Assembly (NCBI RefSeq): GCF_005884405.1
Contig: NZ_VCAO01000009.1
Coordinates: 1-64,000 of the forward strand
Source of the DNA: Qipengyuania marisflavi
GTDB taxonomy: Bacteria > Pseudomonadota > Alphaproteobacteria > Sphingomonadales > Sphingomonadaceae
Length of the DNA stretch: 64,000 nucleotides
Reading direction: 5' to 3'
In this document: in pieces, positions 1 through 64,000 of the stretch
How positions within the stretch are numbered: position 1 is the stretch's first letter
How the letters are laid out: each line of letters opens with the position of its first letter
Made by a program: the position numbers and the translations under genes
The notes under the pieces: model-generated
Database searches by the model: none
What the model was told of the DNA's origin: nothing
Seen by the model: the letters and a program-made list of their open reading frames with translations, nothing else

Positions 1-34
1 CAAGTGACCGGCACAAAACCGTTACAAGTCCACC

Positions 35-436
35 GTGAGGTCCAGTTTGGCCGAGCGGGTGCGAAAGCATTTGGGCAGGGAGATCGGTCTGGGGCGCGAA
101 TACTTCTTCGTGGTCGAGGGGCATAGCAACAGAACGGGTGCGCAAACCTATCTCCACATGCACGGCGCCATTGCTTCCCATGATCCCGGCGAGAGGGTGC
201 GAATCGAAGCGGCCTTGGCCAGAGCGGCTGGTCAGGAGCTTCGAGGAAGCCGGCGGGTTGCACGCTCGGTCCACTCTGCATGGTTCGAGTTGGTGCAGGT
301 TGCTTATCCTAACTACCTCTTCAAGTTTACCTTACGCGACGATCCACGTCTTGATGATCGGCGGCTGGTAATGTCACGACCCATGACGCAAGCAGCATCT
401 ATGTTCTGGAACGACATCGCGCACAAGCGAGCGTAA
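35..436 (+). CDS. Hypothetical protein, possible HUH-type remnant
   Basis: The reading frame encodes 133 residues from a GTG at 35. An in-frame TGA at 5-7 closes it upstream, and no convincing ribosome binding site precedes the GTG, so this may be the 3' part of a broken gene. Around residues 40-47 it has a hydrophobic-HMHG segment (YLHMHGAI). This resembles the HUH metal-binding motif of rolling-circle replication and relaxase proteins. No second catalytic motif (a conserved Tyr block) is obvious. The position at the edge of an accessory island fits a plasmid-derived remnant. Function is unassigned. Confidence 0.5.
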   Translation: MRSSLAERVRKHLGREIGLGREYFFVVEGHSNRTGAQTYLHMHGAIASHDPGERVRIEAALARAAGQELRGSRRVARSVHSAWFELVQVAYPNYLFKFTLRDDPRLDDRRLVMSRPMTQAASMFWNDIAHKRA

Positions 437-773
437 GTTGAATTTTGTAGCAAGGTTGTTGAGTGGATTCTCGCTTTTTACGCGGGCCGTCTTCAGAGCG
501 CACACGATATAAAACTTTGCCGGAGAGCTTTTGCCTATCACCGGCGAATTGCAGGAAACGCGAATTTTTGCCATTTCTGCGCGGTGGAAAAATTCGGGTT
601 CGGTTGATTCATAAACAATGTGGGATCGACCTACCTGATCGCGAGGTCATGCCGCTCCTGCACACGATCACAGCTTCACAGACGATCCCACCGCGCCCAC
701 CGCATTGCCCACCCGACACCCAATCGGGACGCAACTACGCAGAATGCACCACCAACAAGAAAGGTAGTGCATA
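437..773. other. Intergenic stretch, no supported gene
   Basis: This AT-richer spacer holds only short overlapping frames with implausible composition. The last bases carry AAGAAAGG followed by the ATG at 774, a plausible ribosome binding site for the next gene. I see no RNA gene or repeat. Confidence 0.5.
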
Positions 774-1145
774 ATGCGTTTTCAGTTATTCAAATGTCAG
801 ATTAATCGAGCCAACCGGCTGGTCACAGGCTTCATCGTCGCGCCAGAGGAACAGCGCGCCTCGGAGATCGTGATAGCCAACGAATTCAATCTCAACGAGG
901 AGAACCAAGGCTTCACGCTGAAGCGTGTGGACGAGGTTTTGCCACCTAACCAGCGCAATGGCCTCGATGCGCTTCTAGAGGCCGCTCCAGCGGGTCTGGC
1001 GAGCTATTGCGAACCCATCGGCTGGATTGCTCATGCCATCCCTGCTCCGAAGCTGCATCTGTATCGGATCGAGGAACTTGAGGGCGACACACACTTTGTC
1101 ATCGCACCTACCGGAGATGTGGTTGTGGCCGTTTACTGCGACTGA
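774..1145 (+). CDS. Hypothetical protein, 123 aa
   Basis: A small soluble protein without signal peptide or membrane segment. It starts at an ATG preceded by AAGAAAGG. The sequence has ordinary coding character with alternating hydrophobic and acidic stretches (residues 20-60) and a C-terminal beta-like segment (FVIAPTGDVVVAVYCD). I do not recognise a characterised family. It stands alone between two long spacers in the island, and its composition matches the island rather than the chromosome to the right. Confidence 0.6.
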   Translation: MRFQLFKCQINRANRLVTGFIVAPEEQRASEIVIANEFNLNEENQGFTLKRVDEVLPPNQRNGLDALLEAAPAGLASYCEPIGWIAHAIPAPKLHLYRIEELEGDTHFVIAPTGDVVVAVYCD

Positions 1146-1454
1146 GTCGAACTCGAAGAAGGCGAAGGCAACATCTTCAATGTCCAAGACGGAACCATCG
1201 GCCTCAAAAACGAAGGGCTGCGTGGGTTGCCTGCGCTTCTTGAATTTGGGCCCATAGGACTTGTGCATTGGCACGATGAAATCGGCTGGTCGCCGGCGTA
1301 AGGCTATATTGGGTAAAACGGATGACCACTGCCAACTCAAAGCTTTTTGGTGACTGAGTCCCCGAAGCCACAGGACAATGAAATCTGATGATTTCTATGG
1401 GCCGCTGGTAGACCCCGCGAGCCACAGCGTTTAGCATCTACAAAAGAGGTCACT
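1146..1454. other. Intergenic stretch upstream of the methyltransferases
   Basis: About 310 bases without a convincing gene. Short minus-strand frames here overlap neighbouring genes and look like shadows. The promoter of the methyltransferase pair must lie here. AGAGG at about 1445-1449 serves as the ribosome binding site for the ATG at 1455. Confidence 0.5.
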
Positions 1455-2408
1455 ATGAAAATTGCATCACTGTTTTCAGGGGCTGGCGGCCTCGATTTAG
1501 GTTTGGTCCAGGCGGGGCACGAGGTGATTTGGGCCAATGACTTCGATGCTGATTGCGTCGAAACGTATCGCAAAAACATCTCGAAGGACATCACGCTTGG
1601 TGACATAAGTGATATCAAATCATCGGAAATTCCGAATGCCGACGTAATTGTGGGTGGATTTCCTTGTCAGGGCTTTTCTCAAGCCAATCGGCTTCGATTT
1701 GACGCTGATCCTCGCAATCGCCTGTATCAAGAATTCAGGCGCGTTGTTCGTGACAAGCAGCCGCTGTATTTCTTGGCCGAGAATGTGAAGGGTATCCTAA
1801 GCCTCGCCGGAGGGAAGGCGATAGAGCAGATTAAGAGCGATTTTGCAGCGGCTGGTTACCGGGTTCAAGTCCGTCTTTTCAACTTAGCGGACTACGGCGT
1901 GCCACAAACCCGCCAGCGAGTGATCATTGCAGGCACGAGGAATGATCTGGACCAGGAGCTCGATTTCCAATTTCCAGCCGCCACCCATTGTAAGCCGACG
2001 CTTTGTGCAAAAACAGGGTTGAAGCCTTGGGTAACGATCAGCGAAGCTCTGGAAGCCTTTCCAGATCCCGACGGGAGCCACAATCTCCCAAATCATATTT
2101 ACTCGCTCTATAAGGTCACCAACCGGAACTTCACCGGGCACCGCCGGACTGATCCAGATAAACCTTCGCCAACCATACTTGCGCGAGGCAATGGCAAAGG
2201 AGGTGTCTGCGCAATTCAACACCCGAACAACCATCGTAGGATGTCGATCCGTGAACAGGCGACCATACAAACGTTTCCTTTGGGGTTTGAGTTCGTGGGA
2301 AAGATGAACTCCTGTTACCGTCAAGTAGGTAACGCTGTCCCAGTTCTATTTGGAGAGCACCTCGGCAGCATGATTGTGAAAACTGAAAAGCTAAGGTTGG
2401 TAGCATAA
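1455..2408 (+). CDS. DNA (cytosine-5-)-methyltransferase, first of a tandem pair
   Basis: A 317-residue C5-cytosine methyltransferase that transfers a methyl group from S-adenosylmethionine to cytosine in a short DNA target. The motifs occur in canonical order: motif I FSGAGG (residues 7-12), motif IV GGFPCQGFS with catalytic Cys71, motif VI ENVKG, motif VIII QTRQR, a target-recognition region containing a GHRR-DP segment, motif IX around RRMSIREQATIQTFP, and motif X GNAVP. The stop codon overlaps the next start (TAATG), so the two enzymes are translationally coupled. A convergent HNH endonuclease follows, which points to a restriction-modification system. Its recognition sequence cannot be read from the protein. 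Confidence 0.95.
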   Translation: MKIASLFSGAGGLDLGLVQAGHEVIWANDFDADCVETYRKNISKDITLGDISDIKSSEIPNADVIVGGFPCQGFSQANRLRFDADPRNRLYQEFRRVVRDKQPLYFLAENVKGILSLAGGKAIEQIKSDFAAAGYRVQVRLFNLADYGVPQTRQRVIIAGTRNDLDQELDFQFPAATHCKPTLCAKTGLKPWVTISEALEAFPDPDGSHNLPNHIYSLYKVTNRNFTGHRRTDPDKPSPTILARGNGKGGVCAIQHPNNHRRMSIREQATIQTFPLGFEFVGKMNSCYRQVGNAVPVLFGEHLGSMIVKTEKLRLVA

Positions 2409-3400
2409 TGCGAGTGGTTTCACTATTCTCTGGTGCGGGTGGCCTTGACTTAGGGCTCCTACAAGCTGGTCTTGAAATCGTCTGGGCCAACGATATTTTC
2501 AAAGAGGCGGCCGAAACTTACGGGGCAAATATCGACGCCCATGTGGACACTCGTGATATTATCGACATCGATGAACAAGAAATTCCCGACTGCGACGTCT
2601 TGGTGGGAGGCTTTCCTTGTCAGGGCTTTTCGGTTGCTAACTGGGGCCGAAATTCCGAGGATCCTCGTAATCAGCTCTACCGCGAGATGATCCGAATCTT
2701 ACGTGCCAAGAGGCCGAAGTTCTTCCTTGGCGAGAACGTGAAGGGTCTGTTGTCCATGGCAAACGGTGAAGCCCTCCGTAGCATCATCAGAGATATCGAA
2801 GAGTCAGGCTACAAAGTTCAATATGCTCTGGTAAACTGCGCCGACTATGGCGTGCCTCAAGCTCGCATGCGTGTCCTTATTTTTGGGATCAGAGAAGATG
2901 TCGTCTGGCAGGGACAGTTCCCGCCGAAGGTGACCCATGCTGAGCCCATCGTTGCTTCGCGTGAGGGGTTAAAACCTTGGCTCACTGTTGGGGAGGCACT
3001 TAGCCATTATCCTGAACCGGAAGATGGAACGGACATACCTAACCATGAATGCTCTCAGTATAAGCTGCGCTTTAATGGACACTTAGGCCATCGGAGAATA
3101 GATCCCCACAGACCATCGCCGACGGTAACTTCGCGAGGAGATAACAAAGGTGGTGTCGTTGTTCTGCATCACCCAAACAATCATCGGCGCATGACCGCGC
3201 GCGAACTTGCAGCCGTCCAGTCTTTCCCTGATGATTTTGTCTTCTCTGGTTCAAAAACGAACGCTTACCGCCAAATCTCAAATGCGGTTCCACCTTTGCT
3301 CGGCATGGCGATTGGTAAGATGTTGTTGGATGGAGTTCCGGCAGTCCAAGAAAAGATTGATGATCGGGGAGTGCGACCCGATCTCGTGTTGATTTTGTGA
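2408..3400 (+). CDS. DNA (cytosine-5-)-methyltransferase, second of a tandem pair
   Basis: A 330-residue paralog of the preceding enzyme, with the same motif spacing: FSGAGG, GGFPCQGFS (catalytic Cys again residue 71), ENVKG, QARMR, a similar recognition region (GHRRIDP), and a motif X that reads SNAVP rather than GNAVP. Its ATG overlaps the upstream stop by one base. Similarity between the pair extends into the target-recognition region, so they probably act on related sequences. One possibility is one enzyme per strand of an asymmetric site; recent duplication is the alternative. The C-terminal tail of about 30 residues after motif X is longer than in the first enzyme. The gene ends 3 bp from the convergent endonuclease gene. 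Confidence 0.95.
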   Translation: MRVVSLFSGAGGLDLGLLQAGLEIVWANDIFKEAAETYGANIDAHVDTRDIIDIDEQEIPDCDVLVGGFPCQGFSVANWGRNSEDPRNQLYREMIRILRAKRPKFFLGENVKGLLSMANGEALRSIIRDIEESGYKVQYALVNCADYGVPQARMRVLIFGIREDVVWQGQFPPKVTHAEPIVASREGLKPWLTVGEALSHYPEPEDGTDIPNHECSQYKLRFNGHLGHRRIDPHRPSPTVTSRGDNKGGVVVLHHPNNHRRMTARELAAVQSFPDDFVFSGSKTNAYRQISNAVPPLLGMAIGKMLLDGVPAVQEKIDDRGVRPDLVLIL

Positions 3401-3402
3401 GC

Positions 3403-4701
3403 TTAGCTTACGATCCCATATTCGTATCTTATCCTAAGCGCCGCCTTGTTAAGGTGTTCGGGGAGCTCGATATTCGCCGGTAGTGCGGAGTAGCTAGGAA
3501 ACTCTGCAATATCTGGGGCTAAGGTAACTTGGCCTTCGTCACCAATACGCAACTTTTGGCTATCGAAAAGAATATGCAAGTCGGCTCGCAGGGTGATCCC
3601 GTTTGAGACGTGATCCGAGCCGCCATCTTTAACCTCATGGATGTGACATGCGATCAGCACATCTTGTAGCGTCTCGCCGGTTATGAGGCATTTGCTGTCA
3701 CAAGCGCCCAGCACGTCTCGGCGAAATTTGGCCTGACTAGGGCGATCGAGAACTTCCACTGAACGCCTATTGCGCTGGACGGTTACAATTGCGTCGGCAA
3801 CAGCATTTTCTCGCTCATCTAGCGACGCTTCATGCAGTCCTTGGATCGCCTCGACTGCAATTGCAGCATCCGTCTCTCGGAGCCGAAAGCGATCCCTATA
3901 ATTTTCCCCGACATCCTCAAGGGTTAGGACATCGCCGTAATGCAAGAATAACAGGTGCTCACGAAGCATGCGACGATCGTTCGCCCCAGGCGCACAATTT
4001 GGAAGCAACGCAAAAGGAGATTTGTCCTGCCGGAACGCCAAGACTGCTTCGGCGAGAAAGTCTGGATCTTTATTGACGATTGAAAGCGGAACAAGCACAC
4101 GGTGCAGCTGCTCGTTGGTCAGGTATGCCGCGTTTGGGCCAGCTTGCGCTGCCAGCGCAGTTAGGACGGATACGATAATCGACAAAGGGCGCATTGAAAG
4201 GCCAGCTCCATGCCATTCTTGAACTCGCTTAGCTGTGTCAATGGATGGATTTGGCAGCCGGTGGGTTGCTATCGCATGCCGCACAAAGTCGTCAGGAGAG
4301 ACCGACCCATTGGCGAACGACCTGCCCATCGGCGTCAGTGTCATTCCATGACCTTCACCAGCACCCACCGGTGCAAGAATATCAAGACCGCGCCAATAAC
4401 GCCCCTGTCGTCTTATAAGATTTCTATCTGTATTTGTTGAAGTAAGACTTGGGGAACCAGTGGGTAGAAGATCGGTCTGAACCTTTTGAAGTCTCGCATT
4501 AAATGCATTACTTGATGCAAGCTCACCTTCAACGTCTTGGATCGCGCGAGCTACTCCAAGAAGTATGTCGATCCGATTAAATGACTCTACAGGAGTAAAT
4601 TCCATCCAACGCCATTTGTAATCAGCAAACGGCTTGGTGATTGTCGGCACAGTGAAGGGCAATTTCGAATCCTCATCCTTAGTTCGATGGGGGTGCCGCA
4701 T
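3403..4701 (-). CDS. HNH endonuclease, probable restriction enzyme
   Basis: A 432-residue protein with a C-terminal HNH nuclease domain at about residues 326-380. The visible pattern is CDSKCLITG, then ACHIHEV, then NGI and HILFD, which matches the Cys/His/Asn/His layout of HNH_2-type restriction nucleases. The N-terminal 300 residues have no motif I recognise and may form the DNA-recognition part. The gene converges on two C5 methyltransferases with a 3 bp gap, so it is most simply the restriction partner. HNH nucleases are known among type IIS enzymes such as Eco31I. The start at 4701 lacks a strong ribosome binding site; a Met at residue 33 is an alternative. Confidence 0.85.
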   Translation of the reverse strand: MRHPHRTKDEDSKLPFTVPTITKPFADYKWRWMEFTPVESFNRIDILLGVARAIQDVEGELASSNAFNARLQKVQTDLLPTGSPSLTSTNTDRNLIRRQGRYWRGLDILAPVGAGEGHGMTLTPMGRSFANGSVSPDDFVRHAIATHRLPNPSIDTAKRVQEWHGAGLSMRPLSIIVSVLTALAAQAGPNAAYLTNEQLHRVLVPLSIVNKDPDFLAEAVLAFRQDKSPFALLPNCAPGANDRRMLREHLLFLHYGDVLTLEDVGENYRDRFRLRETDAAIAVEAIQGLHEASLDERENAVADAIVTVQRNRRSVEVLDRPSQAKFRRDVLGACDSKCLITGETLQDVLIACHIHEVKDGGSDHVSNGITLRADLHILFDSQKLRIGDEGQVTLAPDIAEFPSYSALPANIELPEHLNKAALRIRYEYGIVS

Positions 4702-4808
4702 TTTGCCAGCGAAAGGAAGAATCTTGAGAGGTTAGATGCCGAATGGAGACTGTTAGCCAGCAATGTGCTTGGTAGGGCATGCAGTCCTCTAGGGTATACC
4801 CATCCGAG

Positions 4809-4898
4809 GCGTCTCACGGCGTCCACGGAGCGTCTCATTAGACTTCGATCCCGTTTGTGAGACGCTAATCTGCGCTGACTCTAGACTTCAACGAGACA
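4809..4898. repeat. Candidate res site (GCGTCTCA repeats)
   Basis: GCGTCTCA occurs at 4809-4816 and 4830-4837, exactly 21 bp apart, and in inverted orientation at 4858-4865 (TGAGACGC). A related GAGAC lies at 4893-4897, and TAGACTTC is directly repeated (about 4840 and 4882). The cluster ends just before the resolvase ATG. Arrays of direct and inverted half-sites upstream of a resolvase gene are typical of res recombination sites bound by the resolvase, which often also represses its own gene. Assignment is by position and symmetry only. Confidence 0.55.
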
Positions 4899-4912
4899 GC
4901 GAGAACCAGCAT

Positions 4913-5479
4913 ATGAGCATCGTCGGATACGCGCGCGTTAGCAGCAATTCGCAAAACCTTGACCTTCAACTGCAACTGCTAGCCGACGCGGGTTGCGAAA
5001 AGGTATTCTCTGAAAAGATGACTGGGACATCGCGCAGCGACCGACAAGCGCTCGCCGAGTGCCTCGACTGGGTGCGAGAGGGTGATACCCTAGTCGTTAC
5101 ACGCCTCGACCGCCTCGCTCGATCTGGTCGCGATTTGCACGACATCATCGCCCAACTGTCATCGAAGCAGGTCGGGTTCCGGTGTTTGCAGCAAGGTGCG
5201 GTCGATACGACTACCTCCATGGGGAAGCTGATCCTCGGCATCCTCGGTGCTGTCGCCGAGTTCGAGACCGACATCCGCAAGGAACGCCAGCGTGAAGGCA
5301 TCGAGCGCGCCAAGTCGGCTGGTGTTTACAAGGAGCGCAAGCCTACCGTTAATGTCGAGCAGGTGCGCTCCTTGCGTGAACAGGAGTTCGGAGCGACCGA
5401 CATAGCGACGAAGCTGGGCATCGCACGAGCGAGCGTATATCGCGCGCTCAAAGACGACCCGCTCACGATTGCATCGTAA
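4913..5479 (+). CDS. Serine recombinase, resolvase/invertase family
   Basis: A 188-residue small serine recombinase of the Tn3 resolvase/DNA invertase type. The N-terminal catalytic domain starts GYARVSS, with the nucleophile at Ser10. It continues through DRLARSGRDL and a long E-helix region (LGAVAEFETDIRKERQREGI). A C-terminal helix-turn-helix is visible at about residues 150-182 (ATDIATKLGIARASVYRAL). Length is normal for the family. The res-like repeats immediately upstream fit resolution of cointegrates or multimers. No transposase gene is visible, so it may be a plasmid- or island-borne resolvase. Confidence 0.93.
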   Translation: MSIVGYARVSSNSQNLDLQLQLLADAGCEKVFSEKMTGTSRSDRQALAECLDWVREGDTLVVTRLDRLARSGRDLHDIIAQLSSKQVGFRCLQQGAVDTTTSMGKLILGILGAVAEFETDIRKERQREGIERAKSAGVYKERKPTVNVEQVRSLREQEFGATDIATKLGIARASVYRALKDDPLTIAS

Positions 5480-5587
5480 GTGCGCTGCAATTTTGAGAAG
5501 TCCAAGGGATCGCCGGAGCGCTTGACCCTATTGCTGCCAATCAGGCAGCTATCGCCGAGCCTAGCCATCCACCGGCTCGGTCATGCG

Positions 5588-6235
5588 CTAGTCGGCTACG
5601 GACGCGCTTAAATTAAGCACGGCGCTCAAGCTCTCCTGATAACTTGATCGAGAGAGTTCGAGGAATTGGCGATCACATTTCTTGTCGAAGGGATACCCAA
5701 TGGTTTCACGCGAAGTGATTGCGCTTTTTAGCAAAAGACGTTCTGGATAAACCGTGACGAGGCTGTCAACGATGTCGATGTATTGAGCCGCGACACCCTG
5801 CATTCGGCTATTATCGCACGCCCATTCTGCCCACATTAAGTGACCAGCATCGAAGGATAAATGCACTATGGCATCTATCAGAGCAGTGTTGTGGTGCCTC
5901 TCTGCACTCGATGCCTCCCAAGCGTTCTCGTGAGCGAGAGCCGCTTGGATCGCAACGAGTCCGGGATAATCTGGGAGAGGAAGTTCGTTAGCGATCGAGC
6001 GGTCGCCAGAAAGTGCGATTTGACGCATAGCGTTATCGACCATTCTGCTGTCATTTCGACGCTGTTCCTCCATCCTCTTTGGGCTCGCCGCTTCTGATGC
6101 CGCTCGTGCAGCTTCCTCGGCTACTTCGTTCGCTGCTTCTTCAATGTCCTCTTGTAGGTTTTGAGCGGAAACGGTTGGAGCCTCGACGTTCAGCAGCATC
6201 CAAAAAAGCACCGCACATCCCAATCGACTCTTCAT
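5588..6235 (-). CDS. Secreted hypothetical protein
   Basis: A 215-residue protein with a clear Sec signal peptide: basic start MKSR, a hydrophobic stretch, and a likely cleavage after VSA at about residue 24. A Glu/Ala-rich helical segment follows (about residues 27-60), probably a coiled coil. The remainder is globular with two spaced Cys residues (ACDNS and KKCDRQ) that could form a disulfide in the periplasm. I do not recognise a family. It lies alone between the resolvase and the integrase and is probably island cargo. Confidence 0.65.
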   Translation of the reverse strand: MKSRLGCAVLFWMLLNVEAPTVSAQNLQEDIEEAANEVAEEAARAASEAASPKRMEEQRRNDSRMVDNAMRQIALSGDRSIANELPLPDYPGLVAIQAALAHENAWEASSAERHHNTALIDAIVHLSFDAGHLMWAEWACDNSRMQGVAAQYIDIVDSLVTVYPERLLLKSAITSRETIGYPFDKKCDRQFLELSRSSYQESLSAVLNLSASVAD

Positions 6236-6655
6236 GCCTCAACACCCTGTTTTGAAGGAGCTTCTGCGGACGCTGTCAGGGCTACTTATTTAAAAGTCAA
6301 AGAGAACTCGGCTATGCATGCCTCTTTCAATTAAGCGGCGCACAGGGGTGGCAGTGTCCGCCAGCCAGCTTGGGCCACCCTCGCTGACTCGGTTTACAGC
6401 TGACTTGTAAGCTATTGATAAGAAACACGCCGAATTTTGCAGAGTTTACAGCGGAAACCGCAAAAGTCTGCGATTGCTGTCAGCTTGGGAAGCTTCAGGC
6501 GGCAGCGCCGACCCTGAAAGTTGAAAAAAGTAATGGTTTTGTTGACGAAAACCGCGGGTGATTCCTAGCCATACACCGAGGCGTGTATAAATCGTTCTAA
6601 TACAACAAGTTGCCTGTCTTCGCGAAAACCACCGTGGTTGAACGAATCAACTTTT
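6236..6655. other. Intergenic stretch between cargo gene and integrase
   Basis: About 420 bases without a supported gene. It is AT-richer than the chromosome and carries possible promoter-like A/T tracts upstream of the secreted protein gene. I see no tRNA, no long repeat and no clear terminator for the integrase, which ends at 6656. Confidence 0.45.
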
Positions 6656-8392
6656 TCAACTTCCCGGCGCAGGTGGTAGCACTAGCCCTCGATACGCACA
6701 TTCCTTGATCGCAGGATAGGTGTCGGCCAGAGGGATTTCCTGCACGTAGCGCTTGTCTAGCGCGCTCTTCGCATGCCCGATGACTTCGTGCTTGTAGTTT
6801 TCGGGCAGGTTATATTCGGATCTACCCAGCAGCGTTTTGAACGCGCCTCGGAAGCTGTGAAAGGTGACCTCCTGCCGCGCGCCTTCCATGAGCAGCGATC
6901 CTAGCTGCTGCGGGACCACTGTGCGATTAAATGACCGGATTAGGCTGGCGTTCGCCCATGCCGTCGCACCGGCATCGACACGACCGGCTGGTGCCTGCCA
7001 GTCGAAGAAGAGGCGATCATGGCCAGCCATCGCAACCCGTTCCACAAAATGTCCGAAGCCGAGGTCAAGCAGAACATCGAGGAGTGGCACGCTCCGACGA
7101 TATGAGCCTTTCGTTGTGCGATACCGATTATCCTGAATGACGACATGAGGGTGCTGATGGTCGAGCCGAATCTCGCTTACTCGCAGGCCACCGAGCTCAC
7201 CTGCACGACAGCCGGTGTGCATCGCGAGGATCGGCACCCAGAAGTGCATGCCGTCGAGACGGTGGTTTCCTGCCTCATGCGTCCGCTTGTCGCTCTCGCA
7301 GCCGGTGAACCATGGGTGATTCACTAGCAGCTGAAGCTCGTGAACCGTAAATGGCCGTTTGTCCGGCATAAGCGCCTTCGGCACAGGTTTCGTGAAATGC
7401 CGCGCATCAATCTTCGCAGCGGGGTTCGGCCCTGCATACATTTCGACCTGGGTCGCATGATTGATCGCAGCGCGGAGGAGGCCAATCTTCTTCTTGAGAG
7501 TGCTAGGCGACATCGGGCGCGAGACGCTTCCGCTGGTCTTACCGCCGATGACCCGCGCCCCCTCGACCTTACAAAACTCGACTACATCGGCGCGTGAAAT
7601 CTCGTCGAGAGGAATGTCCCCGATCACACTGATGAATGAGGACAGCGCCTCCTTGGCTTCTCGAATAGTCCTCGGTGCGCGCAGCTGACCGATGTATGCG
7701 TCTAGCACTTCAGAAATCTTAGGCGCACGAGGCCGACGTGCGTTTGGTCGCTCTTGGGGTATTGCCGATATACTCCCCGAAAGCATGGCGTCGATCTCGC
7801 GTTGACCGCGGAGCTGACCCTCTCTCACTGCCCGCATGATGATTGCATACATGTTGCTTCCAGCGGGTGCGTCCAGCCGCTCATCTTCGATCAATCTGGC
7901 AACGTCAGCGGTAAGGTCTGGTAGGCGTGCGTCGTCAATTTGGGCGCGGTCTAGAAGAACCGCGCGCAAGTGTTCCGCATCCCATTCGCGCTGCTCGACC
8001 ATGCGTTCAAGTTCTGCCTGATCGGCAGGCCCTAATTCGGCGCGGATCAGGGCCTGTCGCCACGGTGTGGCGACACGCTCGCACGCCTCCTCTGTGATCT
8101 TCACAAGCCGCGCAGGGGTCACTCGGCGCGTAGCATTGTCCGACGCGCATGGAGGCAAAGCTTCGCCACCAAGCACCAACTGTAGCCGACGCTCGAAGTC
8201 GGCGTGCACAGGCTCACTTGCTGCAAGTGCTTCCGACTGATTGCGGGTGCGCAGTGATTCGCGAAAAAGCGCCTTTCCGCCGAACAGGGCATCATACTCG
8301 GTTGGTCTATCTTGGGCCGCTTTGGGGAGCCGGCGCTCATAGTAATACATGCCGTTGGCACGCTTGCGGATGTAACGCACATGGTTCGCCAT
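6656..8392 (-). CDS. Tyrosine recombinase/integrase
   Basis: A 578-residue site-specific integrase. The C-terminal catalytic domain shows Arg396 (CRAGELGG), His512 and Arg515 (HSFR), His540 (IGHA) and the nucleophile Tyr549 (DKRY), the full R-H-x-x-R-H-Y set. The N-terminal 350 residues hold an arm-binding region starting RYIRKRANGMYYYERRLP and a SAM-like core-binding domain. This long form is common in integrases of proteobacterial genomic islands. The gene sits at the right edge of the island, next to ordinary chromosomal genes. No tRNA is visible at that edge, so the attachment site is unknown. Confidence 0.93.
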   Translation of the reverse strand: MANHVRYIRKRANGMYYYERRLPKAAQDRPTEYDALFGGKALFRESLRTRNQSEALAASEPVHADFERRLQLVLGGEALPPCASDNATRRVTPARLVKITEEACERVATPWRQALIRAELGPADQAELERMVEQREWDAEHLRAVLLDRAQIDDARLPDLTADVARLIEDERLDAPAGSNMYAIIMRAVREGQLRGQREIDAMLSGSISAIPQERPNARRPRAPKISEVLDAYIGQLRAPRTIREAKEALSSFISVIGDIPLDEISRADVVEFCKVEGARVIGGKTSGSVSRPMSPSTLKKKIGLLRAAINHATQVEMYAGPNPAAKIDARHFTKPVPKALMPDKRPFTVHELQLLVNHPWFTGCESDKRTHEAGNHRLDGMHFWVPILAMHTGCRAGELGGLRVSEIRLDHQHPHVVIQDNRYRTTKGSYRRSVPLLDVLLDLGFGHFVERVAMAGHDRLFFDWQAPAGRVDAGATAWANASLIRSFNRTVVPQQLGSLLMEGARQEVTFHSFRGAFKTLLGRSEYNLPENYKHEVIGHAKSALDKRYVQEIPLADTYPAIKECAYRGLVLPPAPGS

Positions 8393-8400
8393 CTGACCCC

Positions 8401-8438
8401 CTTTGTCTCACAGCATTGTCTCGCACTGCGAGACAAAG
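8401..8438. promoter_or_regulatory. Inverted repeat upstream of integrase, possible operator
   Basis: TTGTCTC occurs twice in direct orientation (8403-8409 and 8416-8422) and once inverted (GAGACAA, 8430-8436). The inner part, TGTCTCGC-ACT-GCGAGACA at 8417-8435, is a perfect 8-bp dyad. It begins 8 bases upstream of the integrase ATG. It may be an operator for integrase expression or a recombinase binding site. No T-run follows, so it is not a terminator. Confidence 0.5.
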
Positions 8439-8488
8439 AAATACTGCAATTCCAGTAGTCTGCAGTGGTCGTGGGGTCAAACGGCCTT

Positions 8489-8522
8489 GGTGACGAACCC
8501 AGCAGGGCTCACCACCTTTTTT
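8489..8522 (+). terminator. Weak hairpin plus T-run, possible terminator at island edge
   Basis: GGTGA (8489-8493) pairs with TCACC (8509-8513), with an inner CCC/GGG pairing, followed by six T residues. It would stop plus-strand transcription that is antisense to the acyl-CoA dehydrogenase. It lies where island-like sequence gives way to chromosomal sequence. Confidence 0.35.
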
Positions 8523-8536
8523 CCTTACCGCAAATC

Positions 8537-9637
8537 TCAGCCCGCAGCTTGGCCCAGCGCCATGTAGCGGGCCAGATGGTGGTCATCGTCGCCCAGCACA
8601 TGGTTCAGCATCGTCAGACGCTTGGCATAGTGTGACAGCGGGAATTCCCACGTCATGCCGATGCCGCCGTGCAACTGGATCGATTCTTCCGCCGCCAGCC
8701 TGCCGACCTTGCCTGCGGTGTATTTCGCCGCCGAACAGAAGCGGTCGCGGGTGGTTGCGTCCTTGTCGAAATTGGCCGCTGCGTTGATTGCGGACGAACG
8801 GGCCTGTTCGATTTCCAGCGCCAGCGTCGCCATGCGGTGCTGCAAGGCCTGAAACTTGCCGATCGGGATGCCGAATTGTTTACGGGTGCGCAGATAATCC
8901 AGTGTCTGATCGCGCAGCACATCCATCACTGCTATTGATTCCCAGCAAGTGGCGACAAGGCCGCTGGCTGTGGCTGCCGCCAGCGCCTCTGTTGCGCCGC
9001 CGTCTTCGCCCACCAATGTGGCGGGGGTGTCCGTGAGCGTCAGTTCGCCCGCCGACCCGCCGTCGATCACCGGATAGTCGCGCGCTTCGACGCCGCTGGC
9101 ACTCATATCCACCAGAAAGGCAGACAAGCCAGCATCGGTTTGCGCCGTGACCAGCACCTGATCAGCGCTGCCAAGATATTCGACCACTCCCTTGCGGCCA
9201 GAGATGATCCATTGATCGCCATTGCGCTTTGCCGTGGCGGGCGGACAGGGACGGCCATTGGCCTCTACCGCGCCTTCATGCCCGAAGGTCAGCATGGTCT
9301 CGCCCGCGATGACCGGGGCCAGCGCGGCTTCATCACCGGCCGCTTCGAGCATTTTGCCCGCCATCAGCGATCCCAGAAATGGACCGGTGGCCAGCGCCTT
9401 GCCCAGTTCGCCAAATACCACGCCGACATCCCACGCGCTGCCGCCATAGCCGCCTGTGTCTTCGCCAAAGAGCGCGCCGATCACACCCAGTTCCGCCAGC
9501 GCGTTCCAGACCTCGCGCGAGAAGCCTGCGTCGCTGTCGATGGCCGCTTCGCGTGTTTTCCAGTCAAATTTGTCGGCCAGCGTGCGGGACAGGCTGTCGG
9601 CCAGCATCTGGCGGTCTTCGCCAATCGTGAAATCCAT
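8537..9637 (-). CDS. Acyl-CoA dehydrogenase, possibly non-catalytic partner subunit
   Basis: A 366-residue flavin-dependent acyl-CoA dehydrogenase family protein, with the N-terminal helical domain, middle beta domain (GRKGVVEYLG region) and C-terminal helical domain (LHGGIGMTWEFPLSHYAKR). It ends without the usual IYEGT/GGSNE segment that carries or replaces the catalytic Glu. The alternative catalytic position (ER on the helix after the beta domain) reads GLVATCWES instead. It follows the 398-residue dehydrogenase by only 3 bases. Paired dehydrogenases that form alpha2beta2 complexes with one catalytic subunit are known in steroid-degrading actinobacteria. The same arrangement here is inferred. 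Confidence 0.85.
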   Translation of the reverse strand: MDFTIGEDRQMLADSLSRTLADKFDWKTREAAIDSDAGFSREVWNALAELGVIGALFGEDTGGYGGSAWDVGVVFGELGKALATGPFLGSLMAGKMLEAAGDEAALAPVIAGETMLTFGHEGAVEANGRPCPPATAKRNGDQWIISGRKGVVEYLGSADQVLVTAQTDAGLSAFLVDMSASGVEARDYPVIDGGSAGELTLTDTPATLVGEDGGATEALAAATASGLVATCWESIAVMDVLRDQTLDYLRTRKQFGIPIGKFQALQHRMATLALEIEQARSSAINAAANFDKDATTRDRFCSAAKYTAGKVGRLAAEESIQLHGGIGMTWEFPLSHYAKRLTMLNHVLGDDDHHLARYMALGQAAG

Positions 9638-9640
9638 GGC

Positions 9641-10837
9641 TCAGAGCTCCAGAATGGTCTTGGTGATGATTTCGCGTTGCACTTCGTTCGATCCGCCAAA
9701 GATCGAGAGCTTGCGATTGTTGAAATATTGCGCGGCGGCGGGGCCTGCCCATTCGGGCCCAACCGGCTCGCCGTTCCAGCCTTCGTCCAGCGCCTCGTCG
9801 ATAAAGGGCGCGGCATAGCGGCCAGCGGCGCGGCGCATCAGATCGTTGATTTCCTGCCGGATCTCGGTGCCGCGAATTTTCAGCATAGAGCTTTCAGCTG
9901 TCGGTGCATGGCCCGCCCCCGCCGCGTCGAGCACACGCAGATTGGTGGTCTTCATATTTTCCAGATCGATTTCCAGCTTGGCCATCCGCTGCGCAAACAG
10001 CGGGTCTTCGGCCACCGGTCGGCCATCGCGCCAGGTGGAGCGCGAGATGTCCTGCAATTCATCAAACAGCGCCATCGACATACCGACACCCGCGATATTG
10101 GTGCGTTCGTAAGTCAACAGATATTTGGCGTAGGTCCAGCCCTTGTCCTGCTCACCCACCAGATTGGCCACGGGCACCTTCACATCGGTAAAGAACACCT
10201 CGTTCACTTCGTGATCGCCTTCAAGCAGCTTGATTGGGCGCACGTCGATGCCGGGCGTTTTCATGTCGATCAGCAGGAAGGAAATGCCCTGCTGGCGCTT
10301 GCCTTCATTGCTGGTGCGCACGAGGCAGAAAATCCAGTCGGCATATTGTGCCAGAGTGGTCCAGGTCTTCTGCCCGTTGACGATATAGTGATCGCCATCA
10401 CGAACTGCGCTGGTCTTGAGGCTGGCAAGATCGGATCCTGCGCCCGGCTCGCTATAGCCCTGGCACCACCAGTCGGTGCCATCGAGGATGCGCGGCAGAT
10501 AATGCTGTTTCTGTTCTTCGGTGCCGTATTTGATCAGCACGGGGGCCAGCATCGACAGGCCGAAGGGAATGATGCGCGGGGCGTGCGCAATTGCGGTTTC
10601 GGTTTCGAAAATGAAGCGCTGCATCACGCTCCAGCCAGTGCCGCCATATTCCTCGGGCCAATGATTGGCGAGCCAGCCACGTTCGTTGAGGATGGCGTGC
10701 CACTGCTCCATGTCCACCTTGCTGAGCCGCTGGCCGGTGCGGACCTTGTCCGCCAGCCGCGCGGGCAGCTTGTCTTTCAGGAAGGCGCGCACTTCGGCGC
10801 GGAAAGTTTCTTCCTCGGGCGAGAATTCCAGGTTCAT
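9641..10837 (-). CDS. Acyl-CoA dehydrogenase, probable catalytic subunit
   Basis: A 398-residue acyl-CoA dehydrogenase that would introduce a trans double bond into an acyl-CoA using FAD. The signature WCQGYSEPGAGSDLASL lies in the middle, QKTWTT follows, and the C terminus is IFGGSNEVQREI, with Gly where medium-chain enzymes have catalytic Glu. A TYERTNIAG segment supplies a Glu at the alternative base position known from isovaleryl- and long-chain enzymes. It is first in a two-gene minus-strand operon. The promoter faces the double-TetR gene across about 150 bp containing a dyad operator, so repression by that regulator is likely. Confidence 0.9.
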   Translation of the reverse strand: MNLEFSPEEETFRAEVRAFLKDKLPARLADKVRTGQRLSKVDMEQWHAILNERGWLANHWPEEYGGTGWSVMQRFIFETETAIAHAPRIIPFGLSMLAPVLIKYGTEEQKQHYLPRILDGTDWWCQGYSEPGAGSDLASLKTSAVRDGDHYIVNGQKTWTTLAQYADWIFCLVRTSNEGKRQQGISFLLIDMKTPGIDVRPIKLLEGDHEVNEVFFTDVKVPVANLVGEQDKGWTYAKYLLTYERTNIAGVGMSMALFDELQDISRSTWRDGRPVAEDPLFAQRMAKLEIDLENMKTTNLRVLDAAGAGHAPTAESSMLKIRGTEIRQEINDLMRRAAGRYAAPFIDEALDEGWNGEPVGPEWAGPAAAQYFNNRKLSIFGGSNEVQREIITKTILEL

Positions 10838-10928
10838 GACAGGCGTCCTTTGCTTGGCCGCGATGCGTCAGCCGGTGTCGCCAGCGCAGCCTCTTCCCAT
10901 GCAGTGCGATCTACAGCATAATGCCTTT

Positions 10929-10947
10929 TTGGCAAACTGCGTATGCC
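10929..10947. promoter_or_regulatory. Candidate TetR-type operator (site 1)
   Basis: TTGGCAAA-CTGC-GTATGCC lies between the divergent dehydrogenase operon and the double-TetR gene. Overlapping dyads are also visible: TGCC-TTTTT-GGCA at 10922-10934, and GCATA with TATGC at 10916-10920 and 10942-10946. The same TTGGCAAA-N4-GTATGCC pattern recurs before the TonB receptor, which argues for a shared regulator. Confidence 0.6.
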
Positions 10948-10990
10948 GCAGGGCCAGTCCGGTTTGCGCCGGGGGACATGGGAGAGGTCG

Positions 10991-12223
10991 ATGGCGTCAG
11001 CGAACGCGCCGGGGCGACACGGCAATGGCCGGACGCAGGCGCGTTCCGGGCACCGCCGCGCGGCCATCGTCGGGGCCGCCATGGTGCAGCTGGAGGAACA
11101 CGGTGTCGAGGCGCTGAAACTGCCCGAAATCGCGCGGGCTGTCGGGCTGAAGCCTTCAAGCTTTTCCTATTACTTCCCCAATCGCGACGCGCTGGCGGCA
11201 GAGGTGTACCGCCACGTTCTGGCGGGTCTGGCGGAGATGGTCGAGCAGGCCGGGCGCGAACCGACCACCGGCGCCCGCTTGCGCGCGCTGTTCACAGTGG
11301 CGCTGAAACACGAAGCCGCGATGCTGGCGGGGCGCACTCCCAAACAGCCGTTGATCGGCGACATCCGCGCCTTGCGGCGGGAAATGCGGGCTCCGCTAAC
11401 GGATGCCTATCTGCAAGTGAACCGGACGATCCGCGAATGGTTTCGCGATGAGGGTGATAGCCACGACGATTGGCAGTCACGCATCAGCGCCAGCTATGTG
11501 CTGGAATCGCTGTTCTGGCTGCGCGCCTGGGTGGGCGAATATTCCGATTGGGAGCACGCGGCGCTGGTCGAGGAAATCGTGCGTTTTCTTGAGAACGGGT
11601 TTCTGGCCAGGGCAGCCGAAATACCGATAACGGGTGCGCTGTCTGGTGATGCGGCGGAAGATGACGACAGCCCGCGTGAGGCTTTCCTGCGCGCGGCGAC
11701 ACGGCTGATCAATCGCTATGGCTCTCGCGGCAGTTCGGTCGAACGTGTGGCCGAAGAGCTGGGCGTCACCAAGGGCAGTTTCTATCATCATCTGGAAGAC
11801 AAGGACGATCTGGTCAGCGAATGCTTTGCCCGATCGCACGAGCAGATGGCGGAAATCCAGCGGCTGGCCGATGGCGAGGAGGGCGATGCAGCGGCGCGGT
11901 TGTTGCGGGCTGCGACAGAGGCGGCGGCGGTGCAGTTTGCCGGGCGGTTTCCGTTCCTGCGAACCTCGGCCTATATCATTCTGCCGCCGTATGAGCGTGA
12001 ACAGTCGCTGGCGCGCGCGCGGCGGATCACGCGCTGGTATGCTGGCCAGTTTGCCGCCGGGATCGCGCAAAGGACGATCCGCCCGCTTGATCCGTTTGTG
12101 GCCAGCCAGATGCTGTTTATCGCGCTGAATGCCGCATCCGATTTGGCGGCTATATTGAGCGAACGCCAGCCTGGAGATGCTGCGCGTGACTATGTCGCCC
12201 TTTTGACACGCGGGCTGGCATAG
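10991..12223 (+). CDS. Double TetR/AcrR-family transcriptional regulator
   Basis: A 410-residue protein with two complete TetR units in one chain. The first helix-turn-helix is LPEIARAVGLKPSSFSYYFPNRDAL (first half), and the second is VERVAEELGVTKGSFYHHLEDKDDLV, about 220 residues later. Each is followed by a helical ligand-binding-like region. The ATG at 10991 is preferred because GGGAGAGG precedes it closely; an in-frame ATG at 10943 lies inside the operator. It is divergent from two acyl-CoA dehydrogenase genes and upstream of a TonB receptor, so its ligand may be an acyl-CoA. Single chains with tandem TetR units would mimic a dimer; whether they dimerise further is unknown. Confidence 0.88.
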   Translation: MASANAPGRHGNGRTQARSGHRRAAIVGAAMVQLEEHGVEALKLPEIARAVGLKPSSFSYYFPNRDALAAEVYRHVLAGLAEMVEQAGREPTTGARLRALFTVALKHEAAMLAGRTPKQPLIGDIRALRREMRAPLTDAYLQVNRTIREWFRDEGDSHDDWQSRISASYVLESLFWLRAWVGEYSDWEHAALVEEIVRFLENGFLARAAEIPITGALSGDAAEDDDSPREAFLRAATRLINRYGSRGSSVERVAEELGVTKGSFYHHLEDKDDLVSECFARSHEQMAEIQRLADGEEGDAAARLLRAATEAAAVQFAGRFPFLRTSAYIILPPYEREQSLARARRITRWYAGQFAAGIAQRTIRPLDPFVASQMLFIALNAASDLAAILSERQPGDAARDYVALLTRGLA

Positions 12224-12257
12224 CCCGGCGGCTCGCCAAAAAGCGCTTGCGTTGGAT

Positions 12258-12276
12258 TTGGCAAAGGCAGTATGCC
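12258..12276. promoter_or_regulatory. Candidate TetR-type operator (site 2)
   Basis: TTGGCAAA-GGCA-GTATGCC lies about 120 bp upstream of the TonB receptor start. It matches site 1 at every position outside the central four bases. It lies just downstream of the regulator gene and probably controls the receptor promoter. Confidence 0.6.
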
Positions 12277-12394
12277 TTGGTTCGGGAATGAGGAAGTGGT
12301 GGTCCGGCGGTGATTGCAAATACAGGCAATCGGCGCGTTAGTGCTGCCATAATACAAACCTCTCCCGCAGATTTTTAAAGATCAGGAGAGAGAG

Positions 12395-15133
12395 ATGATG
12401 AAGCGGACCTGGACTGGATCAGTAGCGCAGGCGGCCCTAATTACGGCGCTCGCAATGGGCGCATCGCCTGTCCTCGCACAGGATGCGGAAGGCGAAGACA
12501 CCGGATCGATCACCGATGCTGCCGATGTCGATGACCAGAACGTCATCATCGTGACGGCACAGGGCCGGTCGCAGTCACTGTCCGACGTGCCGATCGCGGT
12601 CTCCGCAGTCTCTGCCGAAACGCTGAAAAATTCCGGCACCAGCGATATCCGCGAACTCAACCAGGTCGCGCCTTCGCTGTTGGTTTCGTCCACCGGAAAT
12701 GAAGCCAACGGCTCGGCGCGTATTCGCGGTATCGGCACGGTGGGTGACAACCCTGGTCTGGAAAGCTCGGTCGCGGTGTTCGTCGATGGCGTTTACAGGT
12801 CACGTTCGGGCAACGCCTTGTCAGAACTCGGCCCGCTCGACCGCGTTGAAATCCTGCGCGGCCCGCAAGGCACGCTGGGCGGTCGTAACGCTTCGGCTGG
12901 CTTGATCAGCATTTATACCGCACCGCCCAGCTTCGATTTCGAAGGCTACGGCGCGTTCACCTACGGCAATTATGACGCGATCAAGGTTGAGGCGGGTATT
13001 AATGCGCCGCTGGGTGACACTATCGCGGCACGGATCGACGGCGTCTATTTCGAACGTGATGGGTTTTACAACGATGTCACCAATGGCGTTAAAATCAACG
13101 ATCGTGACCGCTATCTGGTCCGCGCGCAAATGTTGTTTGAGCCGACTGACGACATCAGCTTCCGCCTGGTGGGCGATTATTCCAAAAAGGATGAGGCGTG
13201 CTGCGCGGCTACCTTTGTGCAGCCCGATTTTGCGCCATTTGCCCGCGTATCCCCTGGTCTCGATCCGTTCACGCGCCCAACTGACGGTCCAGCTCTAACC
13301 AGCACGGGAAATCCGATTGTTCCGATCTTGTTAGGGCTCGGCCAGGATCCGCGCGCCCTTAATCAGTCGACCTTTAACCGCAATATCTACAATACGCCGG
13401 GCCGCAGTTTCGATGGCGAGACCGAAGATTACGGTCTGTCTGGCGAGCTGAATTGGGATTTCGGCAGTGTGACGATGACGTCGATCACTGCCTATCGTGA
13501 ATACGATAACAACCAGGGCTCGGACACGGACTATACTACGGTTGACATCCTATACCGCGCCCCCGGAGAAAATGCGGGCGCGCGCAACTTCAAGACCTTT
13601 ACGCAGGAAGTTCGCTTCAACGGTAGTGCATTCAACGATAAGCTCGATTGGCTTATCGGTGGCTTCTACGCCAATGAGAAGCTGCAAGTGCGTGATAATC
13701 TGCGCTTCGGTGATGATTATGGAACGTTTGTCGCTTGCCGACTAGCGATCGCGCTCCAGCCCTCGCTGGGTCCGCTCGGCATTACTGTGCCCGATCCCAG
13801 TCAGACCAATTGCTTTAGCCCTGCCGCATTTGGAGCGATTCAGAGCGGCGCGGTGTTTGGTGCGGCTACCCCGGCGGTCGTCGCATCGCTCAACAACCTT
13901 GCCTCGATCAGTGATGCTGGCGGAACAGGTGATGTATATAACCAAAAGAGCAACAACTTCGCGCTCTTCACGCACAATATCTTCCACATCACCGATCAGC
14001 TCGATCTGACTCTCGGCCTTCGATATACAAACGAAACAAAGGACTTCAACGGAACATTTGGTAACGACAATACTGTTTGCCCGGCAAACCGTGCGATAAT
14101 CGGGCCGCTCGTCGGGCTTTCGCCGTTCTTTGCTGGCATTTTGTCGCTGTCTTGTCAGGGCAATTCGACGTCGGAGCTTGACGGCGTTTCGATTGCCGAC
14201 AAACGCAAGGAAGACGAGTTCACCGGCACTGCAGTGCTGTCCTATAAATTTGATGACGACTGGCTTGGCTACGCCAGCTATTCGCGCGGCTATAAGGCTG
14301 GCGGTTTCAACCTTGACCGCTCGGCGCTGTCCAATCCGTTGTTCCTGGACGTCAACAACCTAGATGTCGGCAACCTCCAGTTCGATGAGGAAACTGTCAA
14401 CGCTTATGAGATCGGTGTGAAATACGGTTCGCGCCGTTTCTCTCTCAGCGCCTCGGCCTTCCGTCAGGAATTCAGCAATTTTCAGCTGAACACTTTTAAC
14501 GGTTCGGTGTTCTTGGTGCAGAATGTGAATGCTTGCAGTACCGATCTGGCAGGCGCAGACAGTGATGCCAGCGCGGCAACCGGTGCTTGTCTGGCCGATA
14601 ATGTTATTCCGGGTGTGGTGGCACAAGGTTTCGAATTGGAGACCATGCTTTCGCCTGTGCGTGACCTGACGGCCACCATGGGGATCACTTACACGGACAC
14701 TAGCTATAAAAACAATCTGATCGGCAATGATAGCGGAACACCCCTTGATCCAGCGCTCCGTCTGCTGCCCGGTGACAATCTATCGAACGCACCGGAATGG
14801 GTGGGCACGGCGTCGCTCACCTGGACGCCTCCCTTGGGTAACAGTGGCCTTAACGGCTTGTTTTATATCAACGGTCGTCTGGTCAGCGATTATAACACCG
14901 GTTCCGACCTTCTGTACGGTAAGGAGCAGGATGCTTTTGCCATCGTCAATGGCCGCATCGGAATCACCGGACCTGATCGCCGCTGGGGCATTGAAGGCTG
15001 GGTGTCGAATATGTTCGATGTCGATTACACGCAGGTGGCCTTCAACACGCCGTTCATCGCACCGCAGCAGACCTATTCGGCCTTCCTCGCCGAACCGCGG
15101 ACTTATGGCGTGACCGTGCGCGGTCGCTTCTAA
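12395..15133 (+). CDS. TonB-dependent outer membrane receptor
   Basis: A 912-residue outer membrane receptor with a signal peptide (cleavage near VLAQ, about residue 29), a TonB box-like VIIVTA, a plug domain (DVPIAVSAV through GTLGGRNASAGLISIYT) and a beta-barrel ending in an aromatic residue (GVTVRGRF). A strong AGGAGAGAGAG precedes the ATG pair; the first is used here. The layout is that of the large sphingomonad receptors, which import poorly permeable compounds with energy from TonB-ExbBD. The substrate cannot be read from sequence. The shared operator with acyl-CoA dehydrogenase genes suggests a lipid-, terpenoid- or steroid-like compound, which is inference. Confidence 0.93.
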   Translation: MMKRTWTGSVAQAALITALAMGASPVLAQDAEGEDTGSITDAADVDDQNVIIVTAQGRSQSLSDVPIAVSAVSAETLKNSGTSDIRELNQVAPSLLVSSTGNEANGSARIRGIGTVGDNPGLESSVAVFVDGVYRSRSGNALSELGPLDRVEILRGPQGTLGGRNASAGLISIYTAPPSFDFEGYGAFTYGNYDAIKVEAGINAPLGDTIAARIDGVYFERDGFYNDVTNGVKINDRDRYLVRAQMLFEPTDDISFRLVGDYSKKDEACCAATFVQPDFAPFARVSPGLDPFTRPTDGPALTSTGNPIVPILLGLGQDPRALNQSTFNRNIYNTPGRSFDGETEDYGLSGELNWDFGSVTMTSITAYREYDNNQGSDTDYTTVDILYRAPGENAGARNFKTFTQEVRFNGSAFNDKLDWLIGGFYANEKLQVRDNLRFGDDYGTFVACRLAIALQPSLGPLGITVPDPSQTNCFSPAAFGAIQSGAVFGAATPAVVASLNNLASISDAGGTGDVYNQKSNNFALFTHNIFHITDQLDLTLGLRYTNETKDFNGTFGNDNTVCPANRAIIGPLVGLSPFFAGILSLSCQGNSTSELDGVSIADKRKEDEFTGTAVLSYKFDDDWLGYASYSRGYKAGGFNLDRSALSNPLFLDVNNLDVGNLQFDEETVNAYEIGVKYGSRRFSLSASAFRQEFSNFQLNTFNGSVFLVQNVNACSTDLAGADSDASAATGACLADNVIPGVVAQGFELETMLSPVRDLTATMGITYTDTSYKNNLIGNDSGTPLDPALRLLPGDNLSNAPEWVGTASLTWTPPLGNSGLNGLFYINGRLVSDYNTGSDLLYGKEQDAFAIVNGRIGITGPDRRWGIEGWVSNMFDVDYTQVAFNTPFIAPQQTYSAFLAEPRTYGVTVRGRF

Positions 15134-15149
15134 GCTGAACCGGACAAGC

Positions 15150-15177
15150 GGCGGCGGGCTTCTTGCTCGCCGCCGCC
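15150..15177 (+). terminator. GC-rich hairpin after TonB receptor gene
   Basis: GGCGGCGG (15150-15157) pairs with CCGCCGCC (15170-15177) shortly after the receptor stop codon. There is no clear T-run, so it may only stabilise the 3' end or act as a weak terminator. Confidence 0.35.
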
Positions 15178-15217
15178 TCACCGCTGGACGGTGGCGGGAC
15201 TTTTCGCCTAGCACGCG

Positions 15218-16402
15218 GTGATGATTTCCTTCGACAAAGCGCAGTGCCTGATGGCGCAGCTGGCAGACCCGCTCGGCAGCGAGCGGGTCTGCCTGCATCT
15301 GGCGCAGGGCCGGGTGCTGGCAGATGACCTCACCGCTCGGATCGACGCGCCGCGCGCGGATGTTTCGGCAATGGATGGCTATGCGCTGGCTGGCCCGCAT
15401 GATGCGGGGGCGCAACTTTCAATTGTCGGCAACAGCGCGGCGGGCGCACCGTGGGATGGCACGCTGAAGTGTGGTCAGGCACTGCGTATCTTAACCGGCG
15501 CGTTCCTGCCCGCTGGGGGCGACCGCGTGCTGATCCAGGAAAATGCCGAGGCTTCAGGTGGCCGTGTCCGCATTGTTGAAAGCTGCGATGTGGGCGCGCA
15601 TATCCGCAAACAGGGGAGTGACTTTGCCGCCGGTGATGTCGTGCTGGCGCGTGGCGCACGGCTTGGCGCTCGCGCCTTGGTCACGACGGCCAGCGCCGAT
15701 GTGGATGCGGTGACGGTGACGAAACGCCCGCGCCTCGCCCTGCTGGCCACCGGCGACGAACTGGTATCACCCGGAGTGGCCGCCAGCCATCCGCACAATA
15801 TTCCCGACAGCATCAGCCCCGGTGTGGGAGCATTGGCGCGCGGTGCGGGCGCTGCCGTGGTAGCGCTGAGGCGGGGAGGGGATGATCCGAAGGCTTTGTC
15901 CGAAATTGCCGGCGAGTTACTAAAAGCCTGCGATGTGCTGGTGGTGATCGGCGGGGCATCGGTAGGTGACCGTGATTTCGCGCGGGAGATGCTCGATCCG
16001 CACGGCCTTGCGCTGACCTTTTCGAAAGTCGCGATCAAGCCCGGCAAACCTGTGTGGCTGGGCACGGCGGGCGGGAGGATCGTGCTTGGCCTGCCGGGCA
16101 ATCCCACCTCTGCAATGGTAACCGCACGGCTGTTCCTGACGCCTCTGATCGTGGCGCTGATGGGGCAGCTTCACCCCGATCCGCTGGGCTGGATGACGCT
16201 GCCACTGGCCGCGCCTCTGCCCGCCACCGCTGCGCGTGAGACCTTCGCAAGGGCGCGCTGGGAGGGCGCGGGACTGGTCCCGCTGATCCGTCAGGACAGT
16301 GGGTTACAAGCTGCTCTTGCCGGGGCCGACTGGCTGATCCGCTGCCCGCCCGGTCAGAGCGCGCTGGCGGCGGGCGCAACGGTGCAGGCGCTGCGCTTTT
16401 AA
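15218..16402 (+). CDS. moeA: Molybdopterin molybdenumtransferase MoeA
   Basis: A 394-residue MoeA that inserts molybdate into adenylylated molybdopterin in the cytoplasm. Visible family motifs are MDGYA (about residue 50), the LATGDEL segment opening the MoCF domain, GGASVGDRDF, and KPGKPVWLG followed by GLPGNPTSAM. Length is typical. No other molybdenum cofactor genes are nearby, so it may be one of several moeA copies. Its stop overlaps the convergent dehydrogenase stop by 4 bp. The start is weakly supported (little Shine-Dalgarno); an adjacent Met codon is possible. Confidence 0.92.
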   Translation: MMISFDKAQCLMAQLADPLGSERVCLHLAQGRVLADDLTARIDAPRADVSAMDGYALAGPHDAGAQLSIVGNSAAGAPWDGTLKCGQALRILTGAFLPAGGDRVLIQENAEASGGRVRIVESCDVGAHIRKQGSDFAAGDVVLARGARLGARALVTTASADVDAVTVTKRPRLALLATGDELVSPGVAASHPHNIPDSISPGVGALARGAGAAVVALRRGGDDPKALSEIAGELLKACDVLVVIGGASVGDRDFAREMLDPHGLALTFSKVAIKPGKPVWLGTAGGRIVLGLPGNPTSAMVTARLFLTPLIVALMGQLHPDPLGWMTLPLAAPLPATAARETFARARWEGAGLVPLIRQDSGLQAALAGADWLIRCPPGQSALAAGATVQALRF

Positions 16403-17571
16403 CGCCGCTGGTCGAAGCGCCGCCCGACCATTGCGGCAGCAATATTGGTTTTCTGGATATCGGTGGTGCCGCCCGCGATGCCCCAGGCAAATCCGTCGCG
16501 CATGCGCTGCTCCATCCCGTAATCCTTGTGATAGCCATAGCCGCCCATCACCTGCACGCCGAGTGCCGTGACCGTGCGCACCATCTCGTTAGCGAAGCAT
16601 TTGGCCACGCTGCTTTCATAGACACTGGGCAGGCCGTTGTCCGCCTGCGCTGCATTGGCGGCGGCGCGATAAATCAACAGTCGTGCCGCCTCCACCTGCA
16701 TTGCCATTTCGGCCAATTTCAACTGCACGGCCTGAAACTCGACAATCGCTTTGCCGAACGCCTCGCGCTCCTGCGTATAGGCCAGTGCTTGCTCCAGAGC
16801 GGCAGCGGCCACGCCCAGGCTCTGCGCGGCATTGCCGCAGCGTTCCAGCCCGAAGGCGCTCATCAATTGCCCAAAGCTGCCCGCCGGGACCACCAGATTT
16901 TCCCGCGGCACACGGACGTTATCGAACACGATGTCGGCGGTGGGGATACCGCGAAACCCCATCAGCTCCTCGCGCTTGCCAAAGCTGACGCCCGGCATCT
17001 CGCGGTCGACCAGCAAGGCACCAATGCCCTTGGCCCCCGGCGCGTCCGAGAGGCGGCAATAGGTGACGTAATAGCGCGAATGCCCCGCGCCGCTGGTCCA
17101 GCGTTTGGTGCCATCCAGAATGTAATGATCGCCGTCCAGCCGTGCGCTGGTGGTCAAATCGGTCAGCGCGGTGCCAGCGTCAGGTTCGGACATCGACACC
17201 GCCACTGTCGCCTCGCCCGCCGCAACTTGCGGAATGATCCGTGCTTTGAGCGCGTCAGAGCCGAACCGTTCGATCACCCGCACTGGCCCAACCAGTGCTT
17301 CGAACACCGGAAAGGCGACCGCGTTGGAGATCATTGCGAACTGTTCGAGCACCAGCAGCGCCTCGAGATGGCCCAGCCCCAGACCGCCATATTGCTCAGG
17401 CAGATTGACGCCCAGAAAGCCCATTTCGCCATAAGTGCGAACCATTTCGGCGGGCACGGGAAAGTCGCCAATTTCCATCTCGCGCGCCAGTGTCGGCAAT
17501 TCGGCACGGGCAAAGCGGCGCGCGGCGTCCTGAAGTTCGCGCTGCCGCTCACTAAGCTGGAAGTCCATCAC
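16399..17571 (-). CDS. Acyl-CoA dehydrogenase
   Basis: A 390-residue FAD-dependent acyl-CoA dehydrogenase. It shows NLPEQYGGLGLGH in the N-terminal domain, SMSEPDAGTALTDL with KRWTSG in the substrate and FAD region, MGGYGYHKDYGMEQRMRD, and a C-terminal AGGTTDIQKTNIA. The last segment has Gly in place of the catalytic Glu of IYEGT. GLERCGNAA supplies a Glu at the isovaleryl-type position and may be the base. It stands alone, convergent with moeA and divergent from the type I secretion operon. Confidence 0.9.
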   Translation of the reverse strand: MMDFQLSERQRELQDAARRFARAELPTLAREMEIGDFPVPAEMVRTYGEMGFLGVNLPEQYGGLGLGHLEALLVLEQFAMISNAVAFPVFEALVGPVRVIERFGSDALKARIIPQVAAGEATVAVSMSEPDAGTALTDLTTSARLDGDHYILDGTKRWTSGAGHSRYYVTYCRLSDAPGAKGIGALLVDREMPGVSFGKREELMGFRGIPTADIVFDNVRVPRENLVVPAGSFGQLMSAFGLERCGNAAQSLGVAAAALEQALAYTQEREAFGKAIVEFQAVQLKLAEMAMQVEAARLLIYRAAANAAQADNGLPSVYESSVAKCFANEMVRTVTALGVQVMGGYGYHKDYGMEQRMRDGFAWGIAGGTTDIQKTNIAAAMVGRRFDQRR

Positions 17572-17685
17572 TCAAGGTCCTTTTGACAATTCCGGGTGCA
17601 CCGTGGCAGCACCTTGCTTGCTGCGCCAGCGTGAAACGAAACGGATGGTTTTCGGCGCTTTACATGCTAGGAGGCCCACTTCGGA

Positions 17686-19149
17686 ATGCAGGGGATCGCG
17701 TCAGTGACAAGTGTGCGGAGTTGGGCGGCAGCAGTGCCCTTGCTATGCATCCTGTCGGCCCCTGCGGCGGCGCAGGACGCGAACACTTCCGTCAGTGGTG
17801 ACGTTGCGGCGGAATTGGCCGAGCCGGTGCCCAGCCCGCTGACCGCCGATTTCGCCGATGACCCAATTCTGGCGCTGGCCAACCGCATTGCCGACCCAGA
17901 GGAATTCCGCCGCATCGTCGCCTCTGCATTGCGCGAAAACGCCCGCACGCGCGAAGCCGAGGCCGGAGTACGCGTGGCCGCTGCCCGGCTTGATGAGGCT
18001 GAGGCGGGATATCTGCCGACGATCGATTTGAATGCCAGTTCGTACCAAACGCTGGCGCGCAAGTTCGACAATGATCCGGGCAATCTGATCGAGCGTTCGC
18101 GGCCCGGCAGCCGCACCGATGTGCTGGGTGCGCTGGAATACAAATTCTTCGATTTCGGTGCCGTTGCCGCTGCTGTTGCAGCGGGTCAGGCACGGCTGCG
18201 CGCTGCTGGTTACGAACAGGAAGCCGCACAGGCGCAGATCGTCACCGATGTGGTGACTGCGTGGTATTCGGTATTCGCTTATCAGTCGCTGGTGCGGCTG
18301 TCCGAAGGCTTCATCAGCGCGCAGGACGATCTTGAAGCGGCGATCGACACCCGGATCGAGCGGGGCGTGTCCTCCCGCAGTGACCGCACGCGCGTCGCCT
18401 CATTGCGCGCCGATGGTCAGGTCCGGTTGGCGCAATTCCGCCGCCGTCTGGCCAGTGCAGAAGCGCGCTTTCGTGAACTGACCGGGGTGCCGCCGCCGCC
18501 ATTGCTGCTGCGCGCGCCGGTGCTGGGGATGGGCGCAGTCAGCCGCGAATATGCGATCAGCGCCGCTGAACAGGCACCCGCTGTACAAAGCGCAAGGGCC
18601 GCGGCGCGCGCCGCAGCGGCGGATGCCGATTTCACCCGCCTCAGCCAGTTGCCGCAGATCACCACGCGGGTGGATGCCGGGCGCTATGGCGTGTTCGAGG
18701 GACGTGAAGATTACGATGTGCGTGCCAGCGTCAATTTGCGTTACCGCCTGTTTGGCGGCGGCGGCAAAGCGCGGAATGAAGCCAGCGAAGCGCGCGCCGA
18801 TGCGGCTGAAGCCGCTGCCGACCGCGTGCGGCAGGAGGCCGCGCGTGATGCGGCGATAACCTGGGCCGATGTTCAGGCGCTGGAGGCGCAGATAATCGCG
18901 CTGGAGGATGCTTACCGCGCCGCACGCCAGTCGCGCGATGTGGTGTTTGCGCGGTTCGCCGCGCTGCGCGGTTCGGTGTTCGATATCTCCGATGCGCAGG
19001 GTGCCTATCTTTCCGCCGCCGTCGCCTATATCGACGGGCTGACCCAGCTTGATGCGGCGCGCTATATCCTGCTGGCCCGCACCGACCGCCTGCTTACCCT
19101 GTTCGAGGACCCGGCCAATCCCATGATTGATAGTGTGGCGCAGCCATGA
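17686..19149 (+). CDS. TolC-family outer membrane protein of type I secretion
   Basis: A 487-residue outer membrane efflux protein. A signal peptide ends near AAAQDA (about residue 29). The rest shows the duplicated, helix-rich, Ala-rich pattern of TolC-like channels, including a YKFFDFGA segment and a later YRLFGGGGKARNEASEA segment in the second repeat. It would form the outer membrane duct. The gene overlaps the next by 4 bp (ATGA), giving a tightly coupled three-gene type I export operon whose likely cargo is the RTX protease downstream. Confidence 0.9.
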   Translation: MQGIASVTSVRSWAAAVPLLCILSAPAAAQDANTSVSGDVAAELAEPVPSPLTADFADDPILALANRIADPEEFRRIVASALRENARTREAEAGVRVAAARLDEAEAGYLPTIDLNASSYQTLARKFDNDPGNLIERSRPGSRTDVLGALEYKFFDFGAVAAAVAAGQARLRAAGYEQEAAQAQIVTDVVTAWYSVFAYQSLVRLSEGFISAQDDLEAAIDTRIERGVSSRSDRTRVASLRADGQVRLAQFRRRLASAEARFRELTGVPPPPLLLRAPVLGMGAVSREYAISAAEQAPAVQSARAAARAAAADADFTRLSQLPQITTRVDAGRYGVFEGREDYDVRASVNLRYRLFGGGGKARNEASEARADAAEAAADRVRQEAARDAAITWADVQALEAQIIALEDAYRAARQSRDVVFARFAALRGSVFDISDAQGAYLSAAVAYIDGLTQLDAARYILLARTDRLLTLFEDPANPMIDSVAQP

Positions 19150-20876
19150 GCGCCGAACCGATGGTGGAAATGCCGGGCAAGCGGCTGGCCGACTGGCTGA
19201 TGGACCCCATCCGCGACAATTGGCGCACCTATTCCAAGGTCGCGATTGCGGCGGTGCTGATCAATATCTTCGGTCTGGTCTCCTCGCTGTTCACGATGAC
19301 GGTGTATGACCGGGTAGTGCCCAATTCGGCATTTACCTCGCTCGCCGCCTTGTCGATCGGTTTGGGGATCATCGTGATCTTCGATTTCGCGCTGAAGTTG
19401 CTACGCGCCTATTTCGTCGACTTTGCCGGAATGCGGATTGACCGCGAAGTGGGTGAGACGGTGTTTCAGCGCCTGCTCGAAATGCGGCTGGAATTGCGCA
19501 AGGGATCGACCGGCCAATTGACCGGCCTGATGCGCGAGCTGGAAACGTTGCGCGATTTCTTCGCCTCGGCGACAATGGCGGCGATTGTCGATTTGCCGTT
19601 CATCTTCATTACGCTGGCAGTGGTTGCGCTGATCGGCGGCTGGGTGGTGCTGGTCCCGGCATTGATGGTGCCGCTGGTTATCCTGGTCGGATGGAGCGCG
19701 CAGCCCGCATTGCAGCGCCTGTCGGCCAAGGCGATGAACGAAGGGCTGCACAAGCAATCGGTGCTGGTTGAAACCGTCGGCGCGATCGAAGCGGTCAAGA
19801 CCGCAGGCGCGCACGGGATGTTCAGGGACCGCTGGGCCGATGCGGTGGAAAGCCACGCCGATGTGTCGCTGCGCCAGCGGATGATTTCATCCATCGGCAC
19901 AACCTTTGCGACATCGGCGGGCACCATCAGCTATGCCGGTGTCATTATCGTGGGCGTGTTTGCGCTGGCGGAAAACAAGCTGACGATGGGCGGGCTTATC
20001 GCTTGTTCGATCCTGGCGGGGCGTGCCATTGCGCCGCTTGCCCAAATCTCGCAGCTGGTGTCGCGGATGACCGCCACGCGCACCGCCTACGGGCAGGTTC
20101 GTGCTTTGATGGAGCGCCCGCCAGAGGGACCCGGCGATGATCCCATCGTCTTGCGCGAAACCCGCGGCGCGCTGGAGCTGCGGGGCGTGTCCTTTACCTA
20201 TCCCGGTGCCGCGTCGCGGGCGCTGGACAATGTTACGCTGAAGATCGAGCCGGGTGAGAAAATCGCGCTGATCGGGCGGATCGGGTCAGGCAAATCGACT
20301 ATCGCGCGGCTGATCCTCGGTCTCTATCCGCCTGAAGAGGGGCTGGTGCTGGTCGACGGAATCGACATCGCGCAGCTCGCCCCCAATTCGCTGCGCCGTG
20401 CAGTTGGCTCGGTGCTTCAGGAACCCTCGCTGTTTTCCGGCACCATCCGCGAAAATATCGCGCTGGGCCGCGATTATATCGATGACGAGGAGATGCTGCG
20501 CGCATCAGGCGTGTCGGGCACAGACCAGTTCGCCTCGCGAGTGCCGCGCGGTTATGATTTGATGCTGGTCGATCGCGGTGAGGGCCTGTCAGGCGGCCAG
20601 CGGCAGTCGATCGCAATTGCGCGCGCGCTTGCCGGACAGCCAAAGGTGCTGGTGATGGACGAACCCAGCAGCGCAATGGACGCCCAGACCGAGGCCGATC
20701 TGATTGGCCGGCTGAAAGAGGAATTTACCGACCGCACGCTGGTGGTGGTGACGCATCGCCAGCCCCTGCTGACGCTGGTCGACCGGATCGTTATTATCGA
20801 TGATGGCAAGATCCGCGCTGACGGACCGCGTGACGCGGTGCTGGCGCAGCTGGCCAAGGGAGCGCGCCAGACGTGA
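19146..20876 (+). CDS. Type I secretion ABC transporter, permease/ATPase
   Basis: A 576-residue fused membrane/ATPase subunit. The N-terminal half has several hydrophobic segments (from about residue 30) and no C39 peptidase domain, as in PrtD-type exporters of RTX proteins. The nucleotide-binding half has Walker A GRIGSGKST (about residue 377), signature LSGGQRQS, Walker B VLVMDEPSS and the switch His in VVTHRQ. It would energise export of an unprocessed C-terminal-signal substrate across both membranes. It overlaps both neighbours by 4 bp. Confidence 0.93.
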   Translation: MSAEPMVEMPGKRLADWLMDPIRDNWRTYSKVAIAAVLINIFGLVSSLFTMTVYDRVVPNSAFTSLAALSIGLGIIVIFDFALKLLRAYFVDFAGMRIDREVGETVFQRLLEMRLELRKGSTGQLTGLMRELETLRDFFASATMAAIVDLPFIFITLAVVALIGGWVVLVPALMVPLVILVGWSAQPALQRLSAKAMNEGLHKQSVLVETVGAIEAVKTAGAHGMFRDRWADAVESHADVSLRQRMISSIGTTFATSAGTISYAGVIIVGVFALAENKLTMGGLIACSILAGRAIAPLAQISQLVSRMTATRTAYGQVRALMERPPEGPGDDPIVLRETRGALELRGVSFTYPGAASRALDNVTLKIEPGEKIALIGRIGSGKSTIARLILGLYPPEEGLVLVDGIDIAQLAPNSLRRAVGSVLQEPSLFSGTIRENIALGRDYIDDEEMLRASGVSGTDQFASRVPRGYDLMLVDRGEGLSGGQRQSIAIARALAGQPKVLVMDEPSSAMDAQTEADLIGRLKEEFTDRTLVVVTHRQPLLTLVDRIVIIDDGKIRADGPRDAVLAQLAKGARQT

Positions 20877-22204
20877 CCGAACAAAACCTGGAATTTGTCG
20901 AGGAAGAACCCTCCGGCGGGATCGAAAGTCTGGTCGGCCGGATCCAGCCCCGCTCTGCATCGCGCTTCCTGTTTTGGGGCATCGTGATATTCTTCGCGCT
21001 GTTCCTGCTGTGGGCGTCGTTCTCCGAAATCGACCGGACCGTGCGCGGGCAGGGCAGAGTGATCTCAAGCTCGGAACTGCAGGTCGTCTCCAGTCTCGAG
21101 CCCGGCGTGGTCGAGGATATCTTCGTCACCACCGGGCAGGAGGTGAAATCGGGTGATCCGCTGGTCCGGCTCGATCCGACCGAAAGCGATTCTTCGCTGG
21201 GCAGCAATACCGCCGCTGCTGATGCGCTGGGCATGAAAGTCGCGCGGCTGCGCGCCGAAGTGGCTGGCCGCGCGCCGACATTCCCGCGCCCGGCAAATGC
21301 CGAGGCGGCGCGCCAGTTGCAGATCGAGCGCGCACTGTATTCCTCGCGTCAGGCCAATCTGTCGAGCGCGCTGGCAGGCGCCCGCGCGCAGCTGGCCCGC
21401 GCCGGGCAGGGTGTGACCGAGGCGCAGCGGCAAGTCGATGCGCTGGCCAGCGCCAGCCAGTCCGCCCGGTCCGAAGCCGAATTGCTGCGCCCGCTGGTCG
21501 AACAGGGGATCGAACCGCGCCTGTCGCTGGTGCGTGCGGAAAGTGCCGCCTCAAGCGCCGAGGCGCAGCTGGCCGCAGGGCGCGCGACCACCGCTCGGGC
21601 CCGCTCCGCCGTTACCGAAGCGCAGGCCAATCTGGCGCGCACCCAGCAGGACTGGCGCGCGCAGGCCGCCACTGAACTGGCTATGGCGCAGGCCGATCTG
21701 GGCGCCCGCTCCGCATCGCTGCCCGCATTGGAGGAACGGCTCGCCCGCACAGTGGTCCGCGCCCCGACATCCGGCACAGTCAATCGCGTGCTGGTCACCA
21801 CTCGCGGCAGTGCGGTGGGATCGGGCATGGCGCTGGTGGAGATCGCTCCGGCAGACGATGCATTGCTAATCGAGGTGCGGCTGCGCCCGCAGGACATCGG
21901 ATCAGTGCGGATCGGCCAGCCAGCCAAGATCGGCATTACCGCATTCGATCAGTCGGTCTATGGCAGCCTGGACGGCGAAGTCGTGACAATCTCGCCAGAT
22001 TCTATTGTCGATGAACGCAGCGGTGACGTGTTCTATCTGGTGCGCGTCCGGACAGAGCTGGCGTCTATCCCTAGCGTCGGCGGTGAGCTTGAAATCGGCA
22101 GCGGCATGATCGCCGATGTCAGCCTGCTGGGCGATAAACGCACGGTGCTGCAATATATCCTCAGCCCGCTGCTGCGCTTCGGCCAAGGCGCCTTCCGCGA
22201 GTAG
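20873..22204 (+). CDS. HlyD-family membrane fusion protein
   Basis: A 443-residue periplasmic adaptor. It has a short cytoplasmic N terminus, one membrane helix (about residues 33-52), a lipoyl-like half motif (VVSSLEPGVVEDIFV), a long Ala/Arg-rich coiled coil (about residues 115-280), and the C-terminal beta-barrel with LVTTRGSAVGSGMALVEI and RPQDIGSVRIGQPAKI. It bridges the ABC subunit and the TolC-like channel. It is last in the overlapping three-gene operon. Confidence 0.92.
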   Translation: MTEQNLEFVEEEPSGGIESLVGRIQPRSASRFLFWGIVIFFALFLLWASFSEIDRTVRGQGRVISSSELQVVSSLEPGVVEDIFVTTGQEVKSGDPLVRLDPTESDSSLGSNTAAADALGMKVARLRAEVAGRAPTFPRPANAEAARQLQIERALYSSRQANLSSALAGARAQLARAGQGVTEAQRQVDALASASQSARSEAELLRPLVEQGIEPRLSLVRAESAASSAEAQLAAGRATTARARSAVTEAQANLARTQQDWRAQAATELAMAQADLGARSASLPALEERLARTVVRAPTSGTVNRVLVTTRGSAVGSGMALVEIAPADDALLIEVRLRPQDIGSVRIGQPAKIGITAFDQSVYGSLDGEVVTISPDSIVDERSGDVFYLVRVRTELASIPSVGGELEIGSGMIADVSLLGDKRTVLQYILSPLLRFGQGAFRE

Positions 22205-22323
22205 CTGCGCCAGTCAGCTTGCGTTAAAGCGTGTCGGATTACACCAATACAAAGCTTGGGGCGGGGGTCATAGGTGATCCATGGCTGACCAAGTGTTCTT
22301 TGTGGCACCGGCGGATGAGGCGG

Positions 22324-22731
22324 ATGAACTTTCTGACATTTGCCGGAATGGCCCTGATGTGCGCGGCTTGCACGATTCCCGCCAGAAGTGGCGCGAGCGC
22401 AACAGATGCGCATCCGGACCCCGGCCCGATCAGCGAACAGGCGAACATATTGACCACATCTTCTCTCGCATGCTCCGTGAAGGGCTCCGACACCGGCACG
22501 ATGCCTGAGGCGGAAATTTGCGCGCTTTTTCAAGAGGCGTTTCGTGACAGCAGGGCTACGGCTGTGACAATCGATGTTTCCGAAGGGGGCTACCGCGCCG
22601 CTGCGATTGCCACCGCCCCTGACGGCAGTGTGCTGGCAGAATTGATGGTGGCAAGCATGGACCGGAAGCTGAGCCGTAGCACCTGGGACCAGCTGGCGCG
22701 CGACATGCTGGCGCAGGTTTCACAAAAATGA
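22324..22731 (+). CDS. Small exported protein of unknown function
   Basis: A protein of about 135 residues. The start is placed at the Met opening MNFLTFAGMALMCAAC because a hydrophobic signal-like stretch follows; upstream in-frame starts (22231, 22315) would put it internally. Cys follows Ala-Ala, but the position before is Cys rather than Leu, so the lipobox is imperfect and lipidation is uncertain. The mature part has no family I recognise. It lies between the export operon and the RTX protease and could be an accessory factor for that system. Confidence 0.6.
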   Translation: MNFLTFAGMALMCAACTIPARSGASATDAHPDPGPISEQANILTTSSLACSVKGSDTGTMPEAEICALFQEAFRDSRATAVTIDVSEGGYRAAAIATAPDGSVLAELMVASMDRKLSRSTWDQLARDMLAQVSQK

Positions 22732-22894
22732 CACATTTTATGCTAAGATGCAGAGAATCGGTGATTTCTTAATTTTCGATAAGGTTTCTAGCAGCGGCTC
22801 GCAGTGAGGCGCGGCGAAATTATGACGGTTTTGGTTTTGGGTTCGACGCCGCTCTCGGGATGAGCGCGCACAGGACGGCACGGGAGTATTTTGC

Positions 22895-25705
22895 GTGAGT
22901 TATTTGTTCGATCAACGTTCTTTCCAGTTCAACCGCTTCGATGCGGACATGGGGCTCAACTTCGGGCGCGCCGGTTCGCGCGCGGCGATGTGGAGCGATG
23001 TCGGCGTAAGCCATCATGATGGCCACGATCATTTTAAGATGACTGCCAGCCTGTTTGCTGACAGCACTTCCAGCCAGGCACCGGTTGATCTGGCTGCAGA
23101 TGTTCCGGGCGACAGCGGCACCGGCGTGACCGTAACCATTGGTGACATGGTCTATGACATGCTCGAAGTGGCTGGCGACCATGACTGGTTCCGTATCGAC
23201 TTGGCCGCTGGCCAGACGCTGAGCATCGTCCTGACCGGCTATGGCGACGACAGCCTGATCGATCCCTATCTCTACCTGCGCGATGCCTCGGGCAATCTGG
23301 TTGCCGAAAATGACGATGTCACGCCAGGCAGCGACCGCAATTCACGTATCGACTTCGAGGCTACGACCGCAGGCACCTATTACATCGACGTAGGCGCGTG
23401 GGACGAAGGCTATGCCGGTGATTACCAGCTGCAGATCTTTGATTCCGAAGCGACGACCGATGCAATCACGGCCAATGCCTCCACCACTGCATCCATGCTG
23501 GTTGGTGCGCCGTTCCACGGCGTTATCGAAACCCCCTCTGATCACGACTGGGTAGCGATCGAACTGGTCGCTGGAACTGAATATCAGGTTGACCTGTCGG
23601 GTGCTGGCCCGAATGCGCTGAACAACCCTTACCTGATCGTCCGTGATGCGGCGGGCAACATCGTTGCGGAAAACGATAACACCAATGGGCTCGATTCAGC
23701 GGTGACCTTCACTGCGACGACCAGCGGGACTTATTACATCGACGCCAGCGCGGCCTTCAGTGGTGGCACGGGCGAATATCTCATCGAAGTAACTCCGCCG
23801 CTGCCGATCTTCACTTTCGACCAGATTGCCAACCAGCTCACCAACACTTTCTGGGGCGGCGAGCAGCATGCCTTTGTCGTGGGCGCAGACAACAGCCTGA
23901 CGGTCAATCTCACCGGCATCAATGCAGATGGTCAGGGGCTGGCCCGTGCCGCGCTGCAAAGCTGGACCGATGTAACCGGAATCCAGTTTGTCGAAACAAA
24001 CGGCGCTGCCGAAATTACTTTTCAGGACCATGAGTCCGGTGCCTTCGCAAGCTCGACCTATAACGGCAGCGGCGCCATCGTCAGCTCGACGGTAAACGTT
24101 TCGACGCAGTGGATCGCCAATTATGGCACCGCTCTGGACGATTATTCGTATCAGACCTTTATCCATGAAATTGGTCATGCACTGGGCCTTGGCCACGGCG
24201 GCAACTACAATGGCAGCGCTGAATATCCGGATGATGCCACCTATCAGAACGATAGTTGGGCAACCACGGTAATGTCGTATTTCAGCCAGACCGAAAATGA
24301 CTATTTCGCTGACCAGGGCTTCACCCGTGCTTCGGTCACCACGCCGATGAATGCGGACGTTGTGGCGATGCGGGTTCTATATGGCCTGTCCTCGGATACC
24401 CGGCTGGGCAACACCACCTACGGCTTCAATTCTAACGCCGGAAGCACTGCGTTCGATGCCACTGTGTTTAACGACACGGCCTATACCATCGTCGACAGCG
24501 GCGGCATTGATACACTGGATTACAGCGGGTTTTCACAGGACCAGCTGATCGATCTGCGGCCCGAGTATTTCATGAATATCGGGCCTGCAATCGGCAACGT
24601 CATGATTGGCCGTGGCACCTTCATTGAAAATGCGATTGGCGGTTCTGGCGCCGATACGATTAATGGCAACCAGTTTAACAATGCACTGACTGGCTGGGCC
24701 GGAGCCGATGTGATCAGTGGCTTCGGTGGCCGCGACACGCTTCAAGGCGGAAACGGTAATGATACGCTGAACGGCGGCCAGCACCTCGACACCGTCTATG
24801 GTGGCGGCGGCGCTGATGCCATCAATGGCGGCGGCGCCAATGATTTGCTGTATGGCGAAGGCGGCAACGACACTATTCTTGGCGCAAATGGTAACGACTA
24901 CATCGACGGCGGTGCCGGCAACGACACCATCAATGGCGGTGTCGGCTCCGACGAAATTTTTGGCGGTGACGGTGACGATACGATCAGTGGAGGGCATGGC
25001 CTGGATGTGATCCATGGCGGCCTTGGTGAAGACACCATCAATGGCGGCTCGTTCGCTGACACCATCTTTGGTGACGAGGGTAATGACACGCTGCTCGGCG
25101 GGCCAGGCTCCGACACCATTTATGGCGGTGCGGACAATGATTCGATATCGGGCGGAAATGCCAACGATACGCTCTATGGCGACGGCGGCAATGACACCAT
25201 CAATGGCAATAATGGCGCCGATACCATCGACGGCGGTGCGGGAATCGACCGCATCTCTGGCGGTCTTGCAGCAGACATCCTGACAGGCGGCGGTGGCAAT
25301 GACCTGTTCGTCTTCGACAGCCTGCTGGGCGGTCCGAATATCGACCAGATCACCGATTTCACCAGCGGTTCTGACACGATCAATCTTGATCGCGCTATCT
25401 TCACAGGCATCGGATCAGACGGCGCATTGGCAGGTTCGGCCTTCCGGGTCGGCACTGCGGCGCAGGACGCGGATGATCGCATCATCTACACGCGCAGCAC
25501 GGGAGAGATCTTCTATGACGCCGATGGCGTTGGTGGGGCCGACGCGGTGTTGTTTGCCAAGGTGGATGCCGGGATGGTGCTCAGCGCCAGCGACTTCGCA
25601 GCCTTCTCGGCCAGCGCAGCAGCGGGCTCAGGTGCCAAGGGCGGCGATGCAATGTTCGCGCCGCTCGAATCGCTGCACGGGGTCGATATCTTCGCAATCG
25701 TCTGA
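22895..25705 (+). CDS. RTX serralysin-type metalloprotease, type I secretion substrate
   Basis: A 936-residue protein from a GTG preceded by GGGAG. Two pre-peptidase C-terminal (PPC-like) domains lie at about residues 65-185 and 190-310. The catalytic domain carries the zinc motif HEIGHALGLGH (His424, Glu425, His428, His434) and a Met-turn VMSYF near residue 460. Roughly 20 calcium-binding GGxGxD repeats follow (about 582-800), then the NDLFVFDS and ITDFTSGSDTINLD segments seen in serralysins and a hydrophobic C-terminal tail DIFAIV typical of type I signals. There is no Sec signal. PPC domains before a serralysin core are less usual. The upstream exporter is the obvious partner. Confidence 0.93.
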   Translation: MSYLFDQRSFQFNRFDADMGLNFGRAGSRAAMWSDVGVSHHDGHDHFKMTASLFADSTSSQAPVDLAADVPGDSGTGVTVTIGDMVYDMLEVAGDHDWFRIDLAAGQTLSIVLTGYGDDSLIDPYLYLRDASGNLVAENDDVTPGSDRNSRIDFEATTAGTYYIDVGAWDEGYAGDYQLQIFDSEATTDAITANASTTASMLVGAPFHGVIETPSDHDWVAIELVAGTEYQVDLSGAGPNALNNPYLIVRDAAGNIVAENDNTNGLDSAVTFTATTSGTYYIDASAAFSGGTGEYLIEVTPPLPIFTFDQIANQLTNTFWGGEQHAFVVGADNSLTVNLTGINADGQGLARAALQSWTDVTGIQFVETNGAAEITFQDHESGAFASSTYNGSGAIVSSTVNVSTQWIANYGTALDDYSYQTFIHEIGHALGLGHGGNYNGSAEYPDDATYQNDSWATTVMSYFSQTENDYFADQGFTRASVTTPMNADVVAMRVLYGLSSDTRLGNTTYGFNSNAGSTAFDATVFNDTAYTIVDSGGIDTLDYSGFSQDQLIDLRPEYFMNIGPAIGNVMIGRGTFIENAIGGSGADTINGNQFNNALTGWAGADVISGFGGRDTLQGGNGNDTLNGGQHLDTVYGGGGADAINGGGANDLLYGEGGNDTILGANGNDYIDGGAGNDTINGGVGSDEIFGGDGDDTISGGHGLDVIHGGLGEDTINGGSFADTIFGDEGNDTLLGGPGSDTIYGGADNDSISGGNANDTLYGDGGNDTINGNNGADTIDGGAGIDRISGGLAADILTGGGGNDLFVFDSLLGGPNIDQITDFTSGSDTINLDRAIFTGIGSDGALAGSAFRVGTAAQDADDRIIYTRSTGEIFYDADGVGGADAVLFAKVDAGMVLSASDFAAFSASAAAGSGAKGGDAMFAPLESLHGVDIFAIV
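24640..25305 (+). repeat. RTX nonapeptide repeat array within the protease gene
   Basis: About 27-bp units encode consecutive GGxGxDxxx nonapeptides that fold into a calcium-binding beta-roll after export. GGCGG and GACACCATC-like words recur throughout. The array is protein-driven, with diverged units, and is not a CRISPR. Confidence 0.9.
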
Positions 25706-25725
25706 TCGGTTTGCAGACCAGAATC

Positions 25726-25765
25726 AAAAGCCGGGGCGAAGCGCAGTGCTTCGCCCCGGCTTTTT
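25726..25765. terminator. Strong bidirectional terminator
   Basis: A 17-bp stem, AAAAGCCGGGGCGAAGC with its complement, has a 5-base loop (25743-25747). T-runs follow on both strands. It ends the protease transcript and also fits the convergent transporter gene. Confidence 0.9.
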
Positions 25766-25800
25766 GTTTCAGCGACTGGCCAAGTAGCCAGCTGTCAGGG

Positions 25801-26490
25801 TCAGCGTGACCGGTCCAGCCACCGCGCCAGTGCCACGCCGCCGGTAATCAGGAACGGCACCAGCGCCAGGCTCAACACCACCTTGGCGATCACCTGCCCG
25901 ATCAGCAGATTTGTAATGTCGAACTCACCATAAAAGGCCAGCGTGACAAAGATCACCGAATCGACCGCCTGGCTCAGCGCGCTGGCGATGGCCCCGCGCA
26001 GCATCAGCGAGCCAGTGGTACTGGGCTCGCCCCCGCCGCGAAGCCGCTCGAAAATCCAGACATTGAGCAGCAAAGAGATCAGATAAGCGAACGGCCCCGC
26101 CAGCCAGACCCGCCAGGTGGATGCGTGGACACGCCCGAAGGCGGCCAGATCATCAGGGCGCATGCTGATCATCTCGGTCGAGGCGGGCAGCGCCAGTACC
26201 AGTTGCATCAACGCCGCTGCCACCCCCAGCGGGATAAAGCCCCACCAGATGATGCGATTGGCGATTTTCTGCCCGTAAAGCTGCGCCACCGTGCTGGAAA
26301 TCACGACCAGCAACAGGAAAGCAAAGATCCCCGCCTCGACCGACAGATCGGTGGGTGGCAATTGTACCTGCTTGAACGCCAGCACGCCCGCCAGCACCGT
26401 CATCCCCCCGTACAGGAGCATATAGACGAACAGGCCGCGCGGCATTGCGGCGGCGGCCAATTGGGTATCGTTGGTGGGGGTATCGGTCAT
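25801..26490 (-). CDS. yhhQ: Queuosine precursor transporter (VUT family)
   Basis: A 229-residue membrane protein with about six hydrophobic helices. Its features match the YhhQ/DUF165 VUT family: a central polar VAQLYGQ segment and the late SQAVDSVIFVTLAFYG motif. Family members import preQ0/preQ1 for tRNA queuosine synthesis. The gene shares an intergenic promoter region with the divergent nucleoside transporter. I could not recognise a preQ1 riboswitch there. Confidence 0.85.
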   Translation of the reverse strand: MTDTPTNDTQLAAAAMPRGLFVYMLLYGGMTVLAGVLAFKQVQLPPTDLSVEAGIFAFLLLVVISSTVAQLYGQKIANRIIWWGFIPLGVAAALMQLVLALPASTEMISMRPDDLAAFGRVHASTWRVWLAGPFAYLISLLLNVWIFERLRGGGEPSTTGSLMLRGAIASALSQAVDSVIFVTLAFYGEFDITNLLIGQVIAKVVLSLALVPFLITGGVALARWLDRSR

Positions 26491-26629
26491 GATCGGAGGG
26501 AGGTCCGTTCGCTGGAACTGTTCAAAGGATGGGCGGCTTGGGGCTGCGAAAATTGACTAACGCCGCGCTACGCGCAAGACAGCGCGCGCTTTCATCCGCA
26601 ATTAGTCTCCTGTCTACCGAAAGGCTCGC

Positions 26630-27955
26630 ATGCCGCCCTTCCTTACCAGCCTGCTCGGTATCCTCGCAATTATGCTGATCGCTTTCCTGTTGTCGACTGG
26701 CAAGCGGCGTATCAGTCTGCGAATCGTCGGGGCGGCTTTCGCGCTTCAGGCGCTGATGGCGTTTCTGGTGCTGGCGACCAGTTGGGGCCGTGCGGCAATC
26801 CAGGGGATGTCCAACGGCGTGGCGGCGTTGCTTTCCTATGCCGATCAGGGGACACAGTTCCTGTTCGGTCCGAACGAAACCAACCCGCTCGCCAACACCT
26901 TTGCGCTGGGCGCGCTGCCGGTGATCATTTTCTTCGCTGCGCTGGTTTCGATCCTCTATCATCTTGGCATCATGCAGCGCGTCGTGCGCTGGGTCGGCGG
27001 GGCAATTGGCTGGGTGACCGGCGTGTCCAAGGTCGAATCGCTGGGCGCCGCAGCGAACATATTTGTTGGCCAGTCGGAAAGCCCGCTGGTGGTACGCCCC
27101 TATCTGGCGGCGCTCGCGCCCAGCCAGCTGTTCACATTGATGACGGTTGGTATGGCGGGCGTCGCAGGCACCATTCTGGCTGCCTATGCCGGGCTACTGG
27201 GGTCGGACTACCTGCCCTTCCTGCTCGCCGCCGCATTCATGTCGGCACCTGGCGGCATCCTGATGGCCAAGATTATCATGCCGGATGATCAGGATGAAGC
27301 TGAGGCGAACGCGGCAGAAGATGATATCACACTGCCAAAGGCCCGCATCAGCGCCGAAGGGCCTGCCGCTCTGGTCGAGGGCGGCAAGGCGCATGAGGTC
27401 GAAGTCGCCGAAACTTTCGAAGAAGGGCACAAGCCCGCCAATGTCATAGAGGCTGCAGCCCAAGGCGCGCAGACCGGTGTTAAGCTGGCGGTGGCCGTAG
27501 GCGCGATGGTGCTGGCCTTTGTGGCGCTGGTGGCGTTGGCCAACGGCCTGCTTGGTGGGATCGGCGGCTGGTTCGGGCGTGACGATCTGTCGTTCCAGAT
27601 GCTCCTGGGCGCGGTGTTTGCGCCGGTGATGTATCTGATCGGCATTCCATGGGAGCAGGCAGGCACGGCTGGCGGCCTGTTCGGCACCAAAATCGTGCTG
27701 AACGAATTCGTCGCGTTCATTGATCTGGGCGCGCTGGACGCTGCGGCGCTGAGCGAACGTAGCCGCGCCATTGTGACCTTTGCGCTGTGCGGTTTTGCCA
27801 ATTTCAGCTCGATCGCGATCCAGATGGCAGTGACCGGGGGGCTTGCACCCAACCAGCGGCCCGTTATTGCAAGGCTTGGCCTGCGCGCGCTGGCTGCGGG
27901 TTCGCTGGCGAACCTGATGAGCGCGGCGCTGGCGGGCCTGTTCCTCCCCTATTGA
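26630..27955 (+). CDS. Concentrative nucleoside transporter (CNT/NupC family)
   Basis: A 441-residue inner membrane transporter. The N-terminal helices, the gate region ([22 protein letters not shown]), the core motif [14 protein letters not shown] and the C-terminal [16 protein letters not shown] segment are those of CNT nucleoside symporters. A charged loop rich in Glu (about residues 222-285) is longer than in short bacterial members. The 2-oxoglutarate oxygenase gene starts 10 bp after it, so the two may be cotranscribed. Confidence 0.92.
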
Positions 27956-27965
27956 GAACCCGCCC

Positions 27966-28895
27966 ATGTCTGACATTGCTTCTGTATCAATCGCCCGCCC
28001 GCTCAATGAAGTTGCCGAGGAAATCGGCCGCAGCTTCGAGGAGTACGGCTTCGCGGTCATCCGCGACCATGGCATCCCGCAGGAGCTGATCGACCGGGCC
28101 GAAGCGCTGTCGAAGCAGTTCTTCGCGCTGCCAGCGGCCACCAAGCAGGCGTACAAGATCGAAGGCAGCGGCGGCGCACGCGGCTATACCCCGTTCGGGG
28201 TTGAGCGTGCCAAGGGTGCCGAAGTCCACGACCTCAAGGAGTTCTGGCACGTCGGGCGCGACTTGCCGCAAGGCCACGCGCTGGCCGAATTCATGGCACC
28301 CAATGTCTGGCCGGATGAAGTTGCAGGTTTCGAGGAGGCTTTCTCCGCACTCTACGCCGCCTTCGAGGCCGCCGGGGCCCGCGTGCTCGAGGCCACCGCG
28401 CTGCACCTTGGCCTGCCGCAAGGTTTCTTCGCGCCGACGGTCGAGGACGGCAATTCAGTGATGCGGCTGCTGCATTATCCGCCTCTGCAGGATAAATCCG
28501 CAGAGGGCGCGATCCGCGCGGCGGCTCATGGCGATATCAACACAATCACGCTGTTGCTGGGGGCAGAGGAGGCCGGGCTGGAACTGCTGACCCGGCAGGG
28601 CGAGTGGCTGGCAATCGATCCGCCAGCGGGCGCGCTGGTCGTCAATATTGGCGATATGCTCGACCGGCTGACCAATGGCCGTCTCCGCTCCACCACACAC
28701 CGCGTGATAAACCCGGTGGGCGAGGCGGCGTACCGGGCACGCTATTCAATGCCCTTCTTCCTGCATTTCCGGCCCGATTACACTATCGAAACACTGGCCG
28801 AATGCATCGATCCGGCGCGGCCCGACGATCATCCCGAGCCAATTTCCAGCCATGATTTCCTGCTGCAACGATTGCGCGAGATCAATCTGGCGTGA
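27966..28895 (+). CDS. 2-oxoglutarate/Fe(II)-dependent oxygenase, isopenicillin N synthase-like
   Basis: A 309-residue non-heme iron dioxygenase. The N-terminal DIOX_N-like part opens SFEEYGFAVIRDHGIPQ. The iron ligands are visible as HGDINTITLLL (His, Asp) and STTHRVINP (His), followed by RYSMPFF, whose Arg and Ser bind 2-oxoglutarate. The substrate is unknown. Close linkage to a nucleoside transporter might point to base or nucleoside oxidation, but relatives of this family act on many small molecules. Confidence 0.88.
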   Translation: MSDIASVSIARPLNEVAEEIGRSFEEYGFAVIRDHGIPQELIDRAEALSKQFFALPAATKQAYKIEGSGGARGYTPFGVERAKGAEVHDLKEFWHVGRDLPQGHALAEFMAPNVWPDEVAGFEEAFSALYAAFEAAGARVLEATALHLGLPQGFFAPTVEDGNSVMRLLHYPPLQDKSAEGAIRAAAHGDINTITLLLGAEEAGLELLTRQGEWLAIDPPAGALVVNIGDMLDRLTNGRLRSTTHRVINPVGEAAYRARYSMPFFLHFRPDYTIETLAECIDPARPDDHPEPISSHDFLLQRLREINLA

Positions 28896-29150
28896 TCCGA
28901 TTGTAGGGCGCGCAAAGCTGTGGCGCGAACGCAATAGAATCGAAATTTTTGCTGCTGTGGCGTTTTCGCAACAGCGGTAAATGTCTGGTTTATTGCCGGA
29001 AATCGAGCATCAGTGGCTTCATGTGCACACGCGCCGCCGGGCAGTCTTGACTCTGTAACAAAACGACCGTTTGGGCAGGCCGTGTCCGCGGCGTGCGGGC
29101 TCTGCACAGACATTCAAATTTTTCCGACCACGAGTGAAGGGGTCTCCTCG

Positions 29151-31787
29151 ATGAAGTTCAAGTATCTGCTGGCAGTCTCGGTCGCCGGCCTTTCCGCCGC
29201 GCTGGCCGTTCCCGCCGCCGCCCAGTCGACCGGCTCGGTCGATTTTGACGATGAGAATGTGATTGTCGTTAGCGGCGCACGCGCCTCTGACGTCGGCGGG
29301 GTCGATATCCCCGACACGACCAAAGCGAAGCAAGTTCTCACCGAGGAAATCATCCGTCGCCAGCGCCCCGGCCAGACGGTTAATGACATCGTCAATCTGG
29401 TCCCTGGCGTGAGCTTTCAGAACAACGACCCCTGGGGTTCGTCGGGTGGTGGTTTCACCATTCGCGGCTTTGGCGCGGATCGTGTTTCGCAGACGCTCGA
29501 CGGCCTGCCGCTAAACGATTCGGGCAATTATGCCCTTTACACCAACCAGCAGGTCGATCCTGAAGTGCTGCAGTCGGTTAACGTCAACCTCGGCACCACC
29601 GACGTCGACAGTCCGACCGCTTCGGCAACCGGCGGCACGATCAACATTCGTACCCGCGAGCCGGGTGACGAGTTTGGCATTGTTGCAACGATGACTGTTG
29701 GTGATGTGCTTGCAGCGGGTGCTTCGGACACGCTCTATATGCGCGGCTTCGGCATGATCGACACCGGTGACTTCACCGGCTTCGGCACCAAGGCTTTCGT
29801 CTCGGCCAGCTACACCACATACGGCGTTCCCTATAACCCGTATGGCAAGATCAATAAGACCCAGTTCAATGGCCGCATCTGGCAGGACATTGGCTCCAAC
29901 GGTGATTTTGTCTCCGTATCGGGGCACTACAACCAGAACCGCAACAACTTTGCCGGTTCGGAAAGCATTGGCGATCTGATCATCCTGGGTGATGACAGTG
30001 TGACGGACGTGGTCGAGGCCACGCTAGGCACGAGCGGCAAGCGTTCGCGCTTCGACCTCTATCAACTGTCGGGCGACTATCCTTGCACGATCGATCCCAG
30101 TCAGGTTGTCGGCAATGGCGGCAATGCGGGCGTTTCGGATCGCTATAACGACCGTGGCGGTTGTGGCTCCGCATTCTACCGCCGCTATAATCCGTCGGAC
30201 ACCGGCAACATTCGCGGTGCATCGCGTTTCTCGATCACCGACAGCCTGACCTTTACGCTGGACCCGAGCTATCAGTTCGTGAAAGCCAACGGGGGCGGTC
30301 CTGACGATCTTCGTGAAGCGTTCTTCACCGTCAATGGCGGTTCGTACACTGGCGCGTTCAATGGCGGCTACTACTTCGGCCGCGACCTGAACGGCGACGG
30401 CGACCTGAGCGATCGTCTGGCAGGCAATGACCCCAGCCAGACCAAGACTGACCGTTACGGCGTTGTGTCAAACCTGATTTACGACATCAACGACGATCAC
30501 CGTGTCCGTGTTGCCTATACGTGGGACCGTGCGCGTCATCGTCAGACCGGCCAGATCAGCACGATGCTGCCCAATGGTGAGCCGATTGACGTGTTTGCAA
30601 TCGATGCGCCATTGCTCGACGTGAATGGCAATGAAGTCAACAAGCGTGACCGCTTGTCATTCGCAATCCTGCATCAGGTTTCGGGCGAATACCGCGGCCG
30701 CTTTGGCGACCTGACGGCGGTTCTGGGCCTGCGCGCACCGTTCTTCACGCGTGAACTGACACAGAACTGCTTCACCACGTCGGCTGGCGGTTTTGTCGAT
30801 TGCCCGGCTGCGGGTCAGGATCTTTCGAACTACATCAACGATCCTTTCAACGCCGATCACGCTGCGCCGCAGACGCGTACCTATAAATACAACGAGCTGT
30901 TGCCCAACGTTGGCTTCACCTATGACTTCGGCGCTGCTTCGGTGTTCGGCAACTATGCTAAGGGCCTTTCGGTCCCCGGAACGGATCCGCTGTACGATTC
31001 GCTGTATTTTGCTGACAATGCATTTGCCCGTCCGGTTCCCGAGACTACCGATAGCTTCGATCTGGGCCTGCGTTTCCAGAGCGGAAACATCCAGGCACAG
31101 CTTGGCGCGTATTACACACAGTATGACAATCGTCTGGCAACAGCATTCGACCCCGAAGCCAACGATGGTGAAGGTGAATTTGTTTATCGCAACCTTGGCC
31201 GTGTGAACAAATACGGCATCGATGGTTCGATCGCATGGCGTCCGACCTCCACCACGCTCCTCTACCTCTTCGGTTCGTATAACGATTCCGAAATCAAGGA
31301 AGATGTGGCCGATGGCACATGCAATCAGTTTGAAGTCGATAATGCGTTCTATAGCTGCAACGCTCTCAACGACATTCAATTCCTGCCAACCGGCGGGAAG
31401 TCGGAATCGGGTTCACCGCAGTTCTCCTTCGGCGCGCGCGGGCAAATTGCTCTCGGCGACTTTGAGTTTGGTGCGCAGGTCAAGCGTACTGGACCGCGGT
31501 TCCTGAACGATACAAACTTGGATGTGACCGACGAATTCTTGGTCAATGGCACGACCGTTGAATACAACTATGGCGCCAAGGCTCCTGCCTACACGCTCGT
31601 GGATCTCGACATCCGTTGGACGATTGCTGAAAACCCGTTCGGCAAAGACGTCGCTCTGCAGCTTAATGTGACCAATTTGCTCGACGAATACTATGTCGGC
31701 TTCTTCGGTGGTTCGCTGGACAGCTTCGGCTTTGCGCAGATCGGTGCACCCCGCGCTGCCAGCCTGTCGCTGGTCTTCGGCTACTAA
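29151..31787 (+). CDS. TonB-dependent outer membrane receptor
   Basis: An 878-residue receptor. The ATG at 29151 is chosen because it gives a normal signal peptide (MKFKYLLAVSVAGLSAALAVPAAAQ, first part) and has AAGGGG upstream; a longer frame from 29013 would bury it. A TonB box-like NVIVVSGA, the plug (TVNDIVNLVPGVSFQ, GGGFTIRGFG) and a barrel ending in a terminal Tyr (LVFGY) follow. A TonB protein gene follows after about 118 bp and a terminator. The imported substrate is unknown. Confidence 0.92.
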   Translation: MKFKYLLAVSVAGLSAALAVPAAAQSTGSVDFDDENVIVVSGARASDVGGVDIPDTTKAKQVLTEEIIRRQRPGQTVNDIVNLVPGVSFQNNDPWGSSGGGFTIRGFGADRVSQTLDGLPLNDSGNYALYTNQQVDPEVLQSVNVNLGTTDVDSPTASATGGTINIRTREPGDEFGIVATMTVGDVLAAGASDTLYMRGFGMIDTGDFTGFGTKAFVSASYTTYGVPYNPYGKINKTQFNGRIWQDIGSNGDFVSVSGHYNQNRNNFAGSESIGDLIILGDDSVTDVVEATLGTSGKRSRFDLYQLSGDYPCTIDPSQVVGNGGNAGVSDRYNDRGGCGSAFYRRYNPSDTGNIRGASRFSITDSLTFTLDPSYQFVKANGGGPDDLREAFFTVNGGSYTGAFNGGYYFGRDLNGDGDLSDRLAGNDPSQTKTDRYGVVSNLIYDINDDHRVRVAYTWDRARHRQTGQISTMLPNGEPIDVFAIDAPLLDVNGNEVNKRDRLSFAILHQVSGEYRGRFGDLTAVLGLRAPFFTRELTQNCFTTSAGGFVDCPAAGQDLSNYINDPFNADHAAPQTRTYKYNELLPNVGFTYDFGAASVFGNYAKGLSVPGTDPLYDSLYFADNAFARPVPETTDSFDLGLRFQSGNIQAQLGAYYTQYDNRLATAFDPEANDGEGEFVYRNLGRVNKYGIDGSIAWRPTSTTLLYLFGSYNDSEIKEDVADGTCNQFEVDNAFYSCNALNDIQFLPTGGKSESGSPQFSFGARGQIALGDFEFGAQVKRTGPRFLNDTNLDVTDEFLVNGTTVEYNYGAKAPAYTLVDLDIRWTIAENPFGKDVALQLNVTNLLDEYYVGFFGGSLDSFGFAQIGAPRAASLSLVFGY

Positions 31788-31812
31788 GCCTTCACGACCT
31801 GCCAAGAATTGC

Positions 31813-31841
31813 GGGCGGTCTTTTCGGGGCCGCCCGTTTTC
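31813..31841 (+). terminator. Rho-independent terminator after receptor gene
   Basis: CGGGCGG (31813-31819) pairs with CCGCCCG (31831-31837) and is followed by four T residues. Confidence 0.75.
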
Positions 31842-31904
31842 GTTGTGCGCAGTGTTGCGGGGGGTCTTGCGGAACGCGGGTGCGGTGCGCATCGTTGATC
31901 CGGC

Positions 31905-32639
31905 ATGACTCAACCGGCGACCAATTTCAGCGCGACCAGGAAGCGGTTCAATCCGTGGGTCGTGTTTGTGATTGTCCTGATCCACATCGGGATATTCTAT
32001 GTGCTGATCCGGGCGCTGGCCCCCGGCGTGGTCAGCAGCGTTGAACGCAGCGTGCTGTCGACATTCACCGTCACGGTCACTGCGCCTGAACCGCCGCCTC
32101 CGCCGCCGCCCGAGGCCGCACCACAAGACGAGGGCGCACAAGGCGATCCGGGGCGTGATGCGGTTCCCAAGCCCGTCACAGCGCCCACCCCAAAGATCCC
32201 AATCCGCAAAGACCCGCCCGCGCCCAAGGTCGCCTCGACCGGCGCGGCCACCACCGCTGGCGCAACCGATAGCGGTCAGGGCACCGGGGCCGCCGGTCAG
32301 GGGCAGGGCACGGGCAGCGGCAATGCCGGTACAGGACGCGGCGGCGGCGGGCCGGTCACCAAACCTGTCCTGATCGCAACCATCAGCGATGCCAGCGCCT
32401 TTCCAGTGCCGGAGGGCGGCCGCAAGGCACGGATCGGCAAGTCGGTCATCGTCAGGCTGATGGTATCCACAGAAGGCCGTGCGACCAGCTGCCGCATCCA
32501 CCGCCCCAGTCCGTTCCCCGAAACGGACGCCACTGTTTGCCGTCTAGCCATCGATCAGGTGCGCTTCAAACCGGCTACCAATGCCGCCGGGCAGCCGGTT
32601 GCCGCGCCGTTCTATTACCAGCAGCGTTTCTTCAACTGA
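31905..32639 (+). CDS. TonB-family energy transducer
   Basis: A 244-residue protein with one N-terminal membrane helix (about residues 17-36), a periplasmic Pro-rich stretch (PEPPPPPPPE and PAPKV-like repeats), a Gly-rich linker, and a C-terminal TonB domain. The last shows the RIGKSVIVRLMVSTEGRATSCRI pattern (first part) with closing FKPATNAAGQPVAAPFYYQQRF features. It transmits inner membrane energy to outer membrane receptors, and its neighbour upstream is such a receptor. No exbB/exbD is adjacent. Confidence 0.85.
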   Translation: MTQPATNFSATRKRFNPWVVFVIVLIHIGIFYVLIRALAPGVVSSVERSVLSTFTVTVTAPEPPPPPPPEAAPQDEGAQGDPGRDAVPKPVTAPTPKIPIRKDPPAPKVASTGAATTAGATDSGQGTGAAGQGQGTGSGNAGTGRGGGGPVTKPVLIATISDASAFPVPEGGRKARIGKSVIVRLMVSTEGRATSCRIHRPSPFPETDATVCRLAIDQVRFKPATNAAGQPVAAPFYYQQRFFN

Positions 32640-32692
32640 CAGGATGCCCAACGCAGGCTAATGATGCAGGATATTTGGGGAAGGCAGGCGGT

Positions 32693-33730
32693 TTGGCAGA
32701 GCGCATACATCCGGTAATCCTGTGCGGCGGCAGCGGCACACGGCTGTGGCCGCGCAGCCGCAAGGCGCTGCCCAAGCCGTTTCTCCCGCTGCTGGGGCCG
32801 CTCACGCTGTTCCAGCAGGGCCTCGACCGGACCAGCGATGCGCAGCTATTTGCACCTGCCACAGTGGTGGCGGGCAAGGCGCATGTCGCGGTGATCGAGA
32901 GCCAGCTGGGTGAGGCGGGCGAAGCCGCGCTGATTGTCGAACCGGCTGCTCGCAACACTGCGCCTGCTATCGCCCTGGCGGCGCACCGCCTGCCGAGTGA
33001 TGCTGTGATGCTGGTGTGCCCAAGCGATCATTATATCGCCGATCAGGAGGCGTTTCTCAGCGGCGTGGCGAAGGCGGCAGCATTGGCGCGCGAAGGCTAT
33101 CTGGTGGCTTTCGGCATCACGCCAACCCGGCCCGAAACCGGCTATGGCTATATTGAATGCGGCGACGCCTTGGGCAGTGGCCAGCGGGTGGCGCGTTTTG
33201 TCGAAAAGCCTGATGCGGAGCGCGCGCGGGCGTTTCTCGATAGCGGTGATTTCGTCTGGAACGGGGGAATTTTCGCGTTTCGCGCTGGCGATTACCTTGA
33301 TGAACTGGCCCGCCATCGCCCTGACATGGCCGCCGCAGTCCATGCAGCGGTTGCTGCGGGCAGGGCGGTCGGGCAGCGCTTCCATCCTGATGCCGCGGCG
33401 TTCGCGGGCATCACCGGGGAATCGATCGACTTTGCAGTGATGGAGAACACCGACCGTGCTGCTGTGGTCGCCGCCGATATGGGCTGGTCGGACATTGGCG
33501 ACTGGAGCGCGCTGATGGCGGCGCGCGGCGTTGATGACGCAGGCAATGCCTTGGCGGGGCGTGCTGACATCACCGGCGGCAGCGGGGTGATGGTTGAAAG
33601 CGACGGCCCGCGCGTATCGGTGGTTGGACTGTCAAACATCATCGTGGTGGTCGATGGTGACGAAGTGCTGGTGACTGCACGCGATGCGGCGCAGGATGTC
33701 GGCAAATTGCCCGGCGCAATTTCGCAATGA
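32693..33730 (+). CDS. manC: Mannose-1-phosphate guanylyltransferase
   Basis: A protein of about 345 residues, starting at TTG with GGGGAAGG upstream; the longer frame from 32537 overlaps the TonB gene and has no matching homology features. The nucleotide-binding start ILCGGSGTRLWPRSR is followed by KPFLPL, PSDHYI, FVEKPD and GWSDIGDWSAL. It makes GDP-mannose from mannose-1-phosphate for polysaccharide synthesis. Unlike bifunctional ManC/AlgA enzymes, it lacks the isomerase half, which is supplied by the next gene (4 bp overlap). Confidence 0.88.
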   Translation: MAERIHPVILCGGSGTRLWPRSRKALPKPFLPLLGPLTLFQQGLDRTSDAQLFAPATVVAGKAHVAVIESQLGEAGEAALIVEPAARNTAPAIALAAHRLPSDAVMLVCPSDHYIADQEAFLSGVAKAAALAREGYLVAFGITPTRPETGYGYIECGDALGSGQRVARFVEKPDAERARAFLDSGDFVWNGGIFAFRAGDYLDELARHRPDMAAAVHAAVAAGRAVGQRFHPDAAAFAGITGESIDFAVMENTDRAAVVAADMGWSDIGDWSALMAARGVDDAGNALAGRADITGGSGVMVESDGPRVSVVGLSNIIVVVDGDEVLVTARDAAQDVGKLPGAISQ

Positions 33731-34536
33731 CGCAGGCTGTCCTCCCCACCAAGACCGTGGCGAAAATATGGGGCCGCGAGACCTTGCCAGCGCCCTTTAC
33801 CGCGCCCGCTGGCGAGCGGATCGGTGAGATCTGGTTCGACCCGCCGCCAGCGCTTGATCGTCTGCTGGCGAAATACCTCTTCACCAGCGACAAGCTGTCT
33901 GTACAGGTCCACCCGCGCGACGAGGATCTTGGCGGCGCGGGTAGCGGCAAGGAAGAATGCTGGCTGGTGATCGCCGCCGAACCGGGCGCAAGGCTGGCGC
34001 TGGGCTTCTCCGCGCCTGTCGATCCCGAGCAGATGCGTACGGCGGCATTGGACGGCAGCATCGAGGATCTGCTCGACTGGCGGGACGTTTCCGCAGGCGA
34101 ATTCTTCTACATCCCTGCCGGGACTGTCCACGCCATCGGTGCAGGCCTGTCGCTGGTCGAAATTCAGCAGAACAGCGAGATAACCTACCGCCTGTATGAC
34201 TATGGCCGCCCGCGCGCATTGCATCTGGACGAGGCGATTGCTGTTGCCAGTGGCGGCGTGTTCGACGCGGGGCGCTATGCCAGCACAATCGCCGCCGACG
34301 AGACCAGGCTGCTGGTCGACGGCCCGAAATTCCGTCTGGCCCAAATCGCGGGGTACGCTGAAGGCGCCGCAGCGATCCTTGGCAAATTTACCGGAGCAGC
34401 CCAGCTGCTACCGCTCAGCGGCTCCGTCCGGGTCGCCGATCTGACCGTCGAGCCCGGCCAATCGGCCTGGGCCAGCGGGTTTCAGGATGTGACCTTCGCA
34501 TCGGAAGGGCGCTGCCTGATCGCCGCGCCGCTTTAG
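33727..34536 (+). CDS. manA: Mannose-6-phosphate isomerase, class I
   Basis: A 269-residue zinc enzyme interconverting fructose-6-phosphate and mannose-6-phosphate. The motifs SVQVHPRDE, GKEECWLV and PAGTVHAIGAGLSLVEIQQNSEITYRLYDYGR (first part) supply the metal and substrate residues. It is a short cupin-only form. The start overlaps the upstream guanylyltransferase by 4 bp, so both steps toward GDP-mannose are coupled. It ends overlapping the convergent phytochrome gene by 4 bp. Confidence 0.9.
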   Translation: MTQAVLPTKTVAKIWGRETLPAPFTAPAGERIGEIWFDPPPALDRLLAKYLFTSDKLSVQVHPRDEDLGGAGSGKEECWLVIAAEPGARLALGFSAPVDPEQMRTAALDGSIEDLLDWRDVSAGEFFYIPAGTVHAIGAGLSLVEIQQNSEITYRLYDYGRPRALHLDEAIAVASGGVFDAGRYASTIAADETRLLVDGPKFRLAQIAGYAEGAAAILGKFTGAAQLLPLSGSVRVADLTVEPGQSAWASGFQDVTFASEGRCLIAAPL

Positions 34537-37082
34537 CTGGTCTCGCCAAAGGCCTTGAGAATGCGTGCCAGATCGTCCTTGCCATAGGGCTTGGTCAACA
34601 GGCCGCGCGCGCCCATCTCCTCCAGCCGGTCTTCCATTTCGCCATATCCGGTCGCCAGCCAATAGGGGATGCCGCGCGCTTTCAGCTCTTCGGCCACGCG
34701 CTCACTACTTTCCTTGCCGAGATTGTAATCGAGCAGCGCAAGGTCCGGCGTGTCCTTGCCAAGCGCATCGAGCGCACCGGCAACCGTGCTTTCAAGCTGG
34801 ACTGTTTTGACGCCTAACTCGCGTAGGCAATCCTCGGTATCCAGCGCGATGATCATGCTGTCTTCGACGAGCAGGACAGTTGCGGGCACATTGGACAATT
34901 CTGACATCAACACCGCCTTCTTCTCGCGCTCATTTGCACCCGCATCCTCTTTGGACACCCAGGTAATAAAGCGACTGGGGATGCAGAATGCGGCCTCTAC
35001 ACCTTTAAGCTTGTAGTCGATCGACGCATTCCCTTCGAGCTCAAACGGGATTGAGCGTTCGATAATCGTGCTGCCAAAGCCGCGCCGCTTGGGCGGTTTG
35101 ACCGGCGGGCCGCCAATTTCGCGCCATTCCAGAAGCATTTCGTCGCCCGATCCGCGCATGATGGTCACATCAAGCTGGCCCGACTGGTCGCTTAACGAGC
35201 CGTATTTGGCGGAATTGGTCATCATCTCGTGGATGACCAGCGCCAGCACAGTGTATGCTTCGGGCGATATCATGACGTACGGGCCGGTGATCACCATCCG
35301 CTCCCGCTGCTCCGAGATGTAGGCTTCCGCCTCGGTCTCGAACAATTCGCGCAAGGGTGCGGGCGACCAGTTGCCCTTGGTAATATTGTCGTGTGCCGAG
35401 GCGAGCGAATTGATCCGTCCGCCCACTATCTCAGCAAAATTCTCCACGCTGCTGGCTTCGCTGCGTGATTTGTTGATGAGGCCACGGATCAAATTGAGGA
35501 TGTTACGAACCCGGTGATTGAGCTCGGCAATCAGCAATTCCTGTTGCTGCTGCGCCTTGGTACGTTCTTCCACCACTTCATCGGTCAACCGCAGGATAAT
35601 TTCCAGCAGCGTGACGCGCAGGCTTTCGGCGATCTGCAGCTCTGCGGGCGACCACTGCTTGCTCGTACCGTCGACCGATTCCTGCCAAGCTTCAAAGCTC
35701 TTGCGCGGAGTCAGTCGTGCGCCATTGGGTCCGAAATCAACCGCTTTCTGCGGATTGCCGGCCCAGGTCACGGTCTGCTTCAGCTCTCGGCGCCACAACA
35801 CAAGATGGTCGCGCGGTGTGCGCGAGATCGGGATGACCAGTGCACCCACAGCGCGGTCGGCAAAACGTGCGGCCTCGGGAATCCGGTCGGGCAGCGCGGT
35901 GCTGGCCAGCACTCTGCTGGTCGCCGCGCCGTTCAGCGCTGGCAGGATCGCCCGGAATTCCTCCTCGTTCGGAGCCTTCCCGCGCGCTTCATAATGGCCT
36001 TCGACAAAGACGCTGATCCCGTCATGCGCGATCACCTGATCGATGATCGGGTCCAGTGTCGGCAGGCTTTCGGCCAGCGCCGTACCAGAAACGATGTCGC
36101 GCATCAGCCGGTCATGAACAGTGCGTCCCACTTCGCGCAGCTTGGAATTTTCCAGCGATAGCGAGCGTTCGAGCAGCAGCGAAAACAGCTCCGAAAATAG
36201 CTCTGTCGCGGTGCGCTGGGCATAGGGCAGCACGCGGGGGGCATAATGATGGCAGGCGAAGAGACCCCACAATTTGCCGCCGATAATAATCGAGATCGAC
36301 AGCGATGCCTCGACCCCCATATTGCGCAGATATTCCAGATGGATCGGGGATACCGAACGCAGCGTGCTCATGCTGAGATCGAGCGGTTCGCCTTCCACGC
36401 TGACGCCCGGCTCGATGGGAACGGCAGTGCCATTGACGTCGCTGATGATGCGGATGCGGTTGCGGACATACAGCGCGCGGGCCTGCGCGGGGATGTCCGA
36501 TTTGGGGTACCGTAGCTGGTAGAAGGATTCCAGATCATCGCGCCGCGCCTCGGCAATGACTTCGCCGCTCAGATCATCGTGGAAGCGGTAAACCATGACC
36601 CGGTCGAAGCCGAGCGTCTCGCGCAATTCATGCGCTGCGTGTTCGGTCAGCGCATCGACGGTATCGTGCTTGTCCAGCCGCGACATGACCGGGCGAAGCC
36701 GCGCAAATTGGCGGTCGCTCTCCCCGGCGACATGCGGTTCGATCTCGATAATCTGGTTCGGTCCGGACGTGTGAATCGCGCAATCGAAAAGCTGGCCATT
36801 GCCGGCCAGATCGACACCGAACAGCCGCTCTACCTGATCGTCTTCGGCCAATTCGCTGACAGCGCTGCGGAGGGCATTTACTGCGGCAGCATTCAGATAG
36901 GGTGCGAGTCTGGTGCCCAGCTTGATCGGCTTGTCAAGGCCGATGATCGCTTCCAGATTGGCAGAGCGCTGCGACACCAGCCAATCGCCATTGACCGCCA
37001 CCAGCGCGCCAAAATCCTGGATCTGGCCAAGTTGATGGATCGGCTCCCGGTCACAATTGCTGAGATCGACCTGCTCGTTCAT
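34533..37082 (-). CDS. bphP: Bacteriophytochrome HWE-type histidine kinase with C-terminal receiver
   Basis: An 849-residue red/far-red light sensor. The order is PAS (Cys10 in LSNCDREPIH, the biliverdin attachment site), GAF (with YPKSDIPAQAR), PHY (tongue motif PRKSF), an HWE/HisKA2-type kinase with phospho-acceptor His523 (ELNHRVRN), the N-box HEMMTNSAKYG, and a C-terminal receiver (LLDYNLG phospho-acceptor, LATGY). The receiver fused after the kinase allows an internal phosphorelay. It is cotranscribed with the heme oxygenase gene upstream (ATGA overlap), which makes the biliverdin chromophore. Confidence 0.95.
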   Translation of the reverse strand: MNEQVDLSNCDREPIHQLGQIQDFGALVAVNGDWLVSQRSANLEAIIGLDKPIKLGTRLAPYLNAAAVNALRSAVSELAEDDQVERLFGVDLAGNGQLFDCAIHTSGPNQIIEIEPHVAGESDRQFARLRPVMSRLDKHDTVDALTEHAAHELRETLGFDRVMVYRFHDDLSGEVIAEARRDDLESFYQLRYPKSDIPAQARALYVRNRIRIISDVNGTAVPIEPGVSVEGEPLDLSMSTLRSVSPIHLEYLRNMGVEASLSISIIIGGKLWGLFACHHYAPRVLPYAQRTATELFSELFSLLLERSLSLENSKLREVGRTVHDRLMRDIVSGTALAESLPTLDPIIDQVIAHDGISVFVEGHYEARGKAPNEEEFRAILPALNGAATSRVLASTALPDRIPEAARFADRAVGALVIPISRTPRDHLVLWRRELKQTVTWAGNPQKAVDFGPNGARLTPRKSFEAWQESVDGTSKQWSPAELQIAESLRVTLLEIILRLTDEVVEERTKAQQQQELLIAELNHRVRNILNLIRGLINKSRSEASSVENFAEIVGGRINSLASAHDNITKGNWSPAPLRELFETEAEAYISEQRERMVITGPYVMISPEAYTVLALVIHEMMTNSAKYGSLSDQSGQLDVTIMRGSGDEMLLEWREIGGPPVKPPKRRGFGSTIIERSIPFELEGNASIDYKLKGVEAAFCIPSRFITWVSKEDAGANEREKKAVLMSELSNVPATVLLVEDSMIIALDTEDCLRELGVKTVQLESTVAGALDALGKDTPDLALLDYNLGKESSERVAEELKARGIPYWLATGYGEMEDRLEEMGARGLLTKPYGKDDLARILKAFGETS

Positions 37083-37636
37083 GCGACTTCCTTGATGGTG
37101 TAGTGATTGGCGGCCAGACGAAACAATGCGAACACTGCATTGGCGCCGGTAACCGCATGATGCGCCGCTTCGGGCGATGCAATGGTGTCGAGAGTTGGGC
37201 GAAGCGCCTTCCAGAACTGCGGCATCGCATCGTCAGACAGGAAGCGGTCGGCACCGTTCAGCCCCAATTTGCGCCGCTGCGCCAGCATCGCGCGATTGCC
37301 CAGCGATGAGCCCGCCAGAGTCCACGCAACCCCGGTCAGCGCGCCGGAATGCTGCAGCGGGAAAGCGCCAAAATCTGGCGGTGCCGCCAGGTTAAGCTCG
37401 GCAAGATCTGCGGCTATCAAATGGGTCTGCGGCGGCGGTGTGATCGCGCCGGAATCCTGTACGGCCAGCCAATTCTCGATCGGCAAACGCGCTGCATACT
37501 GCACACGCAGGAACGCGCCGAAATCCCCATCGCCGCCGATCGCAAACGCGCCAAGACCCGCGTCCAGCGCATCATGCGCCGCGCGTGTTTCTTGCCGCAA
37601 GATTTCTCTCAGGCTACGACCCCTGGTGGCTGACAA
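37079..37636 (-). CDS. bphO: Heme oxygenase, phytochrome-associated
   Basis: About 185 residues. The frame extends upstream to 37804, but residues before LSATRGRS do not look like the family. I place the start at a TTG at 37636, with AGGGG seven bases upstream. The proximal heme ligand is His21 in LRQETRAAHDALD. A GVAWTLAGSSLGNRAML segment matches the distal helix region (Gly-rich kink) of BphO proteins. It cleaves heme to biliverdin for the phytochrome encoded by the overlapping downstream gene. Confidence 0.88.
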   Translation of the reverse strand: MSATRGRSLREILRQETRAAHDALDAGLGAFAIGGDGDFGAFLRVQYAARLPIENWLAVQDSGAITPPPQTHLIAADLAELNLAAPPDFGAFPLQHSGALTGVAWTLAGSSLGNRAMLAQRRKLGLNGADRFLSDDAMPQFWKALRPTLDTIASPEAAHHAVTGANAVFALFRLAANHYTIKEVA

Positions 37637-37739
37637 ATAGACGCCCCTGTTCCCTCGCCGAAGCGACCCTTGTTGTGTGGATTTCCGAAACGCGCGGCGT
37701 CTGTACGTTGGCCGCATGATAGGATTTCCACGCAGCAAA

Positions 37740-37764
37740 AGCGCTTGAACCCGAAAACCGTTCC
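37740..37764 (-). promoter_or_regulatory. Possible EcfG-type promoter for bphO-bphP, one mismatch
   Basis: On the minus strand GGAAC (37764-37760), 16 bases, then CGCT (37743-37740), against the alphaproteobacterial stress consensus GGAAC-N16/17-CGTT. The -10 has one mismatch. It would give a leader of about 97 nt before the TTG start. Confidence 0.4.
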
Positions 37765-37896
37765 AGCAGCGGACCGTATTTTTAATTGGCTGAACTCTGC
37801 TCATGCCTCCTAGCCTGCCGACAGGTTGTGGATGATTGTTAATTTCCGTTAATGTGCTAGAAAGCTAACCAAGTTGCGAAGACTGGGAGGTTGGCA

Positions 37897-38526
37897 GTGC
37901 AAAGCTACAAGAAAATCGTCGGATTGTTGATGGCCGGGGCTATGGCAGGCGGCGTTGCGCAGCCCGCCCATGCTGGTGATGACCCATTTATTGGGCAGAT
38001 CACCAATTACGGTTTTAACTTCTGTCCGCGCGGCTGGGCGGCGGCAAATGGCGCAATCTTGCCAATTTCATCAAACACTGCATTGTTCAGCCTGTATGGG
38101 ACGACTTTTGGCGGCGATGGGCGGACGACTTTCCAATTGCCCGATCTTCGCGGCCGGGTGCCGCTTGGCGACGGCAGGGGGCCGGGTCTTTCCGACATTC
38201 GGCTCGGAGAGCAGGGTGGGTTAGAGACTGTCACATTGACGGCGCCAGAACTGCCATCACACACGCATGCACTCAACGGGTCACTCAGTCTCAGGACAAG
38301 TACGTCCGCTCCTGATACCAATGATCCTAATGGTGCGGCGCTGGCGACATTTCCCAGCGATCGGAACATTTATTCAACCAGCGCGAGAGACCGGCCGGGT
38401 ATGCCGGTGGTGGGGCAGATTACACTTGCCAATACCGGCGGCGGTCAGGCGCATGAAAATCGCCCGCCTTTTCTGGTGATGAACTGGTGTGTTGCGATTC
38501 AGGGAACTTACCCTTCTCGCAGTTAG
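37897..38526 (+). CDS. Secreted phage tail-collar domain protein, copy 1
   Basis: About 209 residues. The GTG at 37897 lies six bases after GGGAGG; the TTG at 37891 touches the ribosome binding site and is less likely. A signal peptide ends near AHAGD. The mature part is a tail-collar domain: NFCPRGWAAANG, GTTFGGDGRTTFQLPDLRGRVPLG (first part), then THTHALNGSLSLRTST and GMPVVGQI. It is related to the MdpB/microcystin-dependent group. Two paralogs follow. Tail-collar domains are usual on phage fibres; a Sec signal and absence of phage genes indicate an exported cell protein of unknown role. Confidence 0.88.
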   Translation: MQSYKKIVGLLMAGAMAGGVAQPAHAGDDPFIGQITNYGFNFCPRGWAAANGAILPISSNTALFSLYGTTFGGDGRTTFQLPDLRGRVPLGDGRGPGLSDIRLGEQGGLETVTLTAPELPSHTHALNGSLSLRTSTSAPDTNDPNGAALATFPSDRNIYSTSARDRPGMPVVGQITLANTGGGQAHENRPPFLVMNWCVAIQGTYPSRS

Positions 38527-38580
38527 GCGGAAAAAGATCGGTAACATAAATAGCGGCAATGCGGGTTTGGGAGTGTGGAT

Positions 38581-39213
38581 ATGACGATCGGCAAGAAATT
38601 TGCGGGCACAGTGATGGCGGCGGCAATGGTGAGCGGCAGCGCGCAAACCGCGCAGGCGCAGGCCTCAGAGCCATATATCAGTCAGCTCATTACGACTGGC
38701 GCCAATTTTTGTCCGCGTGGCTGGGCCCGGGCCGAGGGGCAATTGCTGGCAATTAGTGGGAATGATGCGCTGTTCAGCCTGGTCGGCACCATTTACGGCG
38801 GTGATGGCAGGACGACATTTGCATTGCCGGATTTGAGAGGACGCACGCCAATTGGTTATGGAGTAGGTCCTGGTCTCCAATCCTATTCTATTGGCCAAAG
38901 AAGTGGGGCGGAACAGATTACCCTGACCCCGCTTGCCATGCCCACGCATACGCATAATGTCGGGGGTAGCCTGAATCTCAGGACCAGCACGTCGGGGCCA
39001 GATACCAATGATCCCAATGGCAACGCGCTGGCGACCGCACCTGAGGGTCAGAACAATTACACCACTGCCGCACGCAATCGGCCGGGGATGCCTGTGGTTG
39101 GTCAGGTCACTATCTCCAATACTGGCGGCAGCCAGCCGCATCAGAACCGCCAGCCTTACGTGGGGTTGACCTGGTGCATCGCTCTGTTCGGTATCTATCC
39201 TTCGCGGAATTAG
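38581..39213 (+). CDS. Secreted phage tail-collar domain protein, copy 2
   Basis: About 210 residues from an ATG seven bases after GGGAG; a GTG six bases earlier is also possible. The signal peptide ends near AQAQA. It keeps the same landmarks as copy 1: NFCPRGWARAEGQLLAIS, YGGDGRTTFALPDLRGRTP (part), THTHNVGGSLNLRTST, GMPVVGQV and a terminal YPSRN. The leader GCGGGTTTGGGAG resembles that of copy 3 (GGCAGGTTTGGGAG), so even the translation signals were duplicated. Confidence 0.88.
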   Translation: MTIGKKFAGTVMAAAMVSGSAQTAQAQASEPYISQLITTGANFCPRGWARAEGQLLAISGNDALFSLVGTIYGGDGRTTFALPDLRGRTPIGYGVGPGLQSYSIGQRSGAEQITLTPLAMPTHTHNVGGSLNLRTSTSGPDTNDPNGNALATAPEGQNNYTTAARNRPGMPVVGQVTISNTGGSQPHQNRQPYVGLTWCIALFGIYPSRN

Positions 39214-39272
39214 AACTAGGCATTCACCACATTTAATGGCGATACTGCAGAGGCAGGTTTGGGAGACAGATT

Positions 39273-39905
39273 ATGGTTGGAAACGGAAAATTTGCAGGAT
39301 TTCTGATTGGTACCGCGCTGATGTCGAGCAGTGCCCCACCCGCCCATGCACAAGCCACACCTTATCTCGGCGAAACGGTGATTTTCGGGATGAATTTTTG
39401 CCCGCGCGGTTGGGCCTCGGCCTCGGGTCAGCTTCTCGCAATTAGCCAGAATACGGCGCTATTTAGCCTGCTTGGCACTCAATATGGCGGCGACGGCAGG
39501 ACGACCTTTGCATTGCCTGATCTGCGCGGGCGGGCAACAATTTCGTACGGACAAGGTGGCGGGCTGTCCAATTATTTGATTGGCCAACGAGGTGGACAGG
39601 AAACTGTCACGCTGACCGAAGCCACCATTCCTGCGCATACGCACATTGCCAGTGGGTCGCTAAGCTTGCGGACCAGTACTGGGGCTCCGGACACGAATGA
39701 TCCGAACGGTGCTGCTCTGGCCACTATGCCTGCTACACAGGCTGGCCCTTACACCACCGGCAACAGAAACCGTCCGGGAATGCCGGTTGTCGGTCAAATC
39801 ACTCTTGATGCAACGGGTGGCAGTCAAGCGCACGAAAATCGCTCGCCTTATCTGGCGATGAATTGGTGCATTGCGACCCAAGGGCTGTTCCCTTCCCGCA
39901 ATTAG
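39273..39905 (+). CDS. Secreted phage tail-collar domain protein, copy 3
   Basis: 210 residues. The signal peptide ends near AHAQA. It carries NFCPRGWASASGQLLAIS, YGGDGRTTFALPDLRG, AHTHIASGSLSLRTST and GMPVVGQI, and ends FPSRN. The conserved HTH triplet in all three copies could bind a metal, as HxH triplets do in some phage fibre tips; this is inference. The three copies may be differentially used surface or secreted proteins, or subunits of one assembly. Confidence 0.88.
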   Translation: MVGNGKFAGFLIGTALMSSSAPPAHAQATPYLGETVIFGMNFCPRGWASASGQLLAISQNTALFSLLGTQYGGDGRTTFALPDLRGRATISYGQGGGLSNYLIGQRGGQETVTLTEATIPAHTHIASGSLSLRTSTGAPDTNDPNGAALATMPATQAGPYTTGNRNRPGMPVVGQITLDATGGSQAHENRSPYLAMNWCIATQGLFPSRN

Positions 39906-39947
39906 GATGGCGTTACCGGCACTGCGCCGGTCGTCATTATGGCCAGT

Positions 39948-40244
39948 TTAGGTGAGCAGTTTCTGCCCCTGCTGGCGGATCGCGCCAGCCACCATCGGCT
40001 CGACGAACGCAAGCGCGGGCGGCAGGTCGATTTCAAACACCACCTGACCCTCTTCGATCAGCACGCGGCCATCGACGGTCTGCCCCATCGCCTTGACGTT
40101 CAGCGTCATGCAATCCTCGCCCGGCCAGGCGGTTGTGACCTGCGCAATGCCGCCAGGGACAAAATTGCCGATATCGCCGCTGCGGCTGGCCAGGCGGTGG
40201 CGGACTTCTTCTTTGGGCAGTGAATGGGGAATGGGGACGCGCAT
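39948..40244 (-). CDS. Polyhydroxyalkanoic acid system family protein
   Basis: A 98-residue protein beginning MRVPIPHSLPKEEVRHRL, the typical opening of the small PHA-granule-associated family, with VNVKAMGQTVDGRVLIEEG-like beta strands in the middle. It is predicted to associate with polyester granules, though members also occur away from PHA synthase genes, as here. The start overlaps the stop of the XpaC-like gene by one base, so it is in an operon with it. Confidence 0.8.
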   Translation of the reverse strand: MRVPIPHSLPKEEVRHRLASRSGDIGNFVPGGIAQVTTAWPGEDCMTLNVKAMGQTVDGRVLIEEGQVVFEIDLPPALAFVEPMVAGAIRQQGQKLLT

Positions 40245-41002
40245 CAGGGTTTGTGCTCCAGTTCCGGGGCGGTCTGCGCCCCGCTGCCAAATTTGTAATC
40301 GAGATAGCGGTTCTTGATCGCCAGATCGTCCAGCGAGCCCTCGGCCAGCTGGCGGGTGATCGAATCGATTTCGCCGCTGATCTTGCCAAGGCTGTCGGTC
40401 AGCTGTTCGTCGGGCGTGGCACCGGCCCGTTGCTCGGTGCGCAGATGGGCCGGAATCTTGCGATAGCTTTCGACCATCTGCGGCAGCTGCTCACCCACCA
40501 GACTGCGAATTTCGCGCGCCTTGACGTGGTTCTGGTCAAGCCCGTCGAGCTGATGACCCAGCCCATCAAGCTGGACCCCGATCTGATCAACCAGAGTGAC
40601 CGCGGGCGGCGGCAGGGCAGGGCGCTGCGCCTCCAGCCACAATTCGGTGCGGCTGACCATCTGCTGGACATCACCGCGATTGAGGTCGGCGCGCTTGGGA
40701 ACCTTGAGCTTGGGATAATTGCCCAGCACTGCCACCGCGACGACGCTGGCCAGAATCAGCGCCATCACGCCAACCACGCCGATCCCGTTTAGAATTACGC
40801 CAATCATTCCCGTGGCGACCCAAATCCCGAACAGCACCAATGCGATGTTGCGGATCTTGCGGGTTAGGTGCTTTTTCTTGAGCTTGGCCGACCCCTCGCC
40901 AATTGACAGCGCGCGCCGATGCCGCCCGCCCGCGCGGTTGTCATCGCGCACGATCCGGGCCTCCTGAAGCAGGCGGTCGCTTTGCTGGGTCAGATCGCTC
41001 AA
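40244..41002 (-). CDS. XpaC-like membrane protein
   Basis: A 252-residue protein with two hydrophobic segments at about residues 50-95, then a Pro-containing linker and a helical C-terminal domain. Context and layout match the XpaC (5-bromo-4-chloroindolyl phosphate hydrolysis-like) family that is routinely found directly with TelA. Its molecular role is not settled. It starts 1 bp after the TelA-like gene ends. Confidence 0.65.
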   Translation of the reverse strand: MSDLTQQSDRLLQEARIVRDDNRAGGRHRRALSIGEGSAKLKKKHLTRKIRNIALVLFGIWVATGMIGVILNGIGVVGVMALILASVVAVAVLGNYPKLKVPKRADLNRGDVQQMVSRTELWLEAQRPALPPPAVTLVDQIGVQLDGLGHQLDGLDQNHVKAREIRSLVGEQLPQMVESYRKIPAHLRTEQRAGATPDEQLTDSLGKISGEIDSITRQLAEGSLDDLAIKNRYLDYKFGSGAQTAPELEHKP

Positions 41003-41003
41003 G

Positions 41004-42218
41004 TCAGCTCTCCACCGTCAACAGCGCGCTTTCGCCCAGTTGCTGCTGCGCCTGTGACTGGCCTTCGGCGCGGGCGATATAGCCCTTCGATTTCTCGACC
41101 TCGTCGGACAGCGTGTTGACGGTCTGCTTCATGCTGTCGAGCGCGCGCAACTTGAAGGAATCGACCTCGTCCATAGTGTCGTAAATGTTCTGGAAGGCGC
41201 GCTGCAGCGTTTCGAGCGGGATGGTGCTGGATGCCGCCTGTTCGTGGATCTTGCCGGTCTGTTCGCGCAGCATCGTGCTGGTGGAATCGATGATCCCGGC
41301 GGTGGTCTGGTTGAGCGCAGTGATCTGGCCCAACACCAGACGCTGGTTGGTCATCGCTTCGGCCACCGTTACGGCCGTGCGCAATGCGCCCACTGTGGTG
41401 GTGCTGGCGCGGTCGACGCCCTTGACCAGTTCGACATTGTTTTTCTTGACCAGATCCAGCGCCAGATAACCCTGAACCGAAACCGCCATCTGTGTCAGCA
41501 AATCCTGCGTACGCTGGCGGACATAGAACAGTGCGGTCTCGCGGATCGCCTTGGCCTTGGCCGGATCGGTTGCGTCCAGTTCGAGCGCCTTCTCCTCCAG
41601 CTTCTCGTCCAGCTTCTTGGAGATATGGATCATCTGTTCCAGATTGCCCATCGCCTCCCACAGCTTCTGCCGTTCGACGTCGATGGCGGCATTGTCCATG
41701 ATCAGTTCGTCCTTGCCGCTGGCAAGGTTGCCCAGGATCGACTGGATATGCGTCTGCGCGCTTTGATAGCTGCGGAAATAATTGGTCAGCTTGTTGCCGA
41801 ACGGGATGATGCCCAGGATCTTGCGCGGGCCAGACAGCTTACCGCGTTTGCCGGGGTCCAGATCCTCCACCACGCGGCGCAGTTCGGCCAGATCGCTGCC
41901 GACACCTTCGTCCTTGTCCATCGCGCGGATCGGCCGGTCGAGGAAGCGGTTCGACATGCCTGCTGCCGCCATGATTTCCTTGCGGCCCATATTGGTCAGC
42001 TGATCGACCTTCTTGCCGAATTCGGGAGAATTGGCGTCGATCGTGACCAGATCGGTAACAAAGCCATCAACCTTCTGGTCCAGCTTGCTCTTCACCTCAT
42101 CACCCACCGGGACCAGCCCGGCGGCCTTTTCCGGTGCGACAGTTGGCACCGGATCCGGCGGCGTCAGGTCGAAATCATTCGCTGTTGCGGTGGCGGTCTT
42201 GGTCTGGCTGTCGCTCAT
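41004..42218 (-). CDS. TelA-like toxic anion resistance protein
   Basis: A 404-residue, mostly helical cytoplasmic protein. The family pattern is visible in MGRKEIMAAAGMSNRFLDRP, the central QSAQTHIQSIL region, and the C-terminal TVTVAEAMTNQRLVLGQITALNQTT (part) segment. TelA proteins were named for tellurite resistance, but family members are better described as general envelope-stress factors. It heads an operon with the XpaC-like and PHA-type genes. Confidence 0.87.
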   Translation of the reverse strand: MSDSQTKTATATANDFDLTPPDPVPTVAPEKAAGLVPVGDEVKSKLDQKVDGFVTDLVTIDANSPEFGKKVDQLTNMGRKEIMAAAGMSNRFLDRPIRAMDKDEGVGSDLAELRRVVEDLDPGKRGKLSGPRKILGIIPFGNKLTNYFRSYQSAQTHIQSILGNLASGKDELIMDNAAIDVERQKLWEAMGNLEQMIHISKKLDEKLEEKALELDATDPAKAKAIRETALFYVRQRTQDLLTQMAVSVQGYLALDLVKKNNVELVKGVDRASTTTVGALRTAVTVAEAMTNQRLVLGQITALNQTTAGIIDSTSTMLREQTGKIHEQAASSTIPLETLQRAFQNIYDTMDEVDSFKLRALDSMKQTVNTLSDEVEKSKGYIARAEGQSQAQQQLGESALLTVES

Positions 42219-42364
42219 GGTGCCGAAATGCTCCCGTTTCGATCTTCGAGCCCGTGACAGGGCCTCAGTCTGTATTAGTGCCGTAAGACACGGCTTTCAA
42301 GCTTAGCCTAGACTATCATAGGTAGGATTCGGAGAAAAAAGCGTTATGTGTTAGCGCCGAAGGA

Positions 42365-42401
42365 GTCGACTGGTAATTTCAGGGTCGACTGGTCGACTGG
42401 T
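42365..42401 (+). repeat. Short GTCGACTGGT repeats before HWE kinase gene
   Basis: GTCGACTGGT occurs at 42365-42374, 42384-42393 and 42392-42401, the last two overlapping with an 8-bp period. They end 13 bases before the ATG, around the ribosome binding site GGGGAG. Confidence 0.5.
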
Positions 42402-42414
42402 GGGGAGCGCGGAT

Positions 42415-43431
42415 ATGTCAGGTGATTTTGTAGCGCGCTTTGCCGATCAGACGCAGGATGTGCTCAAGGCCATCCTCGACAAATCTCAGGATTGCATCAA
42501 GCTGCTCAGCCTTTCCGGCGAAGTCGAATATGTGAACCACAATGGCTGCCAGGCGCTGGCGGGCGGCGACTTCGCTGCGCTTACTTCCAGAAGCTGGGCC
42601 GATATCTGGCCAGACGACAGCCGCCCCAAGCTCGATGCCGCGCTGGCCAGGGCCGTGCGTGGCGAGCGGGGGCGCTTTGAAGGCTATTGCCCGGGTGCCG
42701 ATGGCGAGCCGCGCTGGTGGGATGTCGAATTGTCCCCGGTCATGAATGGCGACGGCAAAATGACGCATGTCCTGGCCATCTCGCGCGATATTACCGTGTC
42801 GATGCAGGAGCGGATGCAGGACCGGATGCGGCGCGAAACCGCAGAGGCCGAGGCCGAGCGGTCTGACAATGTTGCGCGCGAGATGCGGCACCGGCTCAAG
42901 AACTTGCTGGCGGTCGTGTCATCGGTCGCCAAGCTGATATCGCGCCATGCGACCAGCCCGCGCGAAGTGATCGACCGGCTGGAAATCAAATTGCAGAATT
43001 TGGCGCATGCCCAGGATTTACTGACGATCAGCCGCGATCAGCCGGTCAATGCCGCGGTTGCAATCCAGCAGGTGCTTGATGCGAGCGGCGCAGGCGAAAA
43101 GGTAACTGTTGCGGCCCTGCCTGACGCCCGGCTGGGCGATGACGCTATCCAGCAATTGGCGCTAATCCTAGGCGAATTACAGACCAATTCGCTCAAATAC
43201 GGTGCGCTGGGCAGCGATGCAGGGCAAATCACGCTGAGCGCGACGCTGCAGGATGCGGTGATGTGTCTTCACTGGCATGAGGACACCGGAGCGCCAATGT
43301 CGCCGCCGGAAAAAGAGGGTTCGGGATTTTTGCTGATGCAGCGGCTGGGTTCGACCAGCAATCACCGCGCCAAGATCCATTGGCACGACAATGGCCCAGC
43401 CTTCGACTTCTACATTCGCGTAGTAAGCTGA
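42415..43431 (+). CDS. PAS-domain HWE-type sensor histidine kinase
   Basis: A 338-residue soluble kinase from the ATG following GGGGAG. A PAS domain (about residues 10-125, ending HVLAISRDIT) is joined to an HWE/HisKA2-type kinase. His159 in REMRHRLKN is the phospho-acceptor, ELQTNSLKYGALG is the N-box and GSGFLLMQRLG the G-box. No membrane segment is visible. It converges with a receiver-only gene 12 bp away that has an EcfG-type promoter, so this kinase may feed the general stress response. Confidence 0.9.
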   Translation: MSGDFVARFADQTQDVLKAILDKSQDCIKLLSLSGEVEYVNHNGCQALAGGDFAALTSRSWADIWPDDSRPKLDAALARAVRGERGRFEGYCPGADGEPRWWDVELSPVMNGDGKMTHVLAISRDITVSMQERMQDRMRRETAEAEAERSDNVAREMRHRLKNLLAVVSSVAKLISRHATSPREVIDRLEIKLQNLAHAQDLLTISRDQPVNAAVAIQQVLDASGAGEKVTVAALPDARLGDDAIQQLALILGELQTNSLKYGALGSDAGQITLSATLQDAVMCLHWHEDTGAPMSPPEKEGSGFLLMQRLGSTSNHRAKIHWHDNGPAFDFYIRVVS

Positions 43432-43443
43432 CAGGAAACTCGC

Positions 43444-43815
43444 TTATTCGGATGTAGCTAGTCCGTGGAGAGTTTCGACAATCTTTCCGCGCGGGGTAGG
43501 CTTTTCCAAACACACATAAGCGCGAAACTGTTCGGGCAAGGTATCCAGACTGCAACGTGCGCTGATAAAGGCGAATGGCACCTGATGCTGTTGAAGCTCG
43601 CGTGCGAGTGGCCAAACCTGTTCTCCGCCCAGATCGACATCGAGCAAGGCGGCATCCAGCTGGTTCTGGCGGGCAAGCTGCAAGCCGGTCGTCAGATCAA
43701 GCGCTGGGCCGACTGTCTCGACTTCCAGGTCCACAAGCAAATCATCAATGTCGTAAGCGAGTACGGGGTTGTCCTCGACAATGAGAACGCGTTTCCCGGT
43801 TAATTTCTGCAACAT
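43444..43815 (-). CDS. Single-domain response regulator
   Basis: About 123 residues, a receiver only: VLIVEDNPVLAYDIDDLL with the acidic pocket, LLDVDLGG with the phospho-acceptor Asp, FISARCS at the Thr/Ser position, and LEKPTPRG with the conserved Lys. The ATG at 43815 is preferred over a TTG at 43830. A GGAAC-N16-CGTT promoter lies upstream. Stress-induced single receivers such as SdrG tune PhyR phosphorylation in Sphingomonas; a similar job is plausible here. Confidence 0.88.
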   Translation of the reverse strand: MLQKLTGKRVLIVEDNPVLAYDIDDLLVDLEVETVGPALDLTTGLQLARQNQLDAALLDVDLGGEQVWPLARELQQHQVPFAFISARCSLDTLPEQFRAYVCLEKPTPRGKIVETLHGLATSE

Positions 43816-43865
43816 GATAAAGCACCACAATCATCACAAGGTGCGACCCTTGCGTATGAGGGCTA

Positions 43866-43890
43866 AACGGTTGGGGAATCGCGGGGTTCC
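43866..43890 (-). promoter_or_regulatory. EcfG-type promoter of the receiver gene
   Basis: Minus strand: GGAAC (43890-43886), 16 bases, CGTT (43869-43866), an exact match to the alphaproteobacterial stress sigma consensus. A start near 43859 would give a leader of about 44 nt. Confidence 0.75.
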
Positions 43891-43983
43891 GCCGCTAAAC
43901 GCTAAAGCGAAGGAGTTTCGCGACAATCCGAGAAGGCGTTGAAATTGCTAAATGTTAATGTTCCACAATGGCAACACTTCGCG

Positions 43984-45717
43984 TCAGGCGGCCAGATCCA
44001 GCGGTTGAATTTCACCTGCAAGATATTGCCGCTTTGCCTTGGCGCGGCTGAGTTTGCCTGAACTGGTGCGCGGCAAAGTGCGTGGCGGGACCAGTTCGAC
44101 CACGCAGCTCATGCCGGTGACCGAGCGCACCTTGTCGGCGATCTGGTCACGCAGGCGAACGCGCTCTTCAGGGTCGGATACGCGGCAATGGACCAGTACT
44201 GCGGGGGCTTCCTCACCATTTTCTGTCTCGACAGAAAAGGCGGCAATATCGCCGTGATTGAAGCCGGGCAGCTGTTCTACCGCCCATTCAATATCCTGCG
44301 GCCAGTGGTTCTTGCCGTTGATGATGATCATGTCCTTGGCGCGTCCGACAATGAACAGATAGCCATCCGCCATATAGCCCATGTCGCCAGTATCCAGCCA
44401 GCCATCGACCAGACAGTCCTCGGTCGCTTCCTGATTGCGGAAATAGGAATGCATCACGCTGGTACCGCGGCACCAGACTTTGCCGATCTGATGATCGCCC
44501 TTGGCACTGCCATGTTCGTCACGAATGGCCACATCCATACCGGGCAGAGGTTTTCCGCAATTGACTATTGCCCGGTAACGCGCCGGTTTGCTGAGATCAC
44601 GCGGATAGCCTGACAGGCGCTCTTCCTCGACCAGTTCGACCCGAATACCTTCGCCCGGCGGCATCACAGTGACCGCCAAGGTTGCTTCGGCCAGGCCATA
44701 GCTGGGGGTGAAGGCCTTGGCCTTGAAGCCTGCCTCGGAGAAGGCGTTCACAAAGCTTTGCATCACATCGGGGCGGATCATGTCCGCGCCATTGCCCGCA
44801 GTGCGCCAGCGCGACAGGTCGAAGCGGTCGGACACATGGCTCTGACTGGAAATGCGGCGTGCGCAGATGTCATAGCCGAATGTGGGTGAGTAGGAGAGCG
44901 TGGTGCCCTTGTTACGGCTGATCAGGTCAAGCCATGCCAGCGGGCGCCGCGCGAAATGTTCGGTGCGCAGCAAATCGACCGACACCTGGTTCGAAATCAA
45001 TGACAGGAAACAGCCGACCAGCCCCATATCATGATACCACGGCAGCCAGCTGACCACGCGGTCGTTCATGCCGATATGCATTGCGGTGGCATGGCCGAAC
45101 AGATTGTGCAGCAGCGCGCGGTGCGTCACCGCCACGCCAGTGGGGAAGCGCGTCGAGCCGGAAGAATATTGCAGATAGGAAATATCGTCTGGCTGCGCCT
45201 CGGGCAGCTCGCAATCGCTTGCGGGCCGCGCGGAGAATTCCTCCCACGTCTGGCCTTCACAGCCTTGCCGATCCGCCGCCGCCTTTGCCATTTCGGCAAT
45301 GTCCGAGGGATAGAGCAGGATCTTGGGATCGCTGCTATCCAATTGGACCGACAGCTGATCGATATAGCTTTCCTTGCCGCCAAAGGTGGTCGGCAGCGGC
45401 AGCGGCACGGGCCACACACCGGCGTAGATACAGGCGCAGAACATCGCGGCGAATTGCGCACTGGTTTCGGCAACCAGCGCCACGCGGTCGTCCTTCTGGA
45501 AACCGGCAGCAATCAGCTGGCCGGCGCCCTTCAGCGCGTCTTCGCGCATCTGCGAGAAGGGATAAACTGTTTCCAGTTCCCCGCGCATATCGTGAAAATT
45601 AAGGCCTTTCTGGCTTCGCGCGGCGTAGTCGATCGCCTCGTTAAAGGTCGCGAAATCGGATCTGCGGCGCGGCAGATCGCAATCATTCGGCGTCGGCGTC
45701 AGAGCGGCGTCGGTCAT
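43984..45717 (-). CDS. Fatty acyl-AMP ligase (long-chain fatty acid adenylating enzyme)
   Basis: About 577 residues from the Met at 45717; the longer frame to 45963 would overlap the divergent recX. Adenylating core motifs are visible: YSSGSTRFPTGVAVTH (P-loop), FTPSYGLAEATL, and GWLDTGDMGYMADGYLF followed by GRAKDMIIINGKNHWPQDIE. The C-terminal SSGKLSRAK carries the adenylation Lys. These are features of FAAL-type enzymes, which activate fatty acids as acyl-AMP for transfer to a carrier protein. No polyketide synthase or carrier protein gene is adjacent. Confidence 0.88.
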   Translation of the reverse strand: MTDAALTPTPNDCDLPRRRSDFATFNEAIDYAARSQKGLNFHDMRGELETVYPFSQMREDALKGAGQLIAAGFQKDDRVALVAETSAQFAAMFCACIYAGVWPVPLPLPTTFGGKESYIDQLSVQLDSSDPKILLYPSDIAEMAKAAADRQGCEGQTWEEFSARPASDCELPEAQPDDISYLQYSSGSTRFPTGVAVTHRALLHNLFGHATAMHIGMNDRVVSWLPWYHDMGLVGCFLSLISNQVSVDLLRTEHFARRPLAWLDLISRNKGTTLSYSPTFGYDICARRISSQSHVSDRFDLSRWRTAGNGADMIRPDVMQSFVNAFSEAGFKAKAFTPSYGLAEATLAVTVMPPGEGIRVELVEEERLSGYPRDLSKPARYRAIVNCGKPLPGMDVAIRDEHGSAKGDHQIGKVWCRGTSVMHSYFRNQEATEDCLVDGWLDTGDMGYMADGYLFIVGRAKDMIIINGKNHWPQDIEWAVEQLPGFNHGDIAAFSVETENGEEAPAVLVHCRVSDPEERVRLRDQIADKVRSVTGMSCVVELVPPRTLPRTSSGKLSRAKAKRQYLAGEIQPLDLAA

Positions 45718-45845
45718 ATATTTGGCGTTACCCGTGAAGTTACAGTGACTTGCTGTCACTCTCATATGATTTGACCGCATGCTTCCCACACATACGGCCC
45801 GGCAGTCTTTCCCATTTGGCAAGGACTGTGGCACGATTATGACCG

Positions 45846-46445
45846 ATGCGACCACGAGGTGCAAATCGCGGGGCTCCCCGCCGCAAGCCACAACCGCTCG
45901 ACCGTGCGCGACTGGAAGAGCTGGCGCTGTCCTATGTCGCCCGCTTCGCCACAACTTCGGCAAAGCTCCAGACCTATCTGCAGCGCAAATTGCGCGAGCG
46001 CGGGTTTGCCGGTGAGGATGAAGGGAAGGAGGCGCCCGATGTGGCGGCGCTGGTCGCGCGGTTTACGGAGAAGGGGTATGTCGATGATGCGGCATGGGGC
46101 CGGGCCAAATCGCGCGATCTGCTGGCCCGCGGCTATGGCGCGCGGCGTGTCAATGAAGCGCTTCATGCAGGCGGTTTGAACGATGAGACACGCGCGGTGT
46201 TCGAGCCCGGTGAATTCGACCGACGCCAGGCCCTGCTGACTTATGTAAGAAAGCGCAGGTTCGGCCCGTTCTCGCGGGAGCAGGACGAAGATGTCCAGTC
46301 CGCTGCCAAGCGCCGCGAAAAGCAGCTTGCGGCGGTGCTGCGCGCAGGCCATGACTTTGCCAGCGCAAGACTGGTGATCGGCGCAGGCAGCGTAGAGGAG
46401 ATCGAGCAATGGGTCGCAGAAGCACAGGATTCAGGCGCTCATTAG
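45846..46445 (+). CDS. recX: Regulatory protein RecX
   Basis: A 199-residue helical, basic protein with the RecX three-helix repeats: ALSYVARFATTSAKLQTYLQRKLRERGF (part) and EKGYVDDAAWGRAKSRDLLARGYGARRV (part). It modulates RecA filaments. No recA is adjacent. The next gene begins 37 bp before its end. Confidence 0.85.
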   Translation: MRPRGANRGAPRRKPQPLDRARLEELALSYVARFATTSAKLQTYLQRKLRERGFAGEDEGKEAPDVAALVARFTEKGYVDDAAWGRAKSRDLLARGYGARRVNEALHAGGLNDETRAVFEPGEFDRRQALLTYVRKRRFGPFSREQDEDVQSAAKRREKQLAAVLRAGHDFASARLVIGAGSVEEIEQWVAEAQDSGAH

Positions 46446-46918
46446 GGCTGGCAGCGGCCGCTGCCGCACTGACGCTGGCCGCGTGTTCTCCGCAGCCCGC
46501 CGCGCAGGCCACTCCGGCTTCCGAAAGCGCAGCGTCAGTGCATCCAGTATCCGGGCTGGCGGTCATTCCACTCACAGTCACCAGCGGCAGTGCGGTGCAC
46601 CGCTTCCGCGTCGAAGTGGCGGCGAGTAATGCTGAGCAAAGCAAGGGCATGATGTTTCGCACCGAAATGGGTCCGGACGAAGGGATGATCTTCCCCAGCG
46701 ACGTGCCCAGCGCGCGCAGTTTCTGGATGAAGAACACACCGCTGCCGCTCGACATCATTTTTATCGGCACCGACGGGCGCATTCTCAATGTGGAATATGG
46801 CGAGCCCTACAAGCTGGAACCGGTGTCTTCCGCAGGGATCACCGCCAATGTGCTGGAACTGAATGCCGGGCGGGCGGCGGCGCTGGGCATCGGGCCGGGC
46901 GATCTGGTCGAATGGTAA
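46409..46918 (+). CDS. DUF192 family lipoprotein
   Basis: A 169-residue protein with a lipoprotein signal (ALTLAAC, Cys about residue 26). The DUF192 domain follows: RVEVAASNAEQSKGMMFRT (part), GMIFPSDVPSARSFWMKNT (part), PLDIIFIG and a closing GRAAALGIGPGD. Function of the family is not established. The start codon lies inside recX (37 bp overlap), and the signal peptide needs this start. Confidence 0.88.
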   Translation: MGRRSTGFRRSLGLAAAAAALTLAACSPQPAAQATPASESAASVHPVSGLAVIPLTVTSGSAVHRFRVEVAASNAEQSKGMMFRTEMGPDEGMIFPSDVPSARSFWMKNTPLPLDIIFIGTDGRILNVEYGEPYKLEPVSSAGITANVLELNAGRAAALGIGPGDLVEW

Positions 46919-46970
46919 CCGTCGCAAGGGCGCTTGGCCCGCAGAAAGGAATCGGCTAACCGCCCGGGCC

Positions 46971-47369
46971 ATGAGCTTCTTCGGCAAGATCTTCACCTGG
47001 TGGAACGGTGCCACCATTGGCACCATGCTCGACACGGCACGGCACGGCGATCACGTCGGCACCGATGCGCAGGGCAATCGCTATTACATTTCGAACAAGA
47101 AAACCGGCGCTGGCCGTCAGCGGCGCTGGGTCATCTACGAAGGCGCCAATGACGCCAGCCGCGTGCCTGCCGAATGGCATGGCTGGCTGCATGGATCGTT
47201 CGACGATGTGCCCGAAAGCTTCCTGCCTCCGGCCAAGATATGGGAAACCGAATACACCCCCAACGCCACCGGCACGCAGGCGGCTTACCGTCCGCAGGGC
47301 GCGCTGGAGCAGGGCGGCCGCCGTGCGGGCGCTGGCGGTGATTACGAAGCATGGTCACCCGACGCGTGA
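46971..47369 (+). CDS. NADH:ubiquinone oxidoreductase subunit NDUFA12 homolog
   Basis: A 132-residue accessory subunit of complex I at the inner membrane. MSFFGKIFTWWNGATIGT, then GNRYYISNK, RRWVIYEG and PAEWHGWLH are hallmarks of the B17.2/NDUFA12 family found in alphaproteobacteria. The ATG at 46971 gives the family-typical N terminus. Its neighbour DUF2155 is a conserved pairing in this class. Confidence 0.92.
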   Translation: MSFFGKIFTWWNGATIGTMLDTARHGDHVGTDAQGNRYYISNKKTGAGRQRRWVIYEGANDASRVPAEWHGWLHGSFDDVPESFLPPAKIWETEYTPNATGTQAAYRPQGALEQGGRRAGAGGDYEAWSPDA

Positions 47370-47884
47370 CGATGCGCGGCGTGCCGGCCCTGCTGACCGC
47401 GCTGGCATTGCTGGCGGGCTGTAATGACGAGCAGCGCGAACCCGATGTGATGCGCACCGAAATTCCCGAGAGCGTGAAACAGGATGCCGCGCCGATAATT
47501 CCGGCGGAAGAGGCCGGGATCGGCACGCCTATGGAAGAGCGTGTCGCGACCATCGGCCTGCTGAACAAGCGCAACAATGTGAGCCAGGATCTGACGCTGA
47601 AGCCCGGCGAATCGGAGCGGGTCGGCGATGTGATCGTGCGGCTGCAAGCCTGCGAGCGCACTGCGCCGTGGGAAATGCCCAAGGAAACCGGCGCCTTCGT
47701 CCAAGTGCTCGTGGCGCAGCGCGGTGACGCAGAGAATTTCGCCAAGGTGTTTTCCGGGTGGTTGTTCAAAAACTCGCCCAGCCTCAATGTGGTGGAACAC
47801 CCGATCTACGACGTCTGGATCAAGGAATGCGCGATGACCTTTCCCGGCGAAGAAGATGCGCCCAAGGCTCCAGCCTCGGAATAG
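47351..47884 (+). CDS. DUF2155 domain protein, probable lipoprotein
   Basis: A 177-residue protein with a lipoprotein signal (LALLAGC). The DUF2155 body contains RLQACERTAPWEMPKETGAFV (part) and FSGWLFKNSPSLNVVEHPIYDVWIKEC (part). It overlaps the NDUFA12 gene by 19 bp if the first ATG is used; a second ATG at 47372 lies just after that stop. Its 3' end overlaps the convergent aat gene by 79 bp. Confidence 0.88.
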   Translation: MVTRRVTMRGVPALLTALALLAGCNDEQREPDVMRTEIPESVKQDAAPIIPAEEAGIGTPMEERVATIGLLNKRNNVSQDLTLKPGESERVGDVIVRLQACERTAPWEMPKETGAFVQVLVAQRGDAENFAKVFSGWLFKNSPSLNVVEHPIYDVWIKECAMTFPGEEDAPKAPASE

Positions 47885-48510
47885 AACCCGCTGAAAGCAT
47901 TCGGGAGCGTACATAGCGGCGAGCCTGACGCTGCCTGCAGCCGGTCCATATATTCTGCCTGCGGGATCGCCGCCGCCCCCATGCTGGCCAGATGATCGGT
48001 CATGAACTGGCAGTCGAGCAGGGCATAGCCCGCACGCCGCATTGCCGCGACCAGCCATGCCAGGGCAATCTTGCTGGCGTTGGTGCGGCGGCTGAACATG
48101 CTTTCCCCGCAAAACACGCGGGCGAACGCGACGCCGTACAGCCCGCCGACCAATTCGCCATCGTGCCAGCATTCGATCGAATGGGCGTGCCCGGAGCGGT
48201 GGAGCGCGCGGTAGCTGGTTTCGATCCGGCGGCTGATCCAGCTTTCGGCCAGTTCCTCGCGCGGCTGGGCACATTCGGCGATCACCGCGTCGAAGGCTTC
48301 GTCACACGATACGCGGAACCGATTCTGCCGCAGCTGTTTGCGCAAGGATTGCGAGACCCGGAAACCGTCAAGCGGGATGATCCCCCGTTCGCGCGGTTCG
48401 ACCCAATAGACATCGGGATCGTCGCGGTGATCAGCCATCGGGAATATACCGCTGCGATAGGCGCGCAGCAGCAGCTCTGCCGGGATGATCTCAGGTGCGG
48501 GGGCGTGCAT
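47806..48510 (-). CDS. aat: Leucyl/phenylalanyl-tRNA-protein transferase
   Basis: A 234-residue enzyme that adds Leu or Phe to N-terminal basic residues, marking proteins for the N-degron pathway. IIPAELLLRAYRSGIFPM (opening), WVEPRERGIIPLDGFRVS (part), ESWI, HSIECW, GGLYGVAFARVFCGESMFS (part) and DCQFMTDHLASMGA (part) match the family. The Met at 48510 gives the usual length. The last 26 codons are antisense to the DUF2155 gene. Confidence 0.92.
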   Translation of the reverse strand: MHAPAPEIIPAELLLRAYRSGIFPMADHRDDPDVYWVEPRERGIIPLDGFRVSQSLRKQLRQNRFRVSCDEAFDAVIAECAQPREELAESWISRRIETSYRALHRSGHAHSIECWHDGELVGGLYGVAFARVFCGESMFSRRTNASKIALAWLVAAMRRAGYALLDCQFMTDHLASMGAAAIPQAEYMDRLQAASGSPLCTLPNAFSGFYSEAGALGASSSPGKVIAHSLIQTS

Positions 48511-48600
48511 GACAGCATCAGCCTTAGCACCTTGCGGAGCGCGGCGATACGCGGCTTGCCATCGCCGCCGCAGCATACTAATGCGCTCCGCCTTGGCCAT

Positions 48601-48676
48601 AGGGGTGTAGCTCAGTTGGTAGAGCATCGGTCTCCAAAACCGAGGGCCCGCGGTTCGAGTCCGCGCGCCCCTGCCA
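48601..48676 (+). tRNA. tRNA-Trp (anticodon CCA)
   Basis: A 76-base cloverleaf: acceptor AGGGGTG pairing with CGCCCCT, D arm GCTC...GAGC, anticodon stem TCGGT/ACCGA around CTCCAAA (anticodon CCA), T arm CGCGG-TTCGAGT-CCGCG, and an encoded CCA end. Confidence 0.97.
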
Positions 48677-48713
48677 TTTCCATCCAACCGATGGTGATGG
48701 CGCCAGGATAACA

Positions 48714-48745
48714 AAAGGGCCTCGGCACGCGCCGGAGGCCCTTTT
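48714..48745 (+). terminator. Terminator after tRNA-Trp
   Basis: AAAGGGCCTC (48714-48723) pairs with GAGGCCCTTT (48735-48744), and the T-run continues to about 48745. It ends the tRNA transcript. Confidence 0.85.
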
Positions 48746-48857
48746 TGTTTGCCGAGTGGCGCGGCTGCGATGCCAAACTCCATCCTTCGGGCAATGCCCG
48801 GCACAGTGATGCGGTTCACGCTTGCGGGCAGGGGGCGCTGACTCTATCGCGCTTGGC

Positions 48858-49742
48858 ATGACAGAAAACAAAAACGAACACGATCTGACCGACCGCAAGT
48901 TTTATCCGGCGGACAAGGAAGCCGAATTCACCAAGCAGCAATCGCCGCAGACGCCGCAGACCATGCACCCGGCGTATAAGCTGGCGTTTCAGGACCGCGA
49001 GTTCCTGCTGCGCGAAGAATTGCGCCCGGTGCGTTTCCAGCTGGAATTGCTGAAGCCCGAGATGCTGCTTGACGAAGCCGGCGTCGGATCGACGCTTGTG
49101 ATGTATGGTTCTGCCCGCATCCCGCCGCCCGAAGCGGGCGAGGCTGCGCTGGAAGGCGCCAGGGATTTGCCCGAGCGTGAACGGCGCGTGGTAGAAAATC
49201 TGGTCAAGAAATCGAAATATTACACGGAGGCGTACAAGCTGGCCAAGATCGCCAGTGAGAAATCGATCATCGAAGATGGCAAGCGCCAGTTTGTGGTGTG
49301 TTCGGGCGGCGGTCCGTCGATCATGGAAGCGGCCAACAAAGGGGCCAGCGATGCCGGTGCGGAATCCATCGGGCTGAATATCATTCTGCCGCACGAACAA
49401 GCACCCAACAGCTATGTGACGCCGTATCTGTCGCTCAATTTCCATTACTTCGCGCTGCGCAAGATGCACTTCCTGCTGCGCGCCAAGGCAGTCGCGGTGT
49501 TCCCTGGCGGCTTCGGGACATTTGACGAGTTTTTCGAGCTGCTGACGCTGATCCAGACCGGCAAGATGAAAGCCATGCCGATCCTGTTGTTCGGCAAGGA
49601 GTTCTGGACCCGGATCGTGGATTTCGAAGCGCTGGCCGATGAGGGCACGATCAACCATGCCGATCTTGAGCTGTTCCGCTGGTGCGAAACCGCCGAAGAT
49701 GCGTGGAATCACATTGCTGCGTTCTACGACCTCGATAAATAA
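48858..49742 (+). CDS. LOG family (TIGR00730-type) protein
   Basis: A 294-residue Rossmann-type protein. The nucleotide-binding CSGGGPSIMEAANKGA and the catalytic-type PGGFGTFDEFFE motif define the lysine decarboxylase-like/LOG family, whose members hydrolyse nucleoside monophosphates such as cytokinin ribotides. The N-terminal 80 residues, rich in charged residues and Gln, are an extension relative to short LOG proteins. The bacterial role is unclear. Confidence 0.88.
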   Translation: MTENKNEHDLTDRKFYPADKEAEFTKQQSPQTPQTMHPAYKLAFQDREFLLREELRPVRFQLELLKPEMLLDEAGVGSTLVMYGSARIPPPEAGEAALEGARDLPERERRVVENLVKKSKYYTEAYKLAKIASEKSIIEDGKRQFVVCSGGGPSIMEAANKGASDAGAESIGLNIILPHEQAPNSYVTPYLSLNFHYFALRKMHFLLRAKAVAVFPGGFGTFDEFFELLTLIQTGKMKAMPILLFGKEFWTRIVDFEALADEGTINHADLELFRWCETAEDAWNHIAAFYDLDK

Positions 49743-49759
49743 CCGCCGCGCGGTTTAGG

Positions 49760-50557
49760 TCACAGGCTGCGTACTGCCTGATGGCCCAGCGGCCCATTGC
49801 CGCTGCCAAACCCGGGCGCGTTTTCGATGGCGGCAAAGGTAAAGCCGCGCGCCAGCCGCACTGCATTGGTCATGGGCTGGCCATGCGCCAGCAGCGTTGT
49901 GAGCGCAGCGGACAGCGTACAGCCGGTGCCATGTGTGTGCCGCGTGGCGATCCGCGCATGGCCGAAACTGGCGGCCTTTCCCGTGGGGGAGAACACGCGG
50001 TCCATGATCTCGTCGCCCTCGCTGTGCCCGCCCTTGGCCAGGACGATGGTGCCATGTCGAACCGCCAATTTCTGGGCGCCATCGACAATACCATCCAGCG
50101 AAGCGGTGTCCTGACCTGTCAGCGCGGCCAGCTCGGGCATATTGGGCGTCACCACTGTGGCAATGTCCATCAGCCGGTCAAAGCCTGCAATGGTCGCCTC
50201 ATCGGCCAGCACTGCGCCACTGGTGGCGACCATGACGGGATCGAACACGATAGCGCCTGCAAAACTGTCCAGCCGGTCGGCCACAGCGTGCGCAATTTCT
50301 GGCGAGCCCAGCATCCCGATCTTGATGGCATCCGCGCCGATGTCGGACAGGCAGGCGTCGATTTGCGCCAGCACCAGCTCGGCAGACAGCACCTCCACCG
50401 CCGTCACACCCTGCGTATTCTGCGCAGTGATCGCAGTGATCGCTGTCATGGCGTAGCCGCCCAGCATGGCGATGGTCTTGATATCGGCCTGAATACCGGC
50501 GCCGCCGGAACTGTCAGACCCGGCGATGGACAGGATGCGGGGAGGGGGGACGCTCAT
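49760..50557 (-). CDS. thiD: Hydroxymethylpyrimidine/phosphomethylpyrimidine kinase
   Basis: A 265-residue ribokinase-fold enzyme of thiamine synthesis. ILSIAGSDSSGGAGIQADIK (start), the central VFDPVMVATSG, VTPNMPELAALTG and the anion-hole HGTGCTLSAALTT are diagnostic. It overlaps the DUF1272 gene by 4 bp and is third in the minus-strand operon glmM-DUF1272-thiD. Confidence 0.94.
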   Translation of the reverse strand: MSVPPPRILSIAGSDSSGGAGIQADIKTIAMLGGYAMTAITAITAQNTQGVTAVEVLSAELVLAQIDACLSDIGADAIKIGMLGSPEIAHAVADRLDSFAGAIVFDPVMVATSGAVLADEATIAGFDRLMDIATVVTPNMPELAALTGQDTASLDGIVDGAQKLAVRHGTIVLAKGGHSEGDEIMDRVFSPTGKAASFGHARIATRHTHGTGCTLSAALTTLLAHGQPMTNAVRLARGFTFAAIENAPGFGSGNGPLGHQAVRSL

Positions 50558-50778
50558 GGTGTAAACTTCCGCTTTGTCGAAGGCGGGAATTTGGCGTGCA
50601 GCTTTGCCGCGCGGGTGGGCCGGTCCATCAGCTCACCGCCGCAATTGGGGCAGGTGTCGTCCAGTTCCTCGCTACAGGTCGCGCAAAATGTGCATTCAAA
50701 GCTACAGATAAACGCGCCGGACGCCTCGGCGGGGAGCTCGCTACCGCAACGCTCGCAATCGGGCCGCATGGCCAGCAT
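50554..50778 (-). CDS. DUF1272 zinc-ribbon-like protein
   Basis: A 74-residue protein with three Cys pairs: CERCG, CSFECTFCATC and CPNCGG, predicted to bind zinc. RPDCERCGSELP at the start and the C-terminal RKFTP fit DUF1272. Its ATG overlaps the glmM stop (TGATG). Function unknown. Confidence 0.85.
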   Translation of the reverse strand: MLAMRPDCERCGSELPAEASGAFICSFECTFCATCSEELDDTCPNCGGELMDRPTRAAKLHAKFPPSTKRKFTP

Positions 50779-52115
50779 CAGGCGGCATCCCTGACCGCAG
50801 CGCAGATCCGGTCAACCACCGCCTCGACCTGCGCGGCATCGTCGCCTTCGGCCATGACGCGGATGACCGGCTCTGTCCCGGAGGGGCGGATCACCAAACG
50901 GCCTTTGCCAGCCAGCTCGGCCTCGGCTTCAGCGATGACCTGCTTTACGGCGGCATTATCCAGTGGTCGCCCGCCCGCATAGCAGACATTCTTCAGCACT
51001 TGCGGGACCGGGTCGAACACATGGAGCAGCGCGCTGGCGGGCTTGCCCGAACGTACCAGACTGGCCAGCACGCGCAGTGCGGCAACGGTGCCATCACCAG
51101 TGGTGGCATGGTCGAGCAGGATCATATGCCCCGATTGTTCGCCCCCGACATTGAAGCCGCCTTCCTTCATCCGCTCCAGCACATGGCGGTCGCCCACCTT
51201 GGTCCGCTCCAGCGTCAGGCCGATGCTTTCCAGATACCGCTCCAGCCCGAGGTTGGACATTACCGTGGCAACCACGCCGCCGCCCGTCAGCACGCCCTTG
51301 TCGAGCATCCGCGAGGCGATCAGCGCCATGATCTGGTCGCCATCGACAGTGCGGCCTATTTCATCGACCACGATCAGGCGGTCGGCATCGCCGTCCAGCG
51401 CAATGCCGATATGCGCGCCTTCTTCGACCACCCGCGCCTTGATCGCGTCCAGCGAAGTGGAGCCGACATCGCGGTTGATATTGATACCATTGGGTTCGAC
51501 GCCCATCGCGATGACTTCCGCGCCCAATTCCCAGATTGCCGAGGGGGCAACCTGATAGGCAGCACCATTGGCGCAATCGACCACGACTTTCAGCCCGTCA
51601 AAGCGGATGTCGGTTGCCACCGATTGCTTGATCGCGTGGATATAGCGGCCGCGTGCATCATCGATCCGGCGCGCGCGGCCGATCCGCTCTGCCCCGACCA
51701 GCAGCGGCTCCTGCCCCAGCAGCAATTCGATGGCGGCTTCGGATTCGTCGGACAGCTTGAACCCATCCGGGCCGAACAGCTTGATGCCATTATCCTCGTA
51801 AGGATTGTGGCTGGCGGAAATCATCACGCCCAGATCGGCGCGCATTTCGCGGGTGAGCAGCGCGATGGCCGGGGTCGGCAGCGGGCCGGTCATCACCACA
51901 TCCATGCCCACGCTGGTAAAGCCGGCGACCAGCGCGCTTTCCATCATATAGCCCGACAGGCGGGTATCCTTGCCGATCACCACGCGGTGCCGGTGCCCCC
52001 CGCGCAGGAAGTGCGTGCCAGCGGCCTGACCCACCCGCATGACCGTGGCGGCGGTCATCACCCCCGTGTTGGTGCGCCCGCGGATGCCGTCGGTACCAAA
52101 GAATTTGCGAGCCAT
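50778..52115 (-). CDS. glmM: Phosphoglucosamine mutase
   Basis: A 445-residue enzyme converting glucosamine-6-phosphate to glucosamine-1-phosphate for peptidoglycan and lipopolysaccharide precursors. [11 protein letters not shown] near the start, the phosphoserine loop [15 protein letters not shown], metal loop [13 protein letters not shown], sugar-binding GGEQSGH and phosphate-binding [12 protein letters not shown] are all present. It is the first gene of the operon with DUF1272 and thiD. Confidence 0.96.
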
Positions 52116-52283
52116 GATATGCGATTGCCTCCTTGCCCTGCCGCTTGTGCCGCCGAAACCGCCTTATGAAAAGGGCAACACACCCCTTTTCGCGTCGGTA
52201 TTTTTTACTAGGTGCAACCCATCGCCGTGCGCGGCGTTAGGGAAGCACACAGGTTTTTTCACACGCACCACAGGGGACCCCTT

Positions 52284-52892
52284 ATGGCTTTCAAGCTTAT
52301 CGACCTGCCTTACAATGACGACGCTCTGGAACCGGCCGTTTCGGCCAAGACGCTGTCGTTCCATCACGGCAAGCACCACCAGGCGTATATCGACAAAACC
52401 AACGCGGCGATCGACGGTACCGATCACGATGGCAAGAGCCTGGAAGACGTGATCAAGGCGGCCCGCGGCAGCGAGCAGGGCCTGTTCAACAATGCGGCGC
52501 AGAGCTGGAATCACGGGTTCTACTGGCATTCGATGTGCGGCGAAGAAACCAGCGCGTCGGATGAGCTGAAAAGCATGATCGACGACGCCTTTGGCTCGAT
52601 TGACGGGTTGAAGACGAAGCTGTCGGAAAAGGGCGCAGGGCATTTTGCCAGCGGCTGGGTCTGGCTGGCGGTCAAGGATGGCAAGCTGTCGATCGAAGAA
52701 ACGCATGACGGCGACACGCTGGCCGATCAGGGTGTGAACCCGCTGCTGGTGATCGATCTGTGGGAACATGCCTATTACCTCGACCATCAGAACGCCCGTC
52801 CGAAATATCTCGAAGCGGTCAATGGCAAGCTGAACTGGAGCTTCGCCAGCGAGAATCTGGCGCGTGGGACTTGCTGGGAATACCCCTGCTAA
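52284..52892 (+). CDS. sodB: Iron superoxide dismutase
   Basis: A 202-residue cytoplasmic enzyme that dismutates superoxide. Metal ligands and motifs are visible: FHHGKHHQAYIDK, NNAAQSWNHGFYW and DLWEHAYYLDHQN. The Gln in AAQSWNH is the second-sphere residue typical of iron rather than manganese enzymes. The start has CAGGGGA upstream; the frame extends to 52212 but without family residues. No EcfG-type promoter is visible upstream. Confidence 0.95.
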   Translation: MAFKLIDLPYNDDALEPAVSAKTLSFHHGKHHQAYIDKTNAAIDGTDHDGKSLEDVIKAARGSEQGLFNNAAQSWNHGFYWHSMCGEETSASDELKSMIDDAFGSIDGLKTKLSEKGAGHFASGWVWLAVKDGKLSIEETHDGDTLADQGVNPLLVIDLWEHAYYLDHQNARPKYLEAVNGKLNWSFASENLARGTCWEYPC

Positions 52893-52914
52893 GCCACGCC
52901 AAGGCAAATTTCGG

Positions 52915-52946
52915 GCCCGTCGCAACTCCAGTTGCGGCGGGCTTTT
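52915..52946 (+). terminator. Terminator after sodB
   Basis: GCCCG-T-CGCAAC pairs with GTTGCG-G-CGGGC around loop TCCA, followed by four T residues. Confidence 0.85.
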
Positions 52947-54132
52947 ACGTGGGAGAGGCCTCGTCGGTGCTGTCCGTGTCCAGCAATGTCCCTGCAAACA
53001 GCGGTTCGCCAAAGATGAAGCCCACCAGATTGGGCCGTCCGACATGATCAAACAGCGCGGTCAGCATCAGCAGGATGGGCACTGACAGCAGCGCGCCGAA
53101 CACACCCCAGACCCATGAGAAATAGGACAGGGCGATCAGGATCAGCACCGGGTTCATGGTGAAGCGCGCCCCCAGGATCGACGGGGTGACGACATTGGCC
53201 TCCACCGTGTGCAGTCCCAGATAGGCGGCGGCGGGGATCAGTCCGATAAACACCGTCTCGGTTGTCCCGATCCCGAACAGCGAGAGCAGGGCGACCATCA
53301 GGATTGGTCCGACATAGGGCAGGAAATTCAGCAGCGCGGCCAGCCCGCCCCACATGATCGGCGCATCGACGCCCAGCGCCCAGGCGCCCGTGGCCACGAT
53401 GATGCCAACGGCCACATTGATCATGCCGACGGTCAGAATATACGATGCGACCCGGTCCTGCACTTCCCGCAACACGCGCGCCGCCTTGAGGCTGGTGCCG
53501 AAGTTGGTCCGTCCGAACAGCAACCGCTGGCGCAGGCGCACCCGTGCTTCCACCATGAAGAATGTCATCAGCAGCGTCAGGATGGTCTCGATCACGAAGC
53601 TTGGCGTGGCAAAGGCCAGTTCTTCCAGCAGGCTGGGGCTGGCAAGCACGACTTGGCTGGTGCCCTCCCGGTCCATCAGCTCGGCGAGCTTTTCGTTGAT
53701 CTGGCCGATCCACGCGAATTCTTCGCGCAATTGCGCAAACCGCAGACCGACGCGGTCGACCATTTCGGGCATCCCGTCGATCAGCGCCACAGCCGGTTGC
53801 AGGATCAGCGCCATCGCGACAATCAGGATGGCGAAGAAAATGAGCAGCGACAGCAGCGAGGCCAGCGCGTTGGGCAGTCCCCAACCGTTGAGCTTGTCCG
53901 CCAGCGGCGACAGGATCACGGTCAGCACCAAGGCAGTGACCAGCGGCAGGAAAACGACCGAGCCGATGGACAGAACGAATGGCAATGCCAGAAAAAGCCC
54001 CAGCCCGATCAGCAGCACCAACGAGGAAATCAGCCGCAGTTCCTGCTCGGCAAAGGCCGCACGCCGACTATGCCGCGCGCGCGCGGGCGGCGGTGTTTCG
54101 CTGGGCGGGGCAGGGTTTTCGGACGCGGCCAT
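52945..54132 (-). CDS. AI-2E family transporter (PerM-like)
   Basis: A 395-residue membrane protein with about eight hydrophobic helices. The order is short basic N terminus, paired helices (residues 32-75), a helix at about 85-110, a soluble segment, then the C-terminal block with AALLNFLPYVGPILMV and a late ALSYFSWVWGVFGALLSVPILL (part). This matches the AI-2E/PerM exporter family, whose substrates are poorly defined. Its 3' end shares the sodB terminator region. Confidence 0.87.
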   Translation of the reverse strand: MAASENPAPPSETPPPARARHSRRAAFAEQELRLISSLVLLIGLGLFLALPFVLSIGSVVFLPLVTALVLTVILSPLADKLNGWGLPNALASLLSLLIFFAILIVAMALILQPAVALIDGMPEMVDRVGLRFAQLREEFAWIGQINEKLAELMDREGTSQVVLASPSLLEELAFATPSFVIETILTLLMTFFMVEARVRLRQRLLFGRTNFGTSLKAARVLREVQDRVASYILTVGMINVAVGIIVATGAWALGVDAPIMWGGLAALLNFLPYVGPILMVALLSLFGIGTTETVFIGLIPAAAYLGLHTVEANVVTPSILGARFTMNPVLILIALSYFSWVWGVFGALLSVPILLMLTALFDHVGRPNLVGFIFGEPLFAGTLLDTDSTDEASPT

Positions 54133-54201
54133 CGTTACCCTATCTGCCGTGCGCGGCGATGCTGCGCAAGCGGGCGGAGATCGCCTCCGAAGCGGTAGTG
54201 G

Positions 54202-54810
54202 TCAGCTGCGCGACGCGACGCCATTGCCCGCCGCGACCTCGTCAAGTTCTTCGAGGATCGCGCGGTGTGCGGTATCGTCGTCCAGCGAGCGCTGCGGAAT
54301 GTCGCCATCGCTCAGCATTGCGTTCAGTGCGGCGCGGGCACGACCGACGCGGCTTTTGATCGTGCCGACTGCGCAGCCGCAGATATTTGCCGCTTCTTCA
54401 TAAGAGAACCCGCCAGCGCCAACCAACAGCAAGGCCTCGCGCCGTTCAGCAGGCAGCGTCAGCAATGCGCGATGTAGATCGGACAGGTGGATCGGCTCTT
54501 CCTGGCCCGCAGGTGCGGTCAGGATACGCTCGGCCACGCCTTCGTCATATTCGCCGCGGAAACGATTGCGGCGCATATCGGTGAGATAGGCATTGCGCAG
54601 GATGACGAAGGTCCACGCGCGCATGCTGGTGCCGGGCTGGAAACGCTCTTGCGCAGCCCACGCCTTCAGCAAGGCTTCCTGCACCAGATCGTCAGCCATG
54701 TCGGCACGGCCGCACAGGCCGCGGGCAAAGGCACGCAGATGCGGCACTACGCCCGTCAGCTCACGCTTGAAATCGGCCTGCTCGGAGGCCGTACGCTCAG
54801 ATTCGCTCAT
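54202..54810 (-). CDS. ecfG: ECF sigma factor EcfG (general stress response)
   Basis: A 202-residue sigma factor of the ECF15/EcfG type. Region 2 runs LRAFARGLCGRADMADDLVQEALLKAW (part) with core contacts and -10 recognition, and region 4 is LPAERREALLLVGAGGFSYEEAANICGCAVGTIKSRVGRAR (part). It directs polymerase to GGAAC-N16/17-CGTT promoters. The ATG overlaps the nepR stop (TGATG). NepR holds it inactive until phosphorylated PhyR takes NepR away. Confidence 0.95.
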   Translation of the reverse strand: MSESERTASEQADFKRELTGVVPHLRAFARGLCGRADMADDLVQEALLKAWAAQERFQPGTSMRAWTFVILRNAYLTDMRRNRFRGEYDEGVAERILTAPAGQEEPIHLSDLHRALLTLPAERREALLLVGAGGFSYEEAANICGCAVGTIKSRVGRARAALNAMLSDGDIPQRSLDDDTAHRAILEELDEVAAGNGVASRS

Positions 54811-54992
54811 CAGGCCTTCGCATCCAATTGCGATAGCAAATCCTTGAAGGTGTCGGGAAGAGGTTCTTCCACAACCGAATCATACAGCTGGCGCAGGCCA
54901 TTGGCCCACTCCGGATTGTCTTTCTCAGATTTATCACCTGGACGAACTGCAGGCGAAGCCTGATCGTTGGTCTTGAACCTGTCTGGCATCAT
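54810..54992 (-). CDS. nepR: Anti-sigma factor NepR
   Basis: A 60-residue protein with the NepR core GLRQLYDSVVEEPLPDTF (part) followed by LLSQL. Two short helices bind EcfG, or alternatively phosphorylated PhyR. It is the first gene of nepR-ecfG, under the EcfG-type promoter 80-100 bp upstream, so the pair is autoregulated. Confidence 0.94.
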   Translation of the reverse strand: MMPDRFKTNDQASPAVRPGDKSEKDNPEWANGLRQLYDSVVEEPLPDTFKDLLSQLDAKA

Positions 54993-55078
54993 ATCGAGAC
55001 TGATACTTCCCTATTCGTAATGTCGCGTAAGTCGGCCCGGAAGCCGCCGCGCGCACGTGATCCCATTGGTGCAGGCGT

Positions 55079-55103
55079 AACGGCGCGGGTGCCCGATGGT
55101 TCC
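55079..55103 (-). promoter_or_regulatory. EcfG-type promoter of nepR-ecfG
   Basis: Minus strand: GGAAC (55103-55099, extended GGAACC), 16 bases, CGTT (55082-55079). An exact consensus match. The start near 55072 gives a leader of about 80 nt. Confidence 0.85.
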
Positions 55104-55187
55104 CGCAGTTTTGCAGGCTGTCCATCGGAACTATTCGCCGCTCCCGACATACTAAGCTCGGGTCGCGACCGGATTGTTGAGGAAGTT

Positions 55188-56870
55188 TTGGTTCAAAAAG
55201 AACATCAGGACAATTCGCGCAGACGGCGGTGGCTGCTGGAATACCCGATAGCTGTGCCCGTGGTGATTTTCCTGCTTGTCGCAGCGATCACCATGCTGAG
55301 CGTGTTTGCTATCGAAGAGGGTGAGCGGCGCCGCGAAACGGCGGATCTGAATCGTCATTCCCAGGCGATGGCTTCGGCAATCGAACGCCGCGCCTTTACC
55401 AGTTCATCCTATCTGCGCGCCGGGGCGGCATTGTTCACGACACAGGAAAAAATCGATGCTGATCTGTTCCGCCGGTTTGTGTCTGAACTGCGGCTGGATT
55501 CCGATTATCGCGGGGCAGAAGGGATCGGTTGGGCACCTGTTATTTCAGCGAATGATTTGCCAGCCTTCGAAACGCGTTTGCAAAGTGAATGGATAGATGA
55601 CGCCAAGGTGCGTCCCAGCCTGAGCGAAGCCCCGCGTAGCCAATTGACGCCGATCCTGTTTCTCCAGCCCGATACCCTGCGAAACCGCCGGGCGTTGGGC
55701 TATGATATGTATTCAGATCCTGTCAGGCGCGCAGCTATGGATGAGGCGCTGCGCTCGATGCGACCATCGGCCAGCGGTCGCATCGTGCTGGTACAGGAGG
55801 GGAGTGAAAAACAAGGCGACGCTGGATTCCTGATCTATATGCCGGTTTTCGACGGAGCGGGGGGGCAGCGCCGTCTCAAGGGTTTTATCTATAGCCCGTT
55901 CAATGCCCCACAATTTATTGAAGCCGCAGCCGCTCTGGTAAACTCCGAAGGAATGGCGGCAGAACTGTATGATTTGAATGACGGCAAACGCACCCTGCTG
56001 GCCGGTATTAACCCGGTGGGCGAACAGGGTGAAATGGTGGAGCGTGAGGTCAATCTCGCCAATCGCCCGATGATGCTGGTCGTGCGCTCGGGACAGGCGC
56101 AAACGCTGTCGTCAATGTCGATGGTAACGCTGTTGTTCGGCATCGCCGTGGCCAGCCTGCTAATGCTGGTCGCGCGGTTGCTGACGCAGCAGGCGCTGGA
56201 AGATCGCCGGTCGATCAACTGGTTTGCCGAACAGAACTCGATCCGCGATTCACTGACGCGTGAGCTTAACCACCGGGTCAAGAACACCTTGGCCAATGTG
56301 CTGTCGATCCTGTCGCTGACACGGCGGCGCGCTGTCTCGCTGGACGAGTTTGCCGAAGGACTGGACGGGCGCATCCGGTCGTTGTCGGGCACGCATGACT
56401 TGCTGACCCAATCGGAATGGGGGACCACTCCGATCCGTTCGGTGATCGAGGCTGAACTGGCATCCTATGCCGACGATGCCGATCACACGGTTTCCATGTC
56501 TGGGCCAGAGGTCGAACTGGCGCCAAATGATGCGCTGTCGCTGGGTTTGGCATTGCATGAACTCACCGCCAATGCCGCCAAATTCGGATCACTCAGCAGG
56601 CCCGGCGGGACGGTAACGATATCATGGGAGCGGACCAGCGAAGCACTGGCGCGTGTCGATTGGGTCGAGAGCGGTGGCCCGACAGTCGGAGCGCCTTCGA
56701 AGCGCGGCTTTGGCACCGATCTGATCGAGAAGATTGTCGCGCATGAATTGCGTCATCCGGTCGAGATAAGTTTCGATCCCGAGGGTGTGCGGTGCAGCCT
56801 GCTGCTGCCGATCCGCGAACGCAGCGAGTTCGAACTGCGCAAGGCCAACCCCGCCGCTCACGCGCACTGA
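55188..56870 (+). CDS. CHASE-domain HWE-type sensor histidine kinase
   Basis: About 560 residues from a TTG preceded by GAGGAAG; the frame opens at 55020, but that stretch contains the nepR promoter and reads unlike protein. A membrane helix (about residues 18-42), a periplasmic CHASE domain (RRAFTSSSYLRAGAALF, EGIGWAPVI, LFLQP, GYDMYSDP), a second helix, then the kinase with His362 in ELNHRVKN and N-box HELTANAAKFGSLS. Its place next to nepR-ecfG is that of PhyK-type kinases which phosphorylate PhyR. Confidence 0.92.
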   Translation: MVQKEHQDNSRRRRWLLEYPIAVPVVIFLLVAAITMLSVFAIEEGERRRETADLNRHSQAMASAIERRAFTSSSYLRAGAALFTTQEKIDADLFRRFVSELRLDSDYRGAEGIGWAPVISANDLPAFETRLQSEWIDDAKVRPSLSEAPRSQLTPILFLQPDTLRNRRALGYDMYSDPVRRAAMDEALRSMRPSASGRIVLVQEGSEKQGDAGFLIYMPVFDGAGGQRRLKGFIYSPFNAPQFIEAAAALVNSEGMAAELYDLNDGKRTLLAGINPVGEQGEMVEREVNLANRPMMLVVRSGQAQTLSSMSMVTLLFGIAVASLLMLVARLLTQQALEDRRSINWFAEQNSIRDSLTRELNHRVKNTLANVLSILSLTRRRAVSLDEFAEGLDGRIRSLSGTHDLLTQSEWGTTPIRSVIEAELASYADDADHTVSMSGPEVELAPNDALSLGLALHELTANAAKFGSLSRPGGTVTISWERTSEALARVDWVESGGPTVGAPSKRGFGTDLIEKIVAHELRHPVEISFDPEGVRCSLLLPIRERSEFELRKANPAAHAH

Positions 56871-56956
56871 GCGGTTGGTGGTAGTCAAAGCTAGCGAAAG
56901 CCAATCACGTGGCTTCTCAGCGGCTCTCACGGCCCTCCTGACCTGACATAGCAAAA

Positions 56957-56984
56957 GGCCCGCCCGGCTTTCACCGGACGGGCC
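56957..56984 (-). terminator. Terminator of phyR
   Basis: GGCCCGCCCGG and CCGGACGGGCC form an 11-bp stem with one mismatch around CTTTCA. On the minus strand it is followed by TTTT, just after the phyR stop at 57010. Confidence 0.75.
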
Positions 56985-57009
56985 CTTGTGTTTGTCTGTG
57001 GCAGCTGGT

Positions 57010-57801
57010 TTAGCCCAGCGGGCGGCTCGACCCGAAAAACAGCGCCTGGCTGATCGCCGCGCGCACTGTCTGTTCCTGGAACGGCTTGGTCACCAGATAG
57101 GTGGGTTCGGGACGGTCGCCGGTCAGCAGCCGCTCTGGATAGGCAGTGATGAAGATCACCGGCACGCTGTTCATGGACAGGATATCGTCCACAGCGTCGA
57201 GGCCCGAAGACCCGTCAGCCAGCTGGATGTCGGCCAGCACCAGTCCCGGGGTACGCTTGGCAACGACTTCCTGTGCCTGCGTCCGGGTGGCGGCGGTGCC
57301 GCAAATCTCGTGACCCAAAGAGGTCACCAGATCTTCCAGCTGCATCGAAATCAGCGGCTCGTCTTCGATGATCAGCACGCTGGTCGAGGTTTCGCTGTCA
57401 ATTTCCGTGACCGCTTCCTGAACCATGCTTTCGATATCGGCGACACTGATCTCCATGACCTCTGCCGCTTCTTCGACCGTGAAGTCTTCGAGCGTGGTCA
57501 GCAGCAGTGCCTGACGGTTAAGCGGCGTGATCGCCTTCAACCGGTCTTGTGCTGCGGCCTCATGTCCTTCGCCGCCCTGATCGGCGGGCACATCCAGATA
57601 TGCGCTGGACCACACCTTGTTGAACGCACGGTAAAGTGGCACGCGGCCACCCTCGAGCGATTCCTTCAGGCGTTGGTCGGCAAGCGCTGCTTCCAGCGTG
57701 GCTCGGACAAACGCATCGCCGGTTGCCTGCGAGCCGGTGAGGGCGCGGGCATAGCGGCGGAGATAAGGCAAGTTTCGTGCAATCTGGTCACCAAGTGACA
57801 T
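57010..57801 (-). CDS. phyR: Anti-anti-sigma response regulator PhyR
   Basis: 263 residues. The N-terminal sigma-like domain (DQIARNLPYLRRYARALTGS, LKAITPLNRQALLLTTLEDFTVEEAAEVM, parts) mimics EcfG. The C-terminal receiver has IIEDEPLISMQLEDLV (part), ADIQLADGSSG with the phospho-acceptor Asp, FITAYPERLL and VTKPF. When phosphorylated it binds NepR and frees EcfG. The Met at 57801 has GGAAGGGG upstream. A GGAAC-N16-CGTT promoter precedes it. Confidence 0.96.
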   Translation of the reverse strand: MSLGDQIARNLPYLRRYARALTGSQATGDAFVRATLEAALADQRLKESLEGGRVPLYRAFNKVWSSAYLDVPADQGGEGHEAAAQDRLKAITPLNRQALLLTTLEDFTVEEAAEVMEISVADIESMVQEAVTEIDSETSTSVLIIEDEPLISMQLEDLVTSLGHEICGTAATRTQAQEVVAKRTPGLVLADIQLADGSSGLDAVDDILSMNSVPVIFITAYPERLLTGDRPEPTYLVTKPFQEQTVRAAISQALFFGSSRPLG

Positions 57802-57830
57802 AAGACCCCTTCCATTGGTTGCGCGGACGA

Positions 57831-57855
57831 AACGCCCTGTAGCAGCTTCGGTTCC
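57831..57855 (-). promoter_or_regulatory. EcfG-type promoter of phyR
   Basis: Minus strand: GGAAC (57855-57851), 16 bases, CGTT (57834-57831). An exact match. The start near 57824 leaves a short leader containing the ribosome binding site. Confidence 0.85.
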
Positions 57856-57951
57856 AAGTGCAGCCTTGGCACACACAATTTGACAAACCAACCGCCGCGC
57901 GCAACGTGCCACACAATAAGGTCGAACGGCGCAATCAAAGGGACGCAAGGG

Positions 57952-58698
57952 GTGCAGAAACAAGCAAAACCAATTCCCTGCGAGGAATGCGGGCTGCAAA
58001 AATGCCCCGGCCTCCGTCCGCTGGAGCCCAACCAGCTGCAATATATGCAGGAATTCAAGCAGGGCGAGCGGCTGAGTGAGCGCGGCGACATTATCGTTGC
58101 GCAAGGTCAGGTGATCTCGCACCTTTATACGGTCTATTCCGGTGTCCTGATCCGCTATCGCTCGCTTGACGATGGTCGGCGGCAGATTGTCAATTTCATG
58201 TTTCCCGGCGATCTGATCGGATTGATGGGCGCGTTTGACGAACCATCGAGCCACACGATCGAGACGCTGCTGGACGCGCGGCTTTGCATGTTTACGCGCA
58301 AAAGTTTCACTCAGCTGATCGGCAAACACCCGCAATTGGGCTTTGACCTGACCTGGATGGCCGCCAAGGAAGAGGCCGCGCTGGAGGAACATATCGTATC
58401 ACTTGGCCAGCGCACGGCGAAAGAGCGCGTCGCTTATCTTGCGGTCTGGCTGCTCGACCGTGCGATCGGGACGGGGCTGGCCGACAAGAAGAACGTGCTG
58501 CATCTGCCGATCACTCAGGCGCAGATCGCCGATATGCTGGGGCTGTCACTGGTCCATACCAACCGCACGATCAGGGCGCTCGACAAGGAAGATCTGGTCA
58601 ATTGGAAATCACGCGAGATATGCGTCCCCGATATGGCGCGGACCTGTGAATATGCCCAATATGATCGTGATTTTGAACGGGTAAGGCCCTTCATTTAA
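57952..58698 (+). CDS. Crp/Fnr-family transcriptional regulator, FNR-like
   Basis: About 248 residues from a GTG with AAAGGGA eight bases upstream; a TTG at 57880 is a weaker alternative. The N terminus has Cys residues spaced CxxCxxxxC (CEECGLQKC), and a fourth Cys sits in the beta-roll (DARLCMF), as in FNR iron-sulfur oxygen sensors. The effector domain is followed by the helix-turn-helix ITQAQIADMLGLSLVHTNRTI (part). It is divergent from phyR, sharing an intergenic region of about 150 bp. Confidence 0.9.
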   Translation: MQKQAKPIPCEECGLQKCPGLRPLEPNQLQYMQEFKQGERLSERGDIIVAQGQVISHLYTVYSGVLIRYRSLDDGRRQIVNFMFPGDLIGLMGAFDEPSSHTIETLLDARLCMFTRKSFTQLIGKHPQLGFDLTWMAAKEEAALEEHIVSLGQRTAKERVAYLAVWLLDRAIGTGLADKKNVLHLPITQAQIADMLGLSLVHTNRTIRALDKEDLVNWKSREICVPDMARTCEYAQYDRDFERVRPFI

Positions 58699-58749
58699 AA
58701 GGATTTTTTCTGAAAAGCGAAGATTCTTTGCAAAAAACTCGTATGGCTG

Positions 58750-58774
58750 GGAACCGGTTTTCAGTTCGAACATT
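58750..58774 (+). promoter_or_regulatory. Candidate EcfG-like promoter of the small RNA
   Basis: GGAAC (58750-58754), 16 bases, then CATT (58771-58774), one mismatch from CGTT. A start six to seven bases later falls at 58781, exactly where the hairpin RNA begins. Confidence 0.55.
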
Positions 58775-58780
58775 TAATCA

Positions 58781-58871
58781 GTATCACCGCCGAGACCCCC
58801 CCCTCCCGTCCAAGCGGCTGGTGATACGATCCCGAAAGGCCTCCGTTCAAAAAGAACGGAGGCCTTTTTTT
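58781..58871 (+). ncRNA. Candidate small RNA with C-rich anti-Shine-Dalgarno loop
   Basis: About 91 nt. The 5' hairpin pairs GTATCACC (58781-58788) with GGTGATAC (58820-58827), plus GCCG with CGGC and one bulged T. Its 22-base loop contains CCCCCCCCTCCCG, complementary to GGGAGG-type ribosome binding sites. A second, very stable hairpin, AAAGGCCTCCGTTC with its complement (58835-58867), ends in seven T residues and is a rho-independent terminator. An EcfG-like promoter precedes it. The layout resembles stress-induced alphaproteobacterial sRNAs such as GsrN, which act through a C-rich loop. It could also be an attenuated 3' leader of the FNR-like transcript. Confidence 0.65.
58835..58871 (+). 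terminator. Strong rho-independent terminator
   Basis: A 14-bp perfect stem, five-A loop (58849-58853) and T-run. It ends the candidate small RNA and, by read-through, the FNR-like gene 137 bp upstream. Confidence 0.92.
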
Positions 58872-58993
58872 GTTCGCGCGATATTTTGCGGCGTAGGTGA
58901 GGCGAAGGAGCGGGTTTGCCAGCCACAGGCCGGTGTTTATGCGACAGATTTTCGGCAGATTTGCGGGGGCACCCTGACGGGTGCTTGCAGGGG

Positions 58994-59425
58994 TTACCGC
59001 AAGGCGCCGCGCAGGCGCGAGATTATGCCCTTGCGCTTTGGTTCGCTTAGCAGGTCAACAAGCACTTCTGGCTCGTAAGGCTTTTCCAGCACACAGCCGA
59101 GCGCGGCCACTGCTTCAGGGATATCTTCGGGCGCGCCGGTCGAAAAGATGATCCGCGGGCTGTCGGGGCCCAGCGAGCGGACCAGTTCGGCAATTGCCCA
59201 GCCATCGTCGCGGTCGGCCAGATGAACATCCAGCACAATCGCGTCAGGTTGTTTACGTCGCAGCGCCTCAAGCGCGCTGTCAGTGGTCGAACATATCTCT
59301 ACCAGAGTGACACCCGCGTCGAGCAGCGCCTGCTCGATCGTCAGACCCAAAATGGCGTCGTCTTCCACGACCAGAATGTGGCCGGGCAGCGTTGCGCGTG
59401 AATCTTTCGGGGCGGGTTTGTCCAT
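58994..59425 (-). CDS. Single-domain response regulator
   Basis: A 143-residue receiver with short tails: ILVVEDDAILGLTIEQALL (part), LDVHLADRDDG with the phospho-acceptor Asp, IIFSTGAPED and LEKPYEPEVL. No output domain is visible. It lies within the GSR locus under a GGAAC-N17-CGTT promoter whose -10 ends only about 16 bases from the ATG, so the transcript would be almost leaderless. It may compete for or relay phosphate in the PhyR pathway. Confidence 0.9.
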   Translation of the reverse strand: MDKPAPKDSRATLPGHILVVEDDAILGLTIEQALLDAGVTLVEICSTTDSALEALRRKQPDAIVLDVHLADRDDGWAIAELVRSLGPDSPRIIFSTGAPEDIPEAVAALGCVLEKPYEPEVLVDLLSEPKRKGIISRLRGALR

Positions 59426-59441
59426 ATGTATCTACACCAGC

Positions 59442-59467
59442 AACGATGCGTTTGCGCAGGAAGTTCC
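59442..59467 (-). promoter_or_regulatory. EcfG-type promoter of the receiver gene
   Basis: Minus strand: GGAAC (59467-59463), 17 bases, CGTT (59445-59442). An exact match with the longer permitted spacer. Confidence 0.7.
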
Positions 59468-59521
59468 CTGATAAGAACAGATGATTTTTCAGCGTGTCGC
59501 GCAAGTCACAGTAGCCTCATC

Positions 59522-60682
59522 TCAGAGCGATTTCTTGAAGATCAGATATTCGCGGTTCACCTCGGTCTTAAGTGCATCGGCGATGGCCACCATTCCCTGA
59601 TTGTCCTCCAGTATCCAACCGATCTCGCCGCGCTTGGAGGCAAATTTGTCCGTGGCATTCTGTTTGATCCGGTCGATCATCATGAAAGCCAGCTGGCTGG
59701 CGAGCCGCGAGTTGTGCAATTCCTTCAGCACCCCCATCAGCGGAACACGCATATCCGCGCCGGTCGGCTTGCGCAGCCAGCGTAGCAGGTGCAGCCAGCC
59801 AAGCGGCAGCAGCTTGCCGTTAATCCTGCCCAGCACCCGATTGACGTCGGGAAAGGTCAGCATGAAGGCCACCGGCCGCCCATCAACTTCGGCAATCATA
59901 TTGAGCTGTTCGTGGATGATCGGCTTCAGCTTTTTGCTGGCATAGGCGACTTCTTCATGGGTGAAGGGCACGAAGCCCCAATTGTCCGACCAGGCATCGT
60001 TGAGGATGGCCAGCACGATCTGCGCCTCGTCATTCCAGCGCTGCTTGTCGACATAGCGGATGGTGATCCGCGAATTGTTCTGTCCCGACCGCACGATGCG
60101 TTGGATCAGCGGCGGGAAGTCCTTCGTGATGTCCAGCTCATAGGTCAGCAGCTGCTTGGTCGGCGCATAGCCCGACGCTTCTATCCACGCACGGTAATGG
60201 GCCGGGTGGTGGCCCATCATGATGGTGGGGGGCTGTTCCTGACCGCGCACCAGCAGGCCAGGTTCCTCCCAGATCGACATCGAGATCGGCCCCAGCACGC
60301 GGGTCATGTCTCGGGCACGCAGCCATGCTTCGGCTGCGGAGAGCAGGGCGCGGGCCACCGTTTCATCCTCGGCATCGAAATAGCCGAACATGCCGGTGCC
60401 CGGACCCATTCCCTGTTCCTGCGGGATCGCCAGCGCGAGATGGTCGATATGCGCCGATATGCGCCCGACAGCCTGCCCGCCGCGCCGCGCGATAAACAAT
60501 TGCGCCTCGGCATGGCCGAAGAACGGGTTCTTGTCCGGATTGACCAGTTCGAGCAGCTCGGACCGCAATTGCGGCACGCTATTGGGCACTCGCGCGGCAA
60601 AGGCGCGCCCCAGATCGACGAACTCGCCGCGACCGCGCTTGCCCGAAATCGGGTCGATCATTATTTGCTCGCCAGTCACCAT
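59522..60682 (-). CDS. GNAT-superfamily protein, possible bacterial ceramide synthase
   Basis: 386 residues. Two GNAT-like halves are apparent: EAQLFIARRGGQAVGRISAHI (part) and the later EQLNMIAEVDGRPVAFMLTFPD (part). A conserved-looking IWEEPGLLVRG and MMGHHPAHYR lie between. Relatives are often annotated only as GNAT or dATP pyrophosphohydrolase. As I recall, the bacterial ceramide synthase of Caulobacter belongs to a GNAT-like family of similar size. Sphingomonads make sphingolipids and a desaturase gene is adjacent, so that role is plausible but unproven. It is divergent from the desaturase. Confidence 0.65.
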   Translation of the reverse strand: MVTGEQIMIDPISGKRGRGEFVDLGRAFAARVPNSVPQLRSELLELVNPDKNPFFGHAEAQLFIARRGGQAVGRISAHIDHLALAIPQEQGMGPGTGMFGYFDAEDETVARALLSAAEAWLRARDMTRVLGPISMSIWEEPGLLVRGQEQPPTIMMGHHPAHYRAWIEASGYAPTKQLLTYELDITKDFPPLIQRIVRSGQNNSRITIRYVDKQRWNDEAQIVLAILNDAWSDNWGFVPFTHEEVAYASKKLKPIIHEQLNMIAEVDGRPVAFMLTFPDVNRVLGRINGKLLPLGWLHLLRWLRKPTGADMRVPLMGVLKELHNSRLASQLAFMMIDRIKQNATDKFASKRGEIGWILEDNQGMVAIADALKTEVNREYLIFKKSL

Positions 60683-60819
60683 ACCCTCTTTTGTTCAGGC
60701 GCGATTAGCCTTCGCTGCGCTACGCGCTTTATGCCCTAATGCCGCCCCCCGCAACGCGGGGACTGTCGCGTCTTGCGAAAATCCGGTAGGGGCCACCTTC
60801 GCAAAAAAGCAGTCCTGAT

Positions 60820-61908
60820 ATGACCGTACAACAGCACATTGATCCCGCGCTGCCGCGCACCGCCGCCATGCCATCCGCTCGCCAGCCGATTGCTGACGAC
60901 AAGGACATGTTGCGCGCCGCACGCGATTTGACCAAGGATATCGCCGAGGCGCGGGCGGGAATTTACTGGCCCGATATGCTGGGTTCGGCACTGGTGGGCT
61001 ATGGCGCGCTGGCCGGGGCGATCCTGACGCAGAGCCTGCCGCTGGCAATTGCGCTGGGGCTGGTGTCGGCGCTGGCGCTGTATCGCGCGTTGCTGTTCAT
61101 CCACGAAATTTCGCATCTTCACCGCGATGCCCTGCCCGGATTCCGCATGGCGTGGAACGCGCTGGTCGGGGTCCCGATGCTGACCCCTTCCTTCATGTAT
61201 GAAGGTGTTCACACGCTGCACCACAAGCGCACGCAATATGGCACGGTGGAGGATCCCGAATACCTTCCGCTGGCCCTGATGAAGCCGTGGACGCTGCCGC
61301 TGTTCGTGCTGATCGCCTTGCTCGCGCCGGTTGCGCTGCTGTTCCGTTTTGCAGTTCTGGTGCCGCTGGGCGCGATCCTGCCGCCGGTGCGCCAACTGGT
61401 GTGGCAGCGATTTTCATCACTCTCGATCAATCCCGAGTTTCGTCGCCGCCCGCCCGAGGGCGAACTGCGCCCCCGCGTGTTCTGGCAGGAACTGGGCGGG
61501 AGCCTGTGGGCGATCACGCTGGTAGCCAGCATATTCGTGCTGGGCTGGCGGCCCTTGCTGATCGCGCTGGCGGTGGTTTCGCTGACTGCAGTGCTCAACC
61601 AATTGCGCACATTGGTGGCGCATTTGTGGGAGAACGATGGCGAGGCGATGACGGTCACCGCGCAATACCTGGATTCGGTCAATGTGCCCCCGCCGGGCAT
61701 GATTGCCGAAATATGGGCCCCGGTCGGACTGCGCTATCACGCGCTGCATCATTTGCTGCCGAGTATGCCGTACCATTCACTGCCCGAGGCGCATCGCCGG
61801 TTGGCTGCGCAGCTTGGTGACGGATCGACCTTTCACGGGGCGAACCATCCGGGGATGGCGTCGCTGGTGCTGCGGATTGCAAAAAGCACGATGCGCCCGC
61901 ACGGCTGA
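60820..61908 (+). CDS. Fatty acid desaturase family protein
   Basis: A 362-residue membrane di-iron enzyme. The three histidine boxes are visible: HEISHLH, HTLHHKR and HALHHLLP (with PYHSLPEAHRRL after). Hydrophobic helices flank them (about residues 58-95 and 145-185). It would introduce a double bond or hydroxyl into an acyl chain using O2. The substrate could be a phospholipid or sphingolipid acyl chain. It is divergent from the GNAT-like gene. Confidence 0.9.
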   Translation: MTVQQHIDPALPRTAAMPSARQPIADDKDMLRAARDLTKDIAEARAGIYWPDMLGSALVGYGALAGAILTQSLPLAIALGLVSALALYRALLFIHEISHLHRDALPGFRMAWNALVGVPMLTPSFMYEGVHTLHHKRTQYGTVEDPEYLPLALMKPWTLPLFVLIALLAPVALLFRFAVLVPLGAILPPVRQLVWQRFSSLSINPEFRRRPPEGELRPRVFWQELGGSLWAITLVASIFVLGWRPLLIALAVVSLTAVLNQLRTLVAHLWENDGEAMTVTAQYLDSVNVPPPGMIAEIWAPVGLRYHALHHLLPSMPYHSLPEAHRRLAAQLGDGSTFHGANHPGMASLVLRIAKSTMRPHG

Positions 61909-61939
61909 CGCGTCTGCTGCACATCGCCGACACGAAAAA

Positions 61940-61971
61940 GGGCCGCTTCCCGCGGTGGTAGGAAGCGGCCC
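61940..61971. terminator. Hairpin terminator between convergent genes
   Basis: GGGCCGCTTCC pairs with GGAAGCGGCCC around a 10-base loop. On the minus strand it is followed by TTTTTC, so it probably terminates the small lipoprotein gene, and it may also stop desaturase transcripts. Confidence 0.75.
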
Positions 61972-62018
61972 TTCGCTTTCGTCAGCCACCCGTAAAGACG
62001 GCTGCCGGAAGACTATGA

Positions 62019-62285
62019 TCAATCGATCTTGATTTTGGCTTTTACGCCGTCTTCGCCTATGGTGGCGTCAACGTCCTTGCCGTCGATCGTGACATTGTTG
62101 CCTTCAGCCGGGGCCATTCCGGTGTCATCGACAACGACGGTTTCCGTGGCGTTCGGCGCGGGCGCAGTGGTGGTGGCTACGGTGCCATCGGTTCCTGCGG
62201 TTTCATCAACCACAACGGCGTCGGGGCTGTCACAGGCTGCCAGTGCAAGACCTGCGGCGAGGGCGGGGATCATAAACTTCTTCAT
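62019..62285 (-). CDS. Small lipoprotein, hypothetical
   Basis: An 88-residue protein with lipoprotein signal MKKFMIPALAAGLALAAC, then a low-complexity Thr/Val/Asp-rich mature part and a C-terminal VTIDGKDVDATIGEDG-type strand pair. No family recognised. GGAGAT upstream is its ribosome binding site. Confidence 0.8.
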   Translation of the reverse strand: MKKFMIPALAAGLALAACDSPDAVVVDETAGTDGTVATTTAPAPNATETVVVDDTGMAPAEGNNVTIDGKDVDATIGEDGVKAKIKID

Positions 62286-62365
62286 GCCAAATCTCCTTTA
62301 TGGCAACAATGTGGCAAGAAATGCGCCGCAGTGCCATTCTGTTCCGAAAGGGGTCGAGAAATCCG

Positions 62366-63463
62366 CTATTCCTCGGTCCTGATCAACACGGTTTCGCCGA
62401 TCAGCAGGAACAGAAAAAAGGGCGCCCAGGCTGCCAGCATGGGCGGATATCCGCCAAAGCTGCCCATCGCCAGCGCCGCGTTGTCGACCACGAAATAGGC
62501 AAAGCCCATCGCCATGCCGATCACCGCGCGCACAAACAACTGGCCCGACCGCGCAAGTCCGAAGGCGGCAACTGCGCCCAGCAGCGGCATCAGGAAGGCT
62601 GACAGCGGGCCTGACAGCTTGTGCCACCATTTCGCCCGCAATTCTGCGGTACGGCGACCTGCGGCCTCATAGGCATCGATGGATGATGACAAATCCCAGA
62701 ATGCCAGCGCATCGGGGTCCACCTTCGCCAGATCGATCTGTGCGGGGGTGAGGTTTTGCCCGACCACCATTGATGATGCGGTGGACGTCTCGGCGCTTTG
62801 CACATCGAAGCGGGTGATACCGTCCAGCCGCCATCCCGGATTGACAAAACGCGCCGATGCGGCATCGATTTGTTCGACAATCATCCCTTCGGGGCTGCGG
62901 CGGTAAAAGGTGACGCCTTCCATCAACGCGGTGTCACCTTTGCCGGTCAGGGTGCTGGCGGTCAGGACATTGGCCCCATCGGTGAAATAGACATTGGTGC
63001 GCACACCCGAATCCTGCGGGACCTTGCCAAAGTCATTGGCCTCCCACGCTTTCAGCGTTGCTGTGGCACGCGTCACAACCCGTTCGTTAAAGCCGAAGCT
63101 CAGCACCGACACCACCAGCGCGGTCAGCAGCAGCGGCGCGAGCACCTGATGCGCCGACAATCCCGCCGCTTTCATGGCGACGACTTCGCTGTTCTGGTTG
63201 AGCGTGACAAGCGAGATCAGCGTGGCCAGCAGCACGGAATAGGGCAGGAAGCGTGCAATCAGCTGCGGCACCCGCAGCGCGCCATAGCGTAGCAGCTCGC
63301 TCTGGCCATTGCCCGGCACTTCCAGAATCTTGCCACTGTTGGACAGCAGGTCGAGCGCCATCAGCACCAATACCAGCACCGCCAGCATCGCCAGAATGCG
63401 CGCGATAAATATCTTGGCGAGATACAGCGTCAGTCGGCGCGAGGGGAAGAAGTCCAATTGCAT
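62366..63463 (-). CDS. lptG: LPS export permease LptG
   Basis: A 365-residue permease of the LptB2FG transporter that extracts lipopolysaccharide from the inner membrane. N-terminal helices (after SRRLTLYLAKIFIARIL), the cluster with LISLVTLNQNSEVVAMKAAG (part), a periplasmic beta domain and C-terminal helices match the YjgP/YjgQ family. It starts 8 bp after the lptF stop, in the same operon. Confidence 0.93.
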   Translation of the reverse strand: MQLDFFPSRRLTLYLAKIFIARILAMLAVLVLVLMALDLLSNSGKILEVPGNGQSELLRYGALRVPQLIARFLPYSVLLATLISLVTLNQNSEVVAMKAAGLSAHQVLAPLLLTALVVSVLSFGFNERVVTRATATLKAWEANDFGKVPQDSGVRTNVYFTDGANVLTASTLTGKGDTALMEGVTFYRRSPEGMIVEQIDAASARFVNPGWRLDGITRFDVQSAETSTASSMVVGQNLTPAQIDLAKVDPDALAFWDLSSSIDAYEAAGRRTAELRAKWWHKLSGPLSAFLMPLLGAVAAFGLARSGQLFVRAVIGMAMGFAYFVVDNAALAMGSFGGYPPMLAAWAPFFLFLLIGETVLIRTEE

Positions 63464-63471
63464 CGGTTCGG

Positions 63472-64000
63472 CTATGCCTCGCTATCCACGGTGCCCACGT
63501 CCAGTCGGCGGCGGCGAAACAGTTTTGCCAACCGTTTGCCCATTTTGCCGAACCAGCTTTCCAGCGCGCCGATGGCGTGCCCACCGGGCACAAAGGCAAC
63601 CCGCCAGAACATCCAGCCGATCAGTGCGGCGAACAGCAAGAACGGTAACCACAGGGCCAATGTGGGATCGAACCGCCCCAATGTGGCGATGTCCTCGGCA
63701 TATTGGTTCACCTTGTGATAGGCCACCACCATCACGATCGAGAGGAACACGCCCAGAGAGCTGGTAGAGCGTTTGGACGGGATGCCCAGCGCCACCGCCA
63801 GCAGCGGCATCAACGCCATCATCACCACCTCGACAAGTCTGAAATTGAAGCTGGCCTGACTGGCATCGCGCTTGGCCGCATCGCCGCTGCTACTGTCCCA
63901 CCCCATGCGCAGCAATTCGGGCAGGATATACTCCCGTTCGGCATCGCCGCGAGCACGAAACTTCTCGATCTGCGGCAGGTCGATGGGCAGATCGTGGCGG
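63472..64000 (-). CDS. lptF: LPS export permease LptF, partial (5' end outside window)
   Basis: The open frame runs to the right edge without a start, so only about 175 C-terminal residues are seen: a periplasmic part (LPELLRMGWD), two hydrophobic blocks (VVMMALMPLLAVALGIPSK, part, and LALWLPFLLFAALIGWMFW, part) and a basic tail. It is the expected partner of LptG downstream. Its basic RRRR tail is longer than usual. Confidence 0.88.
   Translation of the reverse strand, partial: RHDLPIDLPQIEKFRARGDAEREYILPELLRMGWDSSSGDAAKRDASQASFNFRLVEVVMMALMPLLAVALGIPSKRSTSSLGVFLSIVMVVAYHKVNQYAEDIATLGRFDPTLALWLPFLLFAALIGWMFWRVAFVPGGHAIGALESWFGKMGKRLAKLFRRRRLDVGTVDSEA

Follow-up and report, generated by a model that had tools for sequence, protein, structure and literature searches.

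GsrN of Caulobacter crescentus is, by the account of it in PMC5869019, a sigma-T-driven RNA of ~100 nt, with six tandem C in the single-stranded loop of its 5' hairpin and an intrinsic terminator. In that account, its gene typically lies near ecfG-nepR-phyR and the RNA activates katG by pairing with the katG leader. The same source gives homologues found by BLASTn in Caulobacteraceae only, with others, including those of Rhizobiaceae, predicted from place and promoter, and its comparison (2018) has Erythrobacter litoralis as an outgroup with 'no apparent gsrN-like gene'. C-rich anti-Shine-Dalgarno loop motifs are also described for the alpha-r14 or 'cuckoo' RNAs of Rhizobiales (NfeR1; SmelA075, SmelA099), for which PMC3927594 and PMC10746234 give three or four hairpins with CCUCCUCCC. 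sRNAs of Zymomonas mobilis are treated in PMC6970203. In the openly licensed literature we found nothing on gsrN, or on sRNA and Hfq, in Sphingomonadaceae, and the best-ranked matches (titles and abstract openings) among openly licensed papers on sRNA or the general stress response (GSR) in Sphingomonas, Sphingomonadales, Novosphingobium and Erythrobacter held no description of the RNA reported below.

Here we analysed a 64,000-nt stretch of Qipengyuania marisflavi DNA (the whole stretch is called the window), in which the unit at 58750-58871 is, with a probability of about 0.8, the gene of a predicted ~90-nt sRNA that would be transcribed with EcfG and likely acts in trans, its C-rich loop predicted to pair with G-rich ribosome-binding sites and so to block them. 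The unit represents a genuine RNA family that runs through the lineage at the GSR locus and is covered neither by Rfam 15 nor by the papers found. A sequence-only reading of this DNA had put forward a candidate sRNA driven by EcfG, with a C-rich loop of the anti-Shine-Dalgarno type. Comparison strongly supports this candidate: 105 aligned copies share the predicted promoter, the loop and the terminator, with compensatory changes.

The Predicted RNA Gene and Its Locus

The order of genes in the window is ecfG-nepR-kinase-phyR-crp-RNA-response regulator, with families assigned by Pfam, and the coordinates of all features are presented in Table 1. The RNA unit lies between the crp and response regulator genes, ~80 nt past the crp stop codon and on the crp strand. 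The label GNAT386, used for the gene further downstream, is a guess of ours.

Table 1. Features of the predicted RNA gene and of the surrounding GSR locus in the window.
Feature	Position	Strand	Remarks
ecfG, ECF sigma factor	54202..54810	-	Sigma70_r2 and Sigma70_r4_2
nepR, anti-sigma factor	54810..54992	-	PF18557, E 1.8e-18
CHASE-HWE histidine kinase	55020..56870	+	Pfam
EcfG-type promoter before nepR-ecfG	55079..55103	-	pattern scan GGAAC-N16-CRTT
phyR, anti-anti-sigma response regulator	57010..57801	-	PhyR_sigma2, PhyR_sigma-like, Response_reg
phyR ribosome-binding site GGAAGGGGTCTT, predicted loop target	57802..57813	-	inferred
EcfG-type promoter of phyR	57831..57855	-	pattern scan GGAAC-N16-CRTT
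Crp/Fnr-type regulator	57952..58698	+	GTG start inferred; frame open from 57880
Possible UP-like element, A/T-rich block	58731..58738	+	12-19 nt upstream of GGAAC; function inferred
-35 element GGAAC, EcfG-type promoter	58750..58754	+	15-16 nt to -10-like element in 105/105 aligned copies
-10 element CATT	58771..58774	+	CATT 93, CGTT 5, variants 7 (n=105)
Predicted small RNA, ~91 nt	58781..58871	+	ends inferred
5' hairpin	58782..58826	+	11 pairs, one bulge; fold and consensus
C-rich loop AGACCCCCCCCTCCCGTCCAAG, predicted target-binding site	58793..58814	+	unpaired in consensus; most positions nearly invariant
Invariant loop core CTCCCGT	58803..58809	+	identical in 105/105 copies
Single-stranded linker CGATCCC	58827..58833	+	conservation less strict than loop core
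Intrinsic terminator with U tail	58834..58871	+	both-side changes in 12/15 pairs
Single-domain response regulator, convergent with RNA	58994..59425	-	Pfam
EcfG-type promoter (N17) of response regulator	59442..59467	-	pattern scan
Conserved downstream gene, working label GNAT386	59522..60682	-	no Pfam match

Most of the architecture that the sequence-only reading had described was recovered. The EcfG-like promoter spans 58750-58774, where GGAACC begins at 58750, 16 nt lie between GGAAC and CATT, and six bases separate CATT from the 91-nt unit (58781-58871), which ends, as had been said, in a terminator (58834-58871). The 22-nt hairpin loop of the window copy reads AGA-C8-UCCCGUCCAAG, with the expected eight C at 58796-58803 and TCCC at 58804-58807. 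The hairpin itself had been called perfect, which it is not, since it has a bulged U at 58819 and 11 pairs in the consensus. The 91-nt stretch folds at -49.1 kcal/mol (z -6.7), and none of 200 shuffles folded as well.

When the whole window was compared with Rfam 15 at the gathering score, only a tRNA was found and no family matched the RNA unit, and at E up to 10 the RNA site gave chance-level weak matches only, nothing credible. The alphaproteobacterial sRNA suhB/mmgR (RF00519) matches weakly at full length; its 12.6 bits (E 5.7) fall far below the gathering score, 41, and are at the level of chance. The unit is not the leader of a downstream gene, because the next gene (the response regulator) is convergent, on the opposite strand; a coding function was rejected as well, because the length of the C run varies between copies and would break a reading frame.

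Transcription of the RNA under EcfG is likely. The window has 4 sites of the pattern GGAAC-N16-CRTT where 0.95 would be expected, and none of 100 shuffles had as many; three of the four precede nepR-ecfG, phyR and the small RNA. Of the N17 form there are 3 sites where 0.88 would be expected, a number attained in 4 of 100 shuffles, and one of the three lies before the response regulator that adjoins the small RNA.

Two more places in the window deserve a mention in their own right. GGAAC-N17-CATT at 62320-62345 (-) stands directly before an 88-aa ORF at 62019-62285 (-), small and lipoprotein-like by eye and with no Pfam match, which is possibly a further EcfG target. GGAAC-N16-CGTT at 43866-43890 (-) stands before an ORF at 43444-43830 (-) that is response-regulator-like by eye from its translation, and this ORF is adjoined by a histidine-kinase-like one (by eye) at 42400-43431 (+).

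Conservation of Promoter, Structure and Gene Position

The alignment was sequence-only and holds 105 copies, 102 of them distinct. GGAAC is found 16 nt from a -10-like element in 104 of the 105 copies and 15 nt from it in one, and 98 copies have the strict promoter pattern, compared with 168 of 20930 random 50-nt windows (0.8%) from the same loci. The -10 element ends 6 nt before the aligned RNA unit in 98 of 105. At 12-19 nt upstream of GGAAC, the A+T fraction of the aligned copies is 0.79-0.98, against 0.12-0.68 elsewhere in the part scanned.

The loop core CUCCCGU is invariant (105/105), and most of AGACCCCCC and CCAA are nearly so. The C run before UCCCGU counts six in 58 of the 102 distinct copies, seven in 34, five in 5 and eight in 3, so that 5-8 C (mode 6) are kept in 100 copies, and the run is lost in two. 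In the named structure, 94.6% of cells are paired, against 38-53% when it is slid along the alignment; for the 5' hairpin the figure is 98.4-98.6% over the 102 distinct copies. Over the whole structure, 123 cells are changed on both sides; shuffles have 33.7, and none of 500 had as many. Every measure is also above the slid controls. Covariation of the hairpin in the same neighbourhood of related genomes, which the sequence-only reading had looked for, is borne out in part: 3 of 6 pairs in the upper stem have both-side changes, but none of the 5 pairs in the outer stem does, which makes this stem too constant for covariation to decide. With 12 of 15 such pairs, the predicted terminator is strongly supported by covariation, and the upper hairpin stem modestly.

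Gene position was surveyed in 81 loci, namely the window's own and the 80 listed matches of a pattern scan of named genomes, which returned at least 119 stretches with the RNA pattern. In 72 of the 81, phyR is found upstream and is read from the other strand, and the remaining 9 have less than 1 kb of upstream sequence; of the 105 aligned copies, 104 have a PhyR start in the stretch that was fetched around them. The downstream gene (59522..60682 in the window, no Pfam family) was found in 73 of the 81 loci, the response regulator in 48 and crp in 34; crp was not found in 43 of the 72 loci holding phyR (e.g., L181, L202, L208, L215). Together, the alignment and the survey show that the predicted promoter, loop, hairpin and terminator and the gene position are conserved together in one lineage.

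Distribution across Genomes

A DNA search of 298 genomes of the family gave a match in 123, always one per genome. Of these, 95 were inspected, with 92 real and 3 false (coding sequence in two, G051 and G128, and a terminator in G153), and the other 28 have E <= 5.5e-24; the RNA unit is present in ~120 of the 298. In 296 genomes of the order, the covariance model (its first version was built from 30 copies) found 97 at E <= 0.001, 90 of them at 61 bits or more and 7 weakly. One of the seven, in G744, is a real diverged copy, which lies beside phyR and has GGAAC and a changed but still C-rich loop. Two genomes (G181, G106) had a weak match with the first model and none at E <= 0.01 with the second. 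Outside the family, the covariance models found no real copy in 337 and 385 genomes of the class (overlapping samples, stricter filters).

Carriers among the 80 matches listed belong to Erythrobacter, Qipengyuania, Novosphingobium, Croceicoccus, Croceibacterium, Tsuneonella, Porphyrobacter, Citromicrobium, Altererythrobacter, Pontixanthobacter and others. Among the Erythrobacter carriers are records of E. donghaensis DSM 16220, E. cryptus DSM 12079, E. sanguineus (MAG), E. rubeus and E. fulvus, i.e., five species other than E. litoralis, the species for which the 2018 GsrN paper is negative.

Thirty sphingomonad genomes with no clear match yielded 25 full phyR loci, in which sites with the strict GGAAC-N15-18-CRTT pattern were judged by eye for a C-rich hairpin and terminator downstream. 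No unit was found within ~1.5 kb of phyR in 24 of the 25, G744 being the exception; several strict-promoter sites have C-rich text downstream with no hairpin-terminator unit. To call the RNA one of sphingomonads at large, as had been done, is therefore too wide, and what stands is a presence in ~120 of the 298 family genomes.

The weak matches of the model that were read are of several kinds. Outside the clade, five (L035-L037, L423, L424) are terminators, and L038 and L425 are other C-rich hairpins with no GGAAC in the upstream stretch shown. Within the family, seven (L429-L433, L435, L436) are terminator matches, of which L430 and L435 have a C-rich stretch before the terminator and no GGAAC in the 60 nt upstream, and L434 looks like coding sequence. 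The hairpin of L038 (minus strand, mid-locus, in G533 of another family, f4) has GTCCCTCCCTCCCC in its loop, and after it come GATCATCCCAAGG and a terminator-like repeat; with no GGAAC in the stretch shown, it is perhaps another C-rich-loop RNA. In L425 (~1501-1570; G526, f128), a CCCCCCCTCCC-loop hairpin and a terminator-like stem follow the apparent end of a coding frame, and GGAAC is absent from the 60 nt upstream.

Predicted Targets

phyR and hppA are put forward as the first candidates for pairing partners of the RNA, and among the predicted targets phyR makes the best comparative case. Of 157 distinct phyR leaders that come with the RNA, 94 contain GGAAGGG, against 0 of 24 from genomes lacking the RNA, counts that are not independent, because leaders of shared ancestry were inherited together. 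Of the 24, 20 carry GGAG. The motif is absent from all 265 leaders of five other neighbour genes and from all 323 leaders of the own genome. Over 177 leader-loop pairs, the mean pairing of the phyR leader is -14.0, against -9.3 for shuffles; the RNA-less leaders have a median of -8.7, with 6 of 24 at -12 or better and the best at -21.1. Among 360 leaders of the own genome (from crude start calls, covering the window and 15% of the genome), that of phyR comes no higher than 71st by pairing energy. GGAAGGG is lacking in 63 of the 157 leaders with the RNA, many of them Erythrobacter and Porphyrobacter records with the loop intact. The two copies that have lost the C run have no GGAAGGG in the phyR leader either, though one retains GGGGAG.

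As a separate observation, some Erythrobacter and Porphyrobacter phyR leaders (L174, L183, L202, L215 and similar) have GCGAAAGG, GAAAGCG or GCGGAG in place of GGGAAGGG, with the RNA loop kept.

In the predicted duplex, the phyR leader (C)GGGAAGGG(GUCU) would lie opposite two stretches of the loop, UCCCG and AGACCCC, with a bulge in between, and such pairing would give negative feedback of the RNA on the stress switch itself. We offer as a tentative idea, and a rather doubtful one, that the Erythrobacter-type GSR has its own RNA brake, whereby RNA made under EcfG would cover the phyR ribosome-binding site and stop synthesis of the switch that frees EcfG, loop and phyR leader having co-evolved. 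Co-evolution is proposed because phyR leaders with GGAAGGG are confined to genomes that have the RNA, and because this motif is missing beside both copies with no C run. The feedback on phyR is a concrete testable hypothesis, and the covariance model can be used to annotate the RNA family.

The second candidate, hppA, which we take to be a membrane pyrophosphatase by recognition of the protein, was picked because it matched in the own genome. Its leader, CGGGAGGGGG before a GTG start, pairs at -26.8 kcal/mol, is among the five best of the 360 and is surpassed in strength by hardly any other leader sampled there. Mean pairing at hppA is -19.6 where the RNA is present (14 genomes) and -13.6 where it is absent (15 genomes), and two of the RNA-less genomes reach -19.0 and -20.9. 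In the same ranking, crp is 24th and the response regulator 263rd. Across genomes, the crp (-16.0 vs. -14.0) and ecfG (-12.6 vs. -11.1) leaders are slightly better than shuffles, and those of the response regulator, GNAT386 and desat are no better.

Long complementary sites are few in the own genome and show no excess over controls. Outside the RNA gene, GACGGGAGG has 2 sites, whereas the reversed pattern has 22; one of the 2 directly precedes a 95-aa ORF and the other lies 20 nt before a 461-aa ORF. CGGGAGGGG has 14, against 21, one of them before hppA. Among the matches listed for CGGGAGGGG-N-RTG across 12 genomes, a second genome of the genus (G078) has the site before hppA. Nor is there a clear excess of CGGGAGG ahead of start-like codons in the own genome (57 vs. 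44 for the control); 30 of the 57 CGGGAGG-N-RTG matches came with loci, and 10 rows (9 genes) have a frame of at least 90 aa.

Three tandem ORFs of ~210 aa at 37891-39905, presumably tail-collar-like, have GGGAG leaders. All three had been named as GGGAGG leaders, which is right for the first (37885), the others reading GGGAGT near 38569 and GGGAGA near 39260.

Alternative Explanations

The RNA is most likely an EcfG-driven, GsrN-like, trans-acting one whose loop would cover G-rich ribosome-binding sites. As its promoter suggests, RNA polymerase with EcfG would transcribe it during the general stress response, the C-rich hairpin loop would serve as the pairing site for G-rich ribosome-binding sites, and this pairing would presumably block translation of the target. 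An EcfG-driven RNA that mainly activates or stabilises stress mRNAs through G-rich 5' leaders, in the way of GsrN with katG, seems to us rather unlikely. Six C, the number in the 5' loop of the katG activator as described, is also the modal number here (58 of 102), but the invariant CUCCCGU is anti-Shine-Dalgarno-like and a lineage-specific complementary motif sits at the phyR ribosome-binding site, both of which favour blocking over activation.

The resemblance of the loop core to an anti-Shine-Dalgarno sequence, and the scarcity of long perfect sites, hardly enriched near start-like codons, could also be expected of a general ribosome-competing or RNA-sponging molecule, whose loop binds many G-rich RNAs weakly and lowers translation broadly with no specific targets; conservation that extends beyond CUCCC to GUCCAA and AGA is more than a generic anti-Shine-Dalgarno needs, and we hold this to be quite improbable. 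Least credible by far is the view that the unit lacks a promoter and is either processed from the 3' UTR of the upstream crp or serves as its terminator, which the short distance from crp on the same strand in the window would allow, but which agrees poorly with the loci lacking crp (43 of 72 with phyR) and with a promoter at fixed spacing in all aligned copies. If the preferred reading, a trans-acting RNA covering ribosome-binding sites, is true, a post-transcriptional arm would belong to the GSR throughout a large lineage (Erythrobacter, Qipengyuania, Novosphingobium, Croceicoccus and relatives).

Comparison with Known Systems

The RNA shares with GsrN, which is known here by its description, a promoter for the GSR sigma factor, an exposed C-rich loop near the 5' end, an intrinsic terminator, a length close to 100 nt and proximity to ecfG-nepR-phyR. 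It differs in the invariant CUCCCGU of its loop and in being found by the covariance models as real copies only within the family. The earlier suggestion of a possible GsrN counterpart fits in architecture and place; with the covariance models, no sequence homologue was found outside the family in the 337 and 385 class genomes. Compared with the alpha-r14 or cuckoo RNAs as described, which likewise have a C-rich loop of the anti-Shine-Dalgarno type, there is here a single C-rich hairpin with CCCCCCUCCCGUCC and a terminator, under an EcfG-type promoter; CCUCCUCCC is absent from the window copy, as is the series of several hairpins. The RNA suggests that C-rich-loop RNAs under EcfG recur in the stress response across Alphaproteobacteria, either arisen anew or diverged beyond recognition by sequence.
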